Part shown: piece by piece, positions 1 to 42,123 of the stretch | Position numbering within the stretch: the first letter of the stretch is position 1 | Layout of the letters: each line of letters opens with the position of its first letter | Assembly: GCA_023259635.1 (NCBI GenBank) | Contig: JALRGX010000133.1 | Coordinates: 1-42,123, forward strand | DNA: 42,123 nucleotides | Source of the DNA: Methylotenera sp. | Lineage (GTDB): Bacteria; Pseudomonadota; Gammaproteobacteria; Burkholderiales; Methylophilaceae | Direction: 5' to 3' | Position numbers and translations under genes: made by a program | The notes under the pieces: generated by a model | The model's database searches: none | Told to the model about the DNA's origin: nothing | Seen by the model: only the letters and a program-made list of their open reading frames with translations

Positions 1-750
1 CGCACATTTACCAAGCCCTTAGGCTATGCTGGGGACTATGAAATGGTTAATCAGATGCTTGGAGATCCTAGACAAGGACCAAGCACTTATTTTCAGATTG
101 TGAATACAGGTTTCCTGAAAACGGCCGCTGCCGCTGCTCATAGCAACCGTATTGATATTTTGGTGGATTTTTTGATACGTATTGCTGACTCAGCAAAGAA
201 AGCTGGTCGGCCGTTTCGTATCTTGAATGTAGGTTGTGGCCCAGCAATTGAAATTCAGCGCTTCTTGCAGCGTTATCCTAACCCCGAGTTTTTATCTTTC
301 GACTTAGTTGATTTCAGCGAAGAAACGCTAACTCGCACACGCGGCATACTGACGGGAATCTCAGAAAAAGTGGGTAAACCCATTATTATCAATTATATTC
401 ATGAGTCGGTGCATCAATTGCTTAAACGCAGTGTAGATAAGCATGCGCCAGAAACTAAGGAATACGATGCTGCCTATTGTGCCGGCTTATTTGATTATTT
501 CTCTGATAAGGTGTGCTCAAGATTAACTGCTCATTTTGCTACACGCACCCGCAGCAAAGGTAGACTGCTAATTACTAATGTACATTCAAGCAACCCGGAT
601 AAGCTTGGTATGGAGCATCTGCTGGAATGGTACCTCATTTATCGAGACGAGCTGCAGATGATATCGATTCTCCCCGAATGCTCTACTGAACACCATATTT
701 ATGTTGATGCAACGGGCGTCAATGTATTTGCAGAAGCGAGTATTATTTGA
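1..750 (+). CDS. phcB: PhcB-like SAM-dependent methyltransferase, 5' end missing
   Basis: The reading frame is open from the first base of the window, so the gene is cut at its 5' end; the ATG at 43 is internal. Visible sequence starts with a KPLGYAGDYEM segment, typical of the linker before the methyltransferase domain in PhcB-type enzymes, followed by the class I SAM-binding motif ILNVGCGPA and the acidic loop DLVDFSEET. In Ralstonia, PhcB makes 3-hydroxy fatty acid methyl esters, the quorum signal. The assignment rests on this family resemblance plus the three following genes, which match phcS, phcR and phcQ in order. The stop codon overlaps the putative TTG start of the kinase gene (TTGA), indicating translational coupling. 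The substrate cannot be read from sequence; a related methyltransferase acting on something else is possible. Confidence 0.72.
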   Translation, partial: RTFTKPLGYAGDYEMVNQMLGDPRQGPSTYFQIVNTGFLKTAAAAAHSNRIDILVDFLIRIADSAKKAGRPFRILNVGCGPAIEIQRFLQRYPNPEFLSFDLVDFSEETLTRTRGILTGISEKVGKPIIINYIHESVHQLLKRSVDKHAPETKEYDAAYCAGLFDYFSDKVCSRLTAHFATRTRSKGRLLITNVHSSNPDKLGMEHLLEWYLIYRDELQMISILPECSTEHHIYVDATGVNVFAEASII

Positions 751-2093
751 TCACCTTGGATCGCCCCGTGAAAAAAAACTTACACCTTATATACAAGGAT
801 GCATTACGAGATTTCAGACTTGAAATCGTTCATGGTGGGGCATACGTGGGCATCGCTCTTATTTTGCTAGGTATAAGCTTAGATTACAGTTTGTACCCTC
901 AAAAGCTACTTCAATTTTTTATCGCTCGCATTTTATGCTCTGGATTAATTTTATGCGGAATATTGCTACTTAAAACGTCATGGGGCAAAGATAATGTTAA
1001 TAAGATAAGCTTCGTTTGGCTATTACTTCCGCAGGTCATGATCTCTTGGATGATCTACGTAACAGATGGTGCAGCGTCGTTATATTTCATTGGATTAAAT
1101 CTTGCGGTTTATGCGTCTATAGTGATGGCATTAGGCGTTTGGCAGAACATATTTTTCGGTGTGCTTTCTTATTTTCTCTATGCTATAGCCTGCATCTATA
1201 ATCCAAATGAAATTGATCTGAAAGGTCTTTTTCTGGTCAACTCATTGTTTTTAGTAATGTTTACATCAATTAGCACTGTCTATACGTTCTATAACGAACG
1301 TGCTCGCTTCACATTATTTCGCCTTAAGTCGGAAATAGCAGAAAAAAACATATTACTTGAAGAAACCAATAAAAACCTGGCTGAAATCAAAGGCCAGATG
1401 CTGCAACAGGAAAAAATGGCTTCCATTGGTACCTTAGCTGCCGGATTGCTGCATGAGGTAAATAATCCGGTCAATTATTGCTTAATGGCGATCAGTGTCG
1501 CCATGGAAGAGCCGGCCGTTAAAGCAACACAATCTCTTAAAGAGTGTCTGGTTGATGCGCAGCATGGCATGCAACGCATACAGCATATTGTTTCTGACCT
1601 GAAGATTTTTGCGTATCGCCCTAGTGAGTCTGAGCGTAGTGAAGCCGACTTTATGTTGGAGCGCGCTGTTAACTCCTCCCTGCGTCTGGTGGGGCATGAG
1701 ATTAAGGGCATTACCATCACACGCGACATTCCTCAAGACAGTCTGGTGCATGGAGATGAGGCTGCCATCGTCGGTGTATTAATTAATCTGTTCAGTAATG
1801 CTGCACTTGCTTTGCGTAAAGTTAACCGCGAACATCCGGCAATTCATATCTCTGCGGCTTGGCATGCTGACAGGTTACGTGTCTCGGTACAGGATAATGG
1901 TCCCGGTATAGCACCAGAAAATCTGTCTCGCGTATTTGAACCTTTTTTTACAACAAGGGCTGTTGGGCAGGGCTTGGGGCTTGGGCTCAGCATCAGTTAC
2001 GGTGTAATAGCGCGGCATGGCGGTATATTAAGAGCCGAAAGTGAGTTGGGTGTGTGGACCAAAATGATTTTTGATTTGTCGAGAGCGACATAA
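747..2093 (+). CDS. phcS: PhcS-like membrane sensor histidine kinase
   Basis: A 448-residue sensor kinase. About six hydrophobic segments occupy residues 30-180, with no large periplasmic domain, followed by a short coiled coil (about 190-222) and the phosphoacceptor region GLLHEVNNP, with the likely phosphorylated His at 236. The ATPase domain carries an N box (NLFSNAALAL), a G1 box (DNGPGI) and a G2 box (GLGLGLSIS). A compact multi-helix sensor suits a hydrophobic ligand dissolved in the membrane. In Ralstonia PhcS detects the methyl-ester signal and phosphorylates PhcR. The start is uncertain: TTG at 747 overlaps the preceding stop, while GTG at 768 is an alternative. The gene overlaps the next by one base. 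Domain assignment is secure; the PhcS name depends on context. Confidence 0.78.
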   Translation: MITLDRPVKKNLHLIYKDALRDFRLEIVHGGAYVGIALILLGISLDYSLYPQKLLQFFIARILCSGLILCGILLLKTSWGKDNVNKISFVWLLLPQVMISWMIYVTDGAASLYFIGLNLAVYASIVMALGVWQNIFFGVLSYFLYAIACIYNPNEIDLKGLFLVNSLFLVMFTSISTVYTFYNERARFTLFRLKSEIAEKNILLEETNKNLAEIKGQMLQQEKMASIGTLAAGLLHEVNNPVNYCLMAISVAMEEPAVKATQSLKECLVDAQHGMQRIQHIVSDLKIFAYRPSESERSEADFMLERAVNSSLRLVGHEIKGITITRDIPQDSLVHGDEAAIVGVLINLFSNAALALRKVNREHPAIHISAAWHADRLRVSVQDNGPGIAPENLSRVFEPFFTTRAVGQGLGLGLSISYGVIARHGGILRAESELGVWTKMIFDLSRAT

Positions 2094-3310
2094 TGAAAGT
2101 ATTGGCGAATAACTATGATTTTAATGCCATTCCCATCCTGTATGTGGATGATGAAGAAATGGCGCAGAAATATTTTCTCCGTTCTATTGGGAATGAGTTT
2201 GATGTGTTAACTGCATCCAGTGCGGATGATGCGATTGAGATGCTGCGTGACAAGTTTTTACAGATTGGCATTCTGGTGACAGATTACCGTATGCCAGGTC
2301 GTGACGGTGGTGATTTGTTATGCCAGGTTGAACGAGAGTTTCCGCATATCATCCGGATTTTGGTAACTGCTTATGCAGATAGGGAAGTTCTGCTGCACAC
2401 GGTCAATTCAGGCGAAGTGTTCCGTATCCTTGAGAAACCTTTGAATGTAGAGGAAGTTAAAAATGTATTGCGAGAGGCTTATGGGCTGTCTTGGGAGCGC
2501 GTAACTAGGCAGCAGAGACTCGTTGCGATGAATGAGACACTTAATTTTCTTGCGCACGAGTTGAATACACCGCTGGCTGCTATTGCCAATTTTTCGCTAG
2601 GTATACAAAACCGAACTGGTGATAAGGATAGATTTAATCAGTCCATGCCGGATATTGGTAAGGCCGCATTGAGCATTAGTGATAATGCGCAATATTGTTT
2701 ATCTCTGTTGTTATCATTTGTAAACTCTATTCATACCGTTAATCCTCGTATTAACGCTCACGGTGAGATGACAGCGCATCAGATGGTGTTATCCCTGCTG
2801 GACTCTTACCCTCTAACACCTGAGCAGCATGCTTTTATTCAGGTAGATATCCATGAAGATTTCAAGGTGACGGCTTTGCCAAACTGTGTTGCCCTGGTGT
2901 TATCCAGCATCTTGAGTAATGCCCTGCGTGCATTGAACGGGCATGCATTACCTAAGGTTGTCTTTAGCATTCTGGTTGATGATGGTCCTGAAATTTGCAT
3001 TACTAACAACGGGCCTTGCATACCGCCCGACATATTGCCGCACTTGATGGAAACGCCGTTTACTACGCATGCAGACTCAGGTGGCAAGGGCTGGGGCATG
3101 GTCTTTTGCCGGCGTGTGATGCAATCTTTCGGTGGCAATATCCTCATTTCCTCTACTGCGGAATTCGGTACGGTTATCACCCTGAAATTTCCTGTTATTA
3201 AAACCAGGCTGAAATCATCAAGGCTGATTAGCGCCATGAATAACAACGGTATTGAAAATGTTAATGACATTCAAATATATAAAAATGGAGCAATAAAATG
3301 GAGCAAGTAA
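2093..3310 (+). CDS. phcR: PhcR-like response regulator with C-terminal histidine kinase
   Basis: A 405-residue hybrid with an unusual domain order. The N-terminal receiver has the acidic pair YVDDEE, the phosphoacceptor Asp64 in TDYRMPG and the conserved Lys115 in LEKPL. It is followed not by a DNA-binding domain but by a kinase module: a phosphoacceptor-like His155 in LAHELNTP and an ATPase domain with SSILSNAL and a GKGWGMVFC glycine box. This receiver-plus-kinase design is the hallmark of Ralstonia PhcR. The ATG overlaps the last base of the kinase stop and the 3' end overlaps the next gene by 13 bases, so the set is one operon. The output is probably another phosphotransfer or protein contact rather than direct DNA binding. 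Confidence 0.8.
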   Translation: MKVLANNYDFNAIPILYVDDEEMAQKYFLRSIGNEFDVLTASSADDAIEMLRDKFLQIGILVTDYRMPGRDGGDLLCQVEREFPHIIRILVTAYADREVLLHTVNSGEVFRILEKPLNVEEVKNVLREAYGLSWERVTRQQRLVAMNETLNFLAHELNTPLAAIANFSLGIQNRTGDKDRFNQSMPDIGKAALSISDNAQYCLSLLLSFVNSIHTVNPRINAHGEMTAHQMVLSLLDSYPLTPEQHAFIQVDIHEDFKVTALPNCVALVLSSILSNALRALNGHALPKVVFSILVDDGPEICITNNGPCIPPDILPHLMETPFTTHADSGGKGWGMVFCRRVMQSFGGNILISSTAEFGTVITLKFPVIKTRLKSSRLISAMNNNGIENVNDIQIYKNGAIKWSK

Positions 3311-4305
3311 TCAGTAATCAGGCTATCACTGCACCGCAGATATTATTTGTCGATGACGAAGCTACAGCAGTAAAATATTTCCAGAGAGCAATTAACTCTC
3401 TTGCCCCTGTAGTAACTGGAAGCTCCGTAGAAGATGGCAAAAGATTGCTTGATGAACACGCAGAAACGCTTTTGGTACTGGTATCAGATCAGCGTATGCC
3501 AGGTGGATATGGCAATGAGTTATTAGTTTATGCGCGCACAAAATACCCAAATATTGTTCGGATTCTCACCACTGCCTATTCGGAACTGGAGCAAACTGTT
3601 GAGGCGGTGAACCAGGGGCAGATTCATCGCTATATTCAAAAACCTTGGGAAATTTCCGCCATCAGGATGGAGCTGAAGCAAGCGCTTGATCTGGCGAACT
3701 TGCGTAAGGAGCATGCGAAGCTTCTGCGTGAAAAAGTGATGGTTTGGAAAAAGCTCATAGCTTCCAATCGCATTGGCACTTTACATACGCTCTGTGCCAG
3801 TCTTGCTGCATCTGAAAATGTAGCCACGGTACAGACTTATCTTTCAATTGCAAAGAGTGCTGGCATCGATTTTCCTGTCGAGCCTGACTGGCACGCGATG
3901 GACTATTCTGACATAGTCGGTGTAGAGGCCTGCCGAAGCGGTGAATTTGGCCAGGCAGTGCGCAAGCAGCTGGATGAAATAAGACAACGCTTCCAAAACA
4001 GTAGTGGCGCAGATGGAATCAGGATTTTAGAAGAACTGCTGGTGGGTAAGTTTCAAATATCTGGTAATGGCGGTATCGCATTGAGTAATGCATATAATTT
4101 TGCAGAGTTTATGGAAGCGCGAACCGATACCCCTATCTCCGCTGAGCATGTTTCATGGCTGGCATTTCTTATCTGGCTTAACGATGCTGGTTACTCATTG
4201 CATCCGATTAAGTTGGAAGCCAGTATTCAATTTACCTTAAAAGCATTGGGTATCCCCAAAGAACCTGTTGATCTGGCAGGCTGGATTCATCAGCTTAGCG
4301 ATTAA
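3298..4305 (+). CDS. phcQ: PhcQ-like response regulator
   Basis: A 335-residue protein with an N-terminal receiver: acidic pair FVDDEA, phosphoacceptor Asp64 in SDQRMPG and Lys115 in IQKPW. A helical linker rich in Lys and Glu (about 125-150) leads to a 180-residue C-terminal region that I do not recognise as any DNA-binding or enzymatic domain. Position as the fourth gene after B-S-R matches phcQ in Ralstonia. A strong ribosome-binding site (GGAGCAATAAA before ATG) lies inside the end of the previous gene. Without a helix-turn-helix output, it probably relays the signal to other proteins. The receiver is certain; the name is supported mainly by gene order. Confidence 0.72.
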   Translation: MEQVISNQAITAPQILFVDDEATAVKYFQRAINSLAPVVTGSSVEDGKRLLDEHAETLLVLVSDQRMPGGYGNELLVYARTKYPNIVRILTTAYSELEQTVEAVNQGQIHRYIQKPWEISAIRMELKQALDLANLRKEHAKLLREKVMVWKKLIASNRIGTLHTLCASLAASENVATVQTYLSIAKSAGIDFPVEPDWHAMDYSDIVGVEACRSGEFGQAVRKQLDEIRQRFQNSSGADGIRILEELLVGKFQISGNGGIALSNAYNFAEFMEARTDTPISAEHVSWLAFLIWLNDAGYSLHPIKLEASIQFTLKALGIPKEPVDLAGWIHQLSD

Positions 4306-4333
4306 TAATATCATGTGTATCCAAGGCGATTTT

Positions 4334-5677
4334 GTGAAGAAGTATATGTATTTTCCTTCAATGTTATTGGGGACATTGCTGGTTATTTCAAATGTTGCAT
4401 ATGCAGCTGGCTTTGCACTGACAGAAATGAGTGGCAGTAGTATAGGTAATGCATTTGCGGGGGCTGGCACAGCCGCAGAGGATGCTAGCACCATTTTGAC
4501 AAACCCGGCGGACCTTTCGAGAATCCAGGGGGCACAACTGTCAGTAGCAGGGTATGCCATCAAGTCATCAATTAATTTTAATAATAATGACTCCAGAACG
4601 CTTGTTGGCGCAGGTGTCGGTGATCCGTTATTGTCGGGTGGTTCAGGCGGGGATGCCGGTGATTTGGCACTGCTGCCAACGCTATATTATGCTGCTGATG
4701 TGAATGATCATGTAAAGATCGGGCTTGGCGTTTTCTCTCCTTTCGGTTTAAAAACCGAATATGACAGTCAATGGGTTGGACGCTATGACGCTATTAAGTC
4801 GGAACTGAAAACAATCAATATCAACCCTGCGCTGGCGTTTAAGGTCGATGACAGGCTTTCTCTCGGTTTTGGTATAAATGCTCAATACATCAGTGCCGAG
4901 CTAAGCAATGCCCTGGATTTTGGCTCTGTCTGCGCTATGGCTGCAATTGATACTTGCGCAGCACCTCAGGCACGTGATGGCGAGCTTAATTTAAAGGGTA
5001 ATGACTGGGGATGGGGGTACAATCTTGGCCTAATGACCGAGCTTGTGCAGGGTACCCGAGTAGGATTGGCCTACCGGTCCAAGGTACATCATCACTTGAA
5101 GGGGGGTGCAAGATTCTCGAATGTGCCCACTGAATTATCCTGGTTGCCGGATTTAGCGAACGGACCAATTAAAGCTGACATTACTTTGCCGGAAACAGCC
5201 TTAATCAGTGTGCTGCATCAGCTTAATGACCAGTGGGATATTATGGGGGATGTCCTTTGGACGCGCTGGAGTCAATTTGAAGAGTTGCGGGTAGAACGTA
5301 CGGATGGAGCGCTGATAGGTGCGACTGCAGAAAACTGGCATAACACTAAACGCTATTCCTTGGGTGCGACCTATAAATACGACGATGCCTGGAAACTGCG
5401 TTTTGGTGTGGCTTATGATGAGTCTCCTGTACCGGATGCATTCCGCAATCCACGTATTCCAGATGAAAATAGATGGGTCTTGGGACTTGGGGCTAATTAT
5501 AAAATCAGCAAATCGGCGATGCTGGATATAGGTTATTTGCGTATCTTTATGAAAGATGCGCCACTTGATTTAAATACCCCGGTTACGCCTTTTGTGCCGA
5601 CTGTTACACGTAATCTGGCTGGAAGTTATAATACGGATGTTGATGTGTTCAGCTTGCAGTATACCTATGCTTTCTGA
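4334..5677 (+). CDS. FadL/OmpP1-family outer-membrane channel
   Basis: About 447 residues. I choose the GTG at 4334 because an AAGGCG ribosome-binding site sits five bases before it and translation then opens with KKYMYF, a normal signal-peptide start; the signal peptide ends at VAYA, before AGFALTEMSGSS. That mature N-terminus, with the NAFAGAGTAAED and NPADLSRI segments and a C-terminal aromatic strand (LQYTYAF), is typical of FadL-type beta barrels that move hydrophobic compounds across the outer membrane. The gene starts 28 bases after the phcQ stop on the same strand, so it is probably cotranscribed. FadL homologues carry long-chain fatty acids or aromatic hydrocarbons; passage of a fatty acid methyl-ester signal is an inference from context. 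Confidence 0.85.
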   Translation: MKKYMYFPSMLLGTLLVISNVAYAAGFALTEMSGSSIGNAFAGAGTAAEDASTILTNPADLSRIQGAQLSVAGYAIKSSINFNNNDSRTLVGAGVGDPLLSGGSGGDAGDLALLPTLYYAADVNDHVKIGLGVFSPFGLKTEYDSQWVGRYDAIKSELKTININPALAFKVDDRLSLGFGINAQYISAELSNALDFGSVCAMAAIDTCAAPQARDGELNLKGNDWGWGYNLGLMTELVQGTRVGLAYRSKVHHHLKGGARFSNVPTELSWLPDLANGPIKADITLPETALISVLHQLNDQWDIMGDVLWTRWSQFEELRVERTDGALIGATAENWHNTKRYSLGATYKYDDAWKLRFGVAYDESPVPDAFRNPRIPDENRWVLGLGANYKISKSAMLDIGYLRIFMKDAPLDLNTPVTPFVPTVTRNLAGSYNTDVDVFSLQYTYAF

Positions 5678-5693
5678 TATATCACTGCGTAGA

Positions 5694-5731
5694 AATAAAA
5701 AACGGCCAGAATAGCATGCGTATTCTGGCCG
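5694..5731 (-). terminator. Terminator of the DUF6502 gene, between convergent genes
   Basis: A perfect 11-bp stem (CGGCCAGAATA at 5703-5713 with 5721-5731) has a 7-base loop. On the minus strand it is followed by a T-rich tract (the A run at 5694-5702), which fits an intrinsic terminator for the leftward gene. It lacks a T tract rightward but may slow the FadL transcript too. Confidence 0.8.
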
Positions 5732-5765
5732 GAGCTGGAGAGGCAGGAATTATTAATCAGAATGG

Positions 5766-6323
5766 TTAAATCGTAGCATCTTCGAATACATCTTCTTCGC
5801 TACGTACGTTCAGCTGTAGATGATCAGGTGATAAATGTACCATGCCATCCTCGCTCATGCTTATCAGGCCAAGATTTACACACTCATCCCATAGCGAGCG
5901 TGCACGAATGTCAGAGGTTATCTCTTCGGCAAGCGAGCTGAATGAAATTGAATAATCAGGGTGTGGGTGTCTAGGAATCGATTTTGGTTTTCCATCATCA
6001 CCAATTAATTCTGATGTTTCAATCCAGCGCTTGATCAGTTTGGTAATGAGGTCATGCTGATGCAGCATAACGCTATTCTCTCCGCGGTTCAGTAGTCGAC
6101 GGACATCTTTACGGTGCACACCGGTGAGTAGTGAAATACGACTATCCGTTTGAGATTTGCCTTCAATAGCAAATTCACTTTCCGCTATAGAGACAAGCAT
6201 AGTCTTGAACATTTCTGATACTTGACGATAATCCAATCTAAAATTAATACACTGCCGGGCCATAGGTTTTAAGTAATGTTCAATTTCATTGATAGCTATA
6301 GATGGTCTGTTATCCATAAACAT
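5766..6323 (-). CDS. DUF6502 family protein
   Basis: About 185 residues. I choose the ATG at 6323, which follows an AAGGAAATTGCCA ribosome-binding region; the open frame extends 15 codons upstream without such a site. The central segment KSQTDSRISLLTGVHRKDVRRLL is characteristic of DUF6502 proteins and looks like a winged-helix-type segment, but no function is established that I can state. There is no signal peptide or membrane segment, so it is probably cytoplasmic. It is divergent from the N-ATPase operon, sharing a 420-bp intergenic region with three inverted repeats, and could regulate itself or its neighbour; that is inference only. Confidence 0.65.
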   Translation of the reverse strand: MFMDNRPSIAINEIEHYLKPMARQCINFRLDYRQVSEMFKTMLVSIAESEFAIEGKSQTDSRISLLTGVHRKDVRRLLNRGENSVMLHQHDLITKLIKRWIETSELIGDDGKPKSIPRHPHPDYSISFSSLAEEITSDIRARSLWDECVNLGLISMSEDGMVHLSPDHLQLNVRSEEDVFEDATI

Positions 6324-6430
6324 TTGGCAATTTCCTTTCTTAAATCCAGGTAAACAAATCTTTAACAATATTGTTACATAACAAGGACTTTTTAGTGGAA
6401 AGTGCTCCTGTACTATCTATTGGGAATGTA

Positions 6431-6448
6431 CCTATCAGATATGATAGG
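6431..6448. promoter_or_regulatory. Inverted repeat, possible operator
   Basis: CCTATCAGATATGATAGG is a perfect 7-bp inverted repeat around a 4-base centre. It lies in the divergent 6324-6742 intergenic region, about 110 bases upstream of the DUF6502 start. The size and symmetry fit a dimeric repressor site. No matching known operator is recognised. Confidence 0.4.
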
Positions 6449-6546
6449 TGGGTAGGCGTAAGGTTTCTGTGCCGTTGTAATATTGCCTGTAGTTAATGGA
6501 TATCAGCGTGAGTGATTAACCGTCTCCTGGAAATGTTAACCCCAGC

Positions 6547-6566
6547 GGCATTGCTTTAACAATGCC
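6547..6566. promoter_or_regulatory. Short hairpin in the divergent intergenic region
   Basis: GGCATTG and CAATGCC form a perfect 7-bp stem with a 6-base loop. A T-rich but interrupted stretch follows on the plus strand, so it could be a weak terminator or a structured leader. Its role is unknown. Confidence 0.35.
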
Positions 6567-6623
6567 TTCTGGCGTGTTTTTGTATTAACTTTTTTAGGGG
6601 TATTGGGGAAAAAGGAATTCACA

Positions 6624-6647
6624 GTGGTTTCAGTACTGAATCACCAC
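6624..6647. promoter_or_regulatory. Palindrome upstream of the N-ATPase operon
   Basis: The core TTCAGTACTGAA is a perfect 12-bp palindrome, flanked by GTGGT on the left and ACCAC on the right, with a 2-base offset. It ends about 95 bases before atpD, a plausible position for an operator or activator site. It resembles no site I can name. Confidence 0.42.
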
Positions 6648-6697
6648 CAATTTTGTAGACGCTTTACAGCCAATCGCAAATCATAAGACGCTAATAA

Positions 6698-8525
<1,828 letters not shown>

Positions 8526-8529
<4 letters not shown>

Positions 8530-8801
8530 CCGACCGGGAAAAACTGACTGAGGATACCAGCAAGGATATCCAACGCCTTGAGATGAAGGAAAAGGCGCCG
8601 GCAACCTGGGTTGGAATCGCCTTTTATGGGGGTACGGTCGGCTTGCTGTTTGTTGTACCCATTGTGGCGGGTGCGTATCTGGGTAGATGGCTGGATTCCT
8701 TGTTTACCGGTTATTCTGTGCGCTGGACGGTCAGCCTGATTGTTTTAGGTATCGTGCTTGGGGCATATAATGCACTCAGGTTTATGAAAGAGAAATCATG
8801 A
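8526..8801 (+). CDS. atpQ: AtpQ/AtpI-type small membrane protein of the N-ATPase
   Basis: A 91-residue protein with a charged N-terminus and two hydrophobic segments (about 30-50 and 66-85) separated by LGRWLDSLFTGYS. The glycine-rich first helix, the RWLD motif and the VLGAYNALRF end match the AtpZ/AtpI family, which N-ATPase operons carry as atpQ and which is linked to c-ring assembly or ion movement. It overlaps the genes on both sides by four bases. The usual next gene, atpR, is absent: the a-subunit starts inside this gene's stop codon. The name follows family and position. Confidence 0.78.
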
Positions 8802-9538
8802 ATCCCGAAGCGATAGATCATCCTGTGGTTTTTTACCTGGCAGGCTTGCCTGTGGGCAGCACTGTGCTGACGACATGGGGCGTGATGATATTTGTAGTGG
8901 TGCTGGCAATGATCCTGACGAGATCCTTGCAGCAAACGCCGGCAAGAGGCCAGACGATTGCGGAAGGTATTGTTGCCACAATCGAGACTGCCATGGCGGA
9001 AGTGCTCCCGAAAGCATCAGTACGCCGGGTGTTGCCATTTATTGCAACATTGTGGATATTTGTCCTGGTTGCCAATCTGGTGGGCTTGATTCCGGAGCTT
9101 CACTCCCCCACGCGTGACCTTTCTACTACGGCGGCCCTGGCGGCACTTGTGTTTGCTTCCACACACTGGTTTGGCATACGCAGTAAAGGTTTGCGTAACT
9201 ATTTAAAGCATTATGCAGAACCGAACATCATTCTGCTGCCATTTCATATTACCAGTGAACTCACGCGCACACTGGCGCTGGCTGTACGTTTGTTTGGCAA
9301 TATGATGAGCCTCGAAATGGCTGCGCTGCTGGTGCTAATGATAGCCGGTTTTCTAGTGCCGGTACCGCTACTCATGCTGCACATTATTGAAGCCCTGGTG
9401 CAAGCGTATATATTCGGTATTTTGGCACTTATTTATATCGCGGGTGCCATTGTGCCGAACGAGAGTGAGTCTGATGCCACTGATCCTGGTAGCAGTGAGC
9501 CCGCACAGCAACTTCCATTATTAAACCACAAGGAATAA
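8798..9538 (+). CDS. atpB: N-type ATPase subunit a
   Basis: A 246-residue membrane subunit forming the ion half-channels next to the c-ring. The key helix [18 protein letters not shown] contains the conserved essential Arg and the RLFGNM signature. Another conserved helix is seen in [19 protein letters not shown], with the usual Gln. Several hydrophobic segments span the protein and it ends in a polar tail. The ATG overlaps the stop of atpQ. Confidence 0.93.
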
Positions 9539-9540
9539 AT

Positions 9541-9807
9541 ATGAATGATTTACATCTGTTTAGTATGCTATCAACCGTTGTTGCAGGTCTGGCAATTGCG
9601 GTTGGCACAATGCTGCCGGCTATCGCAATGGGGCGGGCTATTGCCAGTGCGCTGGAAGCTCTGGCGCGTCAGCCCGAAGCGGAAAAGACCATCACACGTA
9701 CCCTGTTTATCGGGCTGGCAATGATTGAATCTTTGGCGATTTATTGCCTGGTCATTGCGTTGATTATTCTGTTCCGTAACCCGCTGCTGGAATATTTCCT
9801 GAAATGA
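9541..9807 (+). CDS. atpE: N-type ATPase c subunit with altered ion-binding residues
   Basis: An 88-residue, two-helix proteolipid. The polar loop [10 protein letters not shown] and the second helix [15 protein letters not shown], with the ion-carrying Glu63, identify subunit c. By alignment to Na+-type rings such as Ilyobacter, the Gln on helix 1 is Met30 here and the Thr after Glu-Ser is Leu65, while Ser64 and Tyr68 are kept. Loss of these side chains weakens the case for Na+ and suggests H+ transport, which is inference. The gene lies two bases after atpB. Confidence 0.92.
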
Positions 9808-9823
9808 GCGCCCTAAAGGATTC

Positions 9824-10579
9824 ATGATGCAATTCGATTGGACAACCTTTGTACTTGAAGTCATTAATTTTCTGGTGCTGGTATGGTTGCTTAAGCATTT
9901 TTTCTACAAGCCGGTGCTGAATATTCTTGATGCGCGCCAGGAAAGAGTGCGTGCTGAAGTTGCCCGTGCAGAACAGCTGCAGCAGGATGCTGAAGCCCTT
10001 AAGGCGCAATACGAGGCACGCCTGGCAGACTGGAATAAAGAACGTGAGCAGGCGCGGCAACAGTTGGAGCAGGAACTGGCGCAGCTAAGGGCAGTGTCTA
10101 CGGAAAATATCAAGCAGTCCCTGGCTGATGAAGAAGCCAAGGCACGTGTGCGGGGAGCTGCAATCACAGCCTCACGCGAGGCAGAGCTGGCCAGGCAGGC
10201 TGCCGGTGAGGCTTATGAGAATGCATCGGCCATGTTGCGCCGGCTTGCCACACCGGAGCTTACGGCAAGTATTGTGAAGATGTTTCAGCAAGACATGAAA
10301 GCGTTGCCGTCAGCTGAGCAGGAGGCCTTGCGCAAGGCGGCCCAAGTGGTTGAGAGTGGAGTGACAGTAGAGATTGCATCAGCGCATGCGCTGAATGATA
10401 AGGATTTATCCAGCATTTCCCAGTCGCTGTCCGAAGTTGCCTGCCGCCCGATAAATGCTGTTTTCAAGCTGGATCCAGAGTTGATTGCCGGATTGCGCGT
10501 GACGGTTGGCGAGTGTTTGTTGCATGCGAATCTGGCCGAAGAGCTGCAATTTTTCAGACGGCAAAGCAAGTATGCTTGA
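9824..10579 (+). CDS. atpF: N-type ATPase subunit b, long form
   Basis: A 251-residue peripheral-stalk subunit. One N-terminal membrane helix ([18 protein letters not shown]) and the [15 protein letters not shown] segment are classic subunit b, followed by about 100 residues of charged coiled coil. The C-terminal third ([30 protein letters not shown]) resembles the C-terminal part of delta, explaining the absence of atpH from N-ATPase operons. Two adjacent ATG codons occur (9824 and 9827); the AAGGA site spaces better to the second. The end overlaps atpA by eight bases. Confidence 0.9.
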
Positions 10580-12026
10580 TGAGATCAAGATAAATCACGA
10601 CGCTGATTATTGTTTCACAACCCGCTTATCGGAGCGAGGTTGTGTTGTTGGTGTCGGCGATGGTATTGCCTGGATACGCGGCTTGCCTTCAGCCAGGCTT
10701 GATGAGCTGATTGAGTTTGATGATGGCAGTATGGGTCTGGTGTTCCAGCTGGGCAAGACGCTCATTGGTGCCATTCTGTTATCACAGAAGCACGGTGTTA
10801 CGGCAGAAATGTCGGTAATACATACTGGGCGTAGATTGGAAGTCGGTGTTGGTGACTCTTTAATCGGGCGCGTCATTGACCCCCTCGGCAATCCGCTGGA
10901 TGGATTGCCGGCGCCGGAGTTTCGAGAGTTCCGCAACCTGGAGGCAGCCGCGCCGCTGATTATTGAACGTGATTTTGTCAGTGAACCTCTCTATACGGGT
11001 AGTAAAATTGTCGACACATTGATCCCGATAGGCAAGGGGCAGCGTCAGCTGGTTATCGGCGATGATGGCGTCGGTAAAAGTGCCTTGACACTGGATGCAG
11101 TCATTAATCAGCGCAATCGGAATGTGCTGTGTGTCATGGTGCTTATCGGTTTACCCCGTTCTTCAGTAGCCGGTACGATTGAGGCGCTGCGTGAAGCTAA
11201 TGCACTGGATTACACAGTGGTTGTAGTCGCAGAGGCGAATGCGCTTTCTGGTTTCCGTTATCTTGCTCCATTTGCCGGATGCGCCATTGCCGAACATTGG
11301 ATGCGCGTTGGGCGAGATACGCTGATTGTATATGATGACTTGACGCGCCATGCACAGTCCTATCGGGAGTTGTCACTGTTGTTACAGCGTCCTCCAGGTC
11401 GTGAAGCTTACCCCGGGGATATTTTTTATCTGCATTCGCGCCTGTTGGAGCGCTCAACCGTGCTTGCACCAGAGCATGGTGGCGGCAGCATGACGGCATT
11501 GCCGATTATTGAGACGCGTCAGGGTGAGTTGTCTGCCTATATTCCAACCAACCTGATCTCAATTACCGATGGCCAGATTTATTTTGACAGCAAGCTTTTT
11601 GATGCCGGCATGCTGCCTGCCATAGACATCGGGCGTTCGGTTTCGCGCATAGGCGGTAAGGCGCAGCATCCTGCGATTAAGGCGGCGTCGGCGCATATAC
11701 GCCTGGAATATTTGCAGTTTCTTGATCTGGAATTGTTTGCAAGATTTGGCACCAAGCTGGAATCCGGGGTTGAAGAAAAACTGCAGCGTGGGCGCTTGCT
11801 GCGAGCCTTGCTCAAGCAAGACCGTCTTGCTGCCTTGTCTGAGGAATCTCATCTGGCATGGCTCTTGGCCTACAGCTCGGGCAGTCTGGATAGATTCTCA
11901 CCTGAACAGGCGGTGGCTTTATTGCCTGCTTTATTTGATGCAGTCGCAGCGCATGGGCTGAAATTAGATACGCCAAAAGAGCAGTGGTTTACCATACTAC
12001 AGGTGTTTTTTGAGAATGCGTCATGA
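10572..12026 (+). CDS. atpA: N-type ATPase subunit alpha
   Basis: About 484 residues starting [14 protein letters not shown] at the ATG at 10572, inside the end of atpF; the frame is open further upstream, but that stretch merely overlaps subunit b. The nucleotide-binding loop is [13 protein letters not shown], a variant of the GDRQTGKT found in housekeeping alpha subunits. The [29 protein letters not shown] segment and the alpha-type [12 protein letters not shown] motif confirm the identity. It forms the F1 hexamer with beta and overlaps atpG by four bases. Confidence 0.95.
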
Positions 12027-12823
12027 CCCAGCGCCGGGAAATTGAAGGCACGCTTGCACTGTATGAGGATTTGTCAGGCATACTCGGGGCGATGCGCAGC
12101 TTTGCATTAGCAGAGCTGCACCGGGTCATGAAGCGTGAGGCGTCGCAGCGGCAGGTTGTAACGGCCTTGACCGGAACAATGCAGGATGTTGCCGCATATT
12201 TGCGGCCACAATTACCTGCTGCTCATGATATCTGGTTGCTATTTGGTTCGGTAAGAGGATTTTGCGGCAGCTTTAATGAAGATGTCGCGCGCAGCTGGCG
12301 CATGGCGAATACCAGCGGGCAGCCAACTATTGTAGTGGGTGAGAGGTTGTTTGCATTGCTGCAAGATGAAGCCGAAATTATTTCCATACCGGGTGCAGAT
12401 GGTGCATTAGATGCAGCTTCAGTAATCGATCAGATTGTGCTGGAAATTGGCAGGACGCAGAAAAAGCTTGCTAAGCCGAGTGGATTGGTTGCATGTGTGC
12501 GAGACGAGGAGGGGGCTCGCGTGCAACGGCTTCTTCCATTCCCTGTTGGCCTATCTGGTGCCAATATGCCGCCGCTGGTACATGCGCCTGCGGCTGAAGT
12601 GGCAACTGGTGTGGCTGAGCATTATTTATTCCATTCAATTTTGTCTATGCAGTTTTTATCTATTCGTGTCGAAAATCATATGCGCCTGATGCAGATGGAA
12701 AATGCGCTTCGGCATCTTGAGCGTAGCGGCGATGATCTGAAGCGACTGCGTAACCGATTGCGGCAAGAAGAGATCGTGGAAGAAATTGAGCTGATGGCAC
12801 GTAAACGCACTGGTATGCATTAG
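12023..12823 (+). CDS. atpG: N-type ATPase subunit gamma
   Basis: A 266-residue central shaft subunit. It keeps the helical termini that insert into the F1 hexamer and a [15 protein letters not shown] segment related to the SDRGLCGGFN motif of other gamma subunits. Last gene of the atpDCQBEFAG set. It is more divergent than housekeeping gamma, as expected for N-ATPases. The phosphorylase gene begins 44 bases downstream with its own strong ribosome-binding region. Confidence 0.88.
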
Positions 12824-12842
12824 AGAGTCAGTTGCGTTCACT

Positions 12843-12866
12843 AAGGATCAGGATAAGGATCAGGAT
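12843..12866 (+). repeat. 12-bp tandem duplication forming a multiple ribosome-binding site
   Basis: AAGGATCAGGAT occurs twice in perfect tandem directly before the ATG at 12868, giving four AGGA-type Shine-Dalgarno cores within 24 bases. The duplication decides the start of the phosphorylase gene and may tune its translation. Confidence 0.8.
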
Positions 12867-12867
12867 A

Positions 12868-15414
12868 ATGAGTGAAGAAATACCATTTATTCACCCCAAA
12901 AAGCGTAATTTATATACGGATATTGAAGGTTTTGATCTGTTATCCGAGCTGGCACTGGATATACATGCATCGTGGAATCATGCTACAGACCAGATATGGC
13001 AGCAGCTGAACCCGGAGCTGTGGGATAGAACTATGAATCCCTGGGTAGTCTTGCAGACGGTTTCAAAGGATACGCTTTTACGCGTTTTGGGCGACCCGGA
13101 TTTTCGAAAGAATATTGATGATCTGATACTAACCAAACGCGATGCTGTTGAGGCTCCGGCCTGGTTTCAGAAAAGCCAGCCCCAAGCTAAGTTAAATTGT
13201 ATCGCTTATTTCTGTATGGAATATATGCTCAGTGAAGCCTTGCCTATTTATTCAGGTGGGTTGGGTAATGTCGCTGGCGACCAGCTTAAGGCGGCCAGTG
13301 ATCTGGGCGTGCCATTGGTAGGTATTGGATTGCTGTATCAGCAGGGTTATTTCCGCCAGGTAATCGACAGCGATGGTTTGCAGCATGCGCTCTATCCATA
13401 CAATGACCCAGGGCAGTTGCCGATTACACCTTTACGCCAGGAAAACGGGGAGTGGCTGCGGCTGGAAATTGCCATGCCCGGGTACTCGGTATGGCTGCGG
13501 GCCTGGCAGGCTCAGGTTGGTCGCGTGAAACTGTATCTGCTGGACACCAATGATGCGGCAAATTATCCTGTGCACAGGGGAATTACCAGCGAACTTTACG
13601 GTGGTGGGCCGGAACTGCGTCTTAAGCAGGAAATGCTGCTCGGTATCGGCGGTTGGCGATTACTGACCGCACTAGGCCTCAAGCCAGAAGTCTGCCATTT
13701 AAATGAAGGGCATGCTGCCTTTGCCGTGCTTGAGCGTGCTCGGAGTTTTATGGAAGAGACCGGGCAGGCTTTTGAAGTTGCGCTGGCCGCTACCAGGGTT
13801 GGCAATATTTTTACTACACATACGGCAGTGACCGCTGGTTTTGACTGTTATTCACCCGATTTTATCAAGCAATACCTTGAAGGTTATGCCACAAAAGGCT
13901 TGAGCATACCATTCGAGGAGCTGATGGCTTTGGGACGCAAAAACCCGGATGATCCGTCAGAGCCTTTTAATATGGCTTATCTGGCGATACGCGGGTGTGG
14001 CGCAGTCAATGGTGTCAGTCAATTGCATGGGCGCGTAAGCCGCCACCTGTTTGCGCCTTTGTTCCCTCGCTGGCCTACGGATGAAGTGCCGGTGGGGCAC
14101 GTCACCAATGGCGTGCATATGCCCACCTGGGACTCGGCTGCTGCCGACGATCTCTGGACTGGTTTTTGTGGAAAGAATCGTTGGCTGGGAGGCACGGAAT
14201 GCCTAGAGCATGATATTTATCGTGTTCCCGATGACAGGCTGTGGCAGTTCCGCAGTATCTCCCGCAGGGAACTTGTTGAGTTCGTGCGCAAACACTTGTC
14301 TCAGCAACTGGCTGTGTCCGGGGCTCCATCTGAAGAGGTTGAAGCGGCAAAGTATGTGTTTGATGCTAACACACTGACGCTAGGGTTTGCGCGTCGCTTT
14401 GCCGCTTACAAAAGACCTAATTTGTTATTGCATGACCCTGAGCGGCTGCTGCGGCTATTAACCAATCCGCAGCGCCCCGTACAGCTTATTATCGCTGGCA
14501 AGGCCCACCCTGCTGACAAGCCAGGGCAAGCCTTGATCCAGCAATGGAGGCAATTTATCGGGCAGTCAGAAGCGCGGCACCATGTGATTTTTCTCAGTGA
14601 TTACGATATGCACATGACCCAGCATTTGGTACAGGGGGCTGATATTTGGCTTAATACACCGCGTCGTCCCTGGGAGGCTTGCGGCACTAGCGGAATGAAA
14701 GCATTGGTGAATGGCTGCCTCAATCTGTCAGAGCTGGACGGCTGGTGGGCCGAGGCCTATGCCTCAGACGTAGGTTGGGCGCTGGGAGATGGACAGGATC
14801 ATTCCGATGATCCGGCTTGGGATGCGTATGAAGCTGAGGCTTTGTATGACTTGCTTGAACATGAGGTGATACCGGAATTTTATACGCGGAATGAACAAGG
14901 CATTCCTGTCGCCTGGGTGGCGAAAATGCGGGAAAGCATGGCGCGACTGACACCGTTATTCTCCACCAATCGTGCAGTCATTGAATACACAAATCAATAT
15001 TATCTTCCTGCTGCTAGCGCTTATCTGGAACGCGCTGCGAATAATGGAAAAATCGGCGAACACATCGTGAGCTGGCGTCGAGCGCTGGATCGGTCATGGG
15101 ATGCATTACGCCTAAGCGAAATCAAAATTGAAGCTGCAGGCGAGCAATATCTGTTTGAAGTGCAGGCGTATCTTGATGATATTGATCCGGATTACGTGAA
15201 GGTTGAGCTTTATGCCAACGGTATTAATGATGCTGCGCCGGAGCGTATAGAGATGAAGCGTGCAAGGCAGTTGGTAGGTGCTGCAAGCGCTTATGCTTAT
15301 CAAGCGAGTGTGCCTGCAATCCGGCCAGAAACAGATTATACAGTGCGACTCATTCCTCACCATGTCGGTGTTGCTGTTCCGTTGGAAGCACCGCAGATTT
15401 TATGGCAACGCTGA
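12868..15414 (+). CDS. glgP: Alpha-glucan (glycogen/maltodextrin) phosphorylase
   Basis: About 848 residues, starting MSEEIPFIHPKKRN. It removes glucose-1-phosphate from the ends of alpha-1,4-glucans. The long N-terminal region beginning YTDIEGFDLLSELALDIHASWNHA, the FCMEYMLSEALPIYSGGLG motif and the pyridoxal-phosphate site EACGTSGMKALVNG, with Lys611, place it in the short, bacterial/archaeal glucan phosphorylase type rather than the E. coli GlgP/MalP type. The ATG at 12868 follows the duplicated ribosome-binding region; an upstream TTG frame at 12832 encodes only the repeat as RIRIRI and is unlikely. It may be read through from the ATPase operon. Confidence 0.92.
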   Translation: MSEEIPFIHPKKRNLYTDIEGFDLLSELALDIHASWNHATDQIWQQLNPELWDRTMNPWVVLQTVSKDTLLRVLGDPDFRKNIDDLILTKRDAVEAPAWFQKSQPQAKLNCIAYFCMEYMLSEALPIYSGGLGNVAGDQLKAASDLGVPLVGIGLLYQQGYFRQVIDSDGLQHALYPYNDPGQLPITPLRQENGEWLRLEIAMPGYSVWLRAWQAQVGRVKLYLLDTNDAANYPVHRGITSELYGGGPELRLKQEMLLGIGGWRLLTALGLKPEVCHLNEGHAAFAVLERARSFMEETGQAFEVALAATRVGNIFTTHTAVTAGFDCYSPDFIKQYLEGYATKGLSIPFEELMALGRKNPDDPSEPFNMAYLAIRGCGAVNGVSQLHGRVSRHLFAPLFPRWPTDEVPVGHVTNGVHMPTWDSAAADDLWTGFCGKNRWLGGTECLEHDIYRVPDDRLWQFRSISRRELVEFVRKHLSQQLAVSGAPSEEVEAAKYVFDANTLTLGFARRFAAYKRPNLLLHDPERLLRLLTNPQRPVQLIIAGKAHPADKPGQALIQQWRQFIGQSEARHHVIFLSDYDMHMTQHLVQGADIWLNTPRRPWEACGTSGMKALVNGCLNLSELDGWWAEAYASDVGWALGDGQDHSDDPAWDAYEAEALYDLLEHEVIPEFYTRNEQGIPVAWVAKMRESMARLTPLFSTNRAVIEYTNQYYLPAASAYLERAANNGKIGEHIVSWRRALDRSWDALRLSEIKIEAAGEQYLFEVQAYLDDIDPDYVKVELYANGINDAAPERIEMKRARQLVGAASAYAYQASVPAIRPETDYTVRLIPHHVGVAVPLEAPQILWQR

Positions 15415-15480
15415 TTAAACCCATTTAGTAGATTACCTTTGGCATAGCAGCAAAAGTCTTGCTGGCATCTTGTCTGGCTC

Positions 15481-15498
15481 ATAAGTGCTGGCACTTAT
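15481..15498. terminator. Inverted repeat after glgP, weak terminator or operator
   Basis: ATAAGTGCTGGCACTTAT is a perfect 8-bp inverted repeat with a 2-base centre, 66 bases after the glgP stop. The stretch after it is T-rich (TTATCATTTATA) but not a clean T tract. It is the most likely end point of the upstream transcript. Confidence 0.4.
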
Positions 15499-15587
15499 TT
15501 ATCATTTATATTCATATGGTTATATTCAATTATTGATGAGGGAATATTTAGAGTATTACTTAAATTTTATTATCCAAGTCCCTAAAA

Positions 15588-15613
15588 GTTAAAGCATCAA
15601 TGATGCGCTTAAC
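15588..15613. repeat. Small hairpin upstream of the Ala-rich protein gene
   Basis: GTTAA/TTAAC and GCATC/GATGC arms pair around a 3-base loop. The 15415-15736 gap holds no credible gene; apart from this hairpin and the inverted repeat before it, I see only AT-rich sequence and an AAGGAG ribosome-binding site just before 15737. Confidence 0.3.
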
Positions 15614-15736
15614 CTTGGCCCTGTTTCCAGTTGGTAGATATGGTTCTGCATACATTTCCTCAATAAATAACTGCTGGGGAAATTGTTTCAAAAGAGGAGT
15701 TTGTAATCGCTATCACGGTAATAAGGAGAATCAATA

Positions 15737-16306
15737 ATGAAGCTGCAAACATGTTTGATATTATCAATGTTGCTGACTGGTGTAAGTATCCAGGCCGCTG
15801 AGAATACTTTTGCCGAGGACCTTGAGGCATCCGTACAGAAAGTTGAAACAAGGGCAAAAAATGCAGCTGAGGATGCGAGGGAAGCTGCCCAGAAAGCCGA
15901 AGACGCAGCTAAGCGAGCATATGATAAGGCTGATCAGGCCGTTCAGGAGTCAACGCAGAAAGCAGCAGAAGAAGCAAGCCAGGCAGCACAGGAAGCTGAA
16001 GTTGCTGCGAATCTGGCATTGCAAAAAGCGAGGGAAGCAAGCGCGAAAGCTACGGTAGCAACCAAAAAATCTGCCAAAGAGGTAGAGGAGGAAGTGAAAA
16101 AAGCGGCAACAGCCGCTAAAGTGGCAACGCAAGGAGCTGGGGAAGCTGCAAAAAAAGCAGCCAGTTCAGGCAAGGAAGCGGTCCGAAAAGCAGCCGTGGC
16201 AACCAGGGAGACGGCTCGTAAAGCAGTTGAGGCTGCTAAAAATGCTGCACATAAAGCCAGAGAAGTAATTGGAGATACTGCTGCTAAGAAAGATGAAGCA
16301 CCTTAA
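15737..16306 (+). CDS. Secreted Ala/Lys/Glu-rich helical protein, LEA-like
   Basis: A 189-residue protein with an N-terminal signal peptide (KLQTCLILSMLLTGVSIQA, cleaved before AENTF). The rest is almost entirely low-complexity amphipathic helix built from Ala, Lys and Glu, with repeated units such as AAEEASQAAQEAE and KKAATAAKVATQ. Such compositions occur in late-embryogenesis-abundant group 3 proteins, histone-H1-like tails and periplasmic apolipoprotein-like proteins. There are no Cys or Trp residues. An AAGGAG site precedes the ATG. Export makes a DNA-binding role unlikely; a periplasmic stress or desiccation role is a guess. The gene stands alone between glgP and a REP-like pair. Confidence 0.7.
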   Translation: MKLQTCLILSMLLTGVSIQAAENTFAEDLEASVQKVETRAKNAAEDAREAAQKAEDAAKRAYDKADQAVQESTQKAAEEASQAAQEAEVAANLALQKAREASAKATVATKKSAKEVEEEVKKAATAAKVATQGAGEAAKKAASSGKEAVRKAAVATRETARKAVEAAKNAAHKAREVIGDTAAKKDEAP

Positions 16307-16360
16307 GGGGACTTCTATTAATTCAAATTTTGTTAAAGACTATAAACTTTCCTAAACCCT

Positions 16361-16466
16361 GTCATTCCCGCGCAGGCGGGAATCCAGTCAGATTTCAATA
16401 TAAGTGATTGTAATTGATAGATTTAATGTTTAATCTCACCTAGATTCCCGCCTGCGCGGGAATGAC
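16361..16466. repeat. REP-like inverted pair
   Basis: A 24-bp palindromic unit (16361-16384, beginning GTCATTCCCGCG) recurs as its exact reverse complement at 16443-16466, separated by 58 AT-rich bases. Each unit is itself a hairpin: TTCCCGC and GCGGGAA with a 4-base loop. This is the architecture of REP doublets, which are scattered between genes in many proteobacteria. No transposase is nearby. Confidence 0.8.
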
Positions 16467-16544
16467 GAGAACAAGATTTTTAAAGGTTTGCAAATTTTTT
16501 AGGCTATTTTTAGAAGTCCCTTTAAATTTATTCCATAATTCCCT

Positions 16545-16573
16545 AAAAAACAAAAGGGTTCATGAGGAACCCT
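16545..16573 (-). terminator. Terminator of the DUF47-pit operon
   Basis: AGGGTTC and GAACCCT form a 7-bp stem with a 5-base loop at 16555-16573. On the minus strand it is followed by a T-rich tract (the A run at 16545-16554), 45 bases past the pit stop codon. Confidence 0.8.
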
Positions 16574-16617
16574 CTTGTTAAATTGATCGACCGTTAAGGC
16601 CTGAGTCTCATCTGGGT

Positions 16618-17622
16618 TTAATTCAGGAAGGTACGTCCTAAATAATATGACATCGCGGCGATTAAGCCTGCGCATGGAATAGTCAGTACCCACGCCCAAA
16701 CAATGCGTGAGGCTAAGCCCCAGCGTACAGCTGATGCGCGACGAGATACACCTACGCCTACAATTGCACCAGTGATCGTGTGCGTTGTTGATACAGGAAT
16801 ACCCAGTGTGGTGGCTAAAAATAGTGCGATAGAACCGGATGTCTGTGCACAAAAAGCACCGGTGGGACGCACTTTGGTGATACCCATCCCCATGGTGCGT
16901 ACAATACGCCATCCGCCCATCAGGGTGCCCAAACCCATCGCCAGCTGACATGAAATCACTACCCAGAATGGCACATGAAAATCACCTTCCAGGTAGCCGT
17001 TAGCAAACAGCAGCACGGTGATAATTCCCATGGTCTTTTGAGCATCGTTAGCGCCATGTCCTAAACTGAACAGGGATGATGAGATAAACTGCATTTTATT
17101 AAATCGAGTCTCGGTTTTGTAGGGTGAGGATTTTTGAAACAGCCATAGCACCGCTACTGATAACAGCATGGCAAGCAACATCCCCAATAAGGGAGACAGT
17201 ACAATACCTAGCCCGGTCGTGATTAATTTACTGCCGATGATGATGCCTTGGGTGCCGGCATGCGCAACACCGGCGCCAAGCAGGCCACCAATAAGTGCAT
17301 GTGATGAAGACGATGGAATGCCAAACCACCAGGTAATGATATTCCACGCAATCGCGCCGCCTAGGGCGCCAAAAATAACGGCATTGTTAACAATGTTGGG
17401 GTCGATGATACCTTTGCCTACCGTATCGGCGACGTGTAAACCAAAGAATAAGAATGCGATGAAGTTGAAAAAAGCCGCCCATGCCACGGCTGCCTGTGGT
17501 GTGAGCAAGCGTGTTGAAACCATCAGCGCAATGGAGTTTGCTGCGTCGTGAAAGCCGTTCATAAAGTCGAACAAGAGGGCAATCACCACGAGTAATGCCA
17601 TGATGAGAATCGCGTGATCCAT
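16618..17622 (-). CDS. pit: PiT-family inorganic phosphate transporter
   Basis: A 334-residue inner-membrane protein with about ten hydrophobic segments. The duplicated PiT signature is clear: FDFMNGFHDAANSIA near the N-terminus and SLGHGANDAQKTMGII in the second half, each contributing to the phosphate and cation site. PiT carriers move metal phosphate with protons or Na+ at low affinity. It is cotranscribed with the DUF47 gene ten bases upstream, the standard pairing for this family. A GGGGGCAG ribosome-binding site precedes the ATG. Confidence 0.93.
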   Translation of the reverse strand: MDHAILIMALLVVIALLFDFMNGFHDAANSIALMVSTRLLTPQAAVAWAAFFNFIAFLFFGLHVADTVGKGIIDPNIVNNAVIFGALGGAIAWNIITWWFGIPSSSSHALIGGLLGAGVAHAGTQGIIIGSKLITTGLGIVLSPLLGMLLAMLLSVAVLWLFQKSSPYKTETRFNKMQFISSSLFSLGHGANDAQKTMGIITVLLFANGYLEGDFHVPFWVVISCQLAMGLGTLMGGWRIVRTMGMGITKVRPTGAFCAQTSGSIALFLATTLGIPVSTTHTITGAIVGVGVSRRASAVRWGLASRIVWAWVLTIPCAGLIAAMSYYLGRTFLN

Positions 17623-17632
17623 AATCTGCCCC

Positions 17633-18289
17633 CTAAATGCGTTCTAATACTACGCCGTGAATTACATCTGCAACGTCTTCACAGCTGTCAACAGCCTCTT
17701 CGAATATGTCATAAAGTTCTTTTGAGCGAATCAGGACGCGTGCGTCTGATTCTTCAGCAAATAAGCGCTGCATGCCAGCACGCATTACGTGGTCAGCTTC
17801 ACCTTCAATGCCGCTGATTTCGGCACAGGTGCGCAGAATGCGTTCCGAGTTTTTCATATCGGACAACATGTTGACGGCATCGCGCACTTTCTCGGATGCG
17901 CGTAGCAGAATCTGGCCCAAGGCCACCATTTCAGGGGTAAATGCGGTATGGCCGTAAATTTTGGCACTTTGTGGAATATCTTCCATGTAGTCGATGATGT
18001 CGTCTAATGCCATTGCCAGTTCGCGAATTTCACGGCGGTCAAACGGAGTGATAAAGGTTTTATGCAGGGAGAGCAGGATTTCCCGGGTGTATTCATCGGC
18101 CTCAGATTCTATTTTTCTGAGTTCAGCAAAGTGCTCATCAAACTTTTCCTGATCTTTTACTGCAGACATCATTGCTAATACTTTGGAGCCTTTAACAACA
18201 CAATCCGCAAGATTGTTAAATAGCACAAAATAGTTGTCATTGCGCGGTGAAATTGCTGCCATTAATCGACCAAGTGTTGCATTTGCCAT
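17633..18289 (-). CDS. DUF47 (PhoU-like) partner of the Pit transporter
   Basis: A 218-residue helical protein of the TIGR00153/DUF47 family. It opens MANATLGRLMAAISPRNDNYFVLF and carries acidic metal-binding-type motifs ESEADEYTREI and EGEADHVM, related to the iron-binding EXXXD patches of PhoU. DUF47 proteins are nearly always encoded just before pit and are thought to control its activity. It has no membrane segments. A GGGAG ribosome-binding site lies before the ATG. Confidence 0.88.
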   Translation of the reverse strand: MANATLGRLMAAISPRNDNYFVLFNNLADCVVKGSKVLAMMSAVKDQEKFDEHFAELRKIESEADEYTREILLSLHKTFITPFDRREIRELAMALDDIIDYMEDIPQSAKIYGHTAFTPEMVALGQILLRASEKVRDAVNMLSDMKNSERILRTCAEISGIEGEADHVMRAGMQRLFAEESDARVLIRSKELYDIFEEAVDSCEDVADVIHGVVLERI

Positions 18290-18309
18290 GATTCAGAATC
18301 TCCCTGATT

Positions 18310-18327
18310 ATTACAAATTTATTACAA
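18310..18327 (-). promoter_or_regulatory. Pho-box-like direct repeat before DUF47-pit
   Basis: On the minus strand TTGTAAT AAAT TTGTAAT repeats with the 11-base period of a PhoB site. The match to CTGTCAT is only partial and the site ends 20 bases from the ATG, which is too close for a normal PhoB-activated promoter with a leader. It may be a chance AT-rich repeat or a site that blocks expression. Confidence 0.3.
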
Positions 18328-18468
18328 AGTTTATTTTCATAAGTTTAACCGCCCGGAACTAAATTCGCGAGTATTTATTTTTTACAAAATACACATCATT
18401 TGAAATAGCGTGGTTTTTTACGGTTAAAATCCTTACATAATTTTGTTCTTTGAGACTTTAAGGAAAGT

Positions 18469-18888
18469 ATGAATATGCACCACGTGACGATTTATCATAA
18501 TCCGGCTTGCGGTACTTCACGCAACACGCTGGCAATGATACGGGCCAGTGGGGTAGAGCCCGAAATTATTGAATACTTAAAAAATCCACCTGGCCGTGAG
18601 CGCTTGGTTGAGTTGATTGCTGCGATGGGGGTGGGCGCACGCGATATTCTGCGCGATAAAGGAACGCCATATCAGGAGCTTGGCTTGGGGGATATGAGTT
18701 TGCCAGAAGATGCGTTGATTGATGCGATGGTGCAGCACCCGATATTGATGAATCGTCCGATTGTCGTAACAGCTAAAGGGACAAAATTGTGCCGCCCATC
18801 AGAAGATGTGCTGTTAATTCTTGAAAGTTCCGATATTGGAACTTTTGTTAAAGAGAATGGTGAAGTTGTAAAGGTTAGTACATCTTAA
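18469..18888 (+). CDS. arsC: Arsenate reductase, glutaredoxin-dependent ArsC type
   Basis: A 139-residue cytoplasmic enzyme reducing arsenate to arsenite. The active site HNPACGTSRN has the catalytic Cys15, and the DKGTPYQELGL, HPILMNRPIV and LCRPSE segments match R773-type ArsC, including the conserved arginines. It is a single gene: no arsB, arsR or acr3 is seen nearby, so its role may be background arsenate detoxification. Phosphate-transport genes lie on one side, and arsenate enters through them. TTGAAA and TTAAAA boxes about 18 bases apart lie upstream, a possible promoter. Confidence 0.92.
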   Translation: MNMHHVTIYHNPACGTSRNTLAMIRASGVEPEIIEYLKNPPGRERLVELIAAMGVGARDILRDKGTPYQELGLGDMSLPEDALIDAMVQHPILMNRPIVVTAKGTKLCRPSEDVLLILESSDIGTFVKENGEVVKVSTS

Positions 18889-18946
18889 ACCCGTTAAGTA
18901 CTTGTTGTATAATGCTGGTCTTTCGTCATTAAGTTAAGCAGTCGTC

Positions 18947-20051
18947 ATGGAAGCGGAACAGCTCAATATCATCGCCAATCGCCTCAGCGATTTGGGCGAG
19001 CGCAACAATGCCCTTCGGGGGTATCTTTGACTTTGAAACCAAAAGTCAGCGTCTGGAAGAAGTTAACGGATTACTGGAAGATCCCAAGGTCTGGGATGAC
19101 AACGCTAAAAGCCAGAAACTTGGCAAAGAAAAGCGTGAGCTTGAATTAATTGTCGGCACCCTGGTTGAGGTTGAAAATGGCCTTAAGGATGCGCAAGAAC
19201 TGTTTGAGATGGCGCGTGAAGAAAATGATGACGACACTTTATTAAGTGTTGCCGCAGATTCAGAAGCACTGGAAAAACAGATTGCTGAAATGGAATTCAG
19301 GCGCATGTTTTCTGGCGAACTGGATGCGGCAAATTGTTTCGTCGAGTTCCAGTCCGGCAGCGGTGGTACTGAAGCGCAGGACTGGGCTAACATGCTGCTG
19401 CGCATGTATCTGCGTTATTGCGAGCGCAAAGGCTTTAAAGTCGAAGTGCTGGAAGAGTCCGAAGGGGATGTGGCCGGCATCAAAGGTGCTTCTATCAAGG
19501 TTTCCGGCGATTATGCCTACGGCACTTTAAGAACTGAGAACGGCGTGCACCGGCTGGTGCGTAAATCGCCGTTTGATTCCAATGCCAAACGTCATACCAG
19601 CTTTGCTAGTGTGCAGGTGTTCCCGGAAGTGGATGATTCCATCGAGATTGAAATCAATCCTGCCGATTTGCGCATCGATACCTATCGAGCCAGCGGCGCG
19701 GGTGGCCAGCATATCAACAAGACCGACTCGGCCGTGCGTATTACGCATATTCCGTCTGGCGTTGTGGTGCAATGCCAGAATGACCGTTCGCAGCATCGTA
19801 ACAAAGATGAAGCGATGAGTATGCTTAAAGGGGCGTTGTACAACCTGGAGTTGAATAAGCGTAACCAGGAAAAACAGGCTCTGGAAGACGCAAAAACCGA
19901 TATCGGCTGGGGGCATCAGATCCGGTCTTATGTACTTGATCAGTCACGCATCAAGGATTTGCGTACCGGCGTAGAAATCGGCAATACGCAGGGCGTGCTG
20001 GATGGCGACCTTGATCCATTTATTACAGAAAGTTTGAAGCAGGGAGTATGA
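18947..20051 (+). CDS. prfB: Peptide chain release factor 2, with programmed +1 frameshift
   Basis: The protein starts at ATG 18947 ([13 protein letters not shown]), runs 27 codons to an in-frame TGA at 19028, and continues in the +1 frame from 19029 ([11 protein letters not shown]) to the stop at 20049, giving about 367 residues, normal for RF2. RF2 releases peptides at UGA and UAA. The GGQ motif ([11 protein letters not shown]) and the codon-recognition tripeptide SPF (RKSPFDSN) are present. An ATG at 19008 opens the downstream frame but is not the true start. The stop overlaps lysS by four bases (ATGA). Confidence 0.97.
19016..19031 (+). promoter_or_regulatory. prfB autoregulatory frameshift site
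   Basis: CGGGGGTATCTTTGAC holds the internal Shine-Dalgarno-like GGGGG, the slippery CTT at 19025-19027, the in-frame TGA at 19028-19030 and the stimulating C after it. Low RF2 favours the +1 slip and so restores RF2, as in E. coli. Confidence 0.96.
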
Positions 20052-21604
20052 GTGTGAGCAATACAGAAAATAATCAGCAGAACAACGAAGTTGTTCAACA
20101 GGACGAGAACCATGTTATTGCTGAGCGCCGTGAAAAGTTAAAAGCAATTCGCGAGGCTGCCAATGCTAATGGCGGTGCTGCATTCCCGAATGACTTCAGG
20201 CCTGAGCATAAGGCAGCAGAACTGCATGCCGAATTCGGCGGCTTTGACAAGGAAGTACTTGAACCTAAAGAGGTGCGTGTGAGCGTTGCTGGCCGCATGA
20301 TGCTGAAGCGTGTGATGGGTAAGGCCAGCTTTGCCACGATACAGGATAATAGCGGCCGTATTCAGCTGTTTATTTCCAAAGATAATCTTGCCGGCGAGCG
20401 TGCCGAAGCACTTTATGATGCGTTCAAACATTGGGATCTGGGTGATATTCTGGCCGCAGAAGGCGTGATGTTTAAAACCAAAACCGGTGAGCTTTCAATC
20501 AAGGTGACAGCGTTACGCTTGCTTACCAAATCATTACGTCCATTACCGGAAAAATTCCACGGCCTGCAGGATCAGGAAGTGAAATACCGCCAGCGCTATG
20601 TGGACTTGATCGTGTCAGAAGAAACACGCGCGACTTTTGTTGCACGTAGTAAAGTGGTTGCGGCAATCCGTAACTTCATGACTGAGAATCAGTTCCTGGA
20701 AGTGGAAACCCCGATGCTGCACCCGATTCCAGGTGGTGCTTCAGCCAAGCCTTTCATTACGCATCACAATGCGCTGGATATGCAGATGTTTATGCGCATT
20801 GCGCCTGAGCTGTATTTGAAACGCCTGGTGGTGGGTGGTTTTGATCGTGTGTTTGAGGTGAACCGTAATTTCCGTAATGAAGGTTTGAGTGTGCGCCACA
20901 ATCCGGAATTTACGATGATGGAATTCTATGCGGCTTATACAGATTACCTGTGGCTGATGGATTTCACTGAACGTTGCATCCGCACTGCGGCGATTGCTGC
21001 CACTGGTTCTGCCGTTCTGCAATATCAAGGCCGTGAACTGGATTTAAGCAAACCGTTTGAGCGTTTGACCATTGTGGGTGCGATACAGAAATACGCACCG
21101 CAATACACACTGGAGCAGCTGCATGACACCGCGTTCCTGCGTGCTGAAATCATGAAGTTTGGCACCAAGCCATTTGATCATGCCGGTTTGGGCGCATTGC
21201 AACTGGCACTGTTTGAAGAAACCGCAGAGTCACAGTTGTGGAACCCAACCTATATTATTGATTATCCAGTAGAGGTTTCACCGCTGGCACGTGCATCTGA
21301 TGCCAACCCTGAGATTACCGAGCGCTTTGAATTGTTCGTCACTGGCCGTGAAATTGCTAACGGCTTCAGTGAGCTGAACGATGCTGAAGACCAGGCGGCA
21401 CGCTTCCAGGCGCAGGTAAAAGCGAAAGAGGCGGGCGACCATGAAGCGATGTATTATGATGCCGACTTTATCCGTGCGCTGGAATATGGCATGCCGCCAA
21501 CCGGTGGCTGTGGTATTGGTATTGACCGTCTGGTGATGATGATTACAGATAGCCCAAGTATACGTGATGTGATTCTGTTCCCGCATATGCGCGCAGAGGC
21601 TTAA
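20048..21604 (+). CDS. lysS: Lysyl-tRNA synthetase, class II
   Basis: A 518-residue enzyme attaching lysine to tRNA-Lys. An OB-fold anticodon-binding domain (about 75-180, [21 protein letters not shown]) precedes the class II catalytic core: motif 1 around [17 protein letters not shown], motif 2 in [20 protein letters not shown] and motif 3 in [12 protein letters not shown]. It is translationally coupled to prfB, a pairing also found in E. coli and many relatives. A strong terminator follows. Confidence 0.97.
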
Positions 21605-21639
21605 TGGCGCTTCTATAAATACATTTGTAATGTCTTGAA

Positions 21640-21669
21640 TAGGGAGCTTTGTCAGCTCCCTAATTTTTT
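21640..21669 (+). terminator. Terminator of prfB-lysS
   Basis: A 9-bp stem, TAGGGAGCT with AGCTCCCTA, surrounds a 5-base loop and is followed by ATTTTTTA. It sits 36 bases after the lysS stop. Confidence 0.92.
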
Positions 21670-21800
21670 AGTAGAGCATCTTGTGCTATTAATCAATGGG
21701 TAATGCTAAGCGCTATTCAATGTATTTGTATATAAATACATTTGATGTGAATAGAATTGTTTGGGTAAGTAGTGCGGATAGTTATTACTTATCAGCCCAT

Positions 21801-21849
21801 CCAAAACATCAAGTTCTGAAGCGGATAGCTTCGACTCTTAATGTTTTGG
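21801..21849. repeat. Long imperfect hairpin between lysS and pstB
   Basis: Outer arms CCAAAACAT (21801-21809) and ATGTTTTGG (21841-21849) enclose AAG/CTT pairs, a symmetrical 4-by-4 internal loop and an inner GAAGC/GCTTC stem. There is no T tract. It lies 58 bases past the pstB stop and may protect or end that transcript. The 21670-21907 gap holds no gene; TATAAATACATTTG occurs in direct repeat at 21614 and 21731. Confidence 0.5.
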
Positions 21850-21907
21850 TCGTGGTTACATAAGCTGCATTGAGATTCACATTTGATAAGCTGCGATGAT
21901 GGGGAGA

Positions 21908-22729
21908 CTAACCAAAGCGGCCAGTAATGTAGTCTTCAGTTTCTTGTCTTTTCGGTTTAATGAAAATTTCATTGGTTAAACCAAACTCAACCAACTCACC
22001 TAAGTACATATATGCCGTGTAATCTGAAATTCGCGCAGCTTGTTGCATATTGTGAGTCACGATGGCAATCGTGTAGTCTTGTTTCAGTTCATCTACCAGC
22101 TCTTCAATACGGCCAGTTGAAATCGGGTCAAGCGCTGATGTCGGTTCATCAAGCAGGAGTACGGAAGGCTTGTTGGCAATCACACGTGCGATACAGAGAC
22201 GTTGTTGCTGACCACCTGATAAAGACAAGCCACTTTGATGTAACTTATCTTTAGTTTCATTCCAGATAGCGGCTCTGGTTAAAGCCCACTCGACGCGGTC
22301 ATCCATGTCGCGTTTGTTAAGTTTCTCATATAGACGGACACCGAATGCAATATTTTCATAGATAGACATAGGAAACGGCGTTGGCTTTTGGAACACCATG
22401 CCAATCCTCGATCTAAGTAAATTCAAGTCTTGTTTTGGATTGAGAATGTTCTCGCCATAGAAGTTGATTTCACCTTTTGCAGTCTGGCCTGGATAAAGGT
22501 CATACATTCTATTTAAGGTACGTAATAGCGTAGACTTTCCGCATCCTGACGGGCCAATGAAAGCAGTGACATTTTTTTCTTTCACATCGAAAGAAACGTT
22601 TTTAAGCGCGTGGAAACCGCCGTAATAAAAATCCAAGTCACGAATTTCGAGTGCGTTTTTATTATTAGAGCGAATAATGTTTTCAGATTGACTCTGATTA
22701 TCTTTCGCGGCATTTAACTTAATATCCAT
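21908..22729 (-). CDS. pstB: Phosphate ABC transporter ATP-binding protein
   Basis: A 273-residue ABC ATPase that powers high-affinity phosphate uptake. Walker [13 protein letters not shown], the signature LSGGQQQRL and Walker [13 protein letters not shown] are intact, and [21 protein letters not shown] with the [13 protein letters not shown] segment is typical of PstB. It is the last gene of the pstSCAB operon; no phoU, phoB or phoR follows within this stretch. Confidence 0.96.
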
Positions 22730-22738
22730 AACTAATCC

Positions 22739-23596
22739 TTAAACTTTCTCGCGGAAAAATACACGAGCTAAAATGTTTAGACCTAAAACTGAAAGCGTAA
22801 TCAGTAACGCACCACCCCAGGCAAGACTTACCCAGTTGTCATACGGACTCATCGCAAACTGGAAGATGACGACTGGAAGGTTAGCCATTGGAGTGTTCAT
22901 GTTTGTTGAGAAGAATTGATTGTTTAGCGCTGTAAATAATAGTGGAGCTGTTTCACCGCTGACGCGAGCCAAAGCAAGTAGAACACCTGTAATCACGCCA
23001 CTTTTTGCGGCTCTTAATACAATCATCAGGCTGACTTTCCATTTTGGCGCGCCAAGTGCGAAGGCGGCTTCTCGTAGACTTCCTGGCACCAATTGCAGCA
23101 TGTTTTCTGTTGTTCTAACGACAACTGGAATGGCTATTAAAGCCAATGCGACGGTTCCAGCCCAACCGGAGAAGTGTTCCATTTGAGCAACCATGGCCGC
23201 GTAAACGAATAGGCCAATTACAATCGATGGTGCTGAGAGCATAATGTCGGTGACAAATCGGGTGATGGCTGCAACTCGGCTTTTAGCACCATATTCTGAA
23301 AGGAAAATGCCAGCCAGAATACCAAGTGGTGAGCTGATAAGGGTGCAAGTTAGCACTAACATAAAGCTGCCAACAATGGCATTCCTTAGGCCGCCAGCAC
23401 TTCCGGGTGCTGGTGTGTCTACGGTAAACATCTCCAGGTTAAGGGATGAAAAACCTTTAATAAAGAGAACGCTTAAAATCCAAAGGAGGAAGAACATGCC
23501 GATAGACATGGCAACCATGGACATTGTTAACGCAATTTTGTTTGTTCTTTTTCGTTTCGCAAGAATAGCTTTCTTGCTTTCTAAAATGTCACTCAT
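22739..23596 (-). CDS. pstA: Phosphate ABC transporter permease PstA
   Basis: A 285-residue inner-membrane permease with about six hydrophobic segments. The FLSEYGAKSRVAAITRF segment and the ATPase-coupling loop REAAFALGAPKWKVSLMIVLRAAKSGVITG are typical of PstA. It overlaps pstC by four bases and lies nine bases before pstB. Confidence 0.95.
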   Translation of the reverse strand: MSDILESKKAILAKRKRTNKIALTMSMVAMSIGMFFLLWILSVLFIKGFSSLNLEMFTVDTPAPGSAGGLRNAIVGSFMLVLTCTLISSPLGILAGIFLSEYGAKSRVAAITRFVTDIMLSAPSIVIGLFVYAAMVAQMEHFSGWAGTVALALIAIPVVVRTTENMLQLVPGSLREAAFALGAPKWKVSLMIVLRAAKSGVITGVLLALARVSGETAPLLFTALNNQFFSTNMNTPMANLPVVIFQFAMSPYDNWVSLAWGGALLITLSVLGLNILARVFFREKV

Positions 23597-24561
23597 GATT
23601 TCTTACCTTGTTTTTTTTCCAGTTGAATCAACATCAGTTTTGCTAGCGACAAGATCACGAAAGTGATAATAAATAATGCTAGGCCGAGTGCAAAAAGTGC
23701 TGAGAAATGTAAGCCTGGTGATGCTTCACCAAACTGGTTGGCAAGCGTTGATGCAATGGAACTGCCTGGAGCAAACAGTGAAGGCATAATGCGAGCGGCA
23801 TTGCCGATAACAAAAGTTACTGCCATGGTCTCGCCAAGCGCGCGACCTAAGCCTAGCATGATGCCGCCCACTACACCAGCTTTGGTGTAAGGCAAGATGA
23901 TATGCCTGGCAACTTCCCATTTGGTGCAACCCAGGCCGTAAGCAGACTCTTTAAGCACAGCTGGAACAATTTCGAAAACATCGCGCATGACAGAAGCAAT
24001 AAATGGAAGAATCATCATGGCAAGGATTATCCCCGCACACAGCATACCGATGCCGTTAGGTGCGCCTGAAAACAATATGCCGATATAAGGAAGCTTGCCG
24101 AGTGAAGCAGCTAAGGCAGGCTGAATATAGTCGCCAAATACAGGCGCGAAGATAAATAAGCCGAACATACCGTAAATGATAGAAGGTATAGCCGCAAGTA
24201 ATTCGATTGCAACGCCCAATGGACGTTTCAAGAATGCCGGACAGATTTCTGTCAGGAATAGTGCAATGCCAAAGCTTAGTGGCGTGGCGATAATAAGGGC
24301 GATTAGAGAAGAAACAATTGTGCCGTAAATGGAAATCAGGCCGCCAAATTTTTCTCTATTAATATCCCATTGTGCGTTTAAAAAGAAACTGGGGCCAAAC
24401 TCTTTAAGTGCAGGCCATGCGTTAATGACCAATGAAACAATAATCCCCAGTAGAACAAATAAAACAATCAGTGCCGACAGCTGCGAAATCAAGCCGAAAA
24501 TTACGTCCTGATAATGCTGTTTTCTAGAAGTTCTTTCGATGTTCTTAATAGACGTTGTCAT
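23593..24561 (-). CDS. pstC: Phosphate ABC transporter permease PstC
   Basis: A 322-residue permease with about six or seven membrane segments. The FLTEICPAFLKRPLGVAIELLAAIPSIIYG region and the coupling loop KESAYGLGCTKWEVARHIILPYTKAGVVGG identify PstC. It pairs with PstA to form the membrane pore. A GC-rich hairpin separates it from pstS, which probably lets pstS mRNA accumulate in excess. Confidence 0.95.
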   Translation of the reverse strand: MTTSIKNIERTSRKQHYQDVIFGLISQLSALIVLFVLLGIIVSLVINAWPALKEFGPSFFLNAQWDINREKFGGLISIYGTIVSSLIALIIATPLSFGIALFLTEICPAFLKRPLGVAIELLAAIPSIIYGMFGLFIFAPVFGDYIQPALAASLGKLPYIGILFSGAPNGIGMLCAGIILAMMILPFIASVMRDVFEIVPAVLKESAYGLGCTKWEVARHIILPYTKAGVVGGIMLGLGRALGETMAVTFVIGNAARIMPSLFAPGSSIASTLANQFGEASPGLHFSALFALGLALFIITFVILSLAKLMLIQLEKKQGKKS

Positions 24562-24604
24562 ATTTTTTTCAATGGTTAACTATTTAACTAAATCTTTAAC
24601 ATAA

Positions 24605-24629
24605 GAGCGCTCTGATCTTCAGAGCGCTC
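24605..24629 (-). promoter_or_regulatory. pstS-pstC intergenic hairpin
   Basis: GAGCGCTCTGA and TCAGAGCGCTC form a perfect 11-bp stem with a 3-base loop between pstS and pstC. No T tract follows on the minus strand, so it is more likely an mRNA-stabilising or attenuating structure than a full terminator. Confidence 0.75.
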
Positions 24630-24652
24630 CATGTGTATCGTACTACTTTTAA

Positions 24653-25681
24653 TTACTTAGCATTTACTTCTGAGAAAACAGTTTTCTCAATGTAGCTAAC
24701 TGTCGCATCAGGCATTGGAACGTAGTCCAAGTTCAGCGCCATGTCTTTACCTTCTTTTAATGCAAAGTTAAAGAAGTCTAAAGCTTGCTTGGCCTTTACT
24801 TTGTCTGATGGATTTTTGTACATCACAACAAATGTAGCGCCAGTGATAGGCCAGGCATTCTCACCTGATGCATTGGTGATGAATGTTGCCATGCCAGGGA
24901 ATTTCGTCCAGTCAGTGCCTGAAGCTGCAGCCGCAAATGTTTTGTCATCAGGTAGAACAAATTTACCATCAGCATTTTGCAGTGAAACATAAGTCATGTT
25001 GTTCTTTTTAGCATAAGCGTACTCAACATAACCGATTGAGTTCTTGATGCGGTTAACGTTAGCAGATACACCTTCGTTACCCTTACCGCTTACTGTTGAA
25101 GTTGCTGGCCAAACTACTGTTTTGCCTGAACCAACTTCTTCTTGCCATGCAGCACTAACTTTTGACAGGTAGTTAGTAAAAATCGCTGTTGTACCAGAAC
25201 CATCTGAACGTGTTACAACAGTAATTGTATTTGCTGGGATTTTTACGCCGGGGTTTAAAGCAAGAATGCGTTTGTCGTTCCAGGAAATAATCACGCCTTG
25301 GAAGATTTTAGCTAATACATCAGCAGAAAGTTTGATTTCGCCTGCTTTAACACCTTCTATGTTTACTACAGGTACAACGCCACCAATAATTGCCGGGAAT
25401 TGAACTTGGCCTTTAGCTTTTAGAATGTCTGCTTTAACAGGATCATCTGTAGCGCCGAATTCTACGGTTTTAGCATTGATTTGTTTAATGCCGCCGCCAG
25501 AGCCGATTGACTGGTAGTTAACGTTGTTGCCAGTTTTTGCTTTATAAGCTTCAGCCCATTTAGACAAAACTGGGTAAATGAATGAAGAGCCTGCACCGGT
25601 AATTTCTGCTGCTGATGCATTAAATGAAACTGTAGCTGATAGTAATAAAACTGAAAGGGTTTTGTTTAAAGTGAATTTCAT
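24653..25681 (-). CDS. pstS: Periplasmic phosphate-binding protein
   Basis: A 342-residue secreted binding protein. The signal peptide (KFTLNKTLSVLLLSATVSFNASA) is cleaved before AEITGAGSSF. Phosphate-contacting segments are visible: TGAGSSFIYP, IGSGGGIKQI, EFGATDDP and the RSDGSGTT loop. It delivers phosphate to PstCA. A Pho box lies 56 bases upstream, so it should be induced by phosphate starvation. Confidence 0.96.
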   Translation of the reverse strand: MKFTLNKTLSVLLLSATVSFNASAAEITGAGSSFIYPVLSKWAEAYKAKTGNNVNYQSIGSGGGIKQINAKTVEFGATDDPVKADILKAKGQVQFPAIIGGVVPVVNIEGVKAGEIKLSADVLAKIFQGVIISWNDKRILALNPGVKIPANTITVVTRSDGSGTTAIFTNYLSKVSAAWQEEVGSGKTVVWPATSTVSGKGNEGVSANVNRIKNSIGYVEYAYAKKNNMTYVSLQNADGKFVLPDDKTFAAAASGTDWTKFPGMATFITNASGENAWPITGATFVVMYKNPSDKVKAKQALDFFNFALKEGKDMALNLDYVPMPDATVSYIEKTVFSEVNAK

Positions 25682-25736
25682 GAATTTCTCCGCAAGGTTT
25701 GACTATTTAGAACAGTCCGAACTTTACGCTACGAAT

Positions 25737-25754
25737 ATTACAGTTTTGTGACAT
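25737..25754 (-). promoter_or_regulatory. Pho box upstream of pstSCAB
   Basis: On the minus strand ATGTCAC AAAA CTGTAAT matches the two 7-base PhoB half sites with a 4-base spacer, at an appropriate distance from the pstS start. A TAAAGT element about ten bases downstream could be the -10 box. Confidence 0.8.
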
Positions 25755-26001
25755 CTTTTACGATACATGCACAGCGAAATAATTTACAGAATGTCATTAA
25801 GCAGCCTCTGGATTGTTCGATATTTAATTTCGGTTATTGATAAATTGCTTGTTTCAAAAAATAGTAATGTAAACAGAGTAACTCAATCAAACTGACATCA
25901 GCCATTCCTGCCCTGCAGATTGTAGATACGTCCATAGGCAACATTTGACTCTGAAAACAAGCCGCAGTGCTTATGAAGGAGTTAGTTGCTCAAGATACTA
26001 A

Positions 26002-26175
26002 ATATTTGTAGAGACAGCGAATATTAACAGAAAACCATGTAGAGAGCGTCGCGAGTTTGAGGTAAAAATTAGCGTCCCAGTCAAAATAGATACTAAATGT
26101 GCGCGATACCTGCGTGTTTATGAAATGGTAAAAGATGAAAATGACGCCGAAAATCATGTGTCACTTCCAGCATAA
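26002..26175 (+). other. Open frame without a usable start, possible gene remnant
   Basis: This frame is open for 57 codons between a TAA and the stop at 26173 and reads like protein (RERREFEVKISVPVKID, then RVYEMVKDENDAENHVSLPA), but the only ATG lies late and no ribosome-binding site is seen. It could be the end of a decayed gene. I recognise no family. Other bases of the 25755-26374 gap show no convincing gene. Confidence 0.2.
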
Positions 26176-26374
26176 GTTTTGGCAAAAGGTGCAGGTGATG
26201 ATGGGGAAATATAATATATTGTGACGCTGGCTTAATTCTTATCCTTGAGCATGGCATGTCACTATATGCGGTAGTTCAATTGGTATTGTCGTCCAGTATG
26301 CTATTCAGCTATACCCTGAATATTCGCCGTATGATTTTATACTTATGTATGTGTTGTTAGTTAGTGTGCTTATT

Positions 26375-26402
26375 AAGTCCAGCCAAGCAGCTGGACTTTT
26401 TT
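26375..26402 (+). terminator. Orphan intrinsic terminator
   Basis: AAGTCCAGC and GCTGGACTT form a 9-bp stem with a 6-base loop, continuing into six T. It points rightward, yet no gene ends upstream of it: pstS runs the other way. It implies an unannotated plus-strand transcript in 25755-26374, perhaps a small RNA. Confidence 0.85.
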
Positions 26403-26474
26403 ATATATCGCCGGGCAGATTGTTGTGTTGTAAATGCGCAACAAAATGTTCAAAAAGTCACACTAATTTAATCT

Positions 26475-26492
26475 CTGTCATCTAACTGTAAT
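26475..26492 (+). promoter_or_regulatory. Pho box upstream of the porin
   Basis: CTGTCAT CTAA CTGTAAT is a near-perfect PhoB site, with a further partial GTCAT just downstream. It lies 82 bases before the porin start and places that gene in the phosphate-starvation regulon. Confidence 0.88.
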
Positions 26493-26574
26493 ATTTGGTC
26501 ATCAGAATTGCTCCCGTGCTGAAGTTCAGCAAAAGATATTTGTAGTTATATTTCGTTATCAATTTGGAGCAGTT

Positions 26575-27951
26575 ATGAAATCTATCAAAATGCGCGGCGT
26601 CTTTGCTGCGGTTACTGGTGCCTTGTTATTCGGCTTTGGCGCAAACGCAATGGCAGACTCAACAACAGACATCGTAAATACTTTGGTTGCTAAAGGTGTG
26701 TTGACTGAAGAAGAAGGTGCCTTGATCACTAAAGGTCACAAAGAAGAAACTAAGAAAAACGATGCAGCAATTAAAAAAGCCGGCAAGTTGAGTATTTCAG
26801 ATGCCGTTGATAATGCTAAGCTTTATGGTGACATGCGTGCACGTGTTGAGCGGCGCAATGGTGAAGATGTTAACGGTAAAAAACAAGACAGAACGCGTGA
26901 CCGTTACAAGCTGACTTTGGGTGTTAAAACAGAATCTGGTGATTTTTATACAGATTTAGCTTTGGCGATGGGTGGTGCAGGTCGTTCAGACAATGCAACC
27001 TTCGGTTCTGGCTCAAATGGTGAGAACAAAAAAGAAACCGCTTATATCAAACGTGCGATGATCGGCTGGAAAGCGACAGACTGGCTGAAACTTGAAGCTG
27101 GCCGTACGAAGAACCCACTATACACAACACAAATGGTATGGGATGGCGATTTAACATTTGAAGGATTGAATGAACAGGCAAATTTCAAAGTTGGCGATAA
27201 TAAGATCTTCTTGACTGCAGTTCAGTCACAATACCTTGGAGATACCAAGGAATATTCAGGCAATCAGAATAAAGCCGACTCTATGTCAAATTGGCTTTTG
27301 GCTTTCCAGGCTGGCGCTGAAGTGCCGTTTACCGATAAGGTTAAGGGTAAGGCCGCTGTGACTTACACCAAATACTCTAACAATAATCGCGTAGGTGATT
27401 TTAATCCTGCAGGCACAGATGGCACTAACATGGGCGCAAATGTTTTTGGTACAAACGACTTAAGAACGATTGAAGTGCCATTTGAAGTTGGTTTCAAAAC
27501 TGACAGTGCTTTAAGCTATAAATTATTCGGTGATTACGTTTATAACATCGACGGTAGTGACCGTGCAAAAGCAGCAGCTGTTGCGTCAGGTAATCCTCTG
27601 TATGACACTAATGATGATACAGCCTGGATGCTAGGTGCTGGTATTGCATCTAAAGCCGGTAAACATGAAGCAAAAGGCGACTGGTCAGCCAAGATCTGGT
27701 GGCAAGATGTGGGCATGTATGCAGTTGACCCAAATGCAGTGGATTCAGACTTCATGGATTCTAAAGTGAATATGAAGGGTGCTGTGCTGAAAGCGCAATA
27801 CAATTTACAAGAGAACGTATTTGTTAGCTTTGCAGCAGGTTACGGCAAGCATAAAGATAGCAAATTACAAACAGCCGGTGTAAAAGGCGATCTTGGTTAC
27901 GACTTGAAAGACATGCAATTGTACCAATTGGACTTGACTTACAAGTTCTAA
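26575..27951 (+). CDS. Putative outer-membrane porin under Pho control
   Basis: A 458-residue protein with a signal peptide (through ANAMA, before DSTTDIVNTL). The mature N-terminus has a predicted helical segment TTDIVNTLVAKGVLTEEEGALITKG, followed by a beta-rich barrel with alternating strands and a C-terminal aromatic end (QLYQLDLTYKF). This matches the bacterial putative-porin family (Porin_5 type). The Pho box before it and the neighbouring pst operon suggest phosphate or other anion uptake when phosphate is scarce, comparable in role to Pseudomonas OprP/OprO, though equivalence of sequence is not claimed. A GGAGC ribosome-binding site and a strong terminator frame the gene. Confidence 0.82.
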   Translation: MKSIKMRGVFAAVTGALLFGFGANAMADSTTDIVNTLVAKGVLTEEEGALITKGHKEETKKNDAAIKKAGKLSISDAVDNAKLYGDMRARVERRNGEDVNGKKQDRTRDRYKLTLGVKTESGDFYTDLALAMGGAGRSDNATFGSGSNGENKKETAYIKRAMIGWKATDWLKLEAGRTKNPLYTTQMVWDGDLTFEGLNEQANFKVGDNKIFLTAVQSQYLGDTKEYSGNQNKADSMSNWLLAFQAGAEVPFTDKVKGKAAVTYTKYSNNNRVGDFNPAGTDGTNMGANVFGTNDLRTIEVPFEVGFKTDSALSYKLFGDYVYNIDGSDRAKAAAVASGNPLYDTNDDTAWMLGAGIASKAGKHEAKGDWSAKIWWQDVGMYAVDPNAVDSDFMDSKVNMKGAVLKAQYNLQENVFVSFAAGYGKHKDSKLQTAGVKGDLGYDLKDMQLYQLDLTYKF

Positions 27952-28009
27952 GTTAGGACTACAAGCCAGATTAACATAACAATGTAAACTGGTTTTAAGT
28001 TCCCCTTAT

Positions 28010-28040
28010 AGCCCGCTTGCACTTGCAGCGGGCTTTTTTT
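28010..28040 (+). terminator. Terminator of the porin gene
   Basis: AGCCCGCT and AGCGGGCT form an 8-bp GC-rich stem with a 9-base loop, followed by seven T. It stands 58 bases after the porin stop. Confidence 0.93.
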
Positions 28041-28096
28041 ATGCATAAATTAAGTATCAGGTATAATGTATATGACTTTATATTTAGGAATACTGC

Positions 28097-28735
28097 ATGT
28101 ATAAACACCCCTTGCTCGACCGCGATAAAATGACCCCGCAAGAAGCGCTGGATGTGCTGATTGATGGTAACCATCGTTTTGCAAATAATCTGACAGCTAA
28201 CAAGGATTTGCATAATTTGGTGATGATGACCAAAGACAGGCAGCATCCTTTTGTTTCAATGTTGAGTTGTAGCGATTCGCGTGCGCCGGTGGAGATGGTG
28301 TTTGATCAGGCGCTGGGTGATGTGTTCAGTGTGCGCCTGGCAGGTAATATTGCTTCAGATAAAGCGATCGGTAGCCTGGAGTTTGGCTGTAAATACCTGG
28401 GCAGCAAATTGATTGTTGTGCTGGGGCATAGCAACTGCGGCGCAGTAAAGGCTGCCTGCGATAATTTTAAAGATGGCCATATTGGCGAGATTACGACTTT
28501 AATTAAACCGGCGGTGCGTCTGGAAAAGAGTGTGCTTGAACAGCGCGATTCATCTAATGCCGAGTTTGTGGCAAAAGTGTGTGCACTGAGCGTTCAGGTG
28601 CAAATGGATGAGATTATCCACAGTAGTGAGATCGTTCAGGACATGCTGGCCAACAAGCAGATTGCAATCGTTGGCGGTATCTATGACTTGAGCAGCGGTG
28701 AAGTTCGTTTTATGGATAACGCAGTAGGTCTATAA
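28097..28735 (+). CDS. can: Beta-class carbonic anhydrase
   Basis: A 212-residue enzyme interconverting CO2 and bicarbonate. The zinc ligands Cys58, His111 and Cys114 are seen in LSCSDSR and LGHSNCGA, with the Asp60-Arg62 dyad intact. The RLAGNIAS motif fits the beta class. It supplies bicarbonate for carboxylations. It stands alone, with its own terminator. It has no signal peptide, so it is cytoplasmic. Confidence 0.93.
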   Translation: MYKHPLLDRDKMTPQEALDVLIDGNHRFANNLTANKDLHNLVMMTKDRQHPFVSMLSCSDSRAPVEMVFDQALGDVFSVRLAGNIASDKAIGSLEFGCKYLGSKLIVVLGHSNCGAVKAACDNFKDGHIGEITTLIKPAVRLEKSVLEQRDSSNAEFVAKVCALSVQVQMDEIIHSSEIVQDMLANKQIAIVGGIYDLSSGEVRFMDNAVGL

Positions 28736-28744
28736 GGAAACCTC

Positions 28745-28831
28745 GTCATCGCGCACTCGTAAAGGGCATCCCCAAGCAATCTATTGCAGTAACAAGCTTG
28801 GCGTGAAGGAGTGTAACGACATGGCGATCCA
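28745..28831. repeat. Degenerate REP-like repeats after the carbonic anhydrase gene
   Basis: Two stretches resemble the common intergenic palindrome of the type GTCATTGCGAG...GCAATCC: one at 28745-28782 beginning GTCATCGCG and ending AAGCAATCT, and one at 28801-28830 with GTAACGACATGGCGATCC. Both are imperfect copies. The match is to a family remembered from many genomes. Confidence 0.4.
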
Positions 28832-28850
28832 TAACATATTGAACTTACAG

Positions 28851-28882
28851 TTCCCCATAATCTAGTGTGGGGAATTTTGTTT
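28851..28882 (+). terminator. Terminator of the carbonic anhydrase gene
   Basis: TTCCCCA and TGGGGAA form a 7-bp stem with a 10-base loop, followed by TTTTGTTTT. Confidence 0.8.
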
Positions 28883-29000
28883 TATAGATTTTATTTTAAG
28901 TATAGTGCGCCGTTTTTGTTTTTATGTGCAGTAATTCCCTGCAGTCTTGCTACGGGGATAGGTGCAGGGCGCATGAAGCGATTTCTTATATAATGTTCTG

Positions 29001-29026
29001 GATTGCTTCACTTCGTTCGCAATGAC
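29001..29026. repeat. REP-like unit before the fdx 3' end
   Basis: A 26-base unit starting GATTGCTTCACTTCG and ending CGCAATGAC has ATTGC/GCAAT arms and matches the same common intergenic palindrome family. Together with 28745-28831 it fills most of the 28736-29108 gap, which holds no gene. A short TTCCCT/AGGGAA hairpin at 29047-29064 may help end the isc transcript. Confidence 0.5.
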
Positions 29027-29108
29027 GGATTGTGAATAAATCAGCGTTCCCTCGAGGCAGGGAAGCTTGTTTTAGGGGGTGTGCTTCCTCTTTTGGCTTG
29101 TTTAATAT

Positions 29109-29450
29109 CTAGCGATGGCCTTCCTTGGCCATATTAATGCTGTATTTAGGTATTTCAATGACCAGGTCTTCGGTGCCGACAACCGCCTGGCAAGATAAGC
29201 GGGAGTTGGGCTCCAGTCCCCATGCTTTATCCAATAAGTCGTCTTCCTGATCCGTAGACGGCGTGAGTGACTTGAACCCTTCGCGGACAATCACATGGCA
29301 GGTAGTGCATGCGCAGACCTGATCGCAGGCATGCTCGATATCTACATCGTGATCCAGCAGTGCGTTACAGATTGATTCGCCAGTGTTGGCTTCAAATGCA
29401 GTGCCTTCCGGGCATAGTTCCACATGTGGCAGTACGATAATTTGTGGCAT
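29109..29450 (-). CDS. fdx: Isc-type [2Fe-2S] ferredoxin
   Basis: A 113-residue adrenodoxin-type ferredoxin. Cluster ligands follow the pattern C42-x5-C48-x2-C51 with a distant C87; an additional Cys46 lies inside the loop (ACDQVCACTTCH). It supplies electrons during iron-sulfur cluster assembly. It is the last gene of the isc operon, two bases after hscA. No iscX follows. Confidence 0.95.
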   Translation of the reverse strand: MPQIIVLPHVELCPEGTAFEANTGESICNALLDHDVDIEHACDQVCACTTCHVIVREGFKSLTPSTDQEDDLLDKAWGLEPNSRLSCQAVVGTEDLVIEIPKYSINMAKEGHR

Positions 29451-29452
29451 TT

Positions 29453-31348
29453 TTACATTTCCAGAGAGTTAATAGCTTTACCGCTAAGCGCGTGGCTTAC
29501 ACTTGCATTCATACGCGCTGCTGCAAAGGCTTCGGTAGCATGGTTAAGGGCATCTACCGCTTGATTGATCGCTGTTGCGTCATCCGCGGCGGCGATGGTT
29601 TGTAATCGGTCGACTTCGGCTTTGATCGCATTTTGTTCAGCTTCGCTGATCAGGTCGCCATCAGCTGCGAGTGCTGCTGTAACCGAGCTGATAATTGCAC
29701 CTGCGTTGACGCGCGCTTCAGCCAGCATGCGGGCTTTCTTGTCTGCTTCAGCACTGCTGAAAGAGGCTTTTAGCATATTGGTGATTTCGTCTTCAGTCAG
29801 GCCATAAGATGGCTTAACTTCAATATGTGCTTCAACTCCGGTACTTTGCTCACGCGCAGAGACTGACAGCAGGCCATCCGCATCGACTGTGAATGTCACA
29901 CGTATGCGTGCTGCTCCGGCAGCCATCGGCGGAATGCCCCGCAGCACGAATTGGGCTAGCGAGCGGCAGTCGCTCACAAGTTCACGTTCACCCTGCACTA
30001 CATGAATGCTCATGGCGGTCTGGCCGTCTTTATAGGTAGTAAATTCCTGCGCGCGTGCAATAGGCAGCGTGCTGTTGCGATGAATCACTTTTTCAACCAG
30101 TCCACCCATAGTTTCCAGCCCTAAAGACAAAGGCGTCACATCCAGCAGCAGCAGGTCATCATCACTCTTGTTACCGGCTAGTACATTGGCCTGGATCGCA
30201 GCTCCTAGCGCTACCACCTTGTCTGGGTCCAGATTGGTGAGCGGTTCCTGCCTGAAATAATCTTCCACCGCGTGGCGAATATGCGGCATACGCGTGGCGC
30301 CACCTACCATGACGACCCCTTGTATGTCTTCAACGTCCAGGTTTGCATCGCGCATGGCTTTGCGGGTAGGGGCCAAGGTTTTAGTCACAAGGTGCTGGGT
30401 AATTTCTACAAACTGGTCTGCAGTCAATGTAACATCAACCAGAATGCCATTGCTTAACCGGCAGACGATCTGCGCTTCAAAATTATCAGTCAGCCATTCT
30501 TTCGCCTGCCGTGCTTTTGTAAGTAATAGGCGTGTATCGCCTTCTGTCAGTGGGGTCAGTTGCTTATTGCTTTCACGAACCTTATCCAATACCCAGCAGT
30601 AAATGCGATGGTCAAAGTCATCGCCGCCCAATGCGGAATCACCGTTAGTGGAGAGTACTTCAAATACGCCTTTGGATAAATGCAGGATGGAGACATCGAA
30701 TGTCCCGCCACCCAGATCGTAAATCACGAAGTTACCTTCAGAGGCATTATCCAGACCGTAAGCAACTGCGGCTGCAGTAGGCTCGTTTAGCAGGCGCAAT
30801 ACATTTAAACCGGCAAGACGTGCTGCATCTTTAGTAGCCTGACGCTGTGCATCATCGAAGTAGGCAGGTACGGTGATTACTGCACCGACCAATTCTCCGC
30901 CTAATGATTTTTCTGCGCGGGTTTTTAGTACTTTCAGAACTTCTGCTGATATTTCAACCGGGCTTTTCAGGCCTGCACGTGTTTCAATTTGCAGGGTTTT
31001 GGCAGTTTGTGCTTCTGAGTTTGATACAAATTTATAAGGGATGTGTGCTCTGTCGGCAATGTCGTTGATGCCGCGTCCCATAAAGCGCTTGACCGAAACA
31101 ATGGTATTGATCGGGTCAGCGCTCTGCTGGGCCTGTGCTTCATGCCCTACGACGATAGAACCATCAGGCGCATAGCGTACAACAGATGGCAGTAACGCAT
31201 GCCCATGATTATCCTGCAATACAGTACTCATGGCACTGCGTACTGTGGCAACCAGGGAGTTGGTTGTGCCCAAGTCGATTCCTACAGCCAGTTTGTGCTG
31301 GTGAGGTGCGGCGCTCATGCCGGGTTCTGAGATTTGGAGTAATGCCAT
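29453..31348 (-). CDS. hscA: Fe-S assembly chaperone HscA (Hsp70 family)
   Basis: A 631-residue specialised Hsp70. The ATPase domain opens [14 protein letters not shown] and contains the phosphate loop [13 protein letters not shown] and [11 protein letters not shown]; the substrate domain starts near [17 protein letters not shown]. With HscB it binds the LPPVK motif of IscU and drives cluster release. The product is shorter than DnaK at the C-terminus, as usual for HscA. Confidence 0.96.
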
Positions 31349-31408
31349 GATGTATCGTTATTCTATATTTATGTTTTGACCGGCCTGCTAATATGTTAAG
31401 CCTTTGTG

Positions 31409-31936
31409 CTAGTCTAAATATTCAATTGCCTGCTGTATATCTGAGCATACTTTATCAATAAAAATCAGCTTGCGCGTTACCTCGGTCGCCGCGGTGTAAT
31501 CTTTGTCATCGTCAAACAAGGTGATAAGTTCTGCTTCCAGTGTTTTGGACTCTACACGCAGTTCACGATACAGTTTATCAAGTGTTTCAATATCTTTTGC
31601 CGCTTTTGCATCTTCCAGCTGTTCGCGCCATTCCATCTGCTGCATTAAAAAGTCCAAAGGCAATGCAGTGTTGGTGTCAGCTACCGCATTAATACCTTGT
31701 CTTTCCAGCAGGTATTTTGCGCGGCTGGCAGCATTTTTTAGCGTGTCAAAAGCTTCATTGGATAGTGTCGCCAGCTGCATGGAGGCCAGTTTTTCAGCGG
31801 CGGTGGCACTGACAAAGCGATCCGGGTGGCTTGCTGATTGTATTTTGCGGAAATTGGTTTCGAGCAGTTTTGTGTCGATATCAAATTTCTCGGGAAGGGC
31901 AAAAAGCTGAAAATATTCTGTGTGTACGCTAGACAT
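31409..31936 (-). CDS. hscB: Fe-S assembly co-chaperone HscB
   Basis: A 175-residue J-domain protein. It opens with EYFQLFALPEKFDID, has the HPD motif (SASHPDRF) that stimulates HscA, and a C-terminal three-helix IscU-binding region. It lies between iscA and hscA, the canonical place. Confidence 0.94.
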   Translation of the reverse strand: MSSVHTEYFQLFALPEKFDIDTKLLETNFRKIQSASHPDRFVSATAAEKLASMQLATLSNEAFDTLKNAASRAKYLLERQGINAVADTNTALPLDFLMQQMEWREQLEDAKAAKDIETLDKLYRELRVESKTLEAELITLFDDDKDYTAATEVTRKLIFIDKVCSDIQQAIEYLD

Positions 31937-31947
31937 GCTGAAACGAA

Positions 31948-32271
31948 TTATACCGTAAAGCTTTCACCGCAACCGCACTCATCCTTGACATTAGGGTTAT
32001 TGAATTTAAAGCCCTCGTTCAAACCTTCTTTAGTGAAGTCAAGTTCTGTGCCATCGATATAGACCAGACTTTTTGGGTCCACAATGATCTTGATGCCATG
32101 GTTTTCAAAAGCGATATCTTCAGGTTGCATTTCATCAACAAATTCAAGCGTATACGCCATGCCTGAGCAGCCGGTAGTTTTTACGCCCAGGCGCAGGCCT
32201 ATGCCTTTGCCGCGGTTAGCGAGGAATTTTTCTACGCGGCTAGCCGCAGTCGGTGTCAATGTAATTGCCAT
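31948..32271 (-). CDS. iscA: A-type iron-sulfur carrier IscA
   Basis: About 107 residues from the ATG at 32271 ([13 protein letters not shown]); a 19-codon upstream extension has no family match. The three conserved cysteines are Cys35 (TGCSGMAY), Cys99 and Cys101 (ECGCGESF). It carries iron or clusters to target proteins. Confidence 0.95.
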
Positions 32272-32284
32272 GTCTAATCCCTGA

Positions 32285-32680
32285 TTATACGTTTTCTTTA
32301 GCTGCCTGTTTTGCCTTGATGTCGGCAACCGCTGCTTTGATAGCGTCTTCTGCCAATACTGAACAGTGGATTTTTACCGGCGGCAAAGCCAGTTCTTCTG
32401 CAATTTCAGAGTTTTTGATTGCATAAGCTTCTTCAATGGTTCTGCCTTTGAGCCATTCTGTTACCAGTGAGCTTGAGGCAATCGCTGAACCGCAGCCATA
32501 AGTTTTGAATTTTGCATCTTCGATGATGCCGTTGTCATTGACCTTGATCATCAATTTCATTACATCACCGCAAGCTGGTGCACCAACCATGCCGGTGCCA
32601 ACTTGTGGATCGTTTTTATCCAAAGAACCAACATTTCTTGGATTCTCGTAGTGATCCAAAACTTTATCAGAATATGCCAT
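32285..32680 (-). CDS. iscU: Iron-sulfur cluster scaffold IscU
   Basis: 131 residues from the ATG at 32680, which follows a strong AAGGAG site; the longer frame upstream runs into an inverted-repeat element. Cluster ligands Cys37, Asp39, Cys63 and Cys106 and the HscA-binding LPPVK motif (99-103) are all present. Clusters are built here with sulfur from IscS. Confidence 0.97.
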
Positions 32681-32697
32681 TTTACTTCTCCTTATTG

Positions 32698-32796
32698 CGT
32701 TTGAAATACATCGCAAACTCGGCGTTGACTGCGCTTCGCCGTACTATTCGTACTGTCTTCAGCTTGTCGCCTTGATTTTGCTTCCTATTTCAAACG
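32698..32796. repeat. Short element with 11-bp terminal inverted repeats
   Basis: CGTTTGAAATA (32698-32708) and TATTTCAAACG (32786-32796) are perfect inverted repeats bounding a 99-bp element just upstream of iscU. The inside has GTAC pairs and GGCG/CGCC arms, so the transcript would be strongly folded. It looks like a dispersed, possibly miniature-transposon-like repeat. No flanking target duplication was clear. Confidence 0.55.
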
Positions 32797-32822
32797 AGTG
32801 TTTCATATTTTAAACTTTTACG

Positions 32823-32925
32823 GAAAGCGTCGATTTGCATGGGCTGGCTAGGCGCAGGTTTGCGACGTTTAGTTTGTCTAAACGAGTAAGCCTGCAACAA
32901 CGCCAGGCATGCAAAGAACGCTTTC
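32823..32925 (-). repeat. Long stem-loop at the 3' end of iscS
   Basis: Arms pair over about 100 bases: GAAAGCGT with ACGCTTTC (outer), TTTGCATG with CATGCAAA, CTGGC with GCCAG, GCAGG with CCTGC, and GTTTAG with CTAAAC around a 5-base loop. The outer arm touches the iscS stop codon. There is no T tract. It probably blocks 3' exonucleases or sets the ratio of iscS to iscU message. Confidence 0.75.
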
Positions 32926-34175
32926 TAATGGGCAGCCCATTCGACTTTGGTCAAATCGATGCCCTCTTTAAACATCTCCCATAACGGAGATAACTCTCTT
33001 AACTTGCCAATTTTGCTCTTCATCAGCTTGATTGTTGAGTCAATATCTTCTTCAGTCGTGAAGCGGCCGATTGAGAAACGAATCGAGCTGTGCGCCAGTT
33101 CATCGCTGCGGCCTAAAGCGCGCAATACATAGCTAGGTTCCAGGCTGGCTGATGTGCAGGCAGAGCCGCTGGATACCGCGATGTCTTTCACCGCCATAAT
33201 CAATGATTCACCTTCAACATAATTGAAGCTGATATTCAGGTTATGCGGTACACGATGTTCTAAATCACCGTTTACATACACCTCTTCAATTTCTTGTAAA
33301 CCATGTAATAGTTTGTCACGTAAATAACGGATACGTTCGTTTTCAGCATCCATTTCTTTGCGGGCAATGCGGAATGCTTCGCCCATGCCAACGATCTGGT
33401 GTGTGGCCAGTGTACCTGAACGCATACCGCGCTCATGACCGCCACCATGCATCTGTGCTTCGATACGGATACGCGGTTTGCGGCGAACGTACAATGCGCC
33501 GATGCCTTTAGGGCCATAGGTTTTATGGGCACTGAAACTCATTAAATCTACTGGCAGATTTTCCAGGTTGATATGTACCTTGCCGGTAGCCTGTGCAGCA
33601 TCTACGTGGAAAATCACATTGTTTGCACGGCAGATGTTGCCAATCGCTTCAATATCCTGAATGACACCGATTTCATTATTGACCAGCATTACTGATGCCA
33701 GCACTGTGTCCGGACGAATCGCTGCCTTGAATTTTTCCAGATCCAGCAAGCCATTTGGCTCTGGCTGCAGGTAGGTGGCTTCATAGCCCAGACGCTCCAG
33801 TTCGCGCACGGTGTCAATGACCGCTTTATGTTCTGTCGCCACGGTGATGATGTGTTTGCCTTTGCCGGAATAAAAGTTTGCAGCACCCTTGATGGCCAGG
33901 TTGTTGGATTCAGTTGCGCCAGATGTCCATACGATTTCGCGTGGGTCTGCACCTACCAGTTTTGCAACTTCTTCACGTGCATTTTCAACAGCTTTTTCAG
34001 CGGTCCATCCATAAGGGTGGCTGCGTGATGCTGGGTTGCCGAATTCTTCGGTCAAATAAGGAATCATTTTTGCAGCAACGCGTGGGTCTATCGGCGTGGT
34101 TGCCGAGTAATCCAAATAGATTGGATGCGCTTCATCGTGCTTTTTTAAAACTGGTAATTCTACTGATGCTGACAT
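32925..34175 (-). CDS. iscS: Cysteine desulfurase IscS
   Basis: A 416-residue pyridoxal-phosphate enzyme that takes sulfur from cysteine for IscU. It shows [15 protein letters not shown], the cofactor lysine in [12 protein letters not shown] and the catalytic loop [16 protein letters not shown]. The N-terminus is about a dozen residues longer than E. coli IscS. Its stop codon abuts the long stem-loop. A second desulfurase gene lies upstream in the operon. Confidence 0.96.
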
Positions 34176-34240
34176 CGTGTTTATTATCCTTGCAATTTAA
34201 ATAATATCTTTAGTAATTGTATCTTTAAACCTAACAGGCA

Positions 34241-35401
34241 CTATGCGGCAATACCTGTCAGTTGTTTTAATCTCGAAATCTCGTTTTTTAATGTATCCAG
34301 AAAATTAGACACTTGCTGTACTGTATTGTGCCCGCCAAAACTTATACGCACAGCACCTCGCGCTAAATCCTGATTTACACCCATGGCTAATAGCACATGG
34401 CTTGGTTCAGTGCTGTCACTGGAGCAGGCGGAGCCACTGGCTACTGCAAAACCCTTACGGTCCAGTGCCATGACCAGTGTTTCGCCTTCAATGCCGTTCA
34501 CAGCAAAAAAACTGGTATTGGGTATGCGCGCCACTTCATTACTGAATATTGTGACATCCAGTGCTTTCAAGCCTTGTTCAAACTGTTCTCGCAATGCTCT
34601 GGTGTGGCTGGCAAAACTGTTCAGGTTTGCAACCGCCAGTTCGCATGCCACGCCAAATCCTACAATCGCTGCGATATTCTCTGTCCCGCTGCGCAAACCT
34701 TTTTCCTGGCCGCCGCCATGCAGCAGTGGCTGGATATCCACACGTTTATCCAGTACCAGTGCCGCTGCACCTTGCGGGCCGTGTATTTTGTGACTTGAAA
34801 TCGTCATTGCATGCACGTTTAAATCGGTAAAGCTCAGCGGTATTTTTCCCAGCGCTTGCACTGCATCTGTGTGCATAGAGGCGCCGCTTCGTTTTACTTG
34901 CTCTGCAATACCGGGGATACCTTGTATTACTCCGGTTTCATTATTGGCCAGCATTACTGACACTAAATTACTCGGTTTTTCCAATAAGGCTGCCAAGTGG
35001 GCAGCGTCCAGCTCGCCTTGGCCGTTTACTGATATTGCCTGGCTTTTAAAGCCATATTGCCCCAATGATATCGCTGGGCGGCTCACGCAAGGATGTTCAA
35101 TCGCACTATATAAAATTTGCGTCGCAGCCTGATTTGCGGTGATACCTTTCACTGCAAAGTTATTCGCCTCGGTACCGCTGGCTGTAAATATCACTTGTGA
35201 CGGGTAAGCGCCACAGGCTTCTGCTACTTGTGCCCTGGCATGCTCTATTGCCGTGCGTGCTGTGCGGCCGAATACGTGGCGACTGGTCGGATTCCCGGCC
35301 TGTGCTTTCATCCATGGCAGCATCGCTTCCAGCACCTGGCTATCCAGAGCGGTAGTGGCATTGTGGTCTAAGTAAACGCTGCTCATGTTATTGCCAGTCA
35401 T
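34241..35401 (-). CDS. Second cysteine desulfurase of the isc operon (NifS/IscS-like)
   Basis: A 386-residue paralogue of IscS. It retains VYLDHNATTALDSQV, the cofactor lysine in ISSHKIHGPQG and the catalytic loop ASGSACSSDSTEPSHV, so it should be active. It lies between iscR and iscS, 65 bases before iscS. The start is ambiguous: ATG at 35401 or 35386 (MSSVYLDHN). The level of difference from IscS argues against a recent duplication. It may serve another sulfur acceptor, which I infer only from redundancy. Confidence 0.88.
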   Translation of the reverse strand: MTGNNMSSVYLDHNATTALDSQVLEAMLPWMKAQAGNPTSRHVFGRTARTAIEHARAQVAEACGAYPSQVIFTASGTEANNFAVKGITANQAATQILYSAIEHPCVSRPAISLGQYGFKSQAISVNGQGELDAAHLAALLEKPSNLVSVMLANNETGVIQGIPGIAEQVKRSGASMHTDAVQALGKIPLSFTDLNVHAMTISSHKIHGPQGAAALVLDKRVDIQPLLHGGGQEKGLRSGTENIAAIVGFGVACELAVANLNSFASHTRALREQFEQGLKALDVTIFSNEVARIPNTSFFAVNGIEGETLVMALDRKGFAVASGSACSSDSTEPSHVLLAMGVNQDLARGAVRISFGGHNTVQQVSNFLDTLKNEISRLKQLTGIAA

Positions 35402-35412
35402 GCTTCCGCTTA

Positions 35413-35910
35413 TTAGGCCGCGACTTCACTGTTATAGTTTGTAGCCTCTGCCAGATTACCGGTGCGTGGAGTAATGGTTATTTTCTTTCCTTCTTTCTGC
35501 GAGGCAACCATATCTGCCAGTGTTATGCCTGCCAGGTACTCTAATATTTTAGTATTCAGCGCAGACCATAATTCGTGCGTCATGCAAGGCCCATTATCCT
35601 TGCAGTTCTCATTGCCGCCACATTGGGTGGCATCAATCTGTTCATCGACCGCATTGATAATTTCAGATACTGAAATGTCAGTATAAGCTTTAGCCAGGTT
35701 ATAGCCGCCACCTGGTCCGCGCACACTTTTCACCAGCCCTTGGCGGCGCAGTTTGCTGAATAACTGTTCAAGGTACGACAGAGAAATATCCTGTCGTTCA
35801 CTGATGGCTGCCAATGTGACGGGTTTGTTGTTCTCGGCATCTTGAACTTCATGTATTGCCAGATCCAGCATTGCTGTAACAGCAAATCGACCTTTAGTAG
35901 TTAGGCGCAT
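35413..35910 (-). CDS. iscR: Fe-S cluster regulator IscR
   Basis: A 165-residue Rrf2-family repressor. The winged helix [18 protein letters not shown] and the recognition region [29 protein letters not shown] are typical, and the [2Fe-2S] ligands Cys97, Cys103, Cys109 and His112 keep the exact E. coli spacing. It should repress the isc operon when clusters are plentiful. First gene of the operon. No clear IscR site was recognised in the 35911-36214 gap, which is AT-rich and otherwise shows nothing. Confidence 0.95.
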
Positions 35911-36214
35911 AGGTAATATGATGTTATCTAAAAATTAGAAACAGTATTTTATAATACCTTAGTGTTTCAGTCTACTATTATCTGAGTGTGGTTTGATGTG
36001 CAGGAGGCATGATTTTTATTCATTAATTATGAGAAATACATGCAATTCTCTTGTAGTGGCTGAAAGACTCAGCACCTCCATATGCTGGGGCAATTCAAAT
36101 TTGTTTAACTTATCCAGGTTAGGCTGGGCAATTGGAGATTATACATGCTGGATGCTAGGATAATAAGCTATAGTGCTGATTGATGTTGGTTCTGTTAATT
36201 CTTGAGAGGATGAT

Positions 36215-36862
36215 ATGTTGAAACTCACAACGCAGAGTCGTGATAGCAGTGCGATGAAGATGTTTTTTTTGCTTTTTATTTTGTTGATTGTTGCGTCGCT
36301 GGAATCAGTTTCGGCAAGGGCAGCGGAACCTAAAGTTGCTGTTACACAGAAGGTTGGTGAGAAAGAAGCTATGAGTTCTTCTGGATCAACCTCAACGGTG
36401 GTGCGGGTCGTTAAGACGGCCAGGGTTCACGGTACTGCTTTTTCACCTGAGTATCCTGAGCGTTTGCGCTTGAATGGCGAGCGTAAAAATGCATGGGGTA
36501 CTCGCTATATAGCTCCAGCAGGCTCAGTAAATTGGTTTCATGTGTCAATTCCGGTCGTTTCGGAACGTGAAGATGCTGCAGTTCCATTGAAAAGTATATT
36601 TTTGTTATTTAATGCCAAAAATTGCACAGTGGAAGAGGTGCATCTCTGGGATGGTGCAAATAAAATTGGGCAGTTTACTCGCCTTAAGTTGTCGGGAGAC
36701 AACAGCGGAGGGGTTACTGCGGCAAACAAATTTGTACTGCCTCCTGGTGTCAAGATTACAAGTAGTTTGGGTGTTTCAGTAGGTGTTAGTTTTGACTCAA
36801 AAGGTGGTCCTGGTGGCATGGGAGAGCTGATTCTTACTTCAGTGGGTGCAGAGTATTATTAG
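36215..36862 (+). CDS. Secreted protein of unknown function
   Basis: A 215-residue protein. A hydrophobic segment (MFFLLFILLIVASLESVSARA, about 16-36) is a probable signal peptide, followed by a Ser/Thr-rich linker (about 50-62). The rest reads as a beta-rich domain: VHGTAFSPEYPERL, WGTRYIAPAGSVNWFHVSIPV, VEEVHLWDGANKIGQF and VSFDSKGGPGGMGELILTSVG. It resembles a small family of bacterial proteins sharing the NWFHxxIP segment, possibly DUF6623, but I cannot assign a function. A GAGAGG ribosome-binding site precedes the ATG. It begins a three-gene plus-strand island. Confidence 0.6.
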   Translation: MLKLTTQSRDSSAMKMFFLLFILLIVASLESVSARAAEPKVAVTQKVGEKEAMSSSGSTSTVVRVVKTARVHGTAFSPEYPERLRLNGERKNAWGTRYIAPAGSVNWFHVSIPVVSEREDAAVPLKSIFLLFNAKNCTVEEVHLWDGANKIGQFTRLKLSGDNSGGVTAANKFVLPPGVKITSSLGVSVGVSFDSKGGPGGMGELILTSVGAEYY

Positions 36863-37140
36863 GAAAGATCTTTAAAAATCCTGATGTTGGTGTAGATTCG
36901 CGATTATTGATTGAACTCGCATTAAGTTTTTAGCATAGATTTCCGGAATGTACGTTAAGTTGTCAGCGTTAGATGTCCTGTATGGTTGCAGCGTACTTGC
37001 TTCTGGAATTTAACTGGTCTTATCAAAACACTACAGCAGACGCTGATTGGATTACAGTATTTTTATACAATTTCGATTGAATGTGTCGAGGTTTATTTAA
37101 TATTGAGAGTGTAATATAAAATTTTAAATAAAATATTTAT

Positions 37141-37204
37141 TATCAAATTGGTTAACAGATACTCTTAAAAAAAATGTAATAAAAATTAGTTAACTAATTT
37201 GATA
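37141..37204. promoter_or_regulatory. Large inverted repeat upstream of the adhesin gene
   Basis: TATCAAATTGGTTAAC (37141-37156) is the reverse complement of 37189-37204 with one mismatch. An 18-bp perfect palindrome, AAATTAGTTAACTAATTT, lies at 37183-37200 and overlaps the right arm. The 36863-37307 gap is AT-rich and holds no gene; this and the 37254 palindrome are its only structure. Confidence 0.55.
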
Positions 37205-37253
37205 TATATGAGTTTTTATGTTAATTTACCCCGGGTATTTTAGTTGTAAATAG

Positions 37254-37271
37254 GTTTAAGCAAGCTTAAAC
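37254..37271. promoter_or_regulatory. Palindrome just before the adhesin gene
   Basis: GTTTAAGCAAGCTTAAAC is a perfect 8-bp inverted repeat with a 2-base centre, ending 36 bases before the ATG. A regulator site or mRNA leader hairpin is possible. Confidence 0.45.
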
Positions 37272-37307
37272 ATACGTTAATCTAAAATTATCTAGAGGAA
37301 AAATTAA

Positions 37308-38159
37308 ATGAAAAATAAAACAAAGACATTAATGTCAAAACTTGTGGGGTCAATGTTACTATCAGCAGGTGCGCTTTCAGCAAGCCAGGCATACGCTGCA
37401 ACTAGTTGTGTTGCGCCATTTGCAGATGCAGCCAATCCTACCCCGGCTGAAATTGCAGCATTTCAAACATGTGTGGATAATGGGTTCATTTCAACTGATA
37501 CGCGTTTCACTTCAGTCGATACTCGCCTTACGGCGGATGAGGCGGCAACAGCGACAGCGCTAACTTCAGTCGATACACGTTTCACTTCAACTGATACACG
37601 TTTAGGTTCAGCAGATACACGTTTTGTTTCTGGTGATACTCGTTTCACATCAGCTGATACACGTTTAGATTCAGCTGATACCCGTTTTGTTTCTGGTGAC
37701 ACACGCTTCACTTCAGCAGATACACGCTTTGTTTCTGGTGATACTCGTTTCGATTCAGCAGATACACGTTTTGTTTCAACTGATACCCGTTTTGTATCTG
37801 GTGATACTCGCTTGAACTCAGCAGACACACGTTTTGCTTCTGGCGATACTCGCGTTGACTCTGTCGATACCCGTCTTGATTCAATGGTTGGCTCAATGGA
37901 TCAAGTGAATAGAGATATCAGGGACATGAAGCGTGAGTATAGAGCTGGTATTTCAGCAGCGATTGCTCTGCAGGCAACAAGCACGCCATCAAAAGCAGGC
38001 GAGACTGTAGTTGATGTTGGTGTGGGTCAATTTGCTGGTTATACTTCAGTCGGTGTGAACTTGGGCCATTTGTTTGATAACGGCATGAGTGTCGGCGCGG
38101 GTATTGCGCATTCTGGCAGTGAATCCGCTGGTCGTATTGGCGTTGGCTTCCGTTTCTAA
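37308..38159 (+). CDS. Small trimeric autotransporter with DTR heptad stalk
   Basis: A 283-residue protein. A signal peptide ends at SQAYA (residue 30). A short region with Cys34 and Cys55 precedes a stalk from 62 to 193 made of the heptad S-x-D-T-R-[F/L/V]-x: 17 DTR units, of which 15 run in strict 7-residue register from residue 89, after an 11-residue (hendecad-like) insertion. Hydrophobic residues fall at 3-4 spacing, as in a coiled coil. The last 75 residues (REYRAGISAAIALQ, VGVGQFAGYTSVGVNLGHLF, ending RIGVGFRF) are a YadA-type membrane anchor, so the protein should trimerise on the outer membrane. There is no evident head domain, unusual for this class. Confidence 0.85.
   Translation: MKNKTKTLMSKLVGSMLLSAGALSASQAYAATSCVAPFADAANPTPAEIAAFQTCVDNGFISTDTRFTSVDTRLTADEAATATALTSVDTRFTSTDTRLGSADTRFVSGDTRFTSADTRLDSADTRFVSGDTRFTSADTRFVSGDTRFDSADTRFVSTDTRFVSGDTRLNSADTRFASGDTRVDSVDTRLDSMVGSMDQVNRDIRDMKREYRAGISAAIALQATSTPSKAGETVVDVGVGQFAGYTSVGVNLGHLFDNGMSVGAGIAHSGSESAGRIGVGFRF
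37497..37886 (+). repeat. 21-bp coding repeat array (DTR heptads)
   Basis: The stalk coding region is a run of imperfect 21-bp repeats around GATACTCGT or GATACACGT followed by a TTT or TTA codon and TCA or TCT. Synonymous variation between units suggests the array is old or under selection, while the near identity could still allow units to be gained or lost. Confidence 0.85.
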
Positions 38160-38186
38160 TTAATTTAATATTTAATTAAATTAAAT

Positions 38187-38218
38187 AAAAACGCAACCTT
38201 CAAGGTTGCGTTTTTTTT
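38187..38218 (+). terminator. Terminator between adhesin and DUF2827 genes
   Basis: ACGCAACC and GGTTGCGT form an 8-bp stem with a TTCAA loop, extended by flanking A and T, and followed by eight T. It ends just before the DUF2827 start, so downstream expression needs readthrough or its own promoter. Confidence 0.9.
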
Positions 38219-38229
38219 AGAGGGTGTGT

Positions 38230-39342
38230 ATGAGAATAGGTATTACGATCGGGCTTAGGTCTGCAAACGAATCAATTTGGGTAAACGGGATTAAGCAAAC
38301 GGCGGTGTTTCTTGCAAAGCTTTTGCAAGGTTCGTCGAAGAAGCATAAAGTAACGTTAGTTAATACCACTGCAGTTCCAATTACTCAATCACTACCTTGG
38401 GATAGGCATATATACCCAACATTGCAATATGAGCATGTCAAAGAAGACTTGGATGTATTGATCATATTGGGTGGTGCAATCCATCAGTCATGGCTTGAAG
38501 AATTAAAATCCAAAGGAACAAAAGTAGTCTCTTACCGTTGTGGATCAGAGTTCTTTTATACAATGGAGAACATGATTTTCAATAAGAAAGTGGATGTTCC
38601 ACCTTATTATAATGTTGGCTTTGATCAAATGTGGTTTATTCCACAGGTATGGGAGGCTAATCATTATTATTTGCAAACCCTGCATAGATTGAATGAAAGC
38701 CAGGTGAAAAGGGTTCCGTTTGTATGGGATCCAATGTTCATTACTGATAAATTAAAAAATCAGGAAAATAAAGGGGAGTATCGACCAAAAGCTGGTGCAA
38801 AACGGTTAACCTGTTTCGAGCCAAATATGAATGTAGTAAAGACGTTTATTTACCCTTTGTTAATTGCGGAAGAAGTGTATAGAAAAGATCCTGATTTGAT
38901 TAAGTTCATGTCCGTGCTTAATACACAGTATTTACGCCAGAATAGTGAGTTCCTAGGCGTGATTAATCATTTGGACATCGTGAAAAATAAGGGAAAATGT
39001 TATTTTGAAAACAGGCACGACACACCGTGGATGCTTTCTAAAGAAACGGACATTGTGATTTCACATCAAATGTATAACCCGTTAAATAATTTGACGCTTG
39101 AAATTGCCTGGCTGGGCTATCCTTTATTACATAACTCTGAACTTTGCTCAGATCTCGGTTATTTTTATGAGGAGTTTAATATTCCTCAAGCTGCAGAAAA
39201 GCTGCTTGATATTCTGCACAATCATGATGAGAACTGGGAAGAGTATAGGAACCGGAACCGGGAATTGATAGATGTTTACTTGCCTACAAACCAGGCACTA
39301 ATAAGTGCGTATGATGATCTGCTGGCGGGCTTATATGAATAA
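38230..39342 (+). CDS. DUF2827 family protein, glycosyltransferase-like
   Basis: A 370-residue protein starting MRIGITIGLRSANESIWVNGIKQTAVFLA at the ATG at 38230. That N-terminus, the LDVLIILGGAIHQSWLEELKSKGTKVVSYRCG segment, VPFVWDP, and the C-terminal SHQMYNPLNNLTLEIAWLGYPLLHNS are typical of DUF2827, which has the layout of a GT-B glycosyltransferase. No signal peptide or membrane helix is seen. It follows the trimeric autotransporter gene by 70 bases, beyond a terminator. A link to glycosylating the Ser/Thr-rich stalk is an inference from neighbourhood. Confidence 0.72.
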   Translation: MRIGITIGLRSANESIWVNGIKQTAVFLAKLLQGSSKKHKVTLVNTTAVPITQSLPWDRHIYPTLQYEHVKEDLDVLIILGGAIHQSWLEELKSKGTKVVSYRCGSEFFYTMENMIFNKKVDVPPYYNVGFDQMWFIPQVWEANHYYLQTLHRLNESQVKRVPFVWDPMFITDKLKNQENKGEYRPKAGAKRLTCFEPNMNVVKTFIYPLLIAEEVYRKDPDLIKFMSVLNTQYLRQNSEFLGVINHLDIVKNKGKCYFENRHDTPWMLSKETDIVISHQMYNPLNNLTLEIAWLGYPLLHNSELCSDLGYFYEEFNIPQAAEKLLDILHNHDENWEEYRNRNRELIDVYLPTNQALISAYDDLLAGLYE

Positions 39343-39449
39343 GCTCTGCTAAATGATGCTTGATGGATTGAATGTTGGTCAGTGCGGAGTTGGATGATAT
39401 TCATATCGTTGTTGAATACCTCAACTACCTCACGTGTTCGACGGTCTGT

Positions 39450-40202
39450 TTATTTTTTATCTTTTGGCAGAGGGTTTACGATAAAAGCTTTGCCAATTTC
39501 GATGTTGGTTTCATCATCGATGTTCAGTTTTGCTAATTTAACTTGAACATCGTTTAGTAATTTGTCTTGTTTGGCCGCATGGTCCAGAAGCGAATGGATA
39601 GCTTTGATCATTGGGTCATTTTCATCGTTACCAACTGCGTAGGCAGCAAAGCCGATTTTTTGTGCAGTAGCCTCACGTTTTTTAGATTTTTCTTCCTCCA
39701 GAATGCGCGCAGGAATGCCGACGGCAGTCGCGTTGGCGGGTACGTCTTTAACAACCACAGCATTGGAGCCGATTTTGGCACCTTCTCCAATTGTAATCGG
39801 ACCAAGCACTTTAGCACCGGCACCAATAACTACGCCTGACTCCAGCGTAGGGTGGCGCTTACCTTTGTTCCATGAGGTGCCGCCTAAAGTTACGCCATGA
39901 TAAAGCGTGCAATCGTCGCCGATAACAGCCGTTTCACCAATTACGATCCCCATGCCATGGTCAATGAATACACGGCGGCCTATGGTTGCCCCTGGGTGAA
40001 TTTCTATGCCGGTCAGCCAGCGGCCTAAATGTGAAAAAAATCGACCAAGCCAGAAAAAATCTTTCTTCCATAACCAATGACTGAAGCGATGCATCAGGAG
40101 TGCATGCACGCCAGGGTAGGTGGTTATGATCTCCCAGCGTGTGCGAGCAGCAGGGTCGCGCTCGAACACAATGGATATGTCTTCTTTTATATGGTTAAAC
40201 AT
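39450..40202 (-). CDS. cysE: Serine O-acetyltransferase
   Basis: About 250 residues starting [21 protein letters not shown] at 40202; earlier ATG codons at 40205 and 40220 are possible, and none has a strong ribosome-binding site. It acetylates serine, the first step of cysteine synthesis. The helical N-terminal domain is followed by a left-handed beta-helix of hexapeptide repeats, with [39 protein letters not shown] and the closing [13 protein letters not shown]. The C-terminal tail after residue 175 is longer than in many relatives. It lies 28 bases past trmJ on the same strand. Confidence 0.95.
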
Positions 40203-40247
40203 CATGCAATTATGCCACAAATATAATGTTGACTAAAACACTTGGGT

Positions 40248-41048
40248 TTAATATTTGGTATGTTTTTTGGGGGTTACAGATAAAGTTAAAATACCCCTTA
40301 ATAAATTAACTTCTTCTTTTTCCAGCTTTGCGCGTGCGTAAATGCGGCGTATGCGTTCACTGAGTTTTTTAGGTGCGCTTGGGTTCAGGTAGCCGATTTT
40401 GACGAGCGTGTCCTCCAGATGAGTATAGAACCCTTCCAGTGCTTCATTCGTGGCAAGTTCGGTGGCGGGGGCATCAACTTCCAGGGCGCCTTCGGTAATT
40501 GCCATGCGAATCTCATAGCTCATTACCTGTACTGCGGCCGCAAGGTTTAGCGATGAGTATTCCGGGTTGGCAGGAACCATGGCTAGCAACTGGCAGCAAT
40601 CCAGTTCGGCATTGGATAGACCGCTCATTTCAGTGCCAAACACCAGTGCAACTGGTTGGTTGGCAGCAATTTTCACAGCACGTGATGCTGCCTCGCGCAC
40701 ATTAACCAGTTCATGCGATATCTGCCTTTTACGTGCACTCATGCCGATTGCAAACGCGCAACCTGTCAGCGCCTCGGATAAACTGCTGCACACAGTGGCG
40801 CGATCCAGCAAATCGGCTGCACCGGTTGCCAGCGATGTTGCCTGCGGATCAGGAAAATGCAGGGGGTTTACCAGATATAAATGCTGTAATCCCATGGTTT
40901 TCATGGCACGTGCGGCTGAGCCGATATTGCCTGGATGGCTGGTTTGGCATAACACGACGCGGATGTTGTTGAAAATGTTTTGTTTTTCCAATTGGGTAGC
41001 CTGACTGAATCGACAATTTTTTAACACTTGATTTGGTGTTAAGGTCAA
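40248..41048 (-). CDS. trmJ: tRNA (cytidine/uridine-32-2'-O)-methyltransferase TrmJ
   Basis: A SPOUT-fold RNA methyltransferase. N-terminal NIRVVLCQTSHPGNIGSAARAMKTMGL and the knot motifs LVFGTEMSGLSNAELDCC and NPEYSSLNLAAAVQVMSYEIR are diagnostic. No ATG lies upstream of the conserved domain: the start must be a TTG at 41048 (266 residues) or 40991 (LEKQNIFNN), or a GTG between. The coordinates given use the longest. It is divergent from suhB, as in E. coli. Confidence 0.93.
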   Translation of the reverse strand: MTLTPNQVLKNCRFSQATQLEKQNIFNNIRVVLCQTSHPGNIGSAARAMKTMGLQHLYLVNPLHFPDPQATSLATGAADLLDRATVCSSLSEALTGCAFAIGMSARKRQISHELVNVREAASRAVKIAANQPVALVFGTEMSGLSNAELDCCQLLAMVPANPEYSSLNLAAAVQVMSYEIRMAITEGALEVDAPATELATNEALEGFYTHLEDTLVKIGYLNPSAPKKLSERIRRIYARAKLEKEEVNLLRGILTLSVTPKKHTKY

Positions 41049-41061
41049 TAAAAGTTAAAAT
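41033..41061 (+). promoter_or_regulatory. Probable suhB promoter
   Basis: TTGGTG (41033-41038) and TAAAAT (41056-41061) are 17 bases apart, with the start codon 33 bases downstream. It overlaps the longest version of trmJ, which favours the shorter trmJ start. Confidence 0.5.
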
Positions 41062-41094
41062 AGCATTTTATCAGTTCTTTAAGAAAATCTAGTC

Positions 41095-41901
41095 ATGCAT
41101 CCAATGCTAATCAATGCAGTTAAAGCCGCGCGCGAAGCAGGCCGTATTATCAACCGCGCATCCCAAGATGTCGGGTCTCTCAAGGTTCAGTCTAAAACTT
41201 ATAACGATTTTGTCAGTGATGTGGATCGTGCTGCTGAGCAGGCGATTATTGATATCCTGAAAGATGCCTACCCTGATCACGGCTTTTTAGGTGAAGAAAG
41301 CGGTGAAAGTAACCAGGAAGCTGAAAACATCTGGATTATCGATCCACTGGATGGTACGACGAATTTTCTGCATAGCTTTCCGCAATACTGTATTTCAATC
41401 GCATTGCAGCAAAAGGGTGTATTAACGCAAGCCGTGATTTATGACCCGGTGCGCAATGATTTGTTTACGGCAACCAAAGGCCGTGGCGCATTCCTGAATG
41501 ACAAACGCATCCGCGTAACCAGCCGCAGCAAATTGCAGGATGCATTGATTGCGACCGGTTTCCCGTTCCGTGATTTTACGCATCTGGATACCTATCTTGG
41601 CATGCTGAAGGATATGATCAAGAAAACTACTGGTATTCGCCGTCCAGGCTCAGCAGCGCTGGATCTGGCTTATGTGGCAGCCGGCTGGGTGGATGGTTTC
41701 TTCGAAATCAATTTGTCGGCCTGGGATATTGCCGCCGGTGGTTTGCTGGTGCAGGAAGCAGGCGGTATTGTGGGTGACTTTGAAGGCAATGAGAGTTGGC
41801 TGAAAACCGGCAACATCGTTGCAGCTAACCCTAAAGTTTTTGCACAGATGCTGCAGACTTTGAGCCCGCATTTGACTGATAGCCTCAAGACACCTAAATA
41901 A
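41095..41901 (+). CDS. suhB: Inositol-1-monophosphatase SuhB
   Basis: A 268-residue Mg2+-dependent phosphatase. Metal-binding motifs [24 protein letters not shown] and [15 protein letters not shown] are complete. E. coli SuhB also takes part in rRNA antitermination complexes. It is divergent from trmJ, as in many proteobacteria. Confidence 0.95.
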
Positions 41902-41926
41902 TTAATATATTTGATGGTTTCAATTA

Positions 41927-41957
41927 GCGCCCGCCCATCAGTGACGGGCGTTTTTTA
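41927..41957 (+). terminator. Terminator of suhB
   Basis: CGCCCG and CGGGCG form a GC-rich stem at 41928-41950, with an 11-base loop, followed by six T. The remaining 41958-42123 is AT-rich, with no gene visible before the window ends. Confidence 0.88.
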
Positions 41958-42123
41958 TTGCAATACTCCTAATCCCATTCCCAGCCTGTCCAAATTACTT
42001 TTTGAACTAAGCAAATAACTAACAATTATTGTTTGATATTCATTACTTTTGTTAAAGTGTTATTTTCTATGTTGCCGACATTCACTTAATGAAGCTGGTT
42101 ATCCAGCGTTGGATCAAAATAAA

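What the first reader, a model, noticed from the sequence alone, without database searches (positions are those of the whole stretch)
1..4305. Complete Phc-type quorum-sensing operon outside Ralstonia
Four overlapping genes encode, in order, a methyltransferase, a multi-helix membrane kinase, a receiver fused to a histidine kinase, and a receiver with an unknown C-terminus. That is the phcB-phcS-phcR-phcQ order known from Ralstonia solanacearum, where it makes and senses a 3-hydroxy fatty acid methyl ester. The rare receiver-then-kinase layout of the third protein makes a chance match unlikely. If the host is a methylotroph or similar free-living betaproteobacterium, the signal and its targets are probably unstudied.
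Basis: partly seen in the sequence, partly recalled or inferred. Interest (0 to 1): 0.75.

Follow-up and report, generated by a model that had tools for sequence, protein, structure and literature searches.

The report
Phc quorum-sensing operon in a methylotroph
A methanol-eating freshwater bacterium carries the same cell-to-cell signalling genes that a well-known plant pathogen uses, but here they sit beside a different type of control gene, which suggests that an old signalling circuit has been given a new output.

Summary
The four genes are real and in the stated order: phcB-phcS-phcR-phcQ (window 1-4305). "Complete" is wrong: the window is a whole contig and phcB lacks about its first 214 codons, which lie at the end of another contig (C74) of the same genome. 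"Outside Ralstonia" is not new: a scan gave 562 loci encoding PhcB relatives, and the best 80 include Cupriavidus, Paraburkholderia, Oxalobacteraceae and Gallionellaceae. The host is in the genus of Methylotenera sp. AG31; within its family 3 of 187 genomes carry phcB. The interest lies outside the coordinates. In all three genomes phcB is divergent from phcX (LqsR family) and a LuxR-type autoinducer-binding regulator, and phcQ runs into a fadL-type gene. No LuxI was found in the three. The only LysR protein they share is CysB, so no shared PhcA candidate was seen, though no PhcA sequence could be compared. The PhcS sensor region is 46-58% identical between the species, its kinase 90-92%. Best reading: a genuine Phc-type system whose output probably runs through the LuxR-type regulator instead of PhcA. 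Homology and synteny are shown; output and signal chemistry are inferred. A new variant of a known kind.

The parts
1..750 (+). phcB, 3' part only (residues 215-463 of about 463): SAM methyltransferase domain. The 5' part is on G000:C74:1-646 minus, outside the window
   Evidence: 83-87% identical to the two sister genomes over this part; methyltransferase fold in the model of the G011 protein
747..2093 (+). phcS: membrane sensor histidine kinase, several hydrophobic segments then HisKA-HATPase_c, His in LLHEVNNP
   Evidence: hydropathy peaks
2093..3310 (+). phcR: receiver fused to histidine kinase; Asp of VTDYRMPG and His of AHELNTPL present
3298..4305 (+). phcQ: receiver plus helical C-terminal part without a DNA-binding domain hit; receiver 94-96% but C-terminal part 58-76% identical among the three genomes
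4334..5677 (+). fadL-type outer-membrane channel, probably co-transcribed with phcBSRQ (start codon inferred; ORF opens at 4268)
   Evidence: Toluene_X 375 bits; follows phcQ in 3 of 3 genomes
5703..5731 (.). 11-bp perfect stem between fadL and the convergent DUF6502 gene; terminator-like on the minus strand
   Evidence: the scan found 4 terminator-like sites where 5.8 are expected by chance, so this is weak
5766..6368 (-). DUF6502 gene, convergent neighbour present in the three genomes; link to the system not shown

Best explanation
This is a Phc-type cell-density signalling system, carried by a few Methylotenera species, with a rewired output. Inferred steps: PhcB methylates a 3-hydroxy fatty acid to make a diffusible methyl ester; the FadL-type channel encoded downstream helps the hydrophobic signal cross the outer membrane; PhcS senses it through its membrane region and passes phosphate to PhcR and PhcQ; PhcQ, with no DNA-binding domain found, acts through a partner transcription factor. 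In Ralstonia that partner is PhcA. Here it is most likely the LuxR-type regulator encoded with phcX on the other side of the shared phcB/phcX promoter. Shown by sequence: the genes, their order, the active-site residues, the linkage in 3 of 3 phc-bearing genomes, no LuxI found, and no shared LysR other than CysB. Not shown: the signal, phosphotransfer, the PhcQ-LuxR contact, and the target genes.
For: Gene order and overlaps. PhcB homology with 10 other sequences, 55-83% identity to the first row. PhcB tree: the three Methylotenera rows group with six Gallionellaceae-type rows at 96/94. Phospho-acceptor His and Asp present in the 15 rows compared. PhcX and the Autoind_bind+GerE regulator lie divergent from phcB in G000, G011 and G012. 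LuxI profile: 378-397 bits in 4 of 4 positive genomes, but at most 24.9 bits in G000 and G011 and no match in G012. LysR genes 5, 10 and 6 in the three genomes; 20 of the 21 compared, and CysB is the only one shared by all three. A 19-bp dyad, ATATGGTAAWATTTTCCAT, is exact in the phcB-phcX gap of all three and at no other place in the 181 loci held. An independent case: in L047 (Janthinobacterium lividum MAG) luxR, a DUF4902 gene and luxI lie upstream of phcBSRQ. PhcQ binds PhcA in R. pseudosolanacearum (PMC13320629, abstract). FadL mediates uptake of long-chain AHLs in a rhizobium (PMC9938287, passage).
Against: No expression, chemistry or binding data. Only three genomes, one of them (G000) 92% complete with phcB on two contigs; G012 phcB carries one in-frame TAG. 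LuxR-type next to phc is rare: 2 of 80 named loci, 22 of which lack near-full flanks. Of the six Gallionellaceae-type loci closest in the PhcB tree, four have phcX beside phcB and none shows a LuxR; L034, L037 and L038 hold enough DNA beyond phcX to see one. The LuxR family also occurs in Methylophilaceae without phc, in four genomes beside luxI, so the neighbour could be an independent AHL receptor. The dyad is not a classical lux box (recalled).
Confidence: 0.55

Rival explanations
1. An ordinary Phc system with PhcA: the LysR regulator exists but lies in the missing part of the assemblies or is one of the generic LysR proteins.
For: G000 is 92% complete. G011 and G012 share three further LysR pairs besides CysB: L131/L132, L129/L130 and L142/L139. 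No PhcA reference sequence was compared.
Against: G011 is one contig, 99% complete, with 10 LysR hits. The G011 members of the three further pairs score best to YafC- and PunR-type models, below those models' cut-offs, and the pairs lie in open frames of 299-323 aa (PhcA is about 350 aa, recalled). None of them has a G000 counterpart above 50% identity.
Confidence: 0.2
2. The Phc genes signal, but the LuxR-type regulator is an independent receptor for other species' acyl-homoserine lactones and is a neighbour by history only; Phc output runs through PhcX.
For: Relatives of this LuxR are paired with LuxI in other Methylophilaceae. PhcX/LqsR is a broad regulator in Ralstonia (PMC10653808, passages).
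Against: Linkage of phcX, luxR and phcBSRQ in 3 of 3 genomes at 71-75% LuxR identity; no LuxI found; in the window's genome the LuxR has Cys (TGC) where the 13 other rows have Asp of the Asp-Pro motif, a position recalled as essential for AHL binding in TraR. G011 and G012 keep the Asp, which fits this rival.
Confidence: 0.2
3. The island is a decaying horizontally acquired relic with no current function.
For: 3 of 187 family members carry it; one in-frame TAG in G012 phcB; contig break inside phcB in G000.
Against: Amino-acid change is held down while silent sites are near saturation, e.g. PhcS kinase pN 0.04-0.05 against pS 0.62-0.71. The other system genes have open frames and G011 is intact. 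The TAG is in a binned assembly whose contig name gives about 5x coverage.
Confidence: 0.05

Closest known systems
[quoted passage not shown]
   Same: Gene order phcB-S-R-Q; methyltransferase, sensor kinase, receiver-kinase and receiver proteins; phcX (LqsR family) next to the operon (PMC10653808, passages and section 17). PhcB Arg22, whose change to Cys affected signalling (PMC6989110, passages), is Arg in the 10 rows of our alignment that reach it.
   Different: Divergent LuxR-type regulator with phcX; fadL-type gene after phcQ; no shared PhcA candidate; PhcS sensor region strongly diverged between species. No Ralstonia solanacearum sequence was compared here.
Phc systems of Cupriavidus, Paraburkholderia and Oxalobacteraceae
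   Same: Same operon, 64-69% PhcB identity; PMC10653808 (passage) cites work that found Phc functional in C. taiwanensis
   Different: phcX 11-13 kb from phcB in two unnamed f31 genomes that group with Cupriavidus, otherwise not found beside phcB in the held flanks; no fadL; LuxR only in L047, with luxI
Gallionellaceae-type / Candidatus Nitrotoga phc loci (L033, L034, L037, L038, L040, L041)
   Same: Closest PhcB (six loci) and PhcX (four loci); phcX immediately divergent in L033, L034, L037, L038
   Different: No LuxR or fadL seen; in L034 and L038 a chemosensory operon follows phcQ; L040 lacks a phcR hit; L041 shows no phcX in its short flank
LuxR/LuxI acyl-homoserine lactone systems of Methylophilaceae
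   Same: The LuxR-type regulator has Autoind_bind and GerE domains
   Different: No LuxI found in the three phc-bearing genomes

Membership tests
Phc quorum-sensing system | PhcB: SAM methyltransferase homologous along its length | tested here: met
   Alignment A2, whole-genome profile hits, model fold of the methyltransferase part. The window itself holds only residues 215-463.
Phc quorum-sensing system | Operon order phcB-phcS-phcR-phcQ, co-directional | tested here: met
Phc quorum-sensing system | PhcS: multi-helix membrane histidine kinase with phospho-accepting His | tested here: met
   HisKA and HATPase_c, His in LLHEVNNP, hydropathy peaks. OE1-1 H230 (PMC11960443, abstract and passages) was not aligned directly.
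Phc quorum-sensing system | PhcR: receiver fused N-terminally to a histidine kinase | tested here: met
   HisKA itself is under its cut-off in the window protein and over it in G011
Phc quorum-sensing system | PhcQ: receiver without DNA-binding domain | tested here: met
   (Response_reg only)
Phc quorum-sensing system | PhcX/LqsR-family regulator linked to the operon | tested here: met
   On G000:C74:801-1853, divergent; in one clade with the f31 PhcX (98/98)
Phc quorum-sensing system | LysR-type master regulator PhcA | tested here: inconclusive
   No LysR except CysB shared by the three genomes (L143 dropped out); no PhcA reference in hand
Phc quorum-sensing system | Signal is a 3-hydroxy fatty acid methyl ester | not testable with these tools
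   Needs mass spectrometry
LuxR/LuxI AHL system | LuxR with Autoind_bind and GerE domains | tested here: met
   (G011 protein); orthologue at G000:C74:1880-2605, 71% identical
LuxR/LuxI AHL system | Cognate LuxI synthase | tested here: not met
   positives ring in 4 of 4. G000 is 92% complete, G011 99%, G012 96%.
Lqs system | LqsA synthase with LqsS and LqsR | not tested
   LqsA was not searched in the three genomes; phcX falls outside the clade with lqsA-like neighbours

The most novel reading that the evidence does not exclude
In these methylotrophs the Phc circuit has exchanged its LysR output (PhcA) for an AHL-family LuxR receptor that lost its own LuxI. PhcQ, whose C-terminal part has diverged fast, docks on this LuxR, and the regulator may read the methyl-ester signal itself or no ligand at all. 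Species differ in PhcS sensor regions, giving private signals. It would be a hybrid of two quorum-sensing families.
Probability: 0.3. Interest if true: 0.7.

Novelty: new variant of a known kind. Interest (0 to 1): 0.45.

Why it matters
If right, a signalling module known mainly from plant pathogenesis works in free-living methylotrophs with a different transcription factor at its end, showing that quorum-sensing inputs and outputs can be exchanged between families. It also bears on a published claim. [quoted passage not shown] Here phcX is immediately next to phcB in Methylotenera and in four Gallionellaceae-type loci, and these proteins form one clade with the phc-near PhcX of two f31 genomes, apart from rows with lqsA-like neighbours. 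That suggests an older link or transfer as a unit. No Ralstonia row was in that tree.

Tried and rejected
Viral-contig scan with PhcB: 17 stretches matched a pattern, none encodes a relative. PhcB against plasmids: 23 records, one of them (Paraburkholderia graminis, 64%) over the full length, 22 under 60% identity; the 14 of these listed cover 50-60% of the query. Weak Autoind_synth hits in G000 and G011 lie on a GNAT-like ORF followed by an acyltransferase-like ORF, both judged by eye, so they were not taken as LuxI. PhcQ C-terminal part as a degenerate kinase: the profile comparison with PhcR aligns the receivers only. Fold searches of the PhcQ model (pLDDT 76) and PhcB model (pLDDT 74; the other four models 57-64) tested the receiver and the methyltransferase domain; the PhcB N-terminal barrel and the PhcQ C-terminal part remain barely tested. 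The dyad was sought in the window with up to 2 mismatches: 0 matches, chance mean 0.31. Positive selection on PhcS: silent sites are near or at saturation, so no dN/dS claim is made. Promoter-like sites: 15 found, 15.3 expected; terminator-like: 4 found, 5.8 expected. Literature searches: Methylotenera + quorum sensing + LuxR, 0 papers; Methylotenera + acyl-homoserine lactone, 2 papers, judged by title and abstract start only; phcBSR with Methylotenera, Nitrotoga, Gallionella or Methylophil terms, 8 listed of 296, none of the 8 holding phcBSR. Most subscription papers are not held.
Full report
What is there. The window is a complete contig, G000:C90, of a 2.2-Mb, 159-contig genome. Bases 1-4305 hold four overlapping plus-strand genes with the domains expected of PhcB, PhcS, PhcR and PhcQ. 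The first is cut at the contig start. A profile of 11 PhcB sequences (A2) finds residues 215-462 at C90:1-744 and residues 1-215 at C74:2-646 minus. The last bases of C74 and the first of C90 overlap by CGCA only, read by eye. In G011 the gene is open over 463 residues.

Host. PhcB search in relatives gave 4 of 61 genomes: the window's own, G011 and G012 in the same genus, and one weak 25% match (G058). The contig carrying phcB in G012 (108,612 bases) has the length of the record titled Methylotenera sp. isolate AG31 (L032), so the genus is taken as Methylotenera. Across the family, 3 of 187 genomes carry PhcB, all in this genus; among those at least 90% complete, 3 of 119. That the family is Methylophilaceae follows from the genus.

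Distribution. In the order, 11 of 399 genomes match at E 1e-5, the own genome included and one only by a 37-bit fragment. They include Methylotenera, Gallionellaceae-type MAGs, Nitrotoga, Cupriavidus, Paraburkholderia, Janthinobacterium, Massilia and Duganella. The order B-S-R-Q holds in 74 of 80, 21 of them with a short PhcR hit; 6 of 80 lack PhcR over 100 bits. So Phc outside Ralstonia is common, and PMC10653808 (section 17) had reported phc clusters in Betaproteobacteria.

What is different here. On C74, divergent from phcB, lie a PhcX/LqsR-family gene (801-1853) and a LuxR-type gene (1880-2608). The same holds in G011 and G012; the G011 protein has Autoind_bind (90 bits) and GerE (63 bits). 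On the other side phcQ is followed by a FadL-type gene in 3 of 3 genomes, 4 bases after phcQ in G011. Among the 80 named loci, phcX is immediately divergent from phcB in 5 (L032, L033, L034, L037, L038); L081 has a weaker PhcX-type hit about 4 kb upstream; FadL was found in 1 (L032). A LuxR-type protein matching over the whole profile lies in 2 (L032 and L047; L047 and the G012 copy of the L032 protein were in that profile, and L047 scored 84 bits against the three-row profile), and weaker partial hits in 4 (L064, L071, L083, L100). Only 58 of the 80 have near-full flanks. In L047, luxR, a DUF4902 gene and a luxI (Autoind_synth 101 bits) lie upstream of phcBSRQ.

No LuxI, and no shared PhcA candidate. 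A LuxI profile gives 378-397 bits in 4 of 4 positive Methylophilaceae, at most 24.9 bits in G000 and G011, and no match in G012. LysR genes number 5, 10 and 6 in G000, G011 and G012. Of the 20 that could be compared, only CysB occurs in all three (90-94% identity); best-model names are. No PhcA sequence was in hand, so this is suggestive only.

Trees. PhcB: Methylotenera plus six Gallionellaceae-type rows, 96/94, 40 rows. PhcX: Methylotenera with four Gallionellaceae-type rows 96/87; these with f8 and f31 rows 98/98, apart from rows beside lqsA-like genes, 34 rows, some with long branches. The lqsA identity was checked by Pfam for one row only (L163, aminotransferase), the others by eye. In G043, which has no PhcB hit, a histidine kinase, phcX and a LuxR-type gene lie together (L156). 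LuxR: the three phc-linked rows group with G567/G568 (88/87); in G567 the luxR is divergent from a histidine kinase gene by Pfam, in G568 by eye. These facts make a working link between LuxR-type regulators and this class of kinase plausible.

Sensor divergence. Between the three Methylotenera the PhcS membrane region is 46-58% identical and the kinase 90-92%. Among 3652 other pairs from the 86 rows, 392 have kinase identity of 88-94%: median sensor identity 86%, 2 of 392 at or below 58% and 16 of 392 at or below 60%. Of 353 other pairs with PhcB catalytic identity of 82-88%, 0 are at or below 58%; the lowest is 58.6%. Pairs are not independent. PhcQ shows a like pattern: receiver 94-96%, remainder 58-76%. 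This is what changing signal specificity and a changed partner would leave, but other causes are possible.

Other marks. A 19-bp dyad in the phcB-phcX gap is exact in all three genomes and at no other place in 181 loci (16 loci match, all copies of these three places). The window's LuxR has Cys (TGC) at the Asp of the Asp-Pro motif, where 13 other rows, G011 and G012 included, have Asp; that this Asp contacts AHLs in TraR is recalled. PhcB Arg22, hit by a signalling mutation in R. solanacearum (PMC6989110, passages), is Arg in 10 of 10 rows that reach it.

Mechanism. In R. pseudosolanacearum, PhcS His230 autophosphorylation after signal sensing is needed for PhcA activation (PMC11960443, abstract and passages), PhcQ and PhcR are regulators without DNA-binding domains (PMC8578825, passages), and PhcQ binds PhcA (PMC13320629, abstract). 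The simplest adaptation without a visible PhcA is that PhcQ works with the linked LuxR-type regulator. FadL mediates uptake of long-chain AHLs in a rhizobium (PMC9938287, passage), so a channel gene after phcQ fits uptake of a hydrophobic signal. The chain is a hypothesis.

Verdict. The linked LuxR-type regulator, the missing LuxI and the missing shared LysR make it a new variant worth testing.

Noticed in passing
L034:7868-14383 and L038:11958-17665: In two Gallionellaceae-type MAGs phcBSRQ is followed by a chemosensory operon (in L034 CheW, CheR, CHASE3-MCP, CheA with receiver, CheB by Pfam; L038 read by eye), which resembles Wsp-type systems (recalled). Phc may feed c-di-GMP control there.
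   Followed up: partly
L047:5859-9650: luxR, DUF4902 and luxI genes upstream of phcBSRQ: two quorum-sensing families side by side.
   Followed up: partly
window 6743-12823: A second-type ATP synthase operon (N-ATPase-like, by eye) follows the DUF6502 gene; in G011 and G012 phosphate-transport-like genes (by eye) lie on that side instead.
   Followed up: no
L040, L073, L076, L080, L090, L095: Six loci with phcB, phcS and phcQ but no phcR hit over 100 bits; 21 further loci show only a short phcR hit. PhcR may be dispensable.
   Followed up: no
L011 (G012) phcB 5' region: One in-frame TAG in phcB of Methylotenera sp. AG31; real or assembly error unknown.
   Followed up: no
L080/L108: One Paraburkholderia translucens contig holds two phcB loci roughly 12 kb apart in opposite orientation.
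   Followed up: no
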